This document shows, piece after piece, positions 1 through 64,000 of a DNA stretch of 64,000 nt. Positions within the stretch are counted from its first letter, which is position 1; every line of letters starts with the position of its first letter. Origin of the DNA: Hexactinellida sp. DTS-2022. Its lineage: Eukaryota; Porifera; Hexactinellida. The stretch spans positions 13,196,501 through 13,260,500 of the forward strand of contig JAPNXP010000001.1 of assembly GCA_028753945.1 (NCBI GenBank), written 5' to 3'. The notes beneath the pieces were generated by a model that worked only from the letters and a program-made list of their open reading frames with translations, was not told where the DNA came from and searched no databases. A program made the translations under genes and the position numbers.

Positions 1-940
1 AACTGTGGTCCGTTAGGGTTGGAGAGAACACTAAGTTATCGTCCACGTGGCTCTCGCAGTTGGGTACCGTCTCCAGTGCCATGACTCTCTGAAAGGTCGC
101 TTGTGCGCTGCAGAGGCCAAATGGCATAACCAGCACCTCGTACATCCCCCGAGGCGTATGGAAGGACGTTTCCATGTCAGCCGGTCTGACGGGGATCGTC
201 CAGTACGCTGACGCAATATCCAGCTTGGAAAGTAGCGATTTCCTTTTAAACGGTCGAAAATTGACTGAGGATTCGGTAAACTGTATTCGTCCCACTTGGT
301 TTCCGGGTTTAGCCGCCGGTAGTCGATTGCGAACCTTTGGATTCCATCCCTCTTCTTGACCAGTGCCCCGTCAGAGACTCAGGGTGACCGGCTTCGTCGG
401 CATATAGGGGGGTTTGCACCGAGCATCTCTCCGAGCTGTCTCAATATCTCTGTTTCCCAATGTAGGGAATTCGCCTAGGCCTTGATTTCTGAGGTGGTGC
501 GTCTCCCGTTAGTATTGAGTGGAATTCCTTGATCCTGCAGCTTGCGGGGCGTTTATGGTTTTGGAAAAATATGCCCGAAATGAGTGACCAGATCTTTTAA
601 TTTCGACTCTTCGCTTTCGTCTAAATGGCTTCAGATCTTTGGATCTTGTTTCACCCTGCCGTTGCTTCAAAAACTCGTCATGCTTAGCTTCCATGGCCCA
701 AACTAAGGGCGTAGCGCAGCTAAGGGCCGTCTGGGCGCGGAAAGTCGCCCTAACTTTATCCGGCCGTTGTCCCAGTCGAATACCACATGTACAACTTGTC
801 CCATGAACCTTCTTCCTAATAATAGTGTGGGTTGGTCGCTAGCTGTCTGCTTTACCGTCATTTCGTAGGTACACTCGGTCGCCTATTATGACATCAGTTT
901 GTTCTTTCCCTCTATCGTATGTTTTCTCATCCTCTCGCTA
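1..940 (-). pseudogene. Gypsy element B protease/RT fragment
   Basis: Near-identical to 60555-61480. It covers the protease-proximal stretch and the start of reverse transcriptase, and the window cuts it off within RT. It follows the integrase of element A directly on the minus strand, the same junction as at the right end of the window. Multiple frame breaks. Confidence 0.75.
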
Positions 941-999
941 TATTCGTGTGCGCTATTTCGTGCTGAATCTATAGCATTCTCGACACTGTGAGAGGCCTC

Positions 1000-2463
1000 C
1001 TCATACCAGCAGTCTGTGGTCATTCTCGAATCCAGCTCGTTGGCGGGAGGCTAGGATTGGAGATCGGTTCAACACCATGCATGATGTGGAACGGAGTTAC
1101 TCGGGTGCTGGAATTAGGAAGGGTATTGAGTGTGTGTGTTCGACTTCTTGGAGTATAATAGGCCAGCAGTCTTTCTCCAGTTCGCGATCGGAAATAATAC
1201 ACCTTAGGGTCTGTTTACTGTTTGGATATTGCGCTCAGCCTGGCCGTCACCCTCTGGGTGATAGGGGGACGAGCGTAACTTCTTTACCCCTAGCAAGTCA
1301 GGGCTTCGCGAATTTCGGAGCCATCCACGTTGGGCCCCTGATCACTCAGGACGCACTGAGGCGGGCCGTGACGGTAAATCCAGCATGTCTTTAGAGCTGC
1401 CATAATTGAACTCGAGGTTTGGTTGCGCATGGGCGCAATTTCCACCCACTTGGAAAATATATCTGTCATGAGCAGAAAATACCGGTTTTGATCGCTTCCC
1501 CATGGGAGCGTTGCTACATCATAAGCTACAAATTGACGAGGCTCGTGTGCAGCGCGGTTATGCACGAGTGGTTCTCTAGCTTTAGTCGAGCTCTTTCCCG
1601 CTGGCAGATACCACATTCTTTGCAAACTTCCGGACTTCGCTATGCATGCCATTCCAGGTAAATTGTTGTTTCAGGAGGTAAAGCGTTCGCTTGATCCCTG
1701 GATGAGAGACATTATGGACACGCGTAAGGACTGTGTGTTCGCGTGTAACGAATCCGTTGGATAGTACGAGGCGCTGGTTTCTGTAACGCCCAGATCGTAC
1801 CATACCCCGCTCGTTTAGTTGCTTCGCTACGAATGAGATCGCTAGGTCGTTGGTTTGTTCCTCGAGTATCTCATCTAGGAGGTTGCGATTAGAGGGGATA
1901 TTGTAGACAAATCTGACGATGAACTCGCTTTCCTTGTTCACTTGGCTGTCGATTTCGCAGTCGATTCTGGAAAGGAAATCAGATGCTGAGTTAATTGTAC
2001 CTTTCACGTACGTATCTCATAATCCAGTTCTTCTAATTCTGGCGCTGCTTCCTCAGCCATTGTAATGGATTGTGATCCCATTCGGGTATGCCAACATCAC
2101 TGGAGAGCTCGTGAGAGCCTGTTTAGGGTATCGAATGCGTTGCGGGCGGCCCTATCCCAGAAGAGAGATTCACCGTTCCGAGTCAGCTTGTATAAGGGGT
2201 CGGCTACATTGGCCATGTCGCGTATGTGATCGCGATAGAAATTCTCCAGTCCAAGGAACCTCTGGAGTTCAGTCCGATTCTTTGGCTGTGGATAAGTGTT
2301 ACCCGCTGAATGTTGCTCGGGAGTGGCTTGTGTCCTTCTGGGGTTATTGTATGTCCCACGAATTCGATTTTCTGGTATCCAATACGGCATTTGTCGGCGC
2401 GTCGTTGGATCTTCGCCTGGCGGAGTCGGATTAGTGTATCCCGGAGATCTCCGATGTGTAGCG
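1000..2463 (-). pseudogene. Gypsy element A pol fragment (RT thumb, integrase)
   Basis: Pieces in order along the minus strand: reverse transcriptase end and connection (2097-2463, with the typical LQRFLGLENFYRDHI pattern), integrase zinc-binding region (1582-2007, with HPGIKRTLYLLKQQF), integrase catalytic core (1290-1652, with LLMTDIFSKWVEIAPM and LSDQGPNVDGSEI) and a downstream integrase piece (1020-1202). Each lies in a different frame or is separated by stops. The expected RNase H between RT and integrase is missing because of an internal deletion near 2067. The host-related zinc-binding cysteines are partly lost in this copy. Confidence 0.8.
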
Positions 2464-2499
2464 CCAATCGCTCGTTATCGGGTAGGTCTGTGTTGTGGA

Positions 2500-3469
2500 G
2501 ACTTTTATCCGTAGGGGCTTCCGCTATTGTTATGATAGAGAACACAGAGTCTATAGAGGGGGGTACAGATAAGGATAGGGCTATTAAACTGGTGTCTCTT
2601 GTTGAGAAGGGACAGGACATCAGGGCCCCGGGTACCGACATGATGGAGGGAGAGCTGGTGCTAGCGAGAGGCTCGCTAGTGGGTCCGCTTGAGATGGGAA
2701 TACTGGCAGCGGCAGGGGCTACGGGGTAAGGGTATTCTCGCGGCCTAAAGTCGCCGTGTTCTCGACAGGAGACGAGATACGAGATATCACAGATGCGAGT
2801 AACATAACAGAGTACACTGTTGTTGATACGAATCGCATTACACTGCTAGCCTTGCTACGTAGCGACGGGTATGCAGTGGAAGATTTGGGAATAGTCCGGG
2901 ACAACCCGGCAGAGCTGCAGAGTGCTATGCGTAAGGGACTGGCTAACTGCGAGGTGATAATATCCTCAGGAGGGATGTCAATGGGGAATAGAGACTTCTT
3001 TAAGCCCTGTCTGGAAGCGATGGGTTGTAAGATCTGGTTTGGGAAAGTTAAAGTTAAGCCGGGCAAATCTACTTGCTTCGCTACGCTTAATCACAATGGA
3101 AACCGGAGGTACATATTCGGGCTACCGGGTAATCCAGCCTCCGCTATTGTGACGTATATTCTGTTTGTGCGGAAATGTCTCGGAATTCTGATTGGGAGAA
3201 GTGGCCCCTGTAACCCTGAGGTTCCGGTTATGACCAAACAGAGCATAGCGCTAGGGGACCGTACTGAGTATAGGCGTATCTCGCTAGAATGGAAAGCAGG
3301 GAAACTGATGGCAGTCGACACGGGCGGACAACAGAGCAGTAAGATTCTGAGCATGAGGGGAGCCCAAGCGCTAATGCGGATACCTGCAGTAGATGAGAGT
3401 ATCAGTGATAGGATAGAGAAGGGGAGTGTGATGAGTGCTGTGCTGATCACACCGTGGATTAACCAATAA
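2500..3469 (+). CDS. Gephyrin/MoeA-like molybdenum cofactor enzyme, 3' part, one frameshift
   Basis: About 315 codons closely match the C-terminal (E/MoeA) half of gephyrin, the cytosolic enzyme that inserts molybdate into molybdopterin. Recognisable landmarks are GASAIVMIENTE, GQDIRAPGTDM, VAVFSTGDE, the MPT-binding IISSGGMSMG, KPGKSTCFATL and FGLPGNPASA, followed by the C-terminal beta-barrel. It ends at TAA (3467-3469). A one-base deletion in the G run near 2727 splits the frame: upstream codons run to a TAA at about 2727, and downstream codons continue from about 2730 in another frame. It could be a real mutation or an assembly error. The 5' end has no start codon. Acceptor-like AGs at about 2495 and 2512 suggest an internal exon. 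Everything upstream in the window is gypsy sequence, so the N-terminal half is outside the window or lost. Confidence 0.85.
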
Positions 3470-3956
3470 TTATATAATATACCTAACTAACTACAGCAGT
3501 GGTCGGCGATTAGAGGTAATTACCCCATCGGGGGTAATTTCAGGGGGAACGCGGAATTTGACCTACGGCCTACTAGGAATTTGACATACAAACAAAGTAG
3601 GAATATGACCTACGTATGATGTAGGAATCTGACCTACGTAGATTCCGAAGTAGGAATATGACCTACGTATGATGTAGGAATCTGACCTACGTAGATTCCG
3701 AAGTAGGAATATGACCTACGTATGATGTAGGAATCTGACCTACGTAGATTGCGAAGTAGGAATTTGACCTACGGTATCCACATTTAAGACTTAGATCAAC
3801 AAAAGTGATTACATTGAGTACTATTCTTAACGCAGACATTTGCTAATCTACAAGTTATAACAAAGATACACATTTTCAGTGATTATAATGTATTTTATTA
3901 TATTGTAGTTAACGAAGTAATTACGAATGAATTAATTATAACAAGATAACTGCTAA

Positions 3957-5573
3957 TTATTGAAAGATTTGCATAATAGTAACTATTTCACTGCGACATA
4001 TTGGACATGGTTTCTGTTCATCTATAAAGTGTTGCCCACAGTTTTTGCATAAATTCGCGTGACCACATGGAACTAGCGCGAACGTTACTTGTTTAGTTTT
4101 GCAACATATTAAGCAAAGATTATTAATTCCTTCATTTGCATCATTTTCATCATATCTCGAGTCCTCATTCTCAGTCTCTGTATTATTTATGGTGATGTAC
4201 TGTGCCGAATTCTGTTTCCCTATGTAGCCGACTGTGAGTGATATAGAATTGAGGTATTGCTGATTCGAATATATTCCATTCATTAATTTATCTTTACATT
4301 CCTTCCTAAATTGAGCATTTACAATATGCTTTCTCTTTGGGTTTCGGGTAATATTGAGCCCTTGTTCTAACCTCTGGTACTCACTTTCAAAATCAATTAT
4401 TATCTTCTTCATATCTGATACGAATTTCCATGAGTTTGGGTGATGAACTTTAACAACGGATTTCAATGTTTTATGGAAAGATTCTGCACCATTGTTTGTT
4501 GCATGTTCAGAAGAAAATATAGATAAATTCTTTTCTCCAAGAATCCAAGTCTTTTTGTAATATCTTTTAAAAGTGTTGATTAGATTGTTTACAATTTCAC
4601 CCATTTCAAAATTTTGTGCTTCCAATTGAGAAAATATTTCTATGATCTCACTCTCAGGTAACCAGGGTAATGCCATCAACTTTCTGAGCCAGCTGGAAAA
4701 TTCAGAATCCCTTTTGTAAACAGTTGAAAGTCCTAAAACTTGCGCTTTCTTCCAGATTGCCTGGGTGAAATGAAACCAGCAGCCAGTGATCTGTATTCCT
4801 GGGAATAATCGTTTGAAAACATTCCTAGGTGCCTTTTCGAAATCGCTGATGGCCATTTTTGGAGAAAATTCAGGAATTATTTCGAGTAATTTCACGAGAA
4901 CTGTAAAGTATAGCTCTTCGGTCTTATTTTGCATCAAAATGTGAACAGCAGGAACACTGTGTCGATTAAATGATATGAAAATTGTGAATAGCTGGTAAAA
5001 TAAACGCGGTACTGTGTAGAATGTGCCATCAAATTGAATTTGTTGAGCTACCTTTAGCTTCTCGAGCATGAAGTCTGATGCTAGAATAACTGCTGACCCT
5101 CCATTAATATTAACAGTTGCCTTATACAAATGGGAATATGGAGTTTCAATAATTAGTTGGCAGAAATCTTGAATATCCTTTGGGAGAGGTGGGAGTAATT
5201 TTCTTCTTCTTTTGCACATGCTACTTTCTATTTCTTGAAATGATACCAATGTGCTAGCAGGATCTCCCCGACATGTATTATTGAAAACTTCGCGTAATTT
5301 TTCTGAGTCACATTCAGCGGCTCTTTTCAACTGATTCCGTAAAGCGATTTCGGGACGTTTGTATGCATTCTCATCATGGTGGTGTTCCCGTGTTAACCTT
5401 AAAGTATTAGCAACATGATCAATATGAGCATATCCTGGACATCCTGAGGCTCTATTGAGTGTGCATTTAACGTAGGAGCAACTTTGGGAGGAGCGAACTT
5501 TCACGTATAAATAACCTCCTGATTCGTAATTAAGAGAATTAACCTTTTTCCCTTCAACCATAGAATATTCCAT
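3957..5573 (-). CDS. MULE transposase with N-terminal FLYWCH finger and C-terminal RING
   Basis: The protein is 538 aa from the ATG at 5571-5573. Upstream in-frame codons are TA-rich simple sequence, so this start is preferred. Residues 25-70 form a FLYWCH-type zinc finger (YLYVKVR, C-x5-6-C spacing, GCPGYAHID, REHHHDE). Residues 160-370 are the MULE transposase core with D182 (QFDGTF), D244 (AISDFEKA), the C265-x2-H268 motif (GCWFHF) and E364 (TNNGAESFH), the usual DDE layout with the insert between the second D and E. Residues 487-538 are a C3HC4 RING (CLIC, VPCGHANLC, CPIC). The transposase would cut and paste the element by binding its repeat-rich ends. The RING suggests a ubiquitin-ligase activity of unknown purpose. 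The frame is uninterrupted, so the element may be recently active. Confidence 0.9.
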   Translation of the reverse strand: MEYSMVEGKKVNSLNYESGGYLYVKVRSSQSCSYVKCTLNRASGCPGYAHIDHVANTLRLTREHHHDENAYKRPEIALRNQLKRAAECDSEKLREVFNNTCRGDPASTLVSFQEIESSMCKRRRKLLPPLPKDIQDFCQLIIETPYSHLYKATVNINGGSAVILASDFMLEKLKVAQQIQFDGTFYTVPRLFYQLFTIFISFNRHSVPAVHILMQNKTEELYFTVLVKLLEIIPEFSPKMAISDFEKAPRNVFKRLFPGIQITGCWFHFTQAIWKKAQVLGLSTVYKRDSEFSSWLRKLMALPWLPESEIIEIFSQLEAQNFEMGEIVNNLINTFKRYYKKTWILGEKNLSIFSSEHATNNGAESFHKTLKSVVKVHHPNSWKFVSDMKKIIIDFESEYQRLEQGLNITRNPKRKHIVNAQFRKECKDKLMNGIYSNQQYLNSISLTVGYIGKQNSAQYITINNTETENEDSRYDENDANEGINNLCLICCKTKQVTFALVPCGHANLCKNCGQHFIDEQKPCPICRSEIVTIMQIFQ

Positions 5574-5879
5574 TTGGCAAACAATAGTAAACAATAAATA
5601 TCCAATATTTTTTCCGTTGAATATGAGTATACTATATACGTATATATATATCGTATATATATATATAAATATGACATGCAGCCATTCAAAGAAGTGGTTA
5701 AATGTTATTATTTCCCACTTCACTTGAACAATTGAAGTATTTTTTATCACTCTTCTCGATTTGTTTAATGCATTGTTGTTCGCTATCTACTTTTAACAAT
5801 TGTGTGAGAATAAATTCGTACCTCAAAAGTGCAAAGGTTTCTCAATACTTAGATCAAATTCCCACGTTGGTCAAACTCC

Positions 5880-6475
5880 AACATCGGAATATATGTAGGT
5901 CTTATTCCTACTCCTTATGTAGGTCATATTCCTACACCAGTATATATGTAGGTCATATTCCTACTCCCTTATGTAGGTCATATTCCTACACCAGTATATA
6001 TGTAGGTCATATTCCTACTCCCTTATGTAGGTCATATTCCTACACCGGAATATATGTAGGTCATATTCCTACTCCTTATGTAGGTCAAATTCCAACATCG
6101 GAATATATGTAGGTCTTATTCCTACTCCTTATGTAGGTCATATTCCTACACCAGTATATATGTAGGTCATATTCCTACTCCCTTATGTAGGTCAAATTCC
6201 AACATCGGAATATATGTAGGTCATATTCCTACTCCTTATGTAGGTCATATTCCTACACCGGAATATATGTAGGTCATATTCCTACTCCTTATGTAGGTCA
6301 TATTCCTACACCGGAATATATGTAGGTCATATTCCTACTCCCTTATGTAGGTCATATTCCTACACCGGAATATATGTAGGTCATATTCCTACTCCTTATG
6401 TAGGTCATATTCCTACACCGGAATATATGTAGGTCATATTCCTACTCCTTATGTAGGTCATATTCCTGATTCAAA
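5880..6475. repeat. Right subterminal repeat array of the MULE
   Basis: About two dozen near-copies of a 17-base core (GTAGGTCATATTCCTAC) alternate with spacers such as ACCAGTATAT, ACCGGAATAT and TCCCTTAT, giving a composite period of roughly 45-50 bp. The core has GTAGG...CCTAC arms, an imperfect dyad. The left end (3597-3757) carries three 55-60-bp units of the same motif in opposite orientation. These are likely transposase-binding sites. Confidence 0.85.
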
Positions 6476-6841
6476 AAATGCGTAGGTCAAATTCCTATAA
6501 TCTTAGAGTAGGTCAAATTCCTACTTCGATGTAGGTCAAATTCCGGCGTCGCATTTCAGGTTTTCTGGAGGTAACGAGACCTAACCGGAAAGCGATTTAA
6601 GATGTCAACTGTCACAATACAGCCACAGTTTGTAGATATTATTAAGGATAGCAAGTGCCACTTTAGCCATTAGACATGCTACGAACAGAATTAAATTCAT
6701 TAGTTTTACTCAGGTTGTCTCGTCTATAAATGAAACAGCTTGTCTTTGTGTTTATCAAAATAGTTTCTGAATTCGGGGTAACAGTGATGCGCTGAGCTCT
6801 GAAATGGGGTAATAGTTAAACATAATTGCCGACCACTGAAC

Positions 6842-7057
6842 TACAGTATAACCTCGATAGTATGAACAAAATTCGGGTTAATACGACCACTATTTCAGTA
6901 CCCTTCAATGCCTTTTAAATACAAATGATATTGGTTAATAATATTTCAGTACCCTTGAATGCTTTTAAATACAAATGTCACCGGTTAATACGAACCCCGG
7001 ATAAGGCGAACACATTTGACGGTCCCCTGGTGTTCGTACTAGCGAGGTTCTACTGTA
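6842..7057. mobile_element. Pogo-like MITE, family A (CTCGTTAATACGAAC type)
   Basis: TA-flanked, with ends CAGTATAACCTCG and, read inward from the right, CAGTAGAACCTCG. The interior repeats phrases such as GGTTAATACGAAC and GGATAAGGCGAACA and has no coding capacity. The CAG start and TA target resemble Tigger/pogo (Tc1-mariner) MITEs. Confidence 0.8.
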
Positions 7058-7504
7058 GTTCATATCTCGATTTATAAATATTAAAATATATTTACATGTT
7101 TAAAAATTAAATGAACTTGCAAATAATTACAACAAATACATGCATTGCTTTATATATTCGCCCAATGAATGAACGGTATTCCTCCCAAATAGCACTTAAG
7201 GTGTTTCGGAAGAGGCAGCAAATCCAGTTTATTGTTGCTGTACGGGCATAAACTAAGCAGTATTTTCTCGCGAGATAATTCCCGTAGCGATTTGCTAGAT
7301 ATATTCTCGTATAAGAGTAAGAACTGTAGTACTTCTGGTAGCGTATTAATGTGCAGATTTGTAGCAGTTAGAGGAGTAGGGAATAGCTGGATTCCTTTGC
7401 TACGTCTAAGGGAGTTTGGCCGAACTTGTTCAGACAAGTAAACGTTACTTTACACTGGAATAAATAGGAACTATTATAATACACAATATTGATAACTTAT
7501 ATTA

Positions 7505-7646
7505 TATTAGATGCCGGATATAAGAACACCAGTTATAAGAACATTCTACTGGAAAACGGTTGTTATATACTCTATATAATTTATGCCGGTTATAAGAACA
7601 TTAAATGCAGTTCCCGACGATGTTCTTATAACCGATATCCACTGTA
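7505..7646. mobile_element. Pogo-like MITE, family B (GGTTATAAGAACA type)
   Basis: Lies in the intron of the ASB-like gene. The ends read GATGCCGGATATAAGAACA and, inward from the right, CAGTGGATATCGGTTATAAG. The interior has the family-specific phrase GTTCCCGACGATG near one end. Confidence 0.75.
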
Positions 7647-7650
7647 TAAC

Positions 7651-7985
7651 TACAGTAGACACTCGTTAATACGAACGAAATTTGTTCATATTACCTGAAT
7701 TCGTATTAACCGGAGTCACTTGCATTTGTATTTAACCTTGTACTCCTTAACCAGTGATTATACAGCCATTTGTAAATACGCGCCTAATCCTGGTCAGATC
7801 CAATTTTCATACGCCTAAATCGCAAATTAATGTTACGGTATAGGAGTATATGCCATATTTTAGTGCTCCTAATTGATTTCCCCCCTAAATCATACTCCAA
7901 AAGGAGCGTCTCGCGCTCCTGGATAATTCCCTGCCCTTAACCGATATTCGCCTTATCCGTGTCCTACTAACGACAGTCTACTGCA
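7651..7985. mobile_element. Pogo-like MITE, family A, with a nested hairpin repeat
   Basis: The left end is CAGTAGACACTCGTTAATAC and the right end, read inward, CAGTAGACTGTCGTTAGTAG. The TA/TG next to the right end is about 8 bases from the splice donor of the ASB-like exon 1. A GGAGCG hairpin repeat (7752-7935) is inserted within it. Confidence 0.78.
7752..7935 (+). repeat. GGAGCG-hairpin short interspersed repeat, copy 1
   Basis: One of five copies (others at 22190, 32625 reversed, 36438 and 48247). It starts TATACAGCCATTTGTA, contains CATACGCCTAAATC-CAAATTAATG, and ends in a hairpin, AGGAGCGTCTCGCGCTCCT, followed by GGATAATTCC. About 170-185 bp, non-coding. It lacks clear terminal inverted repeats, so the superfamily is unresolved. 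Confidence 0.75.
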
Positions 7986-8683
7986 CACTAACCTCTGTAA
8001 CGAGATAGGAAGCAAGCTCTCTATTCCTCTTATGTCTGGCCACGCAATGGAGTGGTGTGTCCCCCACGGAATCTACAGCCATCGGGTTGGCCCCACTTTC
8101 TATAAACAACTTAACTAAGCCTAGAATAGTGCAAGACTTCACACAGTTATAAAATTGTATTACACAGCAAGCTTATGTAAAGGAGTCCTTCCTTGTTTGT
8201 CTCTGCAGTTAATATTAACTCCCGCGTTAATGTACTTCTTAATTCCTGCCAAGTTACCTTCGATTGCATAGGAATGCAATGGGAAAGTTGGACTAATATA
8301 CTTACCTTTGACAGCCAAAGGATTTCCGTCCTTATCAAGCAATTTCTTTTTCAGAACAGCCAAAGCCATTTCTTTTAATTAACTATTAATTCTAAACAAA
8401 TAAATTATTATTCTAAATTATAATAGAAGTTATCCATACTGGGTCAGTTCTTCAAACAACTCTGGGTAAATAAACCAACAAACAACACAAACTATCTAAC
8501 TAACTACGTAGCTAACTAACTAGCCAAGTATCTTATTAACTAACTAACTGACATCATTGTGTTTAATATAATATATAAAACGTATTATAGCGAATAAAGA
8601 GGATCGTTATTAAAATCACCACTTCGCTCAACTAGTACACACCATATCCAATACAATAACGTAGATAAAATAGAGTTCAATAG

Positions 8684-9170
8684 CAGAGCATTAAAGGAGC
8701 GCGCTCCATTTTTCAGGAGCGCAGGCTGGAGCGCGCTCTTTGTAAAATTGAGGAGCGGGAGGTGGAGCGCCGCTCCAATTATTGAGGAGCGCGCTCACTG
8801 GAGCGCGCTCCTTTTTTCTTAGATTGTTGCAAAACATCTAGTACATTTATTCACAGATAATTTCCCAATTTTGTCCATAATTCATCAAGATTTGAAGCAA
8901 AATGTGAATTGGAGAGTTACGAGATAAAAGATTTCTGATAATCACCAAATTTTATATTTTTGCCCTAAAAAGTAGTAATTCTGACGATTTACATATTTTT
9001 TTCATTTTGAAAGGTGTGAAAAAGGAGCGCAAAATGAGCGCGCTCCAATTTTTCAGGAGCGGGAGCGGGTGTACGCTCCTTTTTTTTCGGAGGAGCGAAA
9101 ACAGGAGCGCCGCTCCTTTTTATGATTAAGAGCGCGGAGCGGGAGCGCGCTCCAAAAAACTAGGAGCGCT
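8684..9170. mobile_element. Palindrome-ended element (GGAGCGCGCTCC arrays) with 15-bp flanking repeats
   Basis: Both ends are clusters of the palindrome GGAGCGCGCTCC and variants (8695-8815 and 9023-9170), around an AT-rich non-coding core. The element is bracketed by an identical 15-base sequence, AATAGAGTTCAATAG, at 8669-8683 and 9171-9185. It lies immediately downstream of the SLC38-like stop codon. I cannot assign it to a known superfamily, because a 15-bp target duplication is not typical of hAT, MULE, pogo or piggyBac. Confidence 0.7.
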
Positions 9171-9687
9171 AATAGAGTTCAATAGAGATGAGTGTGCATA
9201 TCAGTTGCCAGTTGGCGTAACTAGGTTAATGACCCCCTGTGTGGCACTGTACCCGCCTATAAAACTCCCAATAGCCACAGTAACAGCGCCAAAACCTGAG
9301 ATTGGGATTTCTTTCCACAGAGATCGCTTGCTAGCGTGCATACGAATAGCACAGTTAACCATTAGGAAGCCAGGAAATACGATTGAGAACATGGCCGCTA
9401 CGCCTCCAATGGGGGTTATAACCACTTGAATGCTCGGGAGAAACACGCCTAATAGCAGGCTTAGAATAAACCAACAGAGAGAAATAATCTGTAGTCGGAA
9501 CAGTTGTGTGTGTCCATGGTTAACTGAGAGCTGGCGTAGCTTATGCCAGTTGGAACTTAGCAAGTTTAATATTTTAACTACGAACTCGTCGACAGCTGAG
9601 CGACCCAGAAATGCTAGCAGTGGAAATGAAGTTACCATTGAAATTAGAAGTCCTAGAAGGTACAATATGATAGCAACCGACCCGCTT

Positions 9688-9886
9688 AATACAGTCAGGT
9701 CTGTATTATGAACAAGATTTCGTATGCTTAATATGAAGATTTTTTATTATGAACAAACCCTACGGTCCCAATTTAGTAACTTACATAGGGTTTGTATTAA
9801 GTTGAGTTCGCTTATTATGAAGTCTCTCTATTATAAACGCAATTTTTGGTCCCTTGAATGTTCATAATAAAAGAACCTGACAGTAA
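9688..9886. mobile_element. Pogo-like MITE at the SLC38 last-exon edge
   Basis: TA-flanked inverted ends: CAGTCAGGTCTGTATTATGA and, inward from the right, CTGTCAGGTTCTTTTATTAT. The terminal CAG|ACCTGACTG of the MITE coincides with the splice acceptor and first codons inferred for the SLC38-like last exon, so the MITE may supply the acceptor. Confidence 0.65.
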
Positions 9887-10276
9887 TTGGTGATAGGAAT
9901 TCGTACTAAAGTGCTATAGTTAAAAGTCCTGCGTTCAATTCGTTCAGTTCGAGTTCAATAAGTTTGTTCGTGAATCTTTCATATCCTGATGGTGGCTTAA
10001 TTAGCCACCACCAAAATTTATTTTGTTGTGCTGCTTGTGCACTGATTTTAATTAATAGTATTTTCTGTTTCAAAACAACAACTGTTTCCTTTAGTTTCAT
10101 AAACACTTTCTATATGAAGTAAGAGATAATTCACTTTCTATATGAGTTAATGGAGTCTCAAAACGAAAACAGTTTTAAGAATAAAAGAATATTAATAGAA
10201 CTGAAAGCTTTCAATACAATACTAGATTTGTGTATTAAGTCATTATAACTAACATTTTCCTAGTCTAGTTGAAACA

Positions 10277-10282
10277 TATAAA
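10277..10282 (+). promoter_or_regulatory. TATA box candidate of the NHL gene
   Basis: TATAAA, 50 bases before the ATG at 10332, in a TATAAATACTAGAG context. The distance allows a short 5' UTR. Confidence 0.45.
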
Positions 10283-10331
10283 TACTAGAGAGATAGAATA
10301 GGAAACAAAACCTAACTAAACAAGCAAACAA

Positions 10332-12398
10332 ATGGCAACACAACAAAGTCTAAAGCAGAGTAAAGCAGAGAAGCTGATTGGTCAGTACCAACAGAGACTG
10401 ATAGAGATTAAATCCATCGACATAAATGAAATCGGTTCGGAAGGAATGGAAGAATTATGCGATGGATTTAAATTAGAAATAAATACACTGCACAGCAAGA
10501 AGGCTGCCATACTGTCAGAGCAGACACGAGCCTCTATAGAGGATAGCTATCTACTGATAATAGAGCAGTACCGAAATATAGCGAGTGCTACTCGTGATAT
10601 GGATAAGGTGTGTTCACAGCTAGAATATGTAGAAACAGCGGAAGAACTTATAGAAATGGGAATACAATTAATGCGAGCAAATCAAGTGATTGAAAAGTTG
10701 AAGTCGAACAAAACTATGAAAGAATCCATAAAACAAACTCTATTAGAAAAGTTTGATTCACAAATGCAGGAAATTACGAATTTCTTCACCAACAACTATT
10801 TCCCAGTTGAATTCAAAGACAGCATATTCCTGATAGAGGCAACGCTAGCTGAGCCCGAGCTATGGACACTACCTACCCTCATTATGTGGAGGGAAACTGC
10901 CAAGGCGAAAATAAGAAGGATTCAGCGCATGAAAGAACACCCAAAGACTTCAATCCCAGCAATAATATGTGATAATATTATCACAAAGTACCAGTCACTG
11001 GTTAAACAACTGCAAGCTGAGATTCTAAAGTTAAGAACCTACCCCATACCGGAGCCCTGGTGTTCTCATGTTATGAGACAGGGTGCTACACACCTGATAA
11101 AAGGGGAATTCATATTCTTCGTGCATCCCGGAATAGAGGAGGACATGAGACCTCTGAACCTGTCCGATAGGGACCTACTGTCCGGGGGGATATCCCGTCA
11201 GGAATACGAGACACGACTAAACAGGGTAAATACAGAGACTGCATTAGCGATTGGAAAGCTAGAAGATACAAATGCGAGTGGTATGGATACACATCTTAAA
11301 TGGTTTGAGAGTTCTTATTTGAGAATTGAGGAGGATGTAAACTTCGCTTTCACAGAACTGAGAGATCTGTACAGAGACGCACGGAGCCTCGAGTACCTAG
11401 TTGACAAGAACCAAGATGATGTGCTGCTGAAGACAATATACGATGGGGTTCTCAGAACTATACGACACTATTTTGACAACAGAATCGATATTCCTTCGGT
11501 AGCCATTGATATTAGTAATGACCCAATTCAAACAGCTCCGCCAATGGAAGAGAGGAACATACCCACGGCGTCTGGCATTGATAGAGGAGGGGATCGTTTC
11601 ATCAATTTAGTCACACCAGGTTCTGTCATTGTAGTTAAGCAATCAGTGATAGTAGCAGACGGATACGGACACAGAGTATCACGGTACAGAAAAAGTAATC
11701 TAGAATGCAAGGCTTCCTGGTATAACGACAAATACGATACTCCTGTGTCACTAACCTACTTCAAGGGGTCCCTATATGTAAGCTTCAAAGATATATTAAT
11801 ACCATTTACACTGACATGGAAAGATTCTCAAATAGTTCGCATGGAACGCAAGACTCCAATGGCTATCCCGCAGATAAGCTGCACAGCAAGCAATGAGGAT
11901 AATCTGTATGTGGGGACTGTAGCACCGAGTCTGCTGCTGATTAACACGGACACCAACAGCGTAGAGAGAGAGTACCCTCTGCAGGTTATGCGCTACGAGA
12001 CCAGCCACAAGAAAGCGAGCAGATATCCGTGGTTGCAGGACATGAAAGCTGCCAATAATGTCATAATCTGTCTCTTCACGGGGTCTCCATCTCCTCTCCA
12101 GATATTCTCCTTCGAAGGAGAACTCATTCGGTCTGTAATAACAGAAGACCAGATTACAGAGGCGTACCACTTTGCTATCTACACTAATGCAGTCACGGGG
12201 GAGATGAGATATTACATCTCAGACTTTTGGGACAACGCCATAAAGGTGTTTGATAGAGAGGGTGTGTACATAGAGAGTATCCTCGAGGAGGGAACAGAAC
12301 TGTGTCAGATCTCCAGACCGACAGGACTATTCATAGAGCAGACAGGCTACATAACGTACTGTGACATGAAGGAGAACAACTGCATACAGAGACTCTGA
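10332..12398 (+). CDS. Coiled-coil NHL-repeat (TRIM-like, RING-less) protein
   Basis: Intronless, 688 aa. Residues 1 to about 215 are charged and helical, with several coiled-coil stretches (for example YQQRLIEIKSIDINEIG and RRIQRMKEH). Residues 215-420 are a mixed linker. From about residue 422 there are NHL-type beta-propeller blades: GSVIVVKQSVIVADGYGHRV, DNLYVGTVAPSLLLINTD, YYISDFWDNAIKVFDREG, and SRPTGLFIEQTG near the end. This is the layout of TRIM-NHL proteins without RING and B-box. Such propellers bind RNA or protein partners, and the partner here is unknown. The ATG follows an A-rich leader (AACAAACAA). The gene lies antisense within the large intron of the SLC38-like gene and, being intronless, may have arrived as a retrocopy. 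An NHL pseudogene lies at 18.4-19.2 kb. Confidence 0.85.
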   Translation: MATQQSLKQSKAEKLIGQYQQRLIEIKSIDINEIGSEGMEELCDGFKLEINTLHSKKAAILSEQTRASIEDSYLLIIEQYRNIASATRDMDKVCSQLEYVETAEELIEMGIQLMRANQVIEKLKSNKTMKESIKQTLLEKFDSQMQEITNFFTNNYFPVEFKDSIFLIEATLAEPELWTLPTLIMWRETAKAKIRRIQRMKEHPKTSIPAIICDNIITKYQSLVKQLQAEILKLRTYPIPEPWCSHVMRQGATHLIKGEFIFFVHPGIEEDMRPLNLSDRDLLSGGISRQEYETRLNRVNTETALAIGKLEDTNASGMDTHLKWFESSYLRIEEDVNFAFTELRDLYRDARSLEYLVDKNQDDVLLKTIYDGVLRTIRHYFDNRIDIPSVAIDISNDPIQTAPPMEERNIPTASGIDRGGDRFINLVTPGSVIVVKQSVIVADGYGHRVSRYRKSNLECKASWYNDKYDTPVSLTYFKGSLYVSFKDILIPFTLTWKDSQIVRMERKTPMAIPQISCTASNEDNLYVGTVAPSLLLINTDTNSVEREYPLQVMRYETSHKKASRYPWLQDMKAANNVIICLFTGSPSPLQIFSFEGELIRSVITEDQITEAYHFAIYTNAVTGEMRYYISDFWDNAIKVFDREGVYIESILEEGTELCQISRPTGLFIEQTGYITYCDMKENNCIQRL

Positions 12399-12498
12399 TG
12401 CATGCTACTGCTATGACAACTATATCTACTCTTCATATTACTCTTGTATTATTCCCATGTATGTATCTACTTTGTTAGTTTGTTTGTATTTAGTTGTT

Positions 12499-12504
12499 AA
12501 TAAA
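12499..12504 (+). terminator. Polyadenylation signal of the NHL gene
   Basis: AATAAA about 100 bases after the stop, in a T-rich 3' UTR (TTTGTTAGTTTGTTTGTATT). Confidence 0.6.
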
Positions 12505-12755
12505 CAAATTCTACTCAATTAGTTACATTATAATTATAGTAATAAGCAATAATATTGCTCTATTAATAACACTTTTCATCCCCAAGCGAGCATTTAATGT
12601 TAATTATGTTCTCTAATAGCAAGGTCACCTATTTATTAGCTAGCAAATTACATGCAAATGTGGCTTGTTATTACGCGAACACTGTATAATTTCTGTTACA
12701 CTTTTCTAGCTATTTATATTTAGTTATCTTCTTATTATTAAAATATGGTTTTAAT

Positions 12756-12904
12756 TATCGTTATAATGAAGTGTTTGGGACCTGTAAAGTCCTTCGTTAT
12801 ACCCGAATATTCGTTATAAGCGGATAATAATTAATACATTTAGTGCTCTGGGTAAGATCTCCATTTGGTTATATCCGACTTGGTTATAACGGGAGTTCGC
12901 TGTA
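12756..12904. mobile_element. Pogo-like MITE, family C (CGTTATAACGAA type)
   Basis: The right end read inward is CAGCGAACTCCCGTTATAAC. The left part has TTCGTTATA and CGTTATAATGAAGTG phrases. Its TA edge is 5-6 bases from the last base of SLC38-like exon 3, inside the donor sequence GTGAGTA. The left boundary is approximate. Confidence 0.65.
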
Positions 12905-13391
12905 CTCACTTTAACTCGGCATATACTGGCACTGTTGCAAGGTGACATTGGTATCCAAAACAGAAAATAGGAAGAGCTGAAAAGAAGTTGAGAGGATTCC
13001 AAGTAGGATCTTGTGAAACATCAAATTCCGCTACAGTTCTATTGTTACTATTCCTTATAAAGAATACCGCCACTGTCATAGTACTAATGTAGAAACATGA
13101 AGCAACTCCAATTAAACTGGGCCAATTCAAGAAACGAATATTTCTGAACAAACAAAGTGGGAAAATTAATAGAATAGAAATCCCAACTGTCCACAATTTC
13201 CGATCGAAATACCACTGTTCATTCAGGTCATTCTTGAATAAATCAAAAAACTTCTCAAATTGATCTCCGATTATTACAATGTATGTTACGCAGGAACCAA
13301 ACGTGTAAAGTAAGATGCAAACCTACACCAGTAGAATTATAATAGAGACAAATTCATAGATTTGTTTATAGGAATATTATTAACTTATTAA

Positions 13392-13494
13392 TACAGGTAA
13401 ACCTCCCAAAGCGGCACCTCCCAAAGCGGCAACCTCCGAGAAGCGGCACAAAATCATTCTCCCGATGGGTGCCGCTTTGGGAGGTTTACCTGTA
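13392..13494. mobile_element. Pogo-like MITE, family D (CCCAAAGCGGCAC type)
   Basis: TA-flanked near-perfect hairpin with ends CAGGTAAACCTCCCAAAGCG on both sides; ATTCTCCCGATGGGTG lies inside. It lies in an SLC38-like intron. Other copies are at 18338 and 30797. Confidence 0.85.
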
Positions 13495-13588
13495 TATCGA
13501 CTAACACCTTTTCAATATTCAATGTTCAAAGGTGAATTCTGAATGTAAAAATTACCTGGAATTATATTAGAAAAGGTGTTGGCCGATA

Positions 13589-13740
13589 TACAGTAGACTC
13601 TCGTTAATAGGAACACGGTTAAGGAGTACAAAGTTTAATTCCTAGCCTACAAATGCAAGTGACTCCGGTTAATACGAATTTCCAGACAATACGATCATAT
13701 TACGACGGTCCCCTGGTGTTCCTATTAACTACTCAACAGT
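13589..13740. mobile_element. Pogo-like MITE, family A, in SLC38 intron
   Basis: Left end CAGTAGACTCTCGTTAATAG after TA. The internal GGTTAATACGAATTTCC and GGTCCCCTGGTGTTCCTATT are family features. The right end is degenerate and abuts the next MITE. Confidence 0.7.
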
Positions 13741-13900
13741 ACAGTAGATGCTGGTTATAAGCACATAGTCGGGAACTACATAAAATATTCTTATAACCGG
13801 CATAAATTATATAGGGTATATGGCAACCGTTTTCCAACATAGTGTTCTTATATCCGATATGTTCTTATAACCGGCATGCTTATATCCGACATCTACTGTA
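13740..13900. mobile_element. Pogo-like MITE, family B, in SLC38 intron
   Basis: TA-flanked inverted ends CAGTAGATGCTGGTTATAAG and, inward, CAGTAGATGTCGGATATAAG. It stands 19 bases from the exon 2 splice donor and directly abuts the family A copy. Confidence 0.8.
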
Positions 13901-14360
13901 CATTATTCCTATAGTATACCTGTACAATAAGAGCAGCGGGGGCACCGAAAAGGCTACCAATCATCTGTTGGTAAGAACTAGCTCCAGATATCTCAGTGGC
14001 ATAGGCTACTACCACCTAATTAACAGCCATTAACAAAGCCAGACATGTCTCCAACAACAACCCAGGGAGTACTCCCCCTGCAAACACAAACGCTTGTGGG
14101 AAGCTAAGAAGTCCCGCTCCAAGCGCGGCATTAACTATAATGAACACACCGCCTACAAGGGACCCCTGTCTACTGGCAGAGGGTTGTATCTGCTTTGTAA
14201 CTCTGAGATTGTCCGAACTGTTTGAGCTCTGAACAGATTTGCTTAAAGGGCTATAGCTAGACGTATGCATGAAAATGCGAATATACTGTATAACTCGGGT
14301 ATAAGCTATAAAGTACCTGGGTAGTACGTACTAACTTGTGTACAAATTCCTATTCAATAC

Positions 14361-14752
14361 TGCAGTAGAACTAGGTTATAACAGTTAGTATGTAAGTACA
14401 TATTTTAACGAAGTTGATTTTCGATTCAACATCACGCGGGAGTTGGGAGGCTATCAGAGAGCCAGAAACTTCAGGTCGACGCATGCTTCCGCTGCCAAAC
14501 GCTTTGCTTTGAAGTATAGGTGGTCGATAGATTCGCCAGGTTGCCAGGTGGCCGGCAGAGGGCTTTGGACGGGCGGGGAAGATAAACAAGTTATTTATTT
14601 TATATGGCCTTATAACGAAGTAATTCAAATCCCATATAGCTTCTAAGCTATTGATTTTACTCCGATTATAACGAATTCTGCTTATAACAAACTCCGCTTA
14701 TAACGTTATAAAACTACGGTCCCGAGCACTTCGTTATAACGGGAGTTGTACA
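14361..14752. mobile_element. Pogo-like MITE, family C, with GC-rich interior
   Basis: Left CAGTAGAACTAGGTTATAAC, right inward CAACTCCCGTTATAACGAAG. Internal TTATAACGAA phrases repeat. The stretch 14430-14580 is unusually GC-rich compared with its surroundings and contains a short open frame of unknown meaning. It lies just upstream of the SLC38-like start. Confidence 0.6.
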
Positions 14753-15044
14753 ACTAATTTCGAGTTAAGGACTTAAGCCTCATTTACCCCCAATGAACAG
14801 TCGATTTCCCTGAATTGGGACACCTCGGGCCTGACATTGTTTCAATTAACGAAATATAATAAACATTTGCTTTTCTCTTTGAATAGATTTTGTTTTGGAG
14901 ATTTTTTCGAATTAAGCCGAGTCGATTGTAATTATCTTATAGCTTATCATATACTAGTTCCATTGTATTGAAATACTTCAATATTACAACACTCTCCAAA
15001 TAATAGTAGGCATTAATTCCAAGAAATATATAATAACAGGTGAA

Positions 15045-16169
15045 TTAATTATTAATTAATAACTCTTCCAAGTCTTTATTTGCAGTAGTATACTGTATTT
15101 TCTTTGTGCCATAAATAAACTTATGAATATTTTTAATCCAAATACAGATTGTGACGAACATGAATGGCAACAGGCCTATTGACAGTGATGGAAAGAGAAT
15201 AATTTTTCCAATCAATTCCGGATATTGCATTACTTTCCAAAATATTTCAACAGCTTCTTCAGTTTGGATAACATAGTTTAACGAACTGAACAAACTAAAC
15301 GGGAAATAACAGTCTCCAAAGAATAATGCACTAATCAATAATTCTGGATGATCAATTAAGACATCTGCTAATTGCATGAACAGATATACCCATGTTATAA
15401 TGTTAATAGTGAGCTTGCAGTATCTGTACTGTTTCATCTCTTCCTTGTTGGAACCGTGTTGTGTGAGACGCTCCAAAGCTCTCTGGAGCAAGGCACATTT
15501 GAATCGTTTGGAAGTGCGAACAAATATACAGAGATATGTGAGTGCAATAACGTAGAACAATACAATACTAATAACTGTGGTATATTGTATAAACCCAGTT
15601 AGGATGATGACTGTACTTAACAAGGTGGTTATAAATAATAAGAGCCGAGAATTCAATCTGTTGTATGGTTGTTTGATTTTCTTCATACGAATAATTAGAT
15701 AATTCATTAAACATGCACTGAGAACAAGTACAAATAACTCAGAAGATCTCGCTATGGAGCTAAGTCCATTTAAGAAAGGAATTTCCGTATACATGTATAT
15801 GAAATCAACTTGATTCAGTGCAGGCTTGTGATAAATTGTACAATCAGTGGATGGTAACTCGAGTGTATTATTACTTACTTTAAGATAGGAAAGGCAATGG
15901 TAAATGGATTCTGATGTGAAGAATAATATCCCAGCAATGATCTCAGAAAAAGTGATCAAAAGTAATAGAGTATTTTTCTGTATTTCAGTTTCATAATGAT
16001 AATAAAATTGTTTATTTAAATAACCTGAATCACCTGAGAGACATCTCGCTATTCCTCTCTTGTATTTTCTGCAGCAATGGATTCTCCTGGCGGAAACAAA
16101 CCCCCAGTATCCACTGAATATTAGGAAAATAGATAAAAACACTGAATTTAGGATAATTGTTAATATCAT
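15045..16169 (-). CDS. Orphan multi-pass membrane protein (about 7 helices)
   Basis: 374 aa, intact, single exon, ATG at 16167-16169. Hydrophobic helices are near residues 3-25 (LTIILNSVFLSIFLIFSGYW), 66-92, 145-165, 172-192, 195-217, 255-285 and 330-355. A basic cluster (SARRIHCCRKYKRG) follows the first helix, and a cysteine plus N-glycosylation site (NNTLEL) fall in the loop after the second. The arrangement resembles a 7TM receptor, but I saw no rhodopsin DRY, NPxxY or adhesion-GPCR motif. I do not recognise the family. It may be a lineage-specific receptor or channel. Confidence 0.65.
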   Translation of the reverse strand: MILTIILNSVFLSIFLIFSGYWGFVSARRIHCCRKYKRGIARCLSGDSGYLNKQFYYHYETEIQKNTLLLLITFSEIIAGILFFTSESIYHCLSYLKVSNNTLELPSTDCTIYHKPALNQVDFIYMYTEIPFLNGLSSIARSSELFVLVLSACLMNYLIIRMKKIKQPYNRLNSRLLLFITTLLSTVIILTGFIQYTTVISIVLFYVIALTYLCIFVRTSKRFKCALLQRALERLTQHGSNKEEMKQYRYCKLTINIITWVYLFMQLADVLIDHPELLISALFFGDCYFPFSLFSSLNYVIQTEEAVEIFWKVMQYPELIGKIILFPSLSIGLLPFMFVTICIWIKNIHKFIYGTKKIQYTTANKDLEELLINN

Positions 16170-16865
16170 TTCAAAATATTTAATAAATCATATTTATTGA
16201 GTCTTTTATACGTAAATTTAAATCCTGACTGCTTACATAAAATGGTGAGAATTACGCATATAATCGGGTAAAGCTTTATTGTAATAGTATATAGTTATCA
16301 CTCCCACATAGCGTACAATATTACTTACTGCTTACTTAACCGTTTGCTGTATTATGTTACAGTCTATGATTTGGTTAGCTTTCAGTGAGCACATATCGAA
16401 CATACAATATAGTATGAACTCTAATTAAAAGATAATTGTATCTTGCGAAAATTATATTTCTACTTTCAAAATATTGCTGACAAATAGTTGAATCTCCCGT
16501 TCTTTATTTGCAATTTCAAACCTTTAATTTATTTGAATAATATTGCTATATTTATGCAAAATTTACAATTAGTATTGAGTTAGAATCACATCTATTTTCT
16601 ATTATGATTCACTTAAATACAAAAAAGAAATAAAGGAAAAACATTTATTATTGTGATCATTCTTAGAAACTTGACAAAATATATAATTCTATATAACTTA
16701 CTCAGACGGAGGATCCCGTATACTTTTGGCAAACCTAACACTTCCTACAGACATTTCACATAATAAAAAATTCATAACCCATGCAGTATATATATTAGTA
16801 ACCTACGTAGTATAAACCCACTGGTTCCTGGGACCCTCAAATTCTTGTGGGTTAAGGCTAAAACA
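16170..16865. other. AT-rich intergenic stretch
   Basis: No coding frame, hairpin or shared repeat recognised. It precedes the minus-strand membrane-protein gene, so it should hold that gene's promoter; no convincing TATA box stands out from the AT background. Confidence 0.5.
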
Positions 16866-17433
16866 TACCTGCCAACCAATACCTATTTGAGTCATACCCT
16901 TGTATAGGGGAATGGTGGACACATGGTCGCTGGACATTTCGTCGCTGCATAATCAACATCCGCTATCTCGAATGTCTGTTAATTCGAACTAAGACCGAAG
17001 AATAAGTCCATTGGTTCATTAAGTTGTCATTAATAGATCACTTCTACCAAAAGCCAAAAATCCATTGTTAACAATTGTTTTTAATTCACAATTAAATTCA
17101 AGCTCTTATTCTTTAAATCTTTTCTTCATTCAATATTGAAGTTTCCATTCTCGTATATGTTCATCTATATTCTATATGAATAATGGTTATCATACACTCA
17201 ACATCCAGTATCTCGAAACTTTAGGGCATATCAAAATCTTTTCAAGAAGTTTGAGTTAACGGACATTCGAGATAGCGGATGTTGACTACGCAGCGACGAA
17301 ATGCCCAAGCGACGAAATTCCGGCGACGAAATGTCCGGCGACGAAATGTTCAGCGACGATGTGTCCGATTACCGTATTAGGGCTCCTATTTTCCCCTGTA
17401 CATTGGTCGCTCCCTGTACGGTTGGCAGGTGTG
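16866..17433. mobile_element. Element X copy with nested GCGACGAAATGTCC-ended element
   Basis: Outer ends ACATACCTGCCAACC and, inward from the right, CACACCTGCCAACC. Internal TGTACAGGGGAAAAT-type sequence and GAGTCATA are shared with the copies at 36660 and 50855. Inside, 16915-17370 begins GGACACATGGTCGCTG and ends (inward) GGACACATCGTCGCTG. It carries repeated GCGACGAAATG units, one near the left end and five to six at the right (17291-17350), around matching arms AACATCCGCTATCTCGAATG. A nested second element is the simplest reading. Confidence 0.65.
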
Positions 17434-17865
17434 ATAAAAGAGAGCATTTCCCAGGGAGCTTAAAGGCAGTATCTAACCCTGAGTTCAAATAACTATAAAA
17501 CTTCATACAACATTATGGAAGAGAAGCTTATATTTGTGTAGGCAATCTTAGATGTAAAGTCTCCAACGAATATTTTAATTAATCACTAAATAACCTAGCG
17601 ACTTTAGTTTCTGATATTATTAGAAGCTAGTCAATTTATCTACGTAGTATAAATAATAATTTAATGAAAATATTAGTAATTTGGAAAAATAATCACATAA
17701 TATTAGAGGTTGGGGTCACTAATTGAGATAATTACAGTATAGTATCTGACTGACACAACTTACATTAAGCATAGTATTGTGCAAATTAAGGTAATTTAAA
17801 ATTCAAACTCATCGAGGGGTTAAAATTCATCGTGGTGTTGTTCGTTCAGAATTAGTTTAATCAAT

Positions 17866-17997
17866 AATAGTGGTTCTCAACCTTTTCAATATTACGGATT
17901 AATACTAAAAAATCGCTTGAAACCCAAAAGATGTCTAAGCAACTACAAAACATGTACTAATTATATGTTTGGGTCGCGGATCCCAGGTTCAGAGCCA
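17866..17997. mobile_element. hAT-like MITE fragment
   Basis: Ends AGTGGTTCTCAACCTTTT and, inward from the right, CAGTGGCTCTGAACCT resemble Charlie-type hAT termini. The flanking 8-mers do not match clearly, so the boundaries are uncertain. Confidence 0.5.
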
Positions 17998-18337
17998 CTG
18001 ATCTTAGATAAACAAACAAACAAATACAAAGGCCAAAAAAGACAGAATGGAATAGTTAGGGCATCAGATATAACAATTATCGCACCTAATTTACTTATAC
18101 AGATTCCATGTGGATACAGAACTCCCTATCCCCTCTCCTTCCCCTCCTATTGGTTGGATCAGCTGTACGCATTGAGACTATCTTCACTGCGTGGTTGCCA
18201 TAGTCGCTAATTATTATGCACTCAAACCTCCGAGATCCGGACCTCTCATATAAAGGCAGCTCCTACAACCGGCACCCTTATTGGTGTAAAGCCAAGCCAA
18301 ATATGTTTCATTTAACCAATGATAGTTATATAACAAA

Positions 18338-18441
18338 TACAGGTAAACCTCCCAAAGCGGCACCCATCGGGAGAATGATTTTGTGCCGCTTCTCGGAGGT
18401 TGCCGCTACTTGGAGGTGCCGCTTTGGGAGGTTTACCTGTA
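18338..18441. mobile_element. Pogo-like MITE, family D
   Basis: TA-flanked, ends CAGGTAAACCTCCCAAAGCG on both sides, near-identical to the copies at 13392 and 30797. Confidence 0.85.
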
Positions 18442-18447
18442 CATATC

Positions 18448-19210
18448 TTAAATTATCCACAACCCGTGAAAAGCATCAGTTTTTGATTTTTGAATGAATC
18501 TAGAAAATATGGATAGACACTTTGGGAATGCACATGTACTAGCCATAGTATTTATGTGATCCGGAAATTCCCAGTTACGGGCACCCTCCGGACGACAGTA
18601 CCCAGAGTGTATTGAGTGTATTGAGTGTATTCCCAGCTGGGTCGAGACAGAAGACAGTGGAGCAATTCCCACTCCCGAAGAAAAGATGGTTCCTCGACAC
18701 TTCTGAGAATATAAATGAATGCATTTGTGACTCGAGTCCAATACTACTACCACACCGTCTGGGTCAGTTCAACGTATTTAGGTTTCTTTAGCTGTCCAAT
18801 ACCATTGCTATAAATGTATTGCAGTTCTCTGGAGAATACAGAGACTTTGTTACTGCTATCTGCTGCTAATACTCTCCGTAACAGTCGATGCATAGGCCGT
18901 TAGGCGAGTTCAACTGTCCGTCTATTGAACACACAGTATCAGCTCTTCTAATTAGTTTGTAGCTGTTTCTTGTTTAGTAGCTGTTTGAAACTGTAGCAGA
19001 GTATTTAACCCTCTGTCCGTAACGAAAGATGTGCTCTTTAGTTACTGCAATACCCCATGTGTGAGCAAGCGTTTCCCGTCAGAATCTACATATGAACTGC
19101 CCAGCAGAGGAGACTACCTGAATGCGTATATTATCCCAATCTGCAAAGTAATGAGCTTATTAGCCTCATCTATAGCTACATGATGAACACACTCATCAAG
19201 AGCAACGCGT
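18448..19210 (-). pseudogene. NHL-repeat protein pseudogene
   Basis: The minus strand gives a chain of NHL-like phrases in shifting frames: DEANKLI near 19160, FADWDNIRIQVVSSAGQFIC near 19120, WGIAVTKEHIF near 19040, LNTLLQFQTATKQ near 18990, IDGQLNSPNGLCIDCYGEY near 18900, VSVFSRELQYIYSNGIGQLK near 18830 and VVVLDSSHKCIHLYSQKC near 18730. The spacing fits one beta-propeller of the TRIM-NHL type with several frameshifts and stops. It may continue upstream to about 19420, where frames are less clear. It resembles the C-terminal half of the intact NHL gene at 10332 in type, not closely in sequence. Confidence 0.65.
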
Positions 19211-19429
19211 GATGAGTAGTGGTTTCGTTCCATCCCAGACACTCATCAGGAGGGAATCCTCGACCACATTTCTGTTACCAGTGTACCACAGGGACTAGAC
19301 TGGTGCACACTGGTGCACTCCTGTCAGCAGCTATGCCAACTGGAGTGAGCTCTTTATTACAACTCTGTTCAGTGGTTAGGATAGGTTCCGTCTTTAGGGA
19401 ATAGTTGAGATCTGACACTCTAAGAGCAT

Positions 19430-20920
19430 CCCGAATTCTCTGATTAGAGATTTTAGTTTCGGTATCGTTGACATTTGAATAGCGGGTATGGCAGCCTGGT
19501 TGGTGTCTTCAACTGTTCCAAACCCTATCAATCAAAATCCTAACAACTATAAGTAGTAATATTATACTACCTATAGTTTACACAGACAAGGAACAGAATT
19601 CAAATGGGTCATATGTCTCGGAACCAAGACCCATCTTATTCATGTCCCACTCTACCATAGACGTATTATGAAAAGTTATTGCTTTAAATATCCTGGATTA
19701 GCATTTAGGAGCGCTGAATACCTTGAATATCTCTATAACCAGTGATAACAAACAAAGAGTTTCTTGTGGGGAAGATTTAGTTAGAATATGCTTCATGATC
19801 CATTGTTTCCTATAGAACTGTATTATGACTTGCAATTAATTAACTATGATAATAGACCTCGGATAACTGTAGTAGATTATAATATACGTGTAGTTTGTTT
19901 ATACATATTTACAGCAATACCACGGATACTAACTATACATAACACAGTGTGTGATAATGCACTATATACACCACTTATCTGGGAGGTAAATACTTGACTA
20001 CTACAGGGTACTTGGTAAGGTACATCTATATTATTAAAACTAGATAGTTGTTAGTTTGTTTGTGTGTTTGTTTGTCCGGATTGTATTAAAGTGATGGGGG
20101 AATAGAAACCGCATTTCTAATTTTTTGATAGAGACTAAGTTCCAAATGTTATAATAAGTGAAAAGTATGCTGATTTCGAATTTCGCATTTACAAATAAAT
20201 AATGTGAATATTTATTGTTGTTGTTTACAAAAATAGGTAAACAAATTAATTAAAATTCTAAAAGATTTGGGTGTACATGGATTTAGGGCCAATTGGGATC
20301 CGTAAAGGGATATGACTATGAGGTGGGCAGATATGTGTTGGACATTGTTTCTTAGGTTGGACAAGAGTTCTGAGGGCGATGTTAGATCTCCCATTTGGGT
20401 CCAGGATAGATTGTAAAGGAAATATGTAGTCCTGAGATCAAATAACTATAAAAATCCATACTATACTATTAAAAACTATAAAAGATATTACTGATGAAGT
20501 TATTAGTAACTTGGAAATAATCAAATAGTATTAGAGGTTAGGGTCACTAATTGAGTAATTATAGCATCTTACTCAATTGCACTCTAATTAAGACAGAAAT
20601 CAAAGGCAATTTAATATTTAAAAATATATATAGTTCGCCAGAATGTCAGCAGTGTATAGTTTCTTGAATAATACATTTTTTAAAAAGACAATCTTCTATT
20701 TTAAAATCATTGATTCATCAACTCTGAATCAAGCCTGTAGCTAGAAAGCGATAGTGAGTGAGGAAGCCCGAATTTCAGTTTGGGGCTGAGTCTCATATAG
20801 CATGAAACCCTATGTATATTCAACGGAGTTTAATTGGACATTAAGAATCCTCAGAGGACACAATTCTGTATGGAGGGCTCATCCCCCCTAGACCCCTTGG
20901 CTACGGGTCTGCTCTGAATA
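19430..20920. other. Non-coding stretch with one dispersed repeat
   Basis: No gene seen. 20430-20650 resembles 17510-17760 (shared AATATTAGAGGTTGGGGTC-type block and ACTAATTGAG), so both are copies of one unclassified dispersed repeat. 19205-19320 shares a short block (GGTTTCGT, ACTCATCAGGAGGG) with 40030-40090. Confidence 0.5.
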
Positions 20921-21965
20921 CAAAGTATAAAGCACTGTCTCTGTAGCTTGTTATGCACACCAATAGATAATGCAAGCAGTATACATACACAGTTGAGTAC
21001 AGTACATGAACTGACTTTATACATGGAATCTCATAAGAGATGTTCAATAATTTTTTGCATTATATAAACATATTCAAATCATTATAAACAACTAAATCTA
21101 TTCATTGTATCCATTAAAGACTGATATTTTATAATTTCTTCATAATCAAATACTTTAGAAAGTTTGCCAATACGTAGATGCAATAAAATAGACTTTAAAA
21201 CGAATGCTGCATAAATAGTTCATATAAACAGTAATTAATTTAGTAACTAGAATAACTAAAGATCAAGAAATACCAAACTATGTAACTTATTACATAATGA
21301 ATTGATTAAACATTTTTAAAGATTATTAGAGCAATTTGGTTTAATTGTAAATAAGTAACTTTGGTTAAGTCTAAGGTTACAATGGAATATGCATAGAGAC
21401 TTTCCTATAATTAGTCTCATATTGCATCTATCTATAAATAAGCTGATTTAGTGGCTCTATACTATTCTACTCAACTTATACTATTAATAATAACTGTATT
21501 ATTACTTGAAGATATTTGTATAAACTCAGAAATTAACCTAATTTGTACAATCAGTGATTTATCAATTTATCAGGTTAGTATTTAGTATTTGACAAACAAT
21601 TTATTTTGTTAGTTTAATAATTTCTTTATCATAATATCTGTTGTTAGGAAACTTTTCCATATTTGGAGAATCTCAAAAGGAATTTCTTATATTCAGAGAT
21701 ACTTCCATTTTCAACTAATTACAGTGAGTTGTCATACTTATATTTCATAGAACTACGAACATAAATTATATCAGAAAATATGGACATTTAATTTTAATTG
21801 ATTAATTTCAATAGCTAATTTGCTCCTTTATAATGATACTATTCATATCATGTACTGTATTTATTTGTATTTATCTGTGTTTATAGATCCTATTACAATT
21901 ATCAATAACGCTAATATCATCAATCAGTTGAATCAGATAACAAGTAAATTTCTCAGTATTATCTG
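20920..21965. repeat. Dispersed repeat R1, copy a
   Basis: About 1 kb non-coding block shared with 41920-42685 and 44685-45260. The best-conserved part contains GGTTACARTGGAATATGCAT, TCTCATATTGCATCTATC, and AAGCTGATTTAGTGGCTC. Shorter remnants are at 47580-47660 and 59275-59385. I found no inverted ends or coding capacity. It could be a solo LTR or an old segmental duplication. Confidence 0.65.
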
Positions 21966-22189
21966 TATAATCACTATAATTGTGTCGATATACATTTGAT
22001 TACTCTTAAATAGAAAATATTATCATTATGCCCTGCATTATTTGTTGTACAATCTAAAATCTTCTAACTTAATTATAAGTCAAAAATATTATTTATTACT
22101 GGAGTGTTTAAAGTTAATACTACTCCGGTGCTATTACAGAATACATATACTGAACATATATTTTGTAGCCTAGTAGCGAATTGATACCA

Positions 22190-22372
22190 CGCAGTGTATT
22201 ATACGCTTCTAATTCTGATCAGATCATCTGATGCAATTTTAATACGCCTAAATCACAAATTAATGTTTCGGTATAGGCGAGGATTCCAAATTTTCGCGCT
22301 ACTAAATTAAAATTTTCCAAAAATCATGCTCCAAAAGGAGCGTCTTGCGCTCCTGGAAAATTCCTTGGTGTC
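22190..22372 (+). repeat. GGAGCG-hairpin repeat, copy 2
   Basis: Matches the copy at 7752: TACGCCTAAATCACAAATTA, then AAAAGGAGCGTCTTGCGCTC and GGAAAATTCC. Confidence 0.7.
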
Positions 22373-22448
22373 ACGACCCCCAATTAGCATCATTTGATAA
22401 GGCGAAGTGATTATTTTATGTGAATACTTATCTAAAATTCATTATTTG

Positions 22449-22552
22449 CACAGTGGATGCCGGTTATAAGAACATCGTCGGGAACTGCATATAATGTTCC
22501 TATATCCGGCATGTTCTAATAACCGCTGTTCTTATATCCGGTCTACAGTACT
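22449..22552. mobile_element. Pogo-like MITE, family B
   Basis: Begins CAGTGGATGCCGGTTATAAG, with CGTCGGGAACTGCAT inside, and ends with ATATCCGGTCTACAGTA. Right terminus slightly altered. Confidence 0.7.
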
Positions 22553-23043
22553 CCACACTGTTGTATATTATTTCAAAATCATTAGACACGATATTTGGGG
22601 GTTAGGACGAATAGATACTCTCGCCCCTAACTTGAGATTGGGAGCCGACTTTCCTCTGTGATCCCTGGATCTACTCCTTGCCCTGAAATGGTTTAGCCAC
22701 TGAGCTAAGTAAGTAACTGCTAATTATAGTAAAGAAAGACACGATTTGTTCTATAATTATTATCTCCAACAATTAGCCACAATGCTTGTCAATAAGAATT
22801 AACAAAGTCCAATTCGGGATAGCAATTATATAACCGGTATCCACTGTATTGCATATTTAGTTGTGATGAAATAGTGCGGACTGTGTATCATTAGTGTTCT
22901 TAGACCATGGATAGTAGTGTATAATGCGAGAAGCAACATAAACGATTGGTCCAACAATATTCAACTTTGTCAAACGATTCACTTATTGAAACTATTCCGC
23001 ATTCCGCTTTCATATTTCACACAATTTTTGCTAGTTATATACG

Positions 23044-23164
23044 TACAGTAGAACCTCGTTATTACGAACACGGTTAATACTAATTTCCGAATAAGACGAA
23101 CAGATATTTACACAAAATCAGGTCCCTATATTCCTTGGTATAGAATTAACTAGGTTCTACTGTA
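23044..23164. mobile_element. Pogo-like MITE, family A
   Basis: TA-flanked inverted ends CAGTAGAACCTCGTTATTAC and CAGTAGAACCTAGTTAATTC, with AATTTCCGAATAAGACGAAC inside. Confidence 0.8.
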
Positions 23165-24029
23165 TATATATATATTTGTAAATTTGTAAACACAATTATT
23201 CTCAGTTACGGGTAATCTATTAATTTCCGACGAATTTCTTTATTTTGAGGCGATATTTGGATTCCTTATACTAAGAATCGGAATCAGAAATTCACTTCTA
23301 CCCTTGATCAAATTGAGTTTGAGACCCTTGTACTAGTTAACAGACATGTCTCATTAGAATAGAATATTAGATGTAAACCAGTTAACCAGTGATCACAATC
23401 CCAACTTGCACAAAAAGTAAATTCATTAATACGTGTAGTCAAAATCGGATGTCAAACTTTAAGAATACTCTGCCTATTTACATCAGTGATAAAAGATCAT
23501 TTCCTCCATTGGACACAGTGATAAAAGTAAAATTACAACTGTGCCGTGGCGCACCATATTTTGGTGATTGACTAATAGTGCATCCATGTAGTGCTGTGAC
23601 TGAACTGAAATAGAACAGTAAATTAAATCCAACTGAAATAGCTTTTAACGCGTTTTCTAAACTGTACTGTAACTGTAACTGAAGTATATTTTCTCCAACA
23701 TAAATTAAAACTAAACAGAATTCATCAAATACAATCACAGTTCCCAGGAATTTTTACCCAAGCCTTACTCTCCTCTAAATGTTATGAATGAGGATAATTA
23801 CAGAGGAGATACTAGAGTTGAACTGAATTTAGTGGGAGCAGACGGCTTGTAAGTTGGTAATTAAAATTGCTTCTTTTTAGTGTAAATAATTCGTAATTGC
23901 AGACTCAATCTCTGAATAATCCTAAACTTGTATTTGAATTTTCCATTTCTCATTGAAAGTTAGAAATTCCTATGTCTATTTGGATAAACAATCATATTTA
24001 CACATAATATAAGATAGAAGGATTTCCGG

Positions 24030-24103
24030 ACCATTGAACTACTTCGTTATAAGCAGGTACTTCGTTATATCCGACTTAGTTATAACGGGAGTTAACTGTA
24101 ATA
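24030..24103. mobile_element. Pogo-like MITE fragment, family C
   Basis: ACTTCGTTATAAGCAGGTAC and a right end reading inward CAGTTAACTCCCGTTATAAC. Left boundary unclear. A further fragment of the same family lies at 24255-24300. Confidence 0.5.
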
Positions 24104-24299
24104 TGAAATTGTTCCCTAAGTTTCTACAGACACAAACCTATTGGACACTGACCCATAATATATAATTTATAAACCCTATTCAACCATTGAGCCATATAGA
24201 GAATAACTGTGACAATAACTGTATTATTAACTGTTACCAATTATAGCCATTTCGTTTTATAGCCATTTCGTATTATCCAACTTGGTTATAACGGGGGGA

Positions 24300-24625
24300 T
24301 GTAAATCAATTTATTATAAGCTAGTATAACAAATGTGTTATACAATAACTAGTACCCTTAATTAACCAGGTACGTATTATGTACTAACCATATTCTACTG
24401 GTATGGATTCGTATGCGATATTGAACACATGTTTAAGGTTTAATTCCCACTAATTATGCAATGAGAGTACTTCCAGTGCCTAGCTCCATGCTATACTGAT
24501 TATAATTATATCTGAATTATACATATTTGTGGATGTATCTCTAAGTTATTTCAATGTTACTAAATACTTGGAATATTCTCACTAAATAATAAACTATAAT
24601 AAAGAAACAACCGCAAACATATAAT
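24300..24625. repeat. Dispersed repeat R2, copy a
   Basis: Shared with 42845-43375: TTAATTAACCAGGTACGTA, GGTTCGTATGCGATATTGAA and GAGAGTACTTCCAGTG. R1 and R2 occur in the same order in both places, so 20.9-24.6 kb and 41.9-43.4 kb look like ancient duplicates of one segment. Confidence 0.65.
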
Positions 24626-24654
24626 CAGAAATAAGCAAGGCCATACGGCCTTTC

Positions 24655-24878
24655 TTAACTTGAGGTGAAAAGCACCGATCTGTTGCAAAGCGACCGAGAC
24701 CGAAGGGCTCTTTTCACTATATTCCACTATATTCGACTATATTTCGAAGGACCATTAGTCGACCCAAAAGAATGGCGCTTGTTAGTTAAGGAACTTTTGG
24801 ATCATTTCGATTTACAGTATACGATCCCTTCGGTCACGATCGCTTTGCGACTGATCGGTTCTACGCACCTCAAGTTAA
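24655..24878. mobile_element. TTAA-flanked inverted-repeat element (piggyBac-like MITE)
   Basis: TTAA at 24655-24658 and 24875-24878 brackets inverted ends: CTTGAGGTGAAAAGCACCGA and, inward from the right, CTTGAGGTGCGTAGAACCGA. Inside them both arms continue with GTCGCAAAGCGA-like and GACCGAAGGG sequence. TTAA targets are diagnostic of piggyBac, although the CTTGAGG start is not its usual CCY. It is absent from the otherwise matching R2 copy near 43370. An 83-codon open frame covers it but has no recognisable domain. Confidence 0.6.
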
Positions 24879-25413
24879 CGGCCGCTATGCGGTATTACCC
24901 CACACTAAACTGGTGATTATATAGTTTGTAAACAATTTGTCAATGTTATATACATGCCTTTCCACCATTTTCCATGATTTTAACTTGTTTCCTATAATTT
25001 CCGTTGGAAGCTGGCTTCTGGGTTCATTGTGATTTTTGAATAATTTTACACTATTTTGTAAATAACAACAATAATTATTCATACGTAATTGGAAATCTAT
25101 AAATGAGAAATTCGTACTCAACATACTTGATTACCTATTAAACAAATTGAAAGCTTACTTCTAGGTTGATTTTGAATTTCATTAATTTGTTACGTATTTG
25201 TATAAAAACAACAACAACAAATATTAATATTAGAAATTTGTAAATATGAAATTCGAAATCAGCATACTTGTTTTCTCTAGATTTCGTGTCTTAAAAGCTC
25301 CGAGCTTTAATCAACTTTATATCCCAGCTCTAAAATAGTTTGTCTGCATTTTTCTGCAGGCTTGGATAGTATCAAATTGACAAAGTCTCAATCGATCGGC
25401 GTCGCTTTTAATG

Positions 25414-25975
25414 TGCACTCAAAGCCAAAAGTATTTGAACATCAGTATTATGGATTCATATATTCAAGCTTCTAGCAACATAATAACATCAGTAGATACT
25501 TCAAAATGGATGTTGACATAAAATGATATGTTAAGTATAATAAAATGACAAAATATTTGATTATAAATTTTTATGGAGGTGTTAAACTCATTAACTATAT
25601 AATTAGCTAATTAAAAATATAATTTCTGATCATTATGAGGCAATTAGAATATACAAATTCAGATTGAAGATTTGATTACTACATAGTATAATAACTATAG
25701 GTTCACAATTTCTACCATTGAGATGCCACTGAGATACAGCCACATTCCCATTAGTGTCACTCGTTCCACAAGTAGAAAGTGACAGAAACACATATGCCAC
25801 TTCATAAATAATGCAAATAATTGACTTAAAATAACTATGTTATGAAGTTTAGAACCATAACAATAAATTAAATTACATTTTAGAGTAGTTTAAACAGCCG
25901 TCAACAAACTATTAGAAGCATATTGTGTATGGAATATAATTCCTGTTGTCCAAATACTTTTGGCCGGTCAGTGTA
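25414..25975. mobile_element. Tc1/mariner-like element R3, copy a
   Basis: The left end contains GCCAAAAGTATTTGAACA; the right end, read inward, contains ACACTGACCGGCCAAAAGTA, the wording typical of Tc1 termini. About 560 bp, non-coding. It is shared with 50250-50775 and partly with 46865-47020. Its right edge is about 50 bases before the ATG of the first NACHT gene. Confidence 0.65.
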
Positions 25976-26025
25976 TTTATCCAATATATAATACTCTACA
26001 ATTCTCTAGGCTCTACCATTGTCGA

Positions 26026-29000
26026 ATGGATATCTCTGAACTAACTGCGTTGACAGATCTATCGAATGAATTAACAATTGGTGACGTTAAGCAAATACGA
26101 AATGAAATTGGAATACCAGAAGCCTTGTGTGAAGATTTGTCGCAAGTTACGAAGTTTCTTTTTGCAATCAGAAGATGGACGGGACACAAACCGTTCCTTT
26201 TTTATATGGCCCTAAAGCGTGTGAGGCCTGAATTAACGGAAAAAGCATGTAAAGTTAGATGGCTTTGCAATTCCTCGCCCGACGGGACTGAATTCCAACA
26301 AGAAGAAATGTTATCCATTAAAACACTGGTGCAACTTTTGAAATCAGAAATAACTAATGTGCAATGGCTACTCATCTACATGACTGTAACATCTGAAGCA
26401 AAGGAAAATGTTAGTTTTTCTGATACACTGAGCCTGCTAATGGCGAAAGGTCTGGTTAAGAAAGACCTGAGTGCACTATGTGAAATCATTAAAGGAATCC
26501 AGAGGGAGGATGTCGTGAGAAAACTTCAGGTTTACAGGAATCTATTCATCCAAATGGATGATGGTGAATTTGAAAACAAATTTAAGCGAGAATTGACAAG
26601 TCAAGTCAAAGAAATGAAACAGTGGGATGCCAATTTGAAAGATTTCTTACAAATCCAACACAGCACAGTTCAACAAATGTTGGGAGATGTCGTATCGGTT
26701 AATCTAGCAGAGGTGTTCATCGACTTAACAATCCTAAAAGAGCAACCTCGACCCATTAATATCCAAGATGAAACAACCTACAACGAGATTGCCTATCTCA
26801 GAAAGATTGCTAACAAAGAGGTAACAATACAGCCAGTTGATTTCACAAAAGAATTGACGACATATGAATCTAAAAAGCCGGAAATTTGGTGCATCATAGG
26901 CAACCCCGGCAGTGGCAAAACATTCCTGGCCAAGCGAACAGCCCTCAGATTTAGTAGTAACGAACTAACAGGGATTCAATACTCAATCTCAATTCCCTGC
27001 CGCAATGAAGAATGGCATTCCATGGAGGTAGCAAGAATCCAGGAGGATAAGAAAGTCGACTCGGTATTTATACAAAAATGGATCTGTCTGGGATTGCCGG
27101 TTGGGCCCAGTTGGACAAACGATTTGGCGAAGCACTTGAATGAATCGAGTGGAGATGGAGTCCTGTTCATTATCGACGGACTAGATGAGTTTACCAGGAA
27201 AGTGCCGTTCGAGAAAACATTGCTATGTTTGCTGCTGACCCGTCAAGCCATGATAAAAGCAACCATAATTCTAACGAGTCGCCCCGGGGCATGGACTGAC
27301 ATCTCCTCTGCACACGAATTGAAAGTGAACCGGTACTACCAGGTGCTTGGGTTCTCGCCAGCCAACAGAGACCTATACTTCGAGAAACAAATACGCAACG
27401 AAAAGAAACTGGCAGAATGCAAGAGTTTGCTAAAGCGACACGACGAAATGGATCAGCTCTCGTTAATCCCAGTAAATGCGTCCCTTTTCGCAGCTCTGCT
27501 GAAAGGAGAAGACTCCACTCTCATTAACACTCTGACAAACCTCTACTACGAATTAACGCTTTACCTGATAAGGAGAGAACTGGCCCGAACGGGACTACCA
27601 GAATTCACACGGGTGGAACGCATATCCGATCTCCATGCCGACATACTTGAATGCCTAAGTAAAGTAGGATTCATCGCAATGCTCGGGGTAGCGAACAGAG
27701 AACTAACATCGGAGGAAAACGTGCCTCTAACAATCGGACAAGATGTATACCCCAGTCAGTGCTTAGGTCTAGCTCACGAGCACTACAGAACTAACTCTGT
27801 CGGATTGATAACCAAGGTGTGGACATTTGTGCATCTGACCATGCAGGAGTTCGTCTCTGCTCACTGGGTTAGCAACACTTCCTGGACAAAGCAGTGCTTC
27901 AGCATCAGGTACATATCCCACTCAGTTGATAACTTCTCGCTTTTCAAAATGGTGACCAGATTCCTGTGCGGGCTCGTGACAGAAAAAGCAGCGGTTTTGC
28001 TAGTCATTATGTACAGGCACCTAACCCCGCAACCAATCCCAATGATTGGAATGCCTATTACTTTCCAGCTAAGATATAGAGATATATATGGCATGAGTGT
28101 GTGGGAAGAATTCACTAAAATATTTTTCGAATTAATCGCCATTGTATATGAAACAAATTCACTTTCATTAGCTACCTGGTTTAATAACTTCAAAGAGTAT
28201 TTTCCTACTCACATATACCTCTATGTGCGACAAGCCGTCTCTCCAAATGAATGGTTTTGTTTCTGTCAGTCTCTCAAACTTGTTAATCGAATTCAACTCA
28301 TTTACATCAACACTAGTCGCATCAAGCCAACTCAGTTCAAATGTTTGATACAGGAAATGGGAATTTGTTCAATTAATTTATTAGCTTTGTACTTCTACAA
28401 ACAAGATTCCACTACAGTCCTGTCATATACCGAAACAATTAGAGAGACAGGAATTAAGTCTGACACTAAAGTTAGTATTGAGCTATCCAACTGTGATCTC
28501 AGTGCTGAGACAGATGTTAATCTCTTTCCTACACCAACCAATCAGATTATACACAGCTTGAGACTAACTTTGAATGAATATTCACATAAAGCTCTTCAGG
28601 AATTAACCAATCTATTCTCTGCTATTCAATGCTTATTTGTTTGGGAATATGATACTAATTACGTCACTATGGTACCAGCTCTGTGTCAGGCGACACAACT
28701 AAGAGTATTACACCTCGAAAACATTCCTTCTAAACTCATTCCTAGCCTAACAGCTGTGCTACCTCAGTTCTCTAAGCTACAAGAGATTGCATTTGAGAAT
28801 ACCTCACTGCTACCTGCAATTACTCATCTGTCAAATATAACTTATCTACAGATACAAGATACAACTAAAGACACAACTCTCTGTGAATATTTGTTGCAGA
28901 TTATTAATGGGAACAGACACACATTAAGAGGAATGGATTTGTATAATTTGGACAGTATTGGATTGAATAATTGGAGTTTACTTCTCAATCGTTTTGAACT

Positions 29001-29367
29001 TTGCACTAATTTAGTTCATCTAAAGCTATGGGACATTACTCTACCAACTAATGATGTCACTCAGTGGAGTAGCGCTATTAAACAAATGAAGTCTTTAGTT
29101 GAATTGGAATTCTATACTGTCTCCCTCTATGACACAGGATTATTATCTCTCTGTGAAGGCCTGATATACCATCCTGCTATTAGGAGTATAGAGCTAACAG
29201 ACTGCAAGCTGACCTATCTATCCTGTGAGCCTCTAGCTAACCTAATTCCAACTGTCTCACAGCTGGAGACACTGAGTGTTAATGAACTATCTGAACCTGA
29301 CAGAGATCCTATCTCATTACTCAAGGAAACAGCTGATGAGTTTGGTATTGAGCTTAACCTGGATTAA
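26026..29367 (+). CDS. NACHT-LRR (NLR-type) receptor 1
   Basis: Intronless, 1113 aa from the ATG at 26026, which matches the start of the paralogue at 52149 (MDIS / MDIT). Residues 1-85 and about 105-190 look like two helical death-fold modules. Residues 285-440 are the NACHT NTPase: Walker A GNPGSGKTF near 292, Walker B LFIIDGLDEF near 380, sensor IILTSRPGAW near 413. A helical region with FVHLTMQEFVSA follows, as in NLR winged-helix segments. From about residue 770 come degenerate leucine-rich repeats (LRVLHLENI, LQEIAFENT, ITYLQIQD, LVHLKLWDI, LVELEFYTV) to the end. NLRs are cytosolic sensors that oligomerise through NACHT and signal through death folds. The ligand is unknown. A Tc1-like element ends 50 bases upstream, so the promoter probably lies in or next to it. 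Confidence 0.93.
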   Translation: MDISELTALTDLSNELTIGDVKQIRNEIGIPEALCEDLSQVTKFLFAIRRWTGHKPFLFYMALKRVRPELTEKACKVRWLCNSSPDGTEFQQEEMLSIKTLVQLLKSEITNVQWLLIYMTVTSEAKENVSFSDTLSLLMAKGLVKKDLSALCEIIKGIQREDVVRKLQVYRNLFIQMDDGEFENKFKRELTSQVKEMKQWDANLKDFLQIQHSTVQQMLGDVVSVNLAEVFIDLTILKEQPRPINIQDETTYNEIAYLRKIANKEVTIQPVDFTKELTTYESKKPEIWCIIGNPGSGKTFLAKRTALRFSSNELTGIQYSISIPCRNEEWHSMEVARIQEDKKVDSVFIQKWICLGLPVGPSWTNDLAKHLNESSGDGVLFIIDGLDEFTRKVPFEKTLLCLLLTRQAMIKATIILTSRPGAWTDISSAHELKVNRYYQVLGFSPANRDLYFEKQIRNEKKLAECKSLLKRHDEMDQLSLIPVNASLFAALLKGEDSTLINTLTNLYYELTLYLIRRELARTGLPEFTRVERISDLHADILECLSKVGFIAMLGVANRELTSEENVPLTIGQDVYPSQCLGLAHEHYRTNSVGLITKVWTFVHLTMQEFVSAHWVSNTSWTKQCFSIRYISHSVDNFSLFKMVTRFLCGLVTEKAAVLLVIMYRHLTPQPIPMIGMPITFQLRYRDIYGMSVWEEFTKIFFELIAIVYETNSLSLATWFNNFKEYFPTHIYLYVRQAVSPNEWFCFCQSLKLVNRIQLIYINTSRIKPTQFKCLIQEMGICSINLLALYFYKQDSTTVLSYTETIRETGIKSDTKVSIELSNCDLSAETDVNLFPTPTNQIIHSLRLTLNEYSHKALQELTNLFSAIQCLFVWEYDTNYVTMVPALCQATQLRVLHLENIPSKLIPSLTAVLPQFSKLQEIAFENTSLLPAITHLSNITYLQIQDTTKDTTLCEYLLQIINGNRHTLRGMDLYNLDSIGLNNWSLLLNRFELCTNLVHLKLWDITLPTNDVTQWSSAIKQMKSLVELEFYTVSLYDTGLLSLCEGLIYHPAIRSIELTDCKLTYLSCEPLANLIPTVSQLETLSVNELSEPDRDPISLLKETADEFGIELNLD

Positions 29368-30271
29368 CTTCTCACCTCTGCTATCAAGGTATGTATTCAC
29401 TTTATTATCTGTTAATAATGTCTACTCCGCTTAATCGGGTCACTTTGGTTCGAGGATAATTGACTAGATTAGGCGGAGAAATCGATAAACCGAAAGTATG
29501 TTACTTAGAGGTTCTTTATTAATTGTATACAGTCCTACTGGTAGGAATCCTATAGTATAGACCACGGGTACCCAACTCAATTTTAACTGCGGGCCACATG
29601 GCCACATTGGTTTCCTAAAATATTTAGGTGGTCCATATAGGCCAATTGATAAATTTCAGATATATTAGGGAGAAATAGGTTGGGATATCCAAACGGAAAA
29701 GGTTAAGAAACACAAAATGATCAAAAATATTAACCGGATTAAATTTCTCGGGCCGTATGTTGGGAATCCCTGCTTTAGACCTTAGTTGTTTAATACGTAC
29801 ATCTTCTATTGGATAAGTATCATGTATAATACGCATAATGTAAACATGTTATACATATACCTTGATTAATATCGCGCTCTTTGAATTTGCTTATAACAAC
29901 TTTCGGTTTATCGATATTATTTTATTGACAATCGAATTTAGAATTTGATTATATGCTGCATCTTGTATGTATTTACAACAAGATTTAAAAATATACAACT
30001 GAATTTACTTCGAAATAGGCATGTTTTCGATGGATAGCGAATTACGTACAATGCGTATTATACGTATTTTACATATACTAATTACAAAATTTGGACACAA
30101 ATAACATAATTTTGACGCAATTATACAATTTTTAAAAATTAGCTTCAAGTTGCACGATTTTCTTCCCAAACAAGACGGTTGACTACATTAACCACTAATG
30201 TATTTGTTTCCATCATCATTATCCATGTAACTGTTTATATAGTTTGTTGTTGTTACAACATTCTAAACCGA
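29368..30271. other. Downstream region of NACHT gene 1
   Basis: The first 60 bases after the stop resemble the region after gene 2 (CTGTTAATAATGTCTACTCC), and contain AAG|GTATGT, a possible 3' UTR splice donor. 29424-29480 is a fragment of a CTCCGCTTAAT-type pogo MITE. The rest is AT-rich without features. Confidence 0.5.
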
Positions 30272-30395
30272 ATTTCCACCAGGGTTGCCAACCCTCCCGC
30301 TTTGGCGGGAGTCTCCCGCATTTTGCCATTTTTTCTCTCATCCTCCCGACCTCCGCCAAACTTTTAAAACTCCCGCTTTTTGGAAATTGTTTATA

Positions 30396-30584
30396 TACAG
30401 TCGACTCCGCTTAATTGGGTCACATTGGGACCAGGTCTTTTTGACCCGATTAAGCGGAGAAACCGATTAACCGAAAATATTTTAAGCCAAACTGTAATTC
30501 CGTCCCATAAATCCGGTGAAAATTTGACCCTATTAAGCGGAGAAACCGATTAACCGGTGTCCCGATTAAGCGGAGTCTACTGTA
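30396..30584. mobile_element. Pogo-like MITE, family E (CTCCGCTTAAT type)
   Basis: TA-flanked, ends CAGTCGACTCCGCTTAATTG and, inward, CAGTAGACTCCGCTTAATCG, with GATTAAGCGGAGAAACCGAT repeated inside. Confidence 0.85.
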
Positions 30585-30796
30585 TTTAGATTTTATGATA
30601 ATTAAGTAAATAACGGGATTTGTTTTAATTATTCAAGTAAATTAGTCAACCTACGAGCAACAAGTTTTTTAGTTGTAGTTTTTAATTTTCAGTTTTTTTT
30701 CGAGTACCAAGTTTTTTTCCTAATTGTAGGTATCAAAACCTACTAAATAATCATATTATATCGTTCTATTCATGATGGATTTTTAAAAATAGCATA

Positions 30797-30984
30797 TACA
30801 GGTAAACCTCCCAAAGCGGCACCCATCGGGAGAATGATTCTGTGCCGCTTCTCGGAGTTTGCCGCTTTGGGAGGTTGCTCGTAAGGTAAAACTCCCAAAG
30901 CGGCACCCATCGGGAGAATGATTTTGTGCCGCTTCTCGGAGGTTGCCGCTACTCGGAGGTGCCGCTTTGGGAGGTTTACCTGTA
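30797..30984. mobile_element. Pogo-like MITE, family D, duplicated internally
   Basis: TA-flanked, ends CAGGTAAACCTCCCAAAGCG. Two successive hairpin units (30797-30890 and 30890-30984) suggest one copy inserted in or duplicated beside another. Confidence 0.8.
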
Positions 30985-31102
30985 TATTGAGTCTCCCGCT
31001 TTTCTCCCGCTTTTTCATCTTCGACCTCCCGCTTTTTGGTAAAACTCCCGCCAAAATTGGCAAAATCTCCCGCTTTTTTGTTTTCAGAGGTTGGCAACCC
31101 TG

Positions 31103-31400
31103 ATTTCCACTTGCCTCTAAGTGATATTTAACTTCCACTAACAGTTCTATAAGAGCCATTAACCACTGCATCTATATTTAGCTAACAACTGCTATACAGA
31201 TAGTTATTAGCCACTTGGTTAACCACTCCCTCTGTTTGATACCTTCTCTGTCTCCTCTAGACTACACCTCGTATTCCTCTCCTCTCCAGTCTCCCTCTCG
31301 TTCTCATCTGTTTATTCGTATTTGGAACTAACTTTAGTGTTTATTTGTGTATTCTCTTGTTTGTATTTATCAATAAACTCTCTATCAATTGAATTCTGGT
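31103..31400 (+). promoter_or_regulatory. Conserved 3' module of NACHT gene 1 with AATAAA
   Basis: About 290 bases almost identical to 55978-56290 after gene 2, including CTCTAGACTACACCTCGTAT and a pyrimidine-rich TCCTCTCCTCTCCAG-like tract. AATAAA lies at 31372-31377 (ATTAAA in the other copy). I infer this to be the distal 3' UTR, possibly reached by splicing from AAG|GTATGT just after the stop. Confidence 0.5.
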
Positions 31401-31779
31401 CGATATGATTGAGTCTACTGTATATTAATTACTAGCATAAGTGTACTTCAGTAGTTCCCAATCTGGAAGCATGGAACCCTTAAGTATACACGGGTGGCTG
31501 TAGGGTGTCCACAAGATGTATTAAGGGTCAATGGGAGGGGTCCAAAGAATGACTATAAGGGGGCACTTTTGTAAAATGTTGGGAATCTCTACTGTAACCA
31601 CCTCATATTATAATACTCATCTATTGAGTTGATAGAAACAAATAAGTGTTTTAGGACTTAGAAGCGAGATATTTAACTCGTTAACTCTAACTAGCAGCAT
31701 GACAATTGGTAGCACTTCCCATAGCTCGATACAAATCCAATTCTAACCAAATTGTTATTATTTGTAACAGCGACGTTAA

Positions 31780-32037
31780 TCACGAGAGCTCATGTGTGGA
31801 ATCTGAAGTTAATATAACAGCTGTTTCTCTGGGAATTAGCAGAACATAATCGCTTCGCAAACTAGGAAAGTGGAGCGAACCTAAATTCAATTGTAGCCAG
31901 TTCCCGCCTTCGTAAATGAGCGCTCTTTTCGGTTCCTTTGTACTATCAATTAGGGGCATTATTCGTTTGAAACAATATAAGAATAGGTTTCTACCATATG
32001 AATTATCTATTAATGCACTCATACAGTATTTTCCAAC
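31780..32037 (-). CDS. Orphan exon of unknown function
   Basis: Open frame after a TTAG acceptor (32040-32038) encodes VGKYCMSALIDNSYGRNLF and, further on, KRALIYEGGNWLQLNL, ending in TGA. An ATG inside (32020-32022) would give an 80-aa protein. Base composition is more gene-like than its surroundings. I do not recognise the family, and no partner exons were found nearby. A family A MITE begins about 33 bases upstream. Confidence 0.35.
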   Translation of the reverse strand, partial: VGKYCMSALIDNSYGRNLFLYCFKRIMPLIDSTKEPKRALIYEGGNWLQLNLGSLHFPSLRSDYVLLIPRETAVILTSDSTHELS

Positions 32038-32070
32038 CTAAGACAGCTAAATTCCCTAATTTTCAGACTT

Positions 32071-32234
32071 CAGTAGAACCTCGTTAGTACGAACACGGTT
32101 AATACCAATTTCCGGAAAGACAAACAAACAGTTCCACAAAACAGGTCCCTACAATGGCTATTCAATGGGTATTACTCCGAATAAAGCGAACAATTTACCT
32201 TCCGTTGGTATTCGTATTAACGAGGTTCCACTTT
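32071..32234. mobile_element. Pogo-like MITE, family A
   Basis: Ends CAGTAGAACCTCGTTAGTAC and, inward, AGTGGAACCTCGTTAATACG. AATTTCCGGAAAGACAAAC inside. Confidence 0.75.
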
Positions 32235-32624
32235 ACTTTAATTTCTAAGGTTTCGCTCACTCGATGTTTATATGAATGCCTAACATTAAATTGAGAAATG
32301 GCCTACACTGCCTGACCATGATATACAGTCTGCTTACCCAACGCTTGCGTTGTTATTTGAATATTTCTAAAGTTGCTGGCTATTAATTGTGGAGAGATCG
32401 TACATTTCCCAATTAGCCAACTGATCAATAGAACTTTTCAAAAGTATTCGATAACATAGGACTAAGATCCAGAAATTAGTTAAATGAACTTTACAAATCC
32501 GTCCAAGAAAACAAAAAAATCTCCTTATTAGTCAGAATATGTAAACAGTAGTTCTAATTAGAAGTCCCTCCATCTTACGTTATTAAATTAGAAATAAAAC
32601 GAATATTCGAAATGAAACCAGGGA

Positions 32625-32790
32625 ATTATCAAGGAGCGCGAGACGCTCCTTTTGGAGTATGTTTAGGAAATATTTTAATTAGGAGCGGGAAATTTGGAAT
32701 CCTTTCTTACACTGTAGCATTAATTAGTGATTTAGGCGTATTAAATTTGATCAGACCAGGATTAGAAGCGTAATTACAAATGCACTGAAT
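32625..32790 (-). repeat. GGAGCG-hairpin repeat, copy 3 (reverse)
   Basis: Reverse-oriented match to the copy at 7752: GGGAATTATCAAGGAGCGCG, GACGCTCCTTTTGGAGTATG, and GATTTAGGCGTATTAAATT. Confidence 0.7.
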
Positions 32791-33194
32791 GAATCGATTA
32801 TTCGAAATGCAACGAATGTATTAAGAATATTCCATCGTTGAGATGACAAAGGATAAAATCAAATTCAAAAAGCATACAGTGAAACACTGGTTTTTAAAAT
32901 GCTACAATAATTTAATTAGTTACAACTTACAAAGTGTATTAGACATTAATCAACTACGTGTAGTTTAGGTGGGAAAAGATATTACGATTTTTCAAATCCA
33001 GGGTTTCATCTAGGTGTGCGCAACGCGCCTCTAGGCGCATAATTATAAACGAAATTTTTCTGGCATTCAAAAATCGAGAAATGTCCCAGACGTAATACAA
33101 ATTGAGTATTTTGGCTTGTGTGAGGGAGCTCAAACTTAATCCAGGCGCGCAGAAATTTTGCCTGCTCCAATCAATACATAAAGACATTGTATTG

Positions 33195-33355
33195 TACAGT
33201 AGATGTCGGATATAAGCACACCGGTTAAAAGAACATATCGGATATAAGCACACTATGTTGGAAAACGGTTTCCATATACCCTGTATAATTTATGTCAGTT
33301 ATAAGCACATTAAGTGCAGTTCCCAACGATGTACTTATAACCGGCATTCACTGTA
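33195..33355. mobile_element. Pogo-like MITE, family B
   Basis: TA-flanked, ends CAGTAGATGTCGGATATAAG and, inward, CAGTGAATGCCGGTTATAAG. Confidence 0.8.
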
Positions 33356-33358
33356 CTG

Positions 33359-33984
33359 CAGTGTTCCGCAACCTTTTTGAATCTCGAGGCCAATTTTCTA
33401 AAGCCCACAGCTGTGCCGGCCGCAATAAAAAATTGGAAAAAATTCCCTTAGTGCAGTGTTTCTCAACAGCGGGGTCGCAAAACCATGTGGGGTCGCCATT
33501 AATATTTCTTGGGGTCGTTGAATAATTTTTTGAGATCTTAATGTCACCAATATTATTGACATTTTATCAGATTACTTATTTGGAGCTCAATTAGAATACG
33601 ATTCTGAACCCAAAGTTGCGACATTTCATAGTATTTGCAGAACATAAGCGCTTAAAAAAATATTTGACTTTAAAAGTGTAGTACTATTTCCATAGGAGAT
33701 TTTTAGGTTTGTTAGGGGAGTATAAATGACAAATTACGCATAATATAATGATGGTTTTCAAATTTAATGTGTGTTTATAACAGAGATTACCATTCCCCGC
33801 CCAAATTGATAACCAGGCTCGGAATAGTATCGAAATTTTTGATATAAATTCAAAGGCCTACATGGAACTTCAGATCCAAAAGAGATTCTGTAAAACAATT
33901 ATTTTCTTTGAATAAATTCTGCCGGCCGCAAAAATTAATTTGCCAGCCGCATGCGGCCGGCAAATGAGGGGTTGCGGAACACTG
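33359..33984. mobile_element. hAT element with 8-bp duplication
   Basis: Ends CAGTGTTCCGCAACC both sides, with GCCGGCCGCAA-like subterminal sequence (GTGCCGGCCGCAATAAAA at left). The duplication CTGTACTG is at 33351-33358 and 33985-33992, partly formed by the end of the adjacent family B MITE. A second hAT-like end (CAGTGTTTCTCAACAGCGGG) lies inside at 33453. Confidence 0.88.
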
Positions 33985-33997
33985 CTGTACTGTATAA

Positions 33998-34140
33998 AAA
34001 ATCTAAAATTATAGATGTGCCGATAGTATTTTCTTATGAAGGCACTTTCAATCAACCAACGACGAAAATATAATGCCCCCAAAGAACCTGCTCTCGGCAC
34101 AGCTGTAATTTTAGATTTTCTTCATACAAAACTAGCCAAG
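33998..34140. repeat. Long-hairpin dispersed repeat, copy a
   Basis: AAAAAATCTAAAATTATAGA ... TCTAAAATTACAGCTGTGCC arms around GAAGGCACTTTC. A second copy lies at 57895-58025. Flanked by TA-rich sequence. Non-autonomous element of unknown class. Confidence 0.6.
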
Positions 34141-34149
34141 TGACCCGTC

Positions 34150-34830
34150 GCCTTACGAGGAATTAGACGACATAAACTGTTGGGATGCGACGCCCAATTA
34201 TAGCCTCTTACAATGCTACGGTTTGCAGCTTAGCTGTTAAATACTTCCCGATATACAATATTAGTCGCATAGAGCCATTCCCGAGCTTTCTAACCAAACT
34301 GTATGGCACTCTTCCCTGCATATCCTTTCCTCCATGCTTCTGCCATCAGCGGTAGCTTTATGCTTCCTGGTTTATGACGAAAAGGATTGCCTCGGGTCGC
34401 CAACGCGGGATCCGACCGCGTTAATGTAAGCTCTCGAGGGGCAACCATGCATTTTGGAATCTGCATTCGTTTTGCCTTGGGGACTTATTACATTGCAGGA
34501 TTCAGGGTTGTTATCAATCCGCAACGGTGTGTGGGTGAACTGTCTGACTGGATTACGTTGCATGATGTTGTAAATGAATAAGTAAAATTTAACAAAATGA
34601 TTTATTTTAGGCACCGCAATTGGTATACACAATAGGATTAATATCCCAGTTGCCATAACTAATAGGATTTGTATCCCAGTTAGCAGTAGCCAATAGGATT
34701 AGACCTTTAACAATAGGCTTATATATGCACATTAGTACGTAAAACAATATGCCGTGTAATTCTGGAACTAACACCTTTTAGTGGAACCCAGTATATTTCC
34801 CGAGGTCTCCCTTGGAAGAGCTTTCGATTG
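34150..34830. other. GC-richer block without a recognised gene
   Basis: Less AT-rich than its neighbours. It holds overlapping short open frames on both strands (for example minus 34656-34372 and plus 34387-34581) with no motif I recognise. Three short tandem-like units near 34620-34690 repeat AATAGGATTARTATCCCAGT-type sequence. It may be a decayed gene or transposon piece. Confidence 0.35.
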
Positions 34831-34877
34831 ATATTTATTTCGTCAGGATCGGGTAATGTAGCAAAGAGTTACAGGGG

Positions 34878-35018
34878 CGGACGGACAGACGGACAGACGG
34901 ACAGACGGACAGACGGACAGACGGACAGACGGACAGACGGACAGACGGACAGACGGACAGACGGACAGACGGACAGACGGACGGACGGACAGACGGACAG
35001 ACGGACAGACGGACGGAC
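34878..35018. repeat. GGACAGAC microsatellite
   Basis: About seventeen units of the 8-mer GGACAGAC, with GGACGGAC variants near both ends. The open frames across it are repeat artefacts. Confidence 0.95.
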
Positions 35019-35627
35019 CAAGCTCTCTTAATAATATATATTGCAAAATTTGGGATGTAGGGATTTTCGTTATTGTTTCTTTACATACCCGACTATTATT
35101 TCTGCTCACCTAGATTCAGTATAAGCTCAGCCTTACGCCTAAAATATTCAATTTGCAATAATTCTTTTGGAGTCTCGATTTTCGCATGTCTAGAAAAGTG
35201 TTGTCAGGTTTACGAGCCTGGGCCCTGGATGACCTGGCCTTACTAACAGCTTCCACAGAATTTAACTAAATACAACCGGCATTCTATTTGAATAAGCATG
35301 TGTTTGGAATACAAGCGAGGCCCGAAAGCCCGAGTGCAAGTTGTAAGAACGCGCGTAGAGCAGACGAGCAGCTTGTAATAGCTCGTGTAAAATGTAATAC
35401 CTCATGTAATAATCGTGTTGTATAAAAAGGTGGTAAATAGGTTTCAGCCCAATATTAAGTAGGTTAGTAAGAAAGTGAAAATGTTTATAAAATATTAATA
35501 ACAACATAAATATGAAAATAGAGTTAAAGTACAGATAACAGAGTAGCCATACGAGTATTGGAATATAAGAGAGTCCATGGTTAGTGGTTAGCCTATACTG
35601 AGTATACAGCAGCAGATAGCTGACAGC

Positions 35628-36434
35628 CTACAGATGCGTATCTGCTATAGAGACACGTCTCTTTGAGAACGCCTCTGCCAGAGAGCCCTCGGACCGAGTG
35701 TAGGAGTCCCCCTCTCCCTCCCCTGCCTCCAGCGTGTACAGGAGATCCTCAATCTCCGGGTCCTCCGAGTGCGCAGCGCTGCTAGCCGCAACCTCAGAGG
35801 GGGGGTAGCTGTCCCCGACAACCGAGGAGGCAAATGGAATGCTGGGGTTCGCGTATATCTTATCTTCCAGGTAGCTAGGCGGCCCCATAGCCTGAGAGAC
35901 ATCGACATTCATTGGAGAGACAGGAGTCAGAGCGGTGTTCATCTCATTCACGTCTTCCTGTGGGTAATACGACTTGTTGCGGGCCACAACGAATATATAC
36001 ACAACGCTCACTCCATACACAACCACAATATACACAGCTAGCGCCACCTGTGCCAGCATGGCTGCTATTAGGATGTACAGCGGGCCCGCTATAAGGTGGA
36101 TAGCAGAGAAGAGCCAGGCTACGCCTATCAACAGGAACAGCAGGAGCAGCTTGAATATCTCTCTGGTATTCTGAGAGGTGAAATATATGTCGTCATACTT
36201 GAGATCCTCGTTACTGGAGGTGCCAGTCAACAGGAACAGCAAGCAAACACCGACTATAGAGAGAACCAACAGACCTACGATGGGAATAACAGTTGTGACT
36301 ATGGATACAGACAAGAGAGGGATAAAGCATAGGTCCCCGTTAGCATGCACATCTCCATACACCAGTGCCCATTCATGTCCCTGTACAAACCGAACTATCA
36401 ACAGAGTCAGTAGCACTACAATCCCTGGAGTCAA
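35628..36434 (-). CDS. C-terminal exon of an adhesion-type 7TM receptor
   Basis: About 270 codons in one frame ending in TAG. It opens with helix 4 (TPGIVVLLTLLIVRF), then an extracellular loop with a cysteine (GDLCFIPLL), helix 5 (SIVTTVIPIVGLLVL), helix 6 with the family-like LIGVAWLFSAIHLI, and helix 7 (ALAVYIVVVYGVSVVYIFVV). A 120-residue serine/acid-rich cytoplasmic tail follows (PPSYLEDK, SEDPEIEDLLYTLEAGEGEG, SIADTHL). This matches the second half of a class B2 receptor domain. There is no start codon; the frame opens in a GGAGCG repeat, and an acceptor such as GACTCCAG near 36425 is likely. Helices 1-3 and the ectodomain were not found. A truncated duplicate of the tail is at 58601. 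PPxY and the C-terminal tail motif could bind WW or PDZ proteins. Confidence 0.65.
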   Translation of the reverse strand: MTPGIVVLLTLLIVRFVQGHEWALVYGDVHANGDLCFIPLLSVSIVTTVIPIVGLLVLSIVGVCLLFLLTGTSSNEDLKYDDIYFTSQNTREIFKLLLLFLLIGVAWLFSAIHLIAGPLYILIAAMLAQVALAVYIVVVYGVSVVYIFVVARNKSYYPQEDVNEMNTALTPVSPMNVDVSQAMGPPSYLEDKIYANPSIPFASSVVGDSYPPSEVAASSAAHSEDPEIEDLLYTLEAGEGEGDSYTRSEGSLAEAFSKRRVSIADTHL

Positions 36435-36437
36435 CAG

Positions 36438-36620
36438 TGTAATATTATACAGCCATTTGTAAAACGCTCCTAGTCCTTGTCTGATCCAATATCATACGCC
36501 TAAATCACAAATTGATGTTACGATATATGAGAGGATTCCAAATTTTCCCGTTCCTAAATGCAAATTTTCCCAAAATCATTATCCAGAAGGAGCGTCTCTC
36601 GCTCCTGGATAATTCCTTTG
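36438..36620 (+). repeat. GGAGCG-hairpin repeat, copy 4
   Basis: TATACAGCCATTTGTAAAAC start and AAGGAGCGTCTCTCGCTCCT hairpin. It ends within about 20 bases of the inferred receptor-exon acceptor. Confidence 0.7.
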
Positions 36621-36659
36621 GAGTCACAATGTAAAGCATGCATAAACAACCACAATATA

Positions 36660-36931
36660 TAAATACCTGCCAATAGTACAGGGGTTTTAACCATTTTGTC
36701 TGTTCTGTACAGGGATTTTAATGCATTGACCACATAAAGGCACAACTTGTTTTATATATTTATTCAAGCATACAGGGAATCAATTTTGGTGTAAGTTTAT
36801 TGTAATTCCCTGGACGAGCGAGCGCAGCGATAGAGATATTTTTTGGGAGGTGTACAGGTATTTTGGCCAATGTACAGGAGAAAATTGGAGTCCTGTATAT
36901 AGATATGACTCAAATATGTTGGCAGGTATGT
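36660..36931. mobile_element. Element X, copy 2
   Basis: Inverted ends ATACCTGCCAATAG and, inward, ATACCTGCCAACATATTTGA. TGTACAGGG-TTTT is repeated several times inside. It is related to 16866-17433 and 50855-51320. Confidence 0.6.
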
Positions 36932-36934
36932 GTA

Positions 36935-37244
36935 TACAGCTAGCGATACCTGGCTAGTGCTGTGGTATGAAGCCTCTCCCAGCAAGAAGACTGAGGCTGG
37001 CATTCGACTGGTCTCGTGTGGAGGGACACACGGACAGTACGGTATAGGTAACACGGTATCTACGGCATACCATGGTTGTCAAGGCTACCCTCCTGATGAG
37101 TCCTGATATGTGAGGATACCGCTCTCATGGCATCCTATGCGTTGGGACCACAGGCTACAGTCTCATACTGGTAGTGACCTCATCTCATACACTGTTAGTA
37201 CTCACACAGTAGACTTATAGCCTGATATACATCGACATTCATTG
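36935..37244. other. Degenerate duplicate of receptor-exon sequence
   Basis: TACAGCTAGCGATACCTG near 36936 resembles the helix 7 coding region near 36030. CATCGACATTCATTGG at 37229 matches the tail coding region at 35900. It is broken and is cut by the gypsy element at about 37245. Confidence 0.45.
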
Positions 37245-39570
37245 GGTTCAGGTTCGCAGGTTCGCGCACTAGGCGAGTGCGCAGCTCGTTAAACGCCGTT
37301 TGACACTCCGAATCCCAACAACAGTGTTTCCCCTTCTTCAGGAAACGATATAACGGTTCGGCAATTGTCGACATGTCCCTGATATAGCATCTATAATAGT
37401 TAACAGCCCCGATGAAACCTTGTAACTCTGTTACTGAATTGGGTTCTGGAAATGACTCTAGCCAGTGGACTTAGTCCGTTATGGGACACCTCCCTTCGCT
37501 TGAGATCGAGTGTCCTAGGAAACCAAGTTGCCGATTGTCTAGGCGCAACTGCGGTTCTGCCGTATTTAGGCATTCAAATGTGGTTCGCAGGTCAAATGTG
37601 GTCCGTTAGGGTTGGAGAGAACACTAAGTTATCGTCCCCGTGGCTCTCGCAGTTGGGTACCGTCTCCAGTGCCTTGTCCATGACTCTCTGAAATGTCGCT
37701 TGTGTGCTGCAGAGGCCAAATGGCATAACCAGCATCTCGTACATCCCCCGAGGCGTGAGGAAGGCCGTATTTTCGATGTAAGCCGGTCTGATGGGATCGT
37801 CTAGTACGCTGACGCAATATCAAATTTGGAAAAGTAGCGATTTCCTTTTAAACGGTCGAAAATTGACAGAGGATTCTGTAAACTGCATTGGTCCCGCTTG
37901 GTTACACCGTTTAGCCGCTGGTAGTCGATTGCGAACCTTTGGGTTCCATCCCTCTTCTTGACCAGTACTACGTCAGAGGCCCAGAGTGACCGGCTTAGTC
38001 GGCATATAGGGGGGTTTGAACCGAGCATCTCTTCGAGCTGTCTCAATATCTCTGTTTCCCAATGTAGGGGAATCCTCCTAGGCCTTGATTTCTGAGGTGG
38101 TGCGTCTCCCGTTAGTATTGAGTGGAATTCCTTGATCCTGGATCTTGCGGGGCGTTTATGGGTTTGGGAAAAAAATGTGCTCGAATTGAGTGACCAGATC
38201 TTTTAATTTCAACTCTTCGCTTTCGTCTAAATCGCTTGAGATATTTGGACCTTGTTTCCCCTGACGTTGCTTCAAAAACTCCTACTCCTTAGCTTCCATG
38301 GCCCGGACTAAGGGTGTAGCGCAGCTAAGGGCCGTCTGGGCGGGGACCCAAAGTCGCCCCAACTTTACCCGGCCGTTGTCTCAGTCGAATACCACCTGTC
38401 CTACATGTTTCATGAACCTTCTTCCTAATAATAGTGTGGGTTGGTCGCTATCTAGTACTTTGATTATTTCAATCACTGGGTCTAGCTCTCCTATTCTGGT
38501 AGTGGCTTCCACGTGCCCAACGACTTTACTGGATTATTGCACAACCATAGACTCTGGAGGCGACCCGTACCATGGAGCTCTCCAAGTTAAGCTTCCGCGC
38601 TGTATTCAGGTCCATAGCACTTGGTGTTGCTCCGGTGTCGAGCATAGCGGACACTTGGTGTGAGCCGATCTGACTCGCACGGTAACTTGCTCTCCTTCTG
38701 TGTGTGTCTGTTAGATGTCTTGCTTGTAGGATTGGTCGTTGCTCCGCTCTCCTCTCCTCTCGTGTCCTCCCTCCAGTTTCCTCTCTGTTCCGACCTCTGT
38801 TGTACTCTCCTCTCCGGGGCAGGTAGCCAGTCTGTGGCCTTCCTCACCGCAACTGGAGCAAAGTTTGTTGGGGTAAACGCTATCAAATGTCCAGGGGAGG
38901 CGCATATAAAACACTTTCGTTCCGTTTGGTGTTCCAGCCTCTTGCCTGGGGGCGACAAGCTGCACTTCGGTTGTAATTCGCTCTTTCGACTCCGAATACC
39001 CTTGCGTCGGTTCCCCAGCCGTTATAGCCAGATTACTGGAGTCTCGTCCCGGCGACAGGGGTTGCACTTGCAACGGACTGTACTCGACAGCCGCGGTCTC
39101 GGGCTATGCCCTTTCCGCAAACATCTTCCGAAGTGTGGTGCTGAACTGGAGTGCCTCTTCTGCCGACATAGTGTCTTCTTGTCGCTTGACCCAATCCTTC
39201 AGCTTCTGCTGGACCTCTGGCGGGTCTGGGATACCATAAGGATACAAGCAGACTTCCGTGCAGCCCTGCTTTTGTTGCTTCTTCTGGGTAACGAGTGGAG
39301 AAGTCCTGCACTGGTTCTCCGGGCTCCAGGCCATTTACGGAAATTTGCTGTTGCTTCGAAACTATCTACTTCGGGGTCGAGCCTTTCTTTCAGGTAGGCG
39401 AATGCCTCTTCAAGGTTTCTTTGCACATTGCTCCTAAGACTACTTTCCCTCGAGACGGCCTCTTTCCACATACGCGGGAAGGAGTAGGACTGCCACTTTC
39501 TGCTCCATGCCCGAAACGGCCGCTACGAATAGTGGTCGCCATGCTGAGATTGTTTGCCTCTCTCTGAGTG
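37245..39570 (-). mobile_element. Gypsy element B-type gag-pol remnant
   Basis: Minus strand in order: gag (39471-39033, with LEEAFAYLKERLDPEVDSFE and PYGIPDPPEVQQKLKDWVKR), a CCHC zinc knuckle CSSCGEEGHRLATC near 38850, an aspartic protease start LDTGATPSA near 38640, reverse transcriptase (38046-37630, with DVVLVKKRDGTQRFAIDYQR) and RT thumb/RNase H start near 37440-37260 (ELQGFIGAVNYYRCYIRDM). Several frameshifts and stops separate the pieces. The RT section is homologous to 60555-61300 and 1-760. No LTR recognised; 39570-40150 may hold 5' leader sequence. Confidence 0.8.
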
Positions 39571-40356
39571 GGAGGATCGCAACGGTAAGGATGTTGCCAT
39601 CGCTGAATACGTTTAGTAAGTATGATAAGGGTAAGGCACGATATAGAGCGATAATAGTTTAAAAGTGGTTATTCAATACATAGGCGTTTGCACGAGGTTT
39701 GGCTGTCCGGACATTGCAGGACCAGTTTTAATTTGTTCTACTATATTACATAGGAGGGTCCAGTTTTGGCCGGACCACTTTAACTGTTTGGCCGGAGACT
39801 TTTCAGAGCCATGCGACGCTTCTGTAATATATGTCAATTCTATTGAACTTTTGTACAACATTTCATTCTTTAATCTCGGGGCTGTATAAATTATTGCACA
39901 GTTATACTCGGATATCCGTTCCCATAGGAACACAAAGTATCTATAGCTATCAATAGCTTTTATGCTCACATGTGTTATGAGATGATGCCACGATCTAGTA
40001 TGAGATGTTCCGACCCCATCCCACACTAGGGATGTTATGTGAGTGGTTTCGTCCCATTGCAGGGACTCATCAGGAGGGTACCCTCGACCCTCCATACTGC
40101 CGGGCTGTGTCTCTCCGAGGTCCCCGCACTGCCCGTGTGTCACTCATGGGTTACCAGCCCTACTCCCAAGCTTGCAGCCTCCGACCCATAGGCAGAGTGC
40201 CTCGTACTGCCATCCTACATAAGCTATCCAACTGAATGATAATACTGAATGAAAATATTTGCCTTGACTAATAAGTACGTACATGTATATTCAGAGAGAA
40301 ATATGGGTGTATTTCGCTCATCCGTAACACATGTGACCAATGAGCAGTGTTGATCT

Positions 40357-40647
40357 CAGTGGCGCAAACAGGGGGGGGGGCGCGGGGGAGCGTGCGCCCC
40401 CCCGTAAAAAATTGAAGGGGGGCAACATTCATGGTGCGGGTGTTACCGTGCCCTCTGGATCTAAAATAAAATGTTCAATATAATTTATGATAGTAAAATA
40501 TACGTATAATTCATTAAAAAATGTCATTTGTTGCAATCAAATTTTTTCAGGGGGGCAAGACCCCCAGACCCCCAAAGAATCACTCGCTACACACGCTCCG
40601 CGCCCCCCCCAACTTCAACCTCAGACTTGTAAAACTTTGCGCCTATG
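40357..40647. mobile_element. hAT MITE with 8-bp duplication
   Basis: Ends CAGTGGCGCAAAC and, inward, CATAGGCGCAAAG. Duplication GTTGATCT at 40349-40356 and 40648-40655. G-runs and GGGGGCAAGACCCCCAGACC-like sequence inside. Confidence 0.85.
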
Positions 40648-41361
40648 GTTGATCTGCTCACAAAGTTTATTATATACCCTCAAAGATTCATGCAATGTTC
40701 ATGCAATAATACTCAGTTGTTTTTAGCATATCTTTGACCCTGTTCTTTGATAATTTTAATAAATTATTTTGAATGGATTTTATTAAAATTGCATTTGTTT
40801 TTCAGATCATTAACTATCCTATCTCAAGATATCTGTATTTAGTAGACTCACTTTAGTACGAACAAGGTTCAGCAATTGAGACTTGCGAAGGCCCCCAAGT
40901 TATAGCTTAGTTAGCTTATTGGGAGCCCCCCCAAAAACATTTGACAAACATGGATGTGTAACCACTCGGGGGTCTAGGTACAAGGAGTGGGAGTGAAAAT
41001 ATTCTCATGGAAAACATATTTGGTTTTGAATTAGTTGATTGCACACATCTGACCTGACCTGACATCAAATAGAATCGTTCCATGTTTTTTCAGGGAACAA
41101 CTTACCCAGCTTGAGGCAGCGACGCTAGTTACTATGTAACTCCATTTCTGAGGTTATTATTTGGTATTAGTTATTATCCCACTACCACTTCATACTGACT
41201 ACACTACTCTCCATTGATTGATTAGTATTGTATTATGTGAGTACTATACTACAATTACTATTATTCTGTGAGTGACACTTGTGCCTGTATTTACAGTTTA
41301 TTTACAGTTTATTTACATCAAACTTTAGTACATTTCCATATTTGATAATGAAACCTTAGGC

Positions 41362-41586
41362 CATATGCGTAGCCACCAAAGATCTTTTCGGGGGGGGGGG
41401 GGGCATTGTTTGATATAATTGAAAATTTCTAACAGATTTATTCACTTAGTTATAGAATATTTGTACTACATACTATAATTGATAATTATAATCTATTATA
41501 AATTTAGCTTATTTAGTACTGTTATTTAGTCAATCAATCCTTATTCAATGTTATTGTAGAAAAGGGCCCCCATGGCTACGCACATG
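41362..41586. mobile_element. hAT MITE with 8-bp duplication
   Basis: Ends CATATGCGTAGCCACC and, inward, CATGTGCGTAGCCATGG. Duplication CCTTAGGC at 41354-41361 and 41587-41594. A run of 14 or so G lies near 41390. Confidence 0.8.
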
Positions 41587-41919
41587 CCTTAGGCTTATAG
41601 TGTTTGCTTATCTTTTCAAACAAAATGAATAGGAAGTATATTATTACTTAGACACAAACAGAACACGGTTCGTATTGTATTCGATAGGCTATAAATTAAA
41701 ACAGTTCTTTGCAGGAAATGTGCAATTTAATTGGCTCGGGGGAAGTACTAACGGCATTTCTATGCGAATTTGTATTATTACATACAGTATACGTATATTT
41801 AAAAAAAAGCTCTATTGTCTGAAATCTGTTGAACATAACAACATATAACTGCTGGCAATGTCAGGAGTTATATAAGCATTTATTAGTTTGTTTATTGCTA
41901 TCTTACATTAGTTAACTTA

Positions 41920-42685
41920 ATTATTAGCTCATCAACTCTCACTCTCAGAATACAATATATAAAGTACTGTCTGACTTTATTGATTATTATGGACACCTTA
42001 AGAGAACTGTGGGTAGTTACAAGAAGTGACGCTAACTTTATAATTATGTTACTAAAAAGAAACGAAATTATATAAGTTAATTAAGTCTACTTTAATATTT
42101 AAACTTTGGTTAAGTCTATGGTTACAGTGTAATATGCATAGATACTTTCCTATAAATAGTCTCATATTGCATTTATCTATAAATAAGCTGATTTAGTGGC
42201 TCTATACTATTCTACTCAACTTATACTATTTCATAATAATATTAGTTTTTGAGGATTTGTGTAAACTAAGTCAGAAATACACTATTTCACACTTCATTAC
42301 TTTGCCAATTTAACAGGTTAGTATTCATGATTTTTAAAACTATTTATTTTATTTGTTTATTGCATTTCTTTATCACAATATATGTTGCTAGGAAACGTGT
42401 CCTTAATTGAAAATCTCAAAGGAATTTATTGAATTCGGACATCCTTCAATTCTCAGCTAATTTCAGTGAGTTGACTTGCTTATATTTTATTGAATTTCTA
42501 ACATATCTATTCAGTAAACTTTAAACTTAATCTAAACATAACCAATAAATAATCCCGCATGTTAATTCTATTCATTTCATGAAATGTATTTATTTGTGTT
42601 TACTTGTGTTTATAGATTCTAACACGATTATAACAAAACTAACATAATCAATCAATTGAAATTCAAATAACAAGTAAGTTATTTT
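41920..42685. repeat. Dispersed repeat R1, copy b
   Basis: Second copy of the block at 20920-21965, without coding capacity. Confidence 0.65.
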
Positions 42686-42844
42686 CTGTTAAATACAAGT
42701 ATTAAATAATTCCCTACTGATCCTACGAATAAAGATCCTACGAATCTTCCCTAATAATATAATCTGTGTCCGTATTAACGAGGTTATACTGTACATACAC
42801 CTAACATTAGATCTATTGACGCAATAACAGTTCATAAATATACT

Positions 42845-43375
42845 TGTATTGTAACAAATGTGTTATACAATAATTAGTATGTACGCTTAATTAACCAGGT
42901 ACGTATGCAGGGCCGCATCAAGGGTCGTCTGAGCCCTGGTGCTGTCCAAAATTTCTGGGCCCCTATTTGTCTTACACTCTCTGGAGGCACGCTTCGCGGC
43001 CCCCTAATGGCCCCTCAGACCCTGGGCCCTGGTGCTGCAGCATCCATAGCCTCCCCCTTAATGCGGCCTTGTACGTATAATGCGGCCTAGTACGTAATTA
43101 GTATGTACTCTTAATTAATCAGGTACGTGTGTACTAACCATATTCTACTGATATTGGTTCGTATGCGATATTGAACACATGTTTGAGGTTTAATTCCCAA
43201 TAATTATTCAATGAGAGTACTTCCAGTGTCTAGCTCCATGCTATACTGATTATAATTATATCTGAATTATTCATTATTTGTGGATGTATCTCTATCTTAT
43301 TGAATATTATTTGGAATATTCTCACTAAATAACAAACTATAATAAGGAAACAACCGCATTAATATCATTAGAAAT
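42845..43375. repeat. Dispersed repeat R2, copy b, with hAT MITE insertion
   Basis: Matches 24300-24625 and is interrupted by the hAT MITE at 42908-43071. Confidence 0.65.
42908..43071. mobile_element. hAT MITE inserted in R2
   Basis: Ends CAGGGCCGCATCAAGGG and, inward, CAAGGCCGCATTAAGGG. Flanks TACGTATG (42900-42907) and TACGTATA (43072-43079), an 8-bp duplication with one change. R2 copy a at 24365 lacks it. Confidence 0.8.
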
Positions 43376-43998
43376 CAGAAATACTTTCATCGATTATTAT
43401 AAGTATTAGGAATAACTTTTATGCGAGATTAATTCAACAGAACTCGGTTAGTACGTTCCTGTATTGAAAGTGTCTTGCATTTATTATAAGGATTGAATAT
43501 ATTCAAAATAACTAACATTTTCAAAACTCGTACGGGAACATCCTTATGAAAAGTGATACGTAGGAATGCTTCAAGATAATCAATTGGAAATAGTACGGCG
43601 ATTCCTATTAAATTAGTATTAGCCAAAGTCAGGGACGTCGCCAGGATTTAATTGGGAAAGTGGCGGATTTAGGGGGCTCCCTCCTTGTAAAATTGACAAT
43701 AAATAGGTACAAATAGGGTGATGCAACCCAAAATAATAGAGTACACTACACTGCCGAGCTACAATCGTTCTTAAAAATATTGCTAATTAAAAAAGCTTGT
43801 CATAAATGTTATTTGAGAGTGTCTAATCTAAAGAATTTCCGGGAGTATACCCCAAAAAATCTCCCCTTAGTTCGCTTCGGTGCCCGGTGGGGCATATAAA
43901 TTGCCATGGGACAACAAATATTATATTAATGTTAGATCTAACAGTTTACGCGAAATTTTCATGTTTAATGTATCCAAAAGTATGAAAACAAAATCCAA

Positions 43999-44070
43999 TA
44001 CAGTCTACTTCGCTTAATTGGGACACGTTTGTTCCAGGCCACTTGTCCCAATTAATCGGAGATCTCAATT
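43999..44070. mobile_element. Pogo-like MITE fragment, family E variant
   Basis: TA followed by CAGTCTACTTCGCTTAATTG, with GACAC and TGTCCCAATTAATCGGAG. A related right half lies at 49630-49713, and others near 44405 and 51540-51660. Confidence 0.55.
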
Positions 44071-44684
44071 ATCCGAAAAAATTATGTAAATTAGTGATGT
44101 ACCAGCGAATTACAGCAATTTTAGTTTTAAACCTGTTACTCAATGCCCCCAATGCCTACTGACCCCTGATTCTACTCAATTCCATAATATTAGCCTTAAT
44201 ATTTTGTGAACCGTTTGGAATTATCCGTCAACCACTAGCTCATAATATCTGGTAAATTGCGATTTACAGAAATCAATAATAAAATAGTCTTAATGAGAAA
44301 TTTTGTTATACCTTTGAAGAATTTATCCAGATTAATAGACTTTGTGTTGATCAATATGAATTTTGAATTTACCGATGACCAATTTTGAACCAAATTGTTG
44401 AGTTTGTGCAGATTAAGAGGAGTTTGTCCCGATTTAACGGTACAAAAAACTACTAGCAATAATGTCAGGTAAAAATCAATTTTGACAGTAAAGTTATAAA
44501 GTAAACTATAATAAGCCCATTAAAATATGTTTGTACTGTCCTGAAATTCCTATTGGCCGTAGTAACATGCATTCATTTGCATATTGGCTAAGGGAATTAA
44601 ACTGTGTACTACTTAATATCCAGTGGCTGACATCTGGTGAATATCAGGAGTCGTATTAGCATTTATTAGTTTTGTTTAAGACAA

Positions 44685-45260
44685 TCTTTTATTTGTAATT
44701 ATTAACTCATCAACTCTCAGTATACAAAGTATAAAGTACAGACTTTATCGACCTTAAGAGAACATGGTAGTTACAAGTAGTGACGCTAGCTTTATAATTA
44801 TGTTACTGACATAAACTAATGTTGAAAGTTAATAAGTCTACTTTAATATTTAAATTTTGGTTAAGTATATGGTTACAGTGTAATATGCATAGAGACTTTC
44901 CTATAAATAGTCTCATATTGCATCTATCTATAAATAAGCTGATTTAGTGGCTCTATACTATTCTATTCAACTTATACTATTCCATAATAACATTATTAAT
45001 ACTTGAATATATTTGTGTAAACTCAGAAATAAACTACTACCAACAATTGTTAATTTGTCCAATTATCAGGTTAGTATTTGGAATTAAAAATAATTTATTT
45101 TATGTTAGTTCAAGAAATTTTTATCTAAATATCTGTTACTAGGAAACCTATCCATAATTGAAGAATTATTTCACAAATTAATTTGTTAGAATCACAAATA
45201 CTCCAATTCTCAGCTAATTACAGTTATTTGTCTTACTTATTTATTAGAATTTCGAACAAA
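44685..45260. repeat. Dispersed repeat R1, copy c
   Basis: Third copy of R1, same internal blocks as 20920 and 41920. Confidence 0.6.
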
Positions 45261-45269
45261 TATATTATT

Positions 45270-46860
45270 TTTCACTTAATCAGAACAAAAGTATTATAGC
45301 ATTGTAGTTATTTCATAATTGTCAGAATATGCTTGAAACTTGAGGTGCATCGAATTAATTATACAATAGGATACTTATTACACATGAATAACAACTTTAA
45401 GATTAAGATTGTGGGGGGTCGCGAGCATTTCCACATCTGTAAAAGGGGTCGCATGGTACAAAAGGTTGAAAACCCCTGGTATAGACTCTATGGGAGTAGA
45501 GTATTATCCTACTGTGAGCTACCAAAGTAGCCAATCTCTGCACATCGAGCCTCGCGGCTAGTTCGATTCATGTTAGATTCCTGTGCTCGACAAATTGAAA
45601 TTTTGATGTTGGCTAATTTAGCCACCACCTCACTATAACTCACTTTCAACGGCCGGATAAACAAACCACTGATGGGTTATTAACAAACTTCTGATCCCGG
45701 AATATAACACTAATATATATAACAAATAATACAACGAAAAATGCAATCTATACAAAATCCAAAATCCACAATTTTTGGTGGATTAGTTAAGCCACCAAAG
45801 GCAAGATTTGTTGTCCTAAGAAAGTTCTTTGATGGCTAGCAGCACCAAACAACCTAATTTGTCAGCACAGCTGGATTCCCCGGATTAGGGCAGTAGTGAC
45901 AGCCGGGTTAATCTAGGTGCCGGCAGGCATAGGTTGAGGTGCCAAGGTGTCTGCAGTGTCATTCTATTTGAATGCTGGATTGGTGCTTAATTTGGTGCCA
46001 GGTGTTGGCAGATTTTCTTAGCAATGATTTAATGGATAAATCCCTGTTTGGGTTCCGGACAAATTTTACCTTCCTCAAATAATGCCACATCATTGAATTA
46101 GACCGACCATGTATTATGATCAACACCTTTAGGGTGCCGTAAAACCATAATCCATGACAAATTACAGGCCAATAACATCCTAGATAAACCCCTATATGGC
46201 ATGTAATACTAGCTACCTAGCATTTGTAAAGTGCTACGACATTGCCGTAGTACTTTTCTAATTGATTTCTTTATATTGGGACTATATCTCACAATTCTAT
46301 AATGCTATGAGTTTATTTGTTATTCTATCAATGCCCAATATAAGAACTGCGAATTATGCTGTGCGTACCGTGTTGCTTCGAATAAGCGCCGAGCCAATAA
46401 AGATGGGATTGATTTAAACCCCATTAATAGATTACTGGAGTGTAACTACCGTATATCTACTGTCGCTGAGAACCATTAGAACACAAATAAAAAAATATTT
46501 TCTGGAATTTCCCAAATTTTCAGGATAAATCTGGCCAACGAAAACAATTAGCGCCGGATCCTTATTCGAAGCACACGGTAAATAGGAGTGCAACCTTGAT
46601 TATCCGAACTTCGATAAACCGAACGCTTCGAACACACCTGATTGGTCCAACCGTAATTCCACAGCCTTAAATTATCTGAACTGTAAATTATCCGAATATG
46701 TTAAACTGGTCTCAACTAGTTAATAATCTCATATATTATCCTACATCTGTAATACACATAAAATACAATTCTTCTGTTCAATTAATTAATTGCTCATCCT
46801 AATACTAAGATGTACAGTATACCATGTTAATACGTACACCAAGGGACCTTCAAGATGTGT
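45270..46860. other. Gene-free stretch
   Basis: Only a hAT-like right end (AAAAGGTTGAAAACCCCTG near 45460) and a pogo-like fragment near 46600 (GATTATCCGAACTTCGAT) were recognised. Nothing coding. Confidence 0.5.
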
Positions 46861-46864
46861 GTAC

Positions 46865-47020
46865 ACTAACAAGCCAAAAGTATTTTAATTATAGCAATAA
46901 TTTGTATCAAGCTTCAACATGTCTGTTTACATTAAACGATATGCAAAGTATATTAAAATAGCAAAATATTAGCAAATACAATTTATAGAGATATCAAACT
47001 CATTAACTATACCGTGACCT
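46865..47020. repeat. Tc1-like element R3, partial copy c
   Basis: AAGCCAAAAGTATTTTAATT and the ATCAAACTCATTAACTATA block match R3 copies upstream of both NACHT genes. The right end is missing. Confidence 0.5.
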
Positions 47021-48246
47021 TCGTTATATAAGGCCAATTCACGACTTTTAAAAATTGGACCATGGATGAGTTCGAATTCCATTGTAAAATAGAGGGTACT
47101 TTTTTATCTCGATTATTAGTAATGGTAGACCTGAAATATAACTTGTAACTATATGGGAACATCCGAACATGATATCAAGGTATACATAGCACCTTTAAAA
47201 ATTGTAATATGTCATCATCTGATGGTGTAATCGTAAATTTTCGCGCGAATTATCATGTTTTTAAAGCCTGCTTTTAACATAGTTAAACGCTTTATAAATG
47301 TTCAACATTGGTACATAGTGATACCCATATCTAGTTAAATAAAATATATCGAAATTATAAATGGAATGTTGACACATTCCTCGGTTGTGAGGCAAATGTA
47401 TATTTCCTAATGAGCCCTAACTCCAAAACTATAAATGTTATGTAAACTAGACTAGTGCTAATCTGTCCGCAATAGGTAACTTCCTATTCATAGATAGTAC
47501 ATTTTATATGCCTAACTTTAATACTTTTTGATTTTATGAGATAATTAACTCGTATTCCGTATATGGTATGAGCTCATAAAATCAAATAGTTATATTAAAA
47601 CTTCAGTTAAGTGTATGGTTACAGTGGAATATGCATAGAGATCTATTATTAATATTTTGATCTAATATTTGATGAGGAATTATATGTGAAGTGGTGCTCA
47701 TTTTTCGCTACTGGATTTCGCTACTAACTTCACATCGTATTCTTGTTTCACAACACTTCAGTCTATTAAATAGCTATAATATAGTCTCATACATTATAGC
47801 AAGTATAATTAATTGTATTACAGTGGATGCTGGTTATAAGAATATTCTATTATAGTGACTCCTATTTTGGGTAACAAATTGATATGCAATACAATGACAC
47901 AGAACATACTTTATTTGCCAAAATCTTTGGGCGTTTTTAGTGTATTTAACTGAGGCAAGAGATTTTTCTGGCCTAGTAGCGAATTGATACCACGACCTCC
48001 AATTAAGAATGTTTGATGAAACGAAGTGATCTAAATTTTTCATTATTATAAAGATTTAAACCAAGGTTGAAACCGAATACTGATATATTTGGTTGAACCA
48101 AATATTATTTGCCGAATAGTTGATATTTGGTTGCCAACCTGATATCTCTTTTCGGTAATCGGTATTCGATCTCCCGACCGAATACGAACAGTATTCGTAT
48201 TCGGTTGACGTAACCAATATTATCAGTATTCGTATTCGGAAGTGTA
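47021..48246. other. Gene-free stretch
   Basis: Contains a short R1 remnant (47580-47660) and one end of a family B MITE (CAGTGGATGCTGGTTATAAG at 47821). No gene seen. Confidence 0.5.
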
Positions 48247-48425
48247 TTATGTATACAGCCATTTGTAATCACGCTCCTAATCCTGGTTTGATTCAATTTT
48301 CATACGCATAAGTCACAAATTAATGAAACAATATAGGAGAAAATTCCAATTTTTCGCGCTCCTAATTAATTTTTTCCTAAATCATACTCCAAAAGGAGCG
48401 TCTCGCGTTCCTGGATAATTTCCTG
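48247..48425 (+). repeat. GGAGCG-hairpin repeat, copy 5
   Basis: TATACAGCCATTTGTAATCA start and AAAGGAGCGTCTCGCGTTCC hairpin, inserted within a region repeating CCGAATAC / GTATTCGG (48070-48450). Confidence 0.7.
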
Positions 48426-48467
48426 GTATTCGGTTAAGCAACCGAATATTAATATTATCAGTACAAG

Positions 48468-48660
48468 CTGCTCGTCCGCGCTACGCGCGTTCTTACAACT
48501 TGCACTTGGGCCTGCGGCCCTCGCTTGTATTCAAACACATGCCTTTTCAAATAAAATGCCGGTTTTAATCAATTACATACTCCAAAAGACGTAATGCAAA
48601 TTGGAAATTTATGTGCATGATTGAGCTCAATCTGAATCTAGGCGCCTATTTAAAAAATGT
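48468..48660 (-). repeat. Receptor-tail flank repeat, reverse copy
   Basis: AGCTGCTCGTCCGCGCTACG, ACAACTTGCACTTGGGCCTG and CTCGCTTGTATTCAAACACA match, reversed, the sequences at 35105-35410 and 58090-58400 that lie just downstream of the two receptor-tail copies. Confidence 0.65.
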
Positions 48661-49032
48661 CGGTTATGTAACGAAATACCCCATCCCTACATCTCGCTTT
48701 TGTCATTTTGTAATAAAAAGGATGGGCTGTAACACTTAACCCTTGGCATTACTTAATTTTCAAAGGCCCTATACACAGGTCATTATATTACGGGGAATCA
48801 TATGGGTAATATTTAGGTGACCGCTAGTGACCCACGTAACAGTAATGCTATTGTTTCAGTGTAGGGTTGTGCCCCCCTAAGATGTCTATTTATATCCGTG
48901 GGTCCCAGCCATAGGTATATACGTATAAGGACAGAAAAAAAATATGGGGAAATACTAATCAGCGCCTGTACTGTTGAATATTTATACTAATTATAACTGA
49001 GAATTTTCTAGATATTAACGCATGTCCGTGTA

Positions 49033-49171
49033 CAGGGGCGTAGGCAGGGGGGGTTTCCCGTTGCCCGGAAACCCCCCTAAACCTCTTAAAAAGTAGTCTA
49101 AGTGTACAGAGTCGACTGTACTAGTAAGCTGTTTGGAAACCCCCCTAGTGACCACCCTGGCTACGCCCCTG
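49033..49171. mobile_element. Short inverted-repeat MITE (CAGGGGCGTAG type)
   Basis: Ends CAGGGGCGTAGGCAGGG and, inward, CAGGGGCGTAGCCAGGG, flanked by CGTGTA at 49027-49032 and 49172-49177. The 6-bp match is shorter than the 8 bp expected of hAT. Confidence 0.7.
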
Positions 49172-49758
49172 CGTGTATAATAATATACCAACTCCAAATA
49201 GAAAATTAATTAAATATCACTAAGGAACTGTACAACTCTGTGGACCCCTGACTTTGGGATGTGGAGAAGTTATTGAATTGATTGGTAATAATCAAATGGT
49301 TTAGACACACGGAACACAAATGACTGTTTGGAAAAATTAACTTCCTCTCGACCAATTAAATCACAGTCTCATATAGGCATTATATAATGCACACTTAACA
49401 ATTGATAGAGTCACTAAACTGGAAAACCCTCGAATTTAATAGGATAAAAGTTTTGTCACCTTTAGGGAGGGAAAATGTGAATATTTTCTTAGATATTAGA
49501 ACTAGTTTCTAGATACATTATTTTCCATCCCCCTGCCAAATTTAAAGTCTGTAGCTCTTACCAGTTCATCAATTAATCCTGAACAACACAATCCAAATAC
49601 AAAAAGATCTATATGATTTAATATATAAGATTTTTCGGTTAATTGGAATATCTGCTTAATTGGGACAAGAGCCCCGGAACAAAAGTGTCCCAATTTAAGC
49701 GAAGTAGACTGTATTATTTATTTGTGGAATTATCTCTGAATTGTTAGAATATTCTATA

Positions 49759-49932
49759 TACAGTTGACTCCGCTTAATAGAGCCACCGGTTAATAGATTT
49801 CTTCGCTTAATGGGGTCAAAGTTTCGCAGGATTTATAGAACGGAATGAGAGTTTGGCTTAAAATATTTTCGTTTGATATATTTTTCCAAGTAACTTGGTC
49901 CCGAGGTGACTCTATTAAGCGGAGTCGACTAT
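49759..49932. mobile_element. Pogo-like MITE, family E
   Basis: TA-flanked, ends CAGTTGACTCCGCTTAATAG and, inward, AGTCGACTCCGCTTAATAGA. Confidence 0.8.
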
Positions 49933-50249
49933 ATATTTGGAATATTCTCACTATAATACAAACTGTAAACACTGGCGTAACGAGATAAAGTTCCGCTCGA
50001 GGCAAGTGTGCAAAACGCCGCCTTCCGTAAATACTAAGTTGTTTCAAAACAAACAAAACATTAGTGTGTATGTATAAAAGTTAAGAGATCAAGTTTATTT
50101 TACATGTAGTACACAACGAATATATTAGAGTATTTGTTAGATAATTCAATTGCTGCAGCTTCCATCTAGTTTTGTTCGCCGCGTTGTAAGCGTTGACGTT
50201 TGCAGCCATCCCCGCTCAGCCTGTCGAGACCTTTTTTGTATTGATTCTA

Positions 50250-50775
50250 TATGAAACAGCCCAAAGTATTTAAACAACAATAATTTATACTCATACATTC
50301 AAGCATCTAGCAGGATATTAACATTTGTTGATGCTTCAACATGGATGTTGACCTAAAACGATATGTTAAATAAAATAAAATAACCATATTTTAGAATTTA
50401 TATTTTTATGGAGGTGTTAAGCTCATTATCTATATAATGAGCTAATTAAATACATAATTTATGATCATTATGAGGAAGTTAGAATGTACAAATTCTGATT
50501 TCAGATTTGAATACTACATGGTCCAATTACTCTATGTACTCAATTTCTAATCATAACGATTAACTCCACTAAGATACAGCACATTCCCACTAGTGCCACT
50601 TCTTGTATATTGGAAAAAAATACTTCTAATCGCAAGTCTATGAAATTTTTAACTAAAGCAAATTATTTAAAGTGTTTCAGAGTAGGTTAAACAACCGTTA
50701 ATAAGCTACAAGAAGCATATTGTGTCCGGAACAAAATTCCTCTTGTTCAAATACTTTTGATCGTTGGTATATATT
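50250..50775. mobile_element. Tc1/mariner-like element R3, copy b
   Basis: Same non-coding body as 25414-25975, with CCCAAAGTATTTAAACA at left and TGTTCAAATACTTTTGATCG-like right end. About 1.37 kb upstream of the second NACHT ATG, with intervening sequence absent at the first locus. Confidence 0.6.
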
Positions 50776-50854
50776 ATTCTATCAATTGACATTGCTGTCG
50801 TTGAGGAAAAAACTCGAAAATTAAATTGAAATGTCCAAACAGGTATTTGTTACA

Positions 50855-51320
50855 TACGCGGCAACCGTACAGTGATTCACTGTACGGTACAGGGATTTAC
50901 CGTTTGGTTGTTCTGTACAGGCGTACAGGGATTAATTATATTTGTACACGGAATTTTTGTTGGGACAAATTACAGATTGTGAGTCTAATACTGACTAAAA
51001 ATGACCACATCCTCAAAATGTAGCATTATACATATATTGTGAAAATTAAGAATTCCAATTCAAGCGTACAGGGATTTCCCTTACAGTCTGTATTTGATGT
51101 TTCTCCTAAACCAAATTTAATGAATTTGTTTCATGACATCCTTAATGACATGATAGTATTTCTTTTGTCATGCAATGCTTGTGTAGTGCAATTCCCTATA
51201 GTATTTTCGCAAAATGATCCAGCGTAGCGAGTGACAAAAATTATTTTAGGGTGTACAGGGATTTTGGTCAATGTACAGGCGAAATTAGAGCTCCGTAAAG
51301 GATTATGACTCAAGTGCTTG
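50855..51320. mobile_element. Element X, copy 3 (degenerate)
   Basis: Repeated GTACAGGGATTT units (50900-51260) and TGTACAGGCGAAATTAGAGC near the right end, as at 36660-36931. It is part of the extra DNA between R3 and the second NACHT gene. Confidence 0.5.
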
Positions 51321-52148
51321 TATCCAATTAGCATGAGATTTGTGCAATTGTGAGAAACAGAATTTCAAATTCCGCCCCCAAAGCGAGCCGCTGTGGGCTC
51401 GTGCCCCATTGCCCCCCTTTGTTATGCCAACGCCTATTTAGATATATTGTTGTAGCTTTATCAGAATTGATCAATATTATTTGACTTTGTTCCAATTAAT
51501 ATGAATTAACTAATGAGCGAGCACCCATTTCAACCCAATTTGTTGAGTTTTGTCCCGATTAACTGGAGTTTGTCCCGAAAACTGAAATTCTTTGGTATTA
51601 ACTTCCATGGCAAGGCTTTGGTTCTTTGGGGGTTGTCCCAATTAAGCGGTTGCTACAGTATTAGCTAAGGGACTTAAAAGCTCATAAATAACTGGCTTAT
51701 AACTACGTATCCATTGAATACTGTTTTTAAAAAGCTATCGTTATCAAATTTCCAAATTATAAATTGATAATTAGGTTATCATGAATTTACGGAATGGATG
51801 AGGCCAAAATTTGGGGTTTGGTACTTAACTCCCCAATCCGAGGCCCAATTGTCTACGGCTACGACTTATTTAACTGGATCTGACGCATAATTGGCTAAAA
51901 GCTCGAACAAGCGATCAAATTAAGCAGAATGTGCTTTAGTTCAATAAAATTCGGCACAAACTAGAAGACATTGACATTTCCGAATACACGTTTTCAATTG
52001 GAAATTTGGCTCAATAAATTCCAAAATAAATTAATTGTAATATGTAGTCAAAACCAATTTAGTATAAACAAATTAAGCTTGTAGAATTGGTATACTCATT
52101 GCATTTATATCAATTATTTATACATGTAGGTTGACTTATTTCTGTGCT

Positions 52149-55100
52149 ATGGATATCACAAATCTAATTGCAATGAAGGAATTGTCAGCTAATCTGACAG
52201 AAGGAGATATCATTAGAATACGAGAAGTGATTGGTATTCCTGCTGGGCTCTGCGAGAGAGTTACCACAGGAACTCAGTTGCTAACAGCAATCAAGAGATG
52301 GAAACAGCACAATCCGCACCTGTTCTATCTGGTCCTACAGAGCATAAGACCCGACATGATAGCAGTAGCGAACAGACTGCCATGGCTATGTGCGTCTTCT
52401 CCCAGCGAATTTGAGAGCAGAGGAGAAGAACTGTCCATTAAATCCCTAATTGAACTGCTAAAGTCAGAAATAAAGACAGAGGAATGGCAGTTGATTTACA
52501 TGCATATCGAAACCGAGGCAGGAGAGAATATCGGATTTGAAATGACGATTGAAAAACTGCTGGAAAACGATTTACTCCAAAAAGACCTCATAAACCTATC
52601 TACTCTGCTAGGAGGAATAGACCGAAGTGATGTAGTCAATAAACTGGGACAATATTCAAAGGTATTCTCCGAGTATCAAGAAGGGGAATTTGAAACTAAA
52701 CTCAAGCGGGAATTGAATAAACAAGTGAGAGAGATGGCACAATGGGAGCAGAGACTGAAACAGTTCGCATTGATACAATACGAAACTGTCAAACAAATGA
52801 TTGGAGATAACGAGTCTGCCATGCTAGCACACGTGTACGTGGATCTGACAATAATGAAACAGAAGCCTAGACCTATTGACCTAGCAGACGAGACCACTTA
52901 CAACGAGATAGCGTACCTACGCAAGATAGCAAACAGAGAAGTTAAAATAGAACCAGTTGACTTCTCAGAGGAATTACGTAAACATGAACTCTTGAAACCA
53001 GAGATCTGGTGCATCATAGGCAACCCGGGTTGCGGAAAAACATTCCTAGCAAAGCGAACAGCACTAAGGTTCAGCAGCAGCGAACTAGTCGACATCAAAT
53101 ACTCCATCTCAATACCCTGTCGCAACACTGACTGGCATGCTATGGAGGCCACACGATACGAAGAGAAGACAAAGGTAGATTCAGAGTTTATACAAAAGTG
53201 GTTTTGTCTAGGCTTGCCAGTTGGAACCAGTTGGTCAAATGATCTAGCCAAGCACCTAAGCCAATCAGATGGAGAGGGACTCTTGATTATAATAGACGGA
53301 CTGGACGAGATTCCGCAAAAGGTTCCCTTTGAAAAGACCTTCCTATGCTCTCTACTGACCCGTCAATCCCTCACAAGATCAACAATAATTCTAACGAGTC
53401 GACCCGGCGCATGGACTAGCATATCCTCTGCAAACGAACTGATCATAGACCGTTACTATCAGGTGTTGGGCTTCTCGCCAGAGAATAGGGATCTGTACTT
53501 CAAAAAACAGATCACAAATGAGTCAAAACTGAAATACTGTTGGAAGTTAATGGAGCGACACGACGAAATGAATCAACTATCTCTAATACCAGTCAACGCA
53601 TCGTTATTCGCGGCACTACTGAAAGGAGAGGATTCTACCTCCATTAACACGCTAACCAAGCTCTACTACGAATTAGTACTGTACATGATCAGGAGAGAAC
53701 TATCTAGAATGGGCCTAAAAGAGTACTCTCGAGTCTCACGCATTTCAAACCTCCACACAGACATACTAGCCTGCTTGCATAGAATAGCATTCATAGCAAT
53801 CCTCGGAGTGGCAAACAGAGATCTGGTATCGGAAGAGACAGTGACTCTCAATTTGGGACAGGAAGAATACCCATGCCAGTGCTTAGGTCTAGCTCACGAG
53901 CACTACCGAAAGGAATCCGTCGGACTTATGAAACAAGTGTGGACATTTGTCCACCTGACTATGCAGGAGTTCGTATCTGCCCTCTATTTAGAACACACTA
54001 GCTGGATTAAGCAGTGCTACAGTGTTAGGTATATTTCCCACTCCGAGGCTAACTTCTCTCTGTTCCGAATGGTAGTCAGGTTCCTCTGTGGACTCCTGTC
54101 TGATAAAGCAGCTGCTCTTCTTTCCATCCTATACAGGTACCTGACTCCTCGGCCCATTCAGCTAATCGATATGCCTATGAGCTATCAACTTAACTACTGT
54201 GATTTGTATCACCATGAAGGTTGGAATCTATTCACCAAAATATATTTCCAATTAGCCTCAATTTTGTTTGAAAGTAACTCAGATTCAATTCCATTTTGGT
54301 TCAATAACTTCAAACAACACTTTCCGATGCCAGTGTATCTGTATGTACGAGAATCCGTCTCTCCCAATGAATGGATTTGTTTTATTCAGACTCTCAAACT
54401 TGTTTGTCGAATTCATCTCATATTTATCGACACTACCCATATCAATCCGACTCAATTCCACTCTTTGATCCAGGAAATGGGAATTTGTTCCATTAATTTA
54501 TTAGCTTTGCGATTCTATGAGAAAGATTCCACTACAGTCCTATCCTATACCGAAACTATTAGAGAGATAGGAATTAAGTCTGACACTAAAATTAGTATTG
54601 AGCTATCCGACTGTAATTTCAGTGCTGAGACATATGTTAATATCTTTCCTACGCCAACCAATCAGTTTATAGACAGCTTGAGCCTAAGTAGTAATAATTT
54701 ATATAAATTTTCACATAAAGCTCTTCAGGAATTAACCAATCTATTCTCTGCTATTCAATGCTTACGTGTTTATGAATCTAGAACTAATTACGACACTATG
54801 TTACCAGCTCTGTGTCAGGCGACACAACTAAGAGTATTACACCTCCGTGACATTGATTCTAAACACATTCCTAGCCTAACAGCTGTGCTACCTCAGTTCT
54901 CTAAGCTACAAGAGATTGCATTCAATAAGTACTCACTGCTACCTGCAATTTCTCATCTGTCAAATCTAACTTATCTACAGATAAGTTATGGTACAACTAG
55001 AAACACAACTCTCTGTGATCATTTGTTACAGATTATTAATGGGAACAGACACTCATTAAGAGGAATGCAATTGTGCAATTTGCACAAATTTGGATTGAAT

Positions 55101-55511
55101 AATTGGAGTGTACTTCTCAATTGTTTGGAACTGTGCACTAATTTAGTTCAGCTAAAGCTATGGCTCATTACTCTACCAACTAATGACGTCACTCACTGGA
55201 GTAGCGCTGTTAAACAAATGAAGTCTTTAGTTGAATTGGAATTCGTTTTTAACTCCCTCTATGACGCAGGATTATTATCTCTCTGTGAAGGCCTGATATA
55301 CCATCCTGCTATTAGGTGTCTAAAGCTATTAGACTGTAAGCTGACTTCTCTATCCTGTGAGCCTCTAGCTAACCTAATTCCAACTGTCTCACAGCTGGAG
55401 AGACTGACAGTCAATGAACTATCTGAACCTGACAGAAATGCTATTTCATTACTCAAGGATACAACTGATGAGTTTGGTATTGAGCTTAAGCTAGAGCTTA
55501 AGTTGTATTAA
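52149..55511 (+). CDS. NACHT-LRR (NLR-type) receptor 2
   Basis: Intronless, 1120 aa from the ATG at 52149. Same architecture as the gene at 26026: two helical death-fold-like modules (1-85 and about 105-190), NACHT with Walker A GNPGCGKTF near 291, Walker B LIIIDGLDEI near 379 and sensor IILTSRPGAW, the helical FVHLTMQEFVSA region, then LRRs to a slightly longer C-terminus (ELKLELKLY). The N-terminal and NACHT halves differ from the paralogue at many silent and replacement sites. The LRR halves are near-identical at silent sites but differ at strand positions. Presumed cytosolic sensor; ligand unknown. The 1.37 kb upstream contains element X and other repeats. A conserved 3' module follows at 55978. 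Confidence 0.93.
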   Translation: MDITNLIAMKELSANLTEGDIIRIREVIGIPAGLCERVTTGTQLLTAIKRWKQHNPHLFYLVLQSIRPDMIAVANRLPWLCASSPSEFESRGEELSIKSLIELLKSEIKTEEWQLIYMHIETEAGENIGFEMTIEKLLENDLLQKDLINLSTLLGGIDRSDVVNKLGQYSKVFSEYQEGEFETKLKRELNKQVREMAQWEQRLKQFALIQYETVKQMIGDNESAMLAHVYVDLTIMKQKPRPIDLADETTYNEIAYLRKIANREVKIEPVDFSEELRKHELLKPEIWCIIGNPGCGKTFLAKRTALRFSSSELVDIKYSISIPCRNTDWHAMEATRYEEKTKVDSEFIQKWFCLGLPVGTSWSNDLAKHLSQSDGEGLLIIIDGLDEIPQKVPFEKTFLCSLLTRQSLTRSTIILTSRPGAWTSISSANELIIDRYYQVLGFSPENRDLYFKKQITNESKLKYCWKLMERHDEMNQLSLIPVNASLFAALLKGEDSTSINTLTKLYYELVLYMIRRELSRMGLKEYSRVSRISNLHTDILACLHRIAFIAILGVANRDLVSEETVTLNLGQEEYPCQCLGLAHEHYRKESVGLMKQVWTFVHLTMQEFVSALYLEHTSWIKQCYSVRYISHSEANFSLFRMVVRFLCGLLSDKAAALLSILYRYLTPRPIQLIDMPMSYQLNYCDLYHHEGWNLFTKIYFQLASILFESNSDSIPFWFNNFKQHFPMPVYLYVRESVSPNEWICFIQTLKLVCRIHLIFIDTTHINPTQFHSLIQEMGICSINLLALRFYEKDSTTVLSYTETIREIGIKSDTKISIELSDCNFSAETYVNIFPTPTNQFIDSLSLSSNNLYKFSHKALQELTNLFSAIQCLRVYESRTNYDTMLPALCQATQLRVLHLRDIDSKHIPSLTAVLPQFSKLQEIAFNKYSLLPAISHLSNLTYLQISYGTTRNTTLCDHLLQIINGNRHSLRGMQLCNLHKFGLNNWSVLLNCLELCTNLVQLKLWLITLPTNDVTHWSSAVKQMKSLVELEFVFNSLYDAGLLSLCEGLIYHPAIRCLKLLDCKLTSLSCEPLANLIPTVSQLERLTVNELSEPDRNAISLLKDTTDEFGIELKLELKLY

Positions 55512-55977
55512 CTTCTCATCTCTGCTAATAAGGTTTGTATTCACTTTATTATCTGTTAATATTGTCTACTCCGCTTAATCGAGTAACTTTGTTCGCAGGA
55601 TAATTGACAAGATTAAGCGGACGTATACAGCTAGATTATGAATACGTACATATTCTTTGCACAGTGATATATAAATACATTTAAAGACTTACTTGACACA
55701 ATTAATCGAATATAGACCCTCTTAAATGAATATTTTTAGCCATTACTTTGCCAATTAAGCAAAAGCTTTTCCAAGAATAACGTATTTAGACTCCAATAAC
55801 ATAATTTTGACCCTATTAACCAAAATATTTGATCCATTTGCATGACTTGGTTCCTAAAATGAACCTATTAAGCTTTTGACACCATTATCCACAGAATCTT
55901 TTTGTATTTGTTTACTATCATTATCTTTGTTACTATTTATATAGTTTGTTGTTGTTTACAACATTATATACCGAATT

Positions 55978-56290
55978 CCATTTGACTCTAAGTGATATTT
56001 AACTTCCACTAACAGTTCTATAAGAGCCATTAACCACTGCATCTATATTTACCTAACAACTGCTATACAGATAGTTATTAGCCACTTGGTTAACCACTCC
56101 CTCTGTTTGATACCTTCTCTGTCTCCTCTAGACTACACCTCGTATTCCTCTCCTCTCCAGTCTCCCTCTCGTTCTCATCTGTTTATTCGTATTTGGAACT
56201 AACTTTAGTGTTTATTTGTTTATTCTCTTGTTTGTATTTATCATTAAACACTCTCTCAATTGAATTGTGTTCGTCTTACTGAGTCTACTT
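55978..56290 (+). promoter_or_regulatory. Conserved 3' module of NACHT gene 2
   Basis: Almost identical to 31106-31400. ATTAAA replaces AATAAA near 56245. The region 55565-55640 between stop and module is a degraded family E MITE remnant also present after gene 1. Confidence 0.5.
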
Positions 56291-56366
56291 TAATTAATGC
56301 AATCCTTTACATAACTAAACAATACATATACGTACATTAATCTGCTTAAAAACCAGTTTTCACTTA

Positions 56367-56471
56367 TACAGTGGAATTGCTTTATTAGTAACTCCCCTAT
56401 TAGCAACATAGCTCAATTACAAACGAAATTTCATGCAAAATGCGAGTTGCTAATAAAGCAATTCCACTGTA
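56367..56471. mobile_element. Pogo-like MITE, family F (GCTTTATTAGCAAC type)
   Basis: TA-flanked, ends CAGTGGAATTGCTTTATTAG and, inward, CAGTGGAATTGCTTTATTAG: identical 20-base termini, so a young insertion. Confidence 0.88.
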
Positions 56472-56954
56472 ATTAAAACTAATTCCTTATATACTATCTG
56501 TTTTGGGACTTAGATACGAATTATTTGCATTATTTGCAACTCACTGAGTCTACTCTATAGAATACTTTAACAAAGGACTGTAGGCTGCCAGCTAGGGCCC
56601 TGGTACTTGGGTCCATTGTGTACTTATTGATATTTCGTAATCCGCTAATGCTGGACACAGTAAAAGTATTATTGTCTTATAGGAAGTCATATTTTGGGAA
56701 TCCATTGGTCAAATTGTATCATCTCAAATATTTGTGGAATGTGAGTTTTGCGGTTTTCGCACAATTCCATGTACGTATGGTAATAATCTCATATTATCGA
56801 CTTCAGTTAGAGTTAGACATAAGAAATGTATTATTGTCGAATAGGAAGTCTATGGTCTACTCTAAAGCAATCACTGGAATAAGTATACTTTAATGCTACT
56901 GTAATCACCTCACAATCCAATCTATATATTGGATGGATTGGACGTGTCTTTGGG

Positions 56955-57325
56955 CGGGGGAGCGGAATAGGACCTAAAATTCATGTAGGAATTACGCCTA
57001 AACTAGATATGTAGGAATAAGACCTGTCTAACACATAACCTGTGATTTAGTAAAATATCCATGTAAAATCTAAATATCACTTTACTTCCTCCTACTTCCT
57101 ATTCATACCAATACATACAAATGTTCCTACTTCAAACAGCTAGGTCTTATTCTTACTTCAAACTGTTTAGGTCTTATTCCTACTCCAAATTGTTTACATC
57201 TTATTCCTACATCAGAAATATTTTAGGTCTTATTCCTACTTCAAAAGAGTTGGGCTTTATTCCTACTTACAAGAGATTAGGTCTTATTCCTACTTCATTT
57301 TTAGGTCTTATTCCTACTTCATTTT
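56955..57325. mobile_element. MULE-related element remnant with AGGTCTTATTCCTAC repeats
   Basis: The left end GGGGGAGCGGAATAGGACCT resembles the MULE terminus at 3545. TGTAGGAATAAGACCTG follows. The right part is seven or so AGGTCTTATTCCTACTTC-type units (57140-57320). No transposase. The right end is lost where the next element begins. Confidence 0.65.
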
Positions 57326-57337
57326 TAGGTGAATCTG

Positions 57338-57735
57338 CTGTTAACAGCCATTTTGGCTGTTTTCTGTTAACAGATAAGAATTCGTCCCCAATTGGCATTA
57401 CACCTTAACTGCATTTAAGTCGCTGTTAACAGCCAATGTGAGTTGTTAACAGCCAATTCAAGCTGAACAGCCAATTTGAGCTGTTAACAGCCAATTCAAG
57501 CTGTTCAAATTCAATAATTGTATCGGTAAAATTAAGGAAAAGGGACAAGCGAAGAAAGTTATACTAAATGTTTATATTCGAATTGTATATCGTATTTACA
57601 TAACAGTGAAATTTGAAACTAATTGATTATATAATAATATTTCAATTATTGCATTGGTCAGCATCTAGCTGTTGACAGCTTCGATTATCATTTGCTGTTA
57701 ACAGCCAGTGGCTGTTAACAGCTTGGCTGTTTCTA
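57338..57735. mobile_element. Element with GCTGTTAACAGC palindrome arrays at both ends
   Basis: The perfect 12-base palindrome GCTGTTAACAGC and close variants recur at 57339, 57421, 57446, 57478 and, at the other end, 57700 and 57713, around an AT-rich core. Non-coding. The architecture is like the GGAGCGCGCTCC element and the MULE. Confidence 0.6.
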
Positions 57736-57894
57736 TCCCTGGAACTTATGTTACAATAATGTAATCAGTTACAAAGTGTATTAGACATTAATCAACTAGT
57801 TTAGGTAGGAAAATATTTACGATGTCTACAATCAATACAAAATAAATTGTATATAAATAAAAATTATTATTATTATTATTATTGTATTGTTATT

Positions 57895-58025
57895 GTATAA
57901 AAAATCTATAATTACAGCTGTGCCGATATAATTTTCTTTTGGAGGCACTATTAATAAATCGACGAAATATAGTGCCTCCAAAGAATCTGTTACCGGCACA
58001 GAACTAATCTTAGATTTTTTGTATT
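57895..58025. repeat. Long-hairpin dispersed repeat, copy b
   Basis: AAAAAATCTATAATTACAGC ... AATCTTAGATTTTTT arms with GGAGGCACTAT / ATAGTGCCTCC inside. Matches 33998-34140. Confidence 0.6.
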
Positions 58026-58600
58026 ACAAAATGGTAAAAACGTGATGTTGGGATATACCATGTACATTAATGTTTTTTCAAATACTCAACAATCTTTTCT
58101 GCGCACCTAGATTCAGTATGAGCTCAGCCATGCGCCTAAATTACTCAATTTGCATAAATTATTTTTGGAGTATCTCTCGATATTTGGTGTCTGGAAATGT
58201 TTCGCACCTGGATGACAGGCCGTAGTAACAGGTTCCAGAGTATTTAATTAAATACAACCGGCATTATAATTGAAAAGGCATGTGTTTGGAATACAAACGA
58301 GGGCCGAAGGCCCGAGTGCAAGTTGTAAGAACGCGCGTAGCGCGGACGAGCAGCTTGTATTAGCTCGTGTAAAATAATCGTGTTGTATAAAAAGGTGGTA
58401 AAGATAATATCGGTTTCAGCCCAATATTAACTAAGTTAGTAAGAAAGTGAGAATGTTTATAAAATATAAATAACAACATAAATATGAAAATAGAGTTAAA
58501 GTACAGATAACAGAGTAGCTATACGAGTATTGGAATATAAGAGAGTCCATGGTTAGTGGTTAGCCTATACTGAGTATACAGCAGCAGATAGCTGCACAGC

Positions 58601-58820
58601 CTACAGATGCGTATCTGCTATAGAGATACGTCTCTTGGAGAACTCCTCTGCCAGAGAGCCCTCGGACCGAGTGTAGGAGTCCCCCTCTCCCGCCCCTGCC
58701 TCCAGCGTGTACAGGAGATCCTCAATCTCCGGGTCCTCCGACTGCGCAGCGCTGCTAGTCGCAACTTCAGAGGGAGGGTAGCTGTCCCCGACAACAGAGG
58801 AGGTAAATGGAATGCTGGGC
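58601..58820 (-). pseudogene. Truncated duplicate of the 7TM receptor tail
   Basis: Reads IPFTSSVVGDSYPPSEVATS ... SRRISIADTHL-like tail to the same TAG, with few changes from 35628-35830. Similarity ends at about 58820, where unrelated GC-rich sequence (possibly a hAT-type element beginning CAGGGGCGGCACAC) starts. No membrane helices remain. The downstream flank 58090-58600 also matches 35105-35627. Confidence 0.7.
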
Positions 58821-59389
58821 GCAGGTGTGTGGAGGGGCACACGAACAGAACCAGGGGCGGCACACCCGGTACGGCTGGTGCGGCGAGCGCCGTACCACTT
58901 TTCAGAGTGGTCCGGCGTCGCCGCACCACTTCAGGATGGCCAGCTGTGTAGTACCACCTCTATCTGTTCGAAATTAAACAATTCATTGATAATTTATCCA
59001 ATAATGCTTTTATGATCTGTGGACCACACTCAAATACCTGGTGTTGAGCCGCCGGACCACATTAGAATACAGTAAAATTCTCCGCCGTACCACTTTTCGA
59101 AATGACGTGCCGACACTGAGAACGGTATAGGTAACATGGTATCTGATACACTGTTAGTACTCAAAATAATCGCTGCTAAGGTATTACCATGTAGAATTCT
59201 CTGTTATTAAACTACGTGTATAATAATATTCGTGGTTAGCAACTGAATTAGAGTTATGGAAAGAGTCACAACTTATGAAATGCGTATGTGGTTCTATGGT
59301 TACAGTTAAATATGATAAATACACTATTCCTATAACAAGTCACATATTGCATCTATTTATATAGTAAGATGGTTTAATGGCTCTGTCAC

Positions 59390-61480
59390 AAATATTTTTC
59401 CGAGGTGTTTTTGGTTCGGTCGGATGCAAAAACAACACGAACCAAATATTTGGTGACAGACCCAAGCTTGCTGGAAGGCCTTAATCACGGTCTCCGTTTC
59501 CTTATCTTTGAGTGGTTGTAATTCTACATACCGAGTGAACAGGTCTACCATCAGCAGCACGTATCTATAACCATTGTTTGGGCTGTCGAAACATGGTAAA
59601 GTTTCGATATCCATTGCAATCGCTTCACAAGGTAGGCCTTTCCCAATCGACATTGACTGTATAGGTTCGCGACCAATTACTTTCCTTTTAACTTTCTGGC
59701 AAAAGATACAACCGCGGCAAAAAGCCTGGACTTCGTGTCTAATTCGTGGCCAAAAGTAGTTTCTCCTAAATGCTTTTAGTGTCTCGGCTTGGTCCAGGTG
59801 ATGCTGCGTATAGGTGGCGTCATCGCTTCCTGGCGAAGATGCTTGAGGGTCACTATGCGGCCTCCGAAAGTAGGTTCTCCTCGACGAATTGAAGTTTGTG
59901 AGAAACTCTCCTCAGCTGGCCGCTACATACTCGTCAGCGGTCTTGGAATTCTGTACTGCTCCCTTGATAATTTGGTCTTGCATCCGCTCTCCACTTAAGC
60001 GTGCATATAACTTCATTAGATCATTTGTAGAGAATATTCTATCTTCAATTGTTCTTCCTGGTTGACTGTTTCGTCATAACTCAGTCCTGGGTTCCGGCTT
60101 AACTAATCTGCCACTTTATTCTCCCGCCCCGCCTGTGGGAGATCCCAAAGGGCAGCTCTTGCAGCTCCATTAGCCAGCGTGCATACGCATGCTTCGGATC
60201 TCTCTGTCCTGTCAGCCATTGAAGCGGGCAGTGATCAGTGATTAGAGTGATCCCGGTGCCCCTGTAGGTATACTGCTCGCTTACGTGTGGCCGCCACTAG
60301 CGCCCAGGCTTCCAGCTGCCCAGCTGAGTAATTCTGTTGGCTGGAATTCAGGGCCCTGGCTTCAGAGTTCTCGCCAGGATTTTTCATTTAAAGTGTATAT
60401 TAGTCTATTACTTATGTCAATGATTTACGGGGCACTTCCCTTCGCTTGAGATCGAGTGTCCTAGGAACTCTAGAGAGGAGAAACCAAGTTGAAATTTGTC
60501 TGGACGCAACTGCAGTCATGCCGTATTTAGGCATTCAAATGTGGTTCGCAGATCAACTGTGGTCCGTTAGGGTTGGAGAGAACACTAAGTTATCGTCCAT
60601 GTAGCTCTCGCAGTTGGGTACCGTCTCCAGTGCCTTGTCCATGACTCTCTGAAAGGTCGCTTGTGCGCTGCAGAGGCCAAATGGCATAACCAGCATCTCG
60701 TACATCCCCCGAGGCGTATGGAAGGACGTTTCCATGTCAGCCGGTCTGACGGGGATCGTCCAGTACGCTGACGCAATATCCAACTTGGAAAAGTAGCGAT
60801 TTCCTTTTAAACGGTCGAAAATTGACTGAGGATTCGGTAAACTGTATTCGTCCCACTTGGTTTCCGGGTTTAGCCGCCGGTAGTCGATTGCGAACCTTTG
60901 GATTCCATCCCTCTTCTTGACCAGTACCAGATCAGAGACTCAGGGTGACCGGCTTCGTCGGCATATAGGGGGGTTTGCACCGAGCATCTCTCCGAGCTGT
61001 CTCAATATCTCTGTTTCCCAATGTAGGGAATTCGCCTAGGCCTTGATTTCTGAGGTGGTGCGTCTCCCGTTAGTATTGAGTGGAATTCCTTGATCCTGCA
61101 GCTTGCGGGGCGTTTATGGTTTTGGAAAAATATGCCCGAAATGAGTGACCAGATCTTTTAATTTCGACTCTTCGCTTTCGTCTAAATGGCTTCAGATCTT
61201 TGGATCTTGTTTCACCCTGCCGTTGCTTCAAAAACTCGTCATGCTTAGCTTCCATGGCCCAAACTAAGGGCGTAGCGCAGCTAAGGGCCGTCTGGGCGCG
61301 GAAAGTCGCCCTAACTTTATCCGGCCGTTGTCCCAGTCGAATACCACATGTACAACTTGTCCCATGAACCTTCTTCCTAATAATAGTGTGGGTTGGTCGC
61401 TAGCTGTCTGCTTTACCGTCATTTCGTAGGTACACTCGGTCGCCTGTTGTGACATCAGTTTGTTCTTTCCCTCTATCGTA
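59390..61480 (-). pseudogene. Gypsy element B pol (protease, RT, RNase H, integrase), decayed
   Basis: Minus strand in order: protease-side region (61455-61264, LLLGRRFMGQVVHVVFDWDN), RT (about 61250-60553) with the catalytic YMDDN, RNase H pieces (60350-60130, QQNYSAGQLEAWALVAATRK), integrase zinc finger (59780-59690, CRGCIFCQKVKRK) and integrase core (59653-59390, AIAMDIETLPCFDSPNNGYR). Stops, frameshifts and a foreign AT-rich piece near 60360-60450 break the frame. Confidence 0.8.
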
Positions 61481-61559
61481 TGGCTTCTTCATCCTCTCGC
61501 TATATTCGTGTGCGCTATTTCCTGCTGAATCTATAGCATTCTCGACAGTGTGAGAGGCC

Positions 61560-63600
61560 TCCTCATACCAGCAGTCTGGTCATTCTCGAATCCAGCTCGT
61601 TGGCGGGAGGCCTAGGATTGGAGATCGGTTCAACACCATGCATGATATGGAACGGAGTTAATCGGGTGCTGGAATTAGGGAGGGTATTGAGTGTGTGTGT
61701 GTGTGCAACCTCTTGGAGTATAATAGGCCAGCAGTCTTTCTCCAGTTCGCGATCGGAAATAATACACATTAGGGTCTGTTTACTGTTTGGATATTGCGCT
61801 CATCCTGCCGTCACCCTCTGGGTGATAGGGGGACGAGCGTAACTTCTTTACCCCTAGCAAGTCAGGGCTTCGCGAATTTCGGAGCCATCCACGTTGGGCC
61901 CCTGATCACTCAGGACGCACTGAGGCGGGCCGTGACGGTAAATCCAGTATGTCTTTAGAGCTGCCATAATTGAACTCGAGGTTTGGTCGCGCATGGGCGC
62001 GATTTCCACCTACTTGGAAAATAAATCTATATGAGCAGAAAATACCGTTTTTGTTAGCTTCCCCATGGGAATGTTTCTACATCATAAGCTACAATTTTCC
62101 GAGGCTCGTGTTTAGTCGAGCTCTTTTCCCGCTGGCAGATACCACATTCTTTGCATAACTTCCGGACTTCGCTATGCATGTCATTCCTGGTAAATTGTTG
62201 TTTCAGGAGATAAAGCGTTCGCTTGATCCCTGGATGAGAGACATTATGGACACGCGTAAGGACTGTGTCACGTATGCGATTAGGTACCAAATACGGTGTT
62301 CACGTGTTACACATCCGTTGGATAGTACGAGGCGCTGGTTTCTGTAACGCCCAGACGGAACAATACCCCGTTCGTTTAGTTGCTTCCTACGAATGCGATC
62401 GCTGGATCGTTGGTTTGTTCCTCGAGTATCTCATCTAGGAGGTTGCGATTAGAGGGGATACTGCAGACAAATCTGTCGATGAACTCGCTTTCCTTGTTCA
62501 CTTGGCTGTCGATTTCGCAGTAGATTCAGGAAAGGAAATCAGCTGCTGAGTTAATTATCCCTTTCACGTACGTATCTCATAATCCAATTCTTATAATTCT
62601 AGGATCCACCTAGTGAACTTGTTACGCGGGTCGCGCTGCTTCCTCTCCCATTGTAATGGATTGTGTTCGCTTAGAAAGATTGTCTTGCACGCTGCCTTAA
62701 GGTAGTCACGTAACTTTCGACTTAGAGCCATCAGGGCCCAGCACTCTATCTCCCAGCAGAATACTTACGCTGACTCTGGTTGAGTCCTGTTGAGAAGTAG
62801 GCCAGGGGGCGAAGTCTGTTATCATTGTCCAATTGGGAAAGTACACCTCCAACAACCACCTGAGAAGCGTCAGCTTGTAAGTAAAACGATCCCATTCGGG
62901 GCATGCCAACATCACTGGAGAGCTCGTGAGAGCCTGTTGAGTGTATCGAATGCGTTTGGGTGGCCCTATCTCAGAGGAAAGAATCACTGTTCCGAGTCAG
63001 CTTGTATAAGGGGTCGGCTACATTTGGCATGTCGGGTATGTAATCGCGATATAAATTCACTAGTCCAAGGACTCTCTGGAGTTCAGTCCGATTAGTTGGC
63101 TGTAGATAAGCGGTTACGCGCTGAATGTTGCTCGGGAGTGGCTTGTGTCCGTATGGGGTTATTGTATGTCCCACGAATTCGATTTCCTGGTATCCAAGAC
63201 GGCATTTGTCGTCGCGTGGTTGGATCTTCGCCTGGCGGAGTCGGATTAATGTATACCGGAGATCTCCGATGTGTAGCACTAGACCAGGGGAATGAACCAA
63301 AATGTCATCCACGCATGAATGGGAGCGTTCGGCACCGTGTAGTGTGCTGTCCATCAACCTTTGGTAGGTTGCCTGGCTGTTGCACAACCCGAAAGCCATT
63401 CGTGTCATTTCGAAATGTCCCCTAGGTGTCGAAAACGCTGTCTTTGCTTGATCTTTGGGATCAATTGCTACGGCCCAATATTCGCTCGCGCAATCTAGCG
63501 AGGAATAGTAATAGGATAAGCGTCCTTGCGAGTCAGGTCATTCAAAGCGCGATAATCAACGACGAATCTGGTACTTCCATCCTTCTTGGTGATTAGGACT
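61560..63600 (-). pseudogene. Gypsy element A pol (RT, RNase H, integrase), decayed
   Basis: Minus strand in order: RT start region near 63600-63540, RT with catalytic CVDDILVHSPG (63408-62971), RNase H (62987-62706), integrase zinc-binding (62290-62100, HPGIKRTLYLLKQQF and CKECGICQREKS), integrase core (near 62000-61850) and downstream piece (61769-61563). Followed directly by element B at about 61480. It retains the RNase H missing from the left copy. Frames are broken. Confidence 0.8.
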
Positions 63601-63631
63601 ATGGGGCTACTCCCAGGCTTGGGGCTGATCA

Positions 63632-64000
63632 CGATTACAATCGTAATCGATTGTAATCGATTACAACTTTTCCTGTAATCGTAATCGTAATCATAATCAA
63701 GCTTTTCTTGAAGGATGTAATCGTAATCGTAATCGTAATCGTAATCGTAATCGTAATCACCCCCTAGTAATCAGCCCCAGATATGGCACCAGGCCCCCCC
63801 AAATTTTCCACAATAACTTTAAATAAGGATATAGTTTGAGGGTTCGCTGATCTCATTGCACCTCCAAATATATATCCGGCCCCTACAAATAATTCTTGGT
63901 GGCTACCCCCATGCACACGGGCATTATTTTTCGTGCGCATGAAACTCCGGGGCTTAATCGAAACAATCGTAATTGCATCGTGAAGAAATGAATTGTAATC
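63632..64000. repeat. TAATCG-repeat element end and AT-rich flank
   Basis: GATTACAATCGTAATCGATT, then (GTAATC)n arrays to 63757. GGGGCTGATCACGATTACAA and, inward from 63776, GGGGCTGATTACTAGGGGG look like inverted ends, recalling hAT-type elements whose termini are TAATCG-rich. A further ATTGTAATC stands at the window edge. Confidence 0.5.

Follow-up and report, generated by a model that had tools for sequence, protein, structure and literature searches.

Leucine-rich repeats exchanged between paralogues and probably under diversifying selection at a predicted recognition face in a sponge NACHT-LRR family

The het-d and het-e genes of the Podospora NWD family encode a NACHT domain. The recognition surface of this family is reported to undergo concerted evolution, a few of its surface codons being positively selected (PMC1805685). 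In zebrafish, the NLR-B30.2 genes are described as falling into distinct NACHT groups and as lying mostly on one chromosome arm, and the recognition module, which has a low synonymous divergence across these groups, shows a high dN/dS at exposed hypervariable regions (PMC4852459). The low divergence of this module was attributed there to gene conversion (PMC4852459). Intergenic gene conversion among paralogues is described for Arabidopsis RPP8, in which LRR and non-LRR trees disagree and amino-acid diversity clusters at the X positions of XXLXLXXXX (PMC6771003). The predicted specificity residues of highly variable plant NLRs are reported to cluster on LRR surfaces (PMC8226289), and a large NACHT-LRR expansion is described in the demosponge Dysidea avara (PMC12909245).

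Here we describe two related receptor genes, A and B, in a 64,000-nt window (the whole stretch of sponge DNA that was analysed), together with their paralogues. The reading that we favor, with a probability of roughly 80%, is that exchange between paralogues acts together with very strong diversifying selection, a combination described for zebrafish NLR-B30.2 and for RPP8 of plants, the module in the present family being the LRR itself.

Layout of genes A and B and of their family

Genes A and B are members of a large NACHT-LRR (NLR) family that is centred on one chromosome (Table 1). The open reading frame of gene A spans 25960-29367 and that of gene B 52131-55511, with the ATG taken at 26026 and 52149, respectively. 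The Pfam NACHT NTPase domain (PF05729) scored above its cut-off in both genes, and NACHT was matched in 16 of 16 aligned family members. The death effector domain (DED) match of gene A was weak (16.7 bits versus a cut-off of 35.9); nine of the 16 members matched at E<=0.5, the best at 3.3e-5. At the C-terminal end, phmmer matched residues 968-1085 of gene A to ribonuclease inhibitor LRRs at 9.8e-15, a Pfam search of gene A gave no LRR model above its cut-off, and 12 strand motifs were read off the family consensus. Judged from these predicted domains, with a NACHT domain and C-terminal leucine-rich repeats both present, the family appears to be NLR-like, and its LRR would be the putative ligand-recognition face of an immune sensor.

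Thirty of 44 matches were fetched and aligned. The C1 set consisted of 24 copies on one chromosome (C1), or 276 pairs; L036-L038, on other chromosomes, were outside the C1 counts and inside a 27-gene, 351-pair table. Loci with broken frames (L021, L022, L033) were left out of the codon counts, and loci with near-identical LRRs (L010, L011, L015) were left out of the site models and linkage analysis. The mosaic map excluded L044, L047 and L053, and the second-family table excluded L002 and L008. L019 and L035 were retained though doubtful, as their frames open 75-97 nt into the fetched stretch and they are without a NACHT match. Omission of these two loci did not weaken the result: it gave 53 selected sites, 34 of 46 predicted face codons selected, and 12 common silent columns with a mean r2 of 0.057.

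Table 1. Features of genes A and B in the window (positions are those of the window)
Feature	Position	Strand	Remarks
Gene A, NACHT-LRR receptor	26026..29367	+	Single long coding exon, 1113 aa from chosen ATG; start codon putative
Gene A weak DED match, residues 107-171	26344..26538	+	E 0.0087, below curated cut-off
Gene A NACHT domain, residues 288-458	26887..27399	+	E 4.9e-17, over cut-off
Gene A helical (HD)/pre-LRR segment	27512..28285	+	Two main classes, M and T
Gene A exchanged LRR segment	28390..29410	+	Essentially one class among compared genes; silent divergence ~0.1; runs ~45 nt beyond last coding base
Gene A 29 hypervariable codons (at least 6 amino acids in 21 genes)	28486..29364	+	First bases: 28486, 28489, 28561, 28567, 28570, 28576, 28630, 28636, 28642, 28651, 28711, 28717, 28795, 28855, 28906, 28942, 28945, 28954, 29029, 29032, 29107, 29113, 29116, 29191, 29197, 29275, 29281, 29356, 29362
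Gene A predicted intron in 3' untranslated region	29389..31260	+	AAG/GTATGT after stop, CTCTAG acceptor; predicted from sequence
Gene A conserved noncoding block	31102..31429	+	End of predicted intron and putative terminal exon; AATAAA at ~31372
Gene B, gene A paralogue, like layout	52149..55511	+	Start codon putative
Gene B counterpart of exchanged LRR segment	54510..55556	+	Edges placed by aligning to gene A
Gene B copy of conserved downstream block	55973..56298	+	95% identical

Silent divergence and exchange across the LRR segment

Among the 24 C1 genes, silent divergence (pS) was mostly 0.6-0.7 in NACHT, fell to approximately 0.1 at ~28,390 and held this level to the stop codon; replacement divergence showed no fall at this position. 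Over NACHT and the start of HD, pS exceeded 0.5 in 167 of the 276 C1 pairs, and its correlation with LRR pS (mean 0.103; 5-95% range over pairs, 0.074-0.147) was r 0.14. Between genes A and B, dS outside the LRR was 2.0 in NACHT, 1.25 in the next part and 1.13 up to 28,380, and low silent change was limited to the LRR segment.

The NACHT bins contained 5-7 classes among 17 full-length genes. M and T backbones showed fixed differences up to ~28,285 and, beyond this point, one near-fixed site (28642 bin). The M/T grouping vanished in the LRR block, which aligned whole and in register across copies, with no sign in the aligned LRRs that single repeats had been exchanged. NACHT and LRR data each rejected the other's tree (AU), and HD data rejected the NACHT tree by AU and KH, not by SH (0.143). 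In the LRR, a second codon was present in at least 4 of 21 genes (range 4-9) at 12 silent columns, for which the mean r2 was 0.056 versus a permutation mean of 0.068. All four gametes occurred in 91% of the 66 pairs of these columns, and both codons were found on both M and T backbones in 11 of the 12. Common silent LRR variants are in linkage equilibrium. Over 106 sites, no decay of linkage with distance was found, the mean r2 being 0.046-0.065 from 3 bp up and 0.116 at 1-2 bp; as repeated selected change at individual sites might produce the same flat r2, we placed weight on the 12 silent columns.

Thus, the LRR segment has been exchanged between paralogues, since its silent sites are alike despite a near-saturated NACHT and its variants have been reshuffled. 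The first-pass annotation had proposed very recent common ancestry or conversion combined with strong selection on ligand contacts. Exchange, together with selection on the predicted face, is what we found, but recent duplication of whole genes does not agree with NACHT silent sites that are near saturation in most pairs. As the route of exchange, the data fit either gene conversion or crossing over.

Of the 27 C1 loci that were fetched, 26 carried a conserved 328-nt block downstream, with 2.8% divergence in its intronic part, and the middle of the predicted 3' intron varied between copies. Some match beyond +160 was present in 129 of 210 pairs, and at a like distance in 21. Because this block and these matches are shared on the 3' side, the LRR and the gene end may have travelled together by crossing over. 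Unrelated flanks on both sides, considered as proof of conversion, were dropped in view of the 328-nt block, which made our favored reading slightly less probable and a single burst (below) slightly more so.

Another possible reason for the low silent divergence is that LRR silent sites are constrained by an overlapping function or an RNA signal, which would make dS artificially low and inflate the ratio. The abrupt fall inside one exon and the strong conservation of the noncoding block further downstream would both suit such a constraint. However, HD silent divergence in the same 15 M genes was as low as that of the LRR (pS 0.078 vs 0.094) without its replacement pattern (pN 0.011 vs 0.121), the first 45 nt beyond the coding end were 89% identical, like silent LRR sites, and the M/T grouping itself disappears in the LRR. 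The HD control and these 45 nt led us to reject this explanation, and we regard it as the least probable of those considered.

It is also possible, although unlikely in our estimation, that a single burst carried one LRR and the gene end through the backbones. The copies would since have acquired ~5% silent divergence each, and diversifying selection would have driven each of them apart from the others with hardly any exchange after the burst. The small spread of LRR silent divergence among pairs, a weakly supported LRR tree and a downstream block common to the copies are all consistent with such a history. The silent variants, moreover, were mainly singletons (63 of 92 variable columns; 12 of 17 in a stricter fourfold set), an excess that resembles the outcome of a burst more than that of steady exchange. 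Long shared tracts were likewise absent: the longest shared run among 21 non-redundant genes covered 38 variable sites, linkage-equilibrium null maxima averaging 36 with a 95% point of 44, and the search for individual exchange tracts by longest shared runs in these genes found none beyond the null maximum. The mean longest shared run was slightly above the null (21.3 vs 18.9; 0/300). Gene A and two copies have the whole LRR in common, with the 3' flank, which duplication would fit too. Against a single burst stands the linkage equilibrium of the 12 common silent columns; under a strict star, the null mean was 0.014-0.054 such columns in 51 fourfold sites and one was observed, a difference that is weak on its own. 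In addition, silent divergence was low within class M and within class T (0.08-0.09 in HD and 0.16-0.18 in the pre-LRR part, with purifying selection there) despite the near-saturated NACHT of M genes, which argues for more than one spread.

Replacement change at predicted face codons

Differences between genes A and B were counted by NG86. Over 28580-29350 (257 codons), 49 codons were amino-acid-changing and 8 silent-only (dN 0.121, dS 0.062), close to the ~45-50 and approximately six counted earlier by eye; over 28381-29364 (328 codons), these numbers were 68 and 14 (dN 0.127, dS 0.086). Silent changes made up 10.5 of the 77 differences in the shorter interval, with 23% expected (binomial P 0.020 with 10.5 taken as 10 and 0.041 with 10.5 taken as 11), and 18 of 107 in the whole LRR (P 0.084). 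The replacement excess in this pair alone is modest evidence; family-wide, it is far beyond chance.

Using home-made site models on a single genome, which assume a single tree, an assumption that exchange violates, we found omega>1 (P >0.95) at 47 of 311 LRR codons on the LRR tree and at 50 on a star tree, with codon model gains of 2dlnL 693 and 1276, respectively. The M genes alone gave 51 selected sites, and tests of the two LRR halves on their own trees gave 42 of 157 codons in the 5' half and 21 of 154 in the 3' half. In the HD control, 3 of 165 sites passed this threshold (2dlnL 6.4). The face was predicted from the LRR motif alone, with strand anchors and offsets picked after the alignment was viewed; on this prediction, 32 of 46 face codons and 15 of 265 others were selected (Fisher P 2e-21), and in all 12 predicted strands the residue following the second anchor was selected. 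dN/dS was 2.97 for face codons, 0.85 for the rest of the LRR and 0.56 for strand anchors. The LRR-wide ratio was ~0.96 over 27 genes, and pN/pS was 1.26-1.30 within backbone groups; the replacement excess sits in a minority of LRR codons. Twenty-six of the 29 hypervariable codons fell on face positions of the 12 predicted strands, and the nonsynonymous rate at the 29 was ~10.4 times neutral, with a silent rate of ~0.5-1 times neutral. In a second family (six genes, five on C16 and one on C1), pN/pS was 1.06 in the LRR and 0.16 in NACHT.

These results support positive selection at predicted exposed LRR sites. The first-pass annotation had expected dN/dS above 1, confined to concave strand residues. 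The elevation was largely observed on the motif-predicted face; the confinement was partial, as 15 of the 47 were outside it. Neither a dN/dS at or below 1 nor an even spread of replacements was seen, and the proposed hypervariable recognition face of an NLR repertoire is supported by the concentration of replacements on predicted concave strand positions.

A directed diversification process had also been suggested. Face codons might be targets of mutagenesis, templated by a retroelement as in DGRs or driven by a deaminase, and exchange would then spread the changes. All four bases occur at positions 1 and 2 of the variable codons, the third base often being fixed, and hypervariable codons are rich in aromatic residues (Y 13.8% and W 4.4%, vs 2.4% and 0.7% elsewhere), observations that speak for targeting. 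However, nonsynonymous change at codon position 3 was not depleted (multiplier 1.2, 2dlnL 1.9), the silent rate was not raised at the same codons, where a model of equal rates was worse by 2dlnL 133, and nearby codons had a silent rate of 1.0. No DGR-type template was recognised among the 30 aligned loci (of 44 matches). The suggestion thus found no support, and targeting, which we rejected on the codon position 3 and silent-rate results, seems very improbable.

Under the favored reading of exchange combined with diversifying selection, the C-terminal LRR-coding segment would be a common pool across the NACHT-LRR family, exchanged by gene conversion and/or crossing over. Selection would favor differences between copies at the solvent-exposed concave face, and exchange would allow a new face to be tested on varied NACHT and N-terminal backbones without loss of the LRR scaffold. 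A more speculative version, which we consider a long shot, treats the LRR segment as a dedicated recombination module whose limits would be the NACHT/HD and HD/LRR junctions and possibly the downstream block. In this version, programmed or hotspot-driven exchange would shuffle fine-scale variants of the face between dozens of receptors, either in the germline or in somatic cells as well. If true, this would be an invertebrate combinatorial receptor repertoire built on LRRs.

Comparison with known receptor families

A search of mainly open-access literature, by title and abstract opening, returned no account of exchange and selection on sponge LRRs. A paper on Amphimedon NLRs reportedly appeared in 2014. 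The present family may be an unusually clean case of homogenisation and diversification on neighbouring bases of one receptor repertoire: silent sites and scaffold are evened out family-wide, and presumed contact residues change ~10 times faster than neutral. The contact face can be read from sequence because the exchanged background is nearly uniform, and this would open the ligand specificity of a large repertoire of LRR type to testing.

In zebrafish, the B30.2 domain, rather than LRRs, is named as the recognition module (PMC4852459), whereas in the family of genes A and B the module is the LRR itself, within one long exon and with a sharp 5' edge, and selection falls on 32 of its 46 predicted face codons. 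RPP8 is described as a three-locus plant system, compared across alleles, with an LRR Ka:Ks of 0.75-0.97 (PMC6771003); in the present family, 24 copies that share a chromosome in a single assembly showed an LRR pN/pS of 1.26-1.30 within backbone groups, with NACHT silent sites near saturation. In the Podospora NWD genes, WD40 repeats are described as being swapped as units within and between genes (PMC1805685). The diversity of highly variable plant NLRs is described as allelic, between plant lines (PMC8226289), unlike that of genes A and B, which are paralogues with one LRR pool. The main text of the Dysidea avara paper is without the words 'selection', 'gene conversion' and 'recombination' (PMC12909245). 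The view of exchange and selection as a builder of innate repertoires, drawn from fish B30.2 and plant LRRs, would thereby also take in the LRR of a NACHT family.

Exchange of the LRR segment between NACHT genes

In the genome searched (112 Mb, 18 contigs), at least 44 DNA matches to the LRR were found with 40 of 67 candidates scored, some of them being fragments of one copy, and at least 94 NACHT matches were scored. The best 30 of the 44 LRR matches were fetched, of which 27 lay at 10.1-15.8 Mb on contig C1, the contig that carries the window (G000:C1:13196501-13260500). The frame was open to the stop in 27 of these 30 loci (24 of them on C1) and broken in or near the LRR in three; in loci L019 and L035 it opens late within the fetched stretch, such that an upstream break is possible. 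Gene A and two other copies (G000 C1:13143481, 13224880, 13376468) have LRRs that are 99-100% identical and share the 3' flank, whereas their 5' parts differ by up to about 9% (150-nt bins from 26,050).

Features of the window and broken members of the family
Feature	Position	Strand	Remark
Gene A	26026-29367	+	single long NACHT coding exon
Gene B	52149-55511	+	single long NACHT coding exon
Conserved downstream block, gene A	31102-31429		328 nt; noncoding; common to genes A and B
Conserved downstream block, gene B	55973-56298
Palindromic repeat, CTCCGCTTAATCGGGTCAC type	29425-29478; 30405-30575; 44008-44061; 49768-49924; 55569-55587
Part of gephyrin/MoeA-like gene	2756-3469	+	molybdopterin-binding and MoeA C-terminal domains
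ORF with MULE transposase domain and RING finger	3957-5750	-	one frame; unusual combination
688-aa ORF	10332-12398	+	no Pfam family above cut-off; weak NHL repeat hint only
L021	C1		broken; in-frame stop in or near LRR
L022, L033	C1		broken; frames terminate early, in or near LRR

The first-pass annotation had tallied by eye many replacement and few silent codon differences between the LRRs of genes A and B, and a codon count over 28580-29350 came very close to that tally, with 49 amino-acid-changing and 8 silent-only codons among 257 (dN 0.121, dS 0.062). Taken alone, the replacement excess in this pair is modest (P 0.020 or 0.041, depending on rounding), and across the whole LRR it gives P 0.084. 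The dS of the pair was 2.0 in the NACHT domain, 1.25 in the next segment, 1.13 directly before the LRR and 0.086 in the LRR, a contrast that was absent from the earlier annotation.

The LRR segment is common to the family and has been exchanged between its genes. Among 24 C1 genes (276 pairs, 25-codon bins), silent divergence (pS) was 0.60-0.73 over most of the NACHT domain (0.37 in one bin) and 0.22-0.57 through the helical segment that precedes the LRR (the middle, or HD). Between 28,360 and 28,435 it dropped to 0.065-0.141, a level held up to the stop, while pN was 0.09-0.16 in the LRR versus 0.04-0.24 upstream. Silent divergence on the LRR and NACHT sides was nearly uncorrelated (r 0.14). 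Two backbone groups, M (n = 16) and T (n = 8), carry fixed differences up to about 28,285; past about 28,390, diversity between the groups was similar to that within them, with one near-fixed site. Linkage equilibrium held among the 12 silent columns where a second codon was common, and for 11 of these both codons occurred on both backbones. A class map of 17 full-length genes (50-codon bins) resolved 6-7 N-terminal classes and 5-7 in the NACHT bins; the middle, from about 27,512, had 2-3, and from about 28,412 there was a single LRR class, except for one bin with two outlying genes; two genes with a common N-terminal class had different NACHT classes. In AU tests, the NACHT, middle and LRR data each rejected the others' trees; in the SH test, the NACHT tree was not rejected by the middle data (0.143). 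Three copies outside C1 were more distant in the LRR (pS 0.24-0.25), yet below their NACHT pS of 0.63-0.76, and LRR distance increased slightly with physical distance (Spearman 0.24, from pairs that are not independent). Most silent variants are singletons and long shared tracts do not stand out; the pattern may therefore stem in part from a single older spread, after which the copies changed independently.

Selection on the predicted LRR face

Replacement is fast at codons of the predicted concave, solvent-exposed face. A home-made codon mixture model fitted on the LRR tree placed 47 of 311 LRR codons at P(omega>1)>0.95 (posterior means 2.3-28.8); on a star tree it placed 50 there. Applied as a control to the middle segment in 15 M genes, the method returned 3 of 165 sites, so part of the 47 may be false. 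In 12 predicted strands, each codon was assigned an offset relative to the second hydrophobic anchor, in keeping with the usual LRR motif. Anchors and offsets were fixed after the alignment had been seen, and the conservation of the anchors (0/24 selected; dN/dS 0.56) is partly by choice. Selected codons made up 12/12 at offset +1, 8/11 at +2, 8/12 at -1 and 4/11 at +4, versus 7/184 outside the strands. With dN/dS at 2.97 for face codons and 0.85 for the remaining LRR, and every +1 codon selected, the proposed concentration of replacements on variable strand positions was largely borne out. Relative to the rest, the 29 hypervariable codons (at least six amino acids in 21 genes) were enriched in Y, W, R and E and depleted in L, P and A, and gene pairs differed at a mean of 22.7 of the 29. 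A second family has five genes on C16 and one on C1; in these six, pN/pS was 1.06 in the first part of the LRR versus 0.16 in NACHT, and columns with at least three residues were enriched on the face (10/20 vs 16/127, P 3e-4).

A raised or aimed mutation rate was considered as the source of these replacements. In M genes, silent divergence was similar in HD (0.078) and LRR (0.094), whereas replacement divergence rose eleven-fold, from 0.011 to 0.121. At the 29 hypervariable codons, replacement fitted about 10.4 times neutral, and the silent rate fitted best at about 0.5 on a grid and worse above 1, the optimiser itself stopping at 1.01; a single common rate was worse by 2ΔlnL 133. A deficit of third-position replacements was sought, and their frequency was as expected. 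Within the star-tree approximation, the replacements are thus attributed to selection and not to mutation that is raised or aimed. Of the explanations first offered, conversion with strong selection would accord with the silent evenness of the LRR and the fast face replacement, whereas a directed diversification process is not supported, the silent rate not being raised.

The 3' side of the genes

Past the coding end, similarity was 89% to about +45 nt and 71-73% to about +135, beyond which it was lower, with a gappy alignment and scattered matching bins. Every fetched C1 locus but L031 (26 of 27) is followed on the same strand, 0.28-6.3 kb downstream, by the 328-nt block, with 91-98% identity to the gene A copy among the matches of at least 200 nt listed there. 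Its edges are sharp (divergence 0.405 before and 0.491 after, 13 aligned copies), its copies are more alike than silent LRR sites, and a search of the gene A copy for a long open frame found none. A GTATGT after the gene A stop, together with an acceptor-like CTCTAG and an AATAAA inside the block, suggests that an intron interrupts the 3' untranslated region, with a terminal exon behind it. The block would seemingly be the end of that intron plus the exon; divergence among the 13 copies was 2.8% 5' of the acceptor and 9.0% 3' of it. Since the block is shared, the LRR may have travelled together with the gene end, by either conversion or crossing over.

Shortly past the stops of genes A and B lies a dispersed palindromic repeat of the CTCCGCTTAATCGGGTCAC type, which matched at 11 places in the window when up to 3 mismatches were allowed. 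With no more than 2 mismatches, a longer form had 141 genome matches (75 + 66), against 0 for the control, and the gene A copy has a strong hairpin fold (z -3.8). The repeat resembles a small mobile, or MITE-like, element.

Proposed mechanism and known systems

These results come from one assembly, with motif-based exposure and a home-made model. The products would be intracellular sensors, judging from the NACHT domain and a DED that some members carry weakly, with an LRR face that may bind varied ligands. Exchange would create new combinations while preserving the scaffold, and selection would maintain differences between copies. The same two forces, exchange and selection, are described for zebrafish NLR-B30.2 genes (PMC4852459) and Arabidopsis RPP8 (PMC6771003), as in the present LRR family; in Podospora NWD genes (PMC1805685) both act on WD40 repeats rather than on an LRR.
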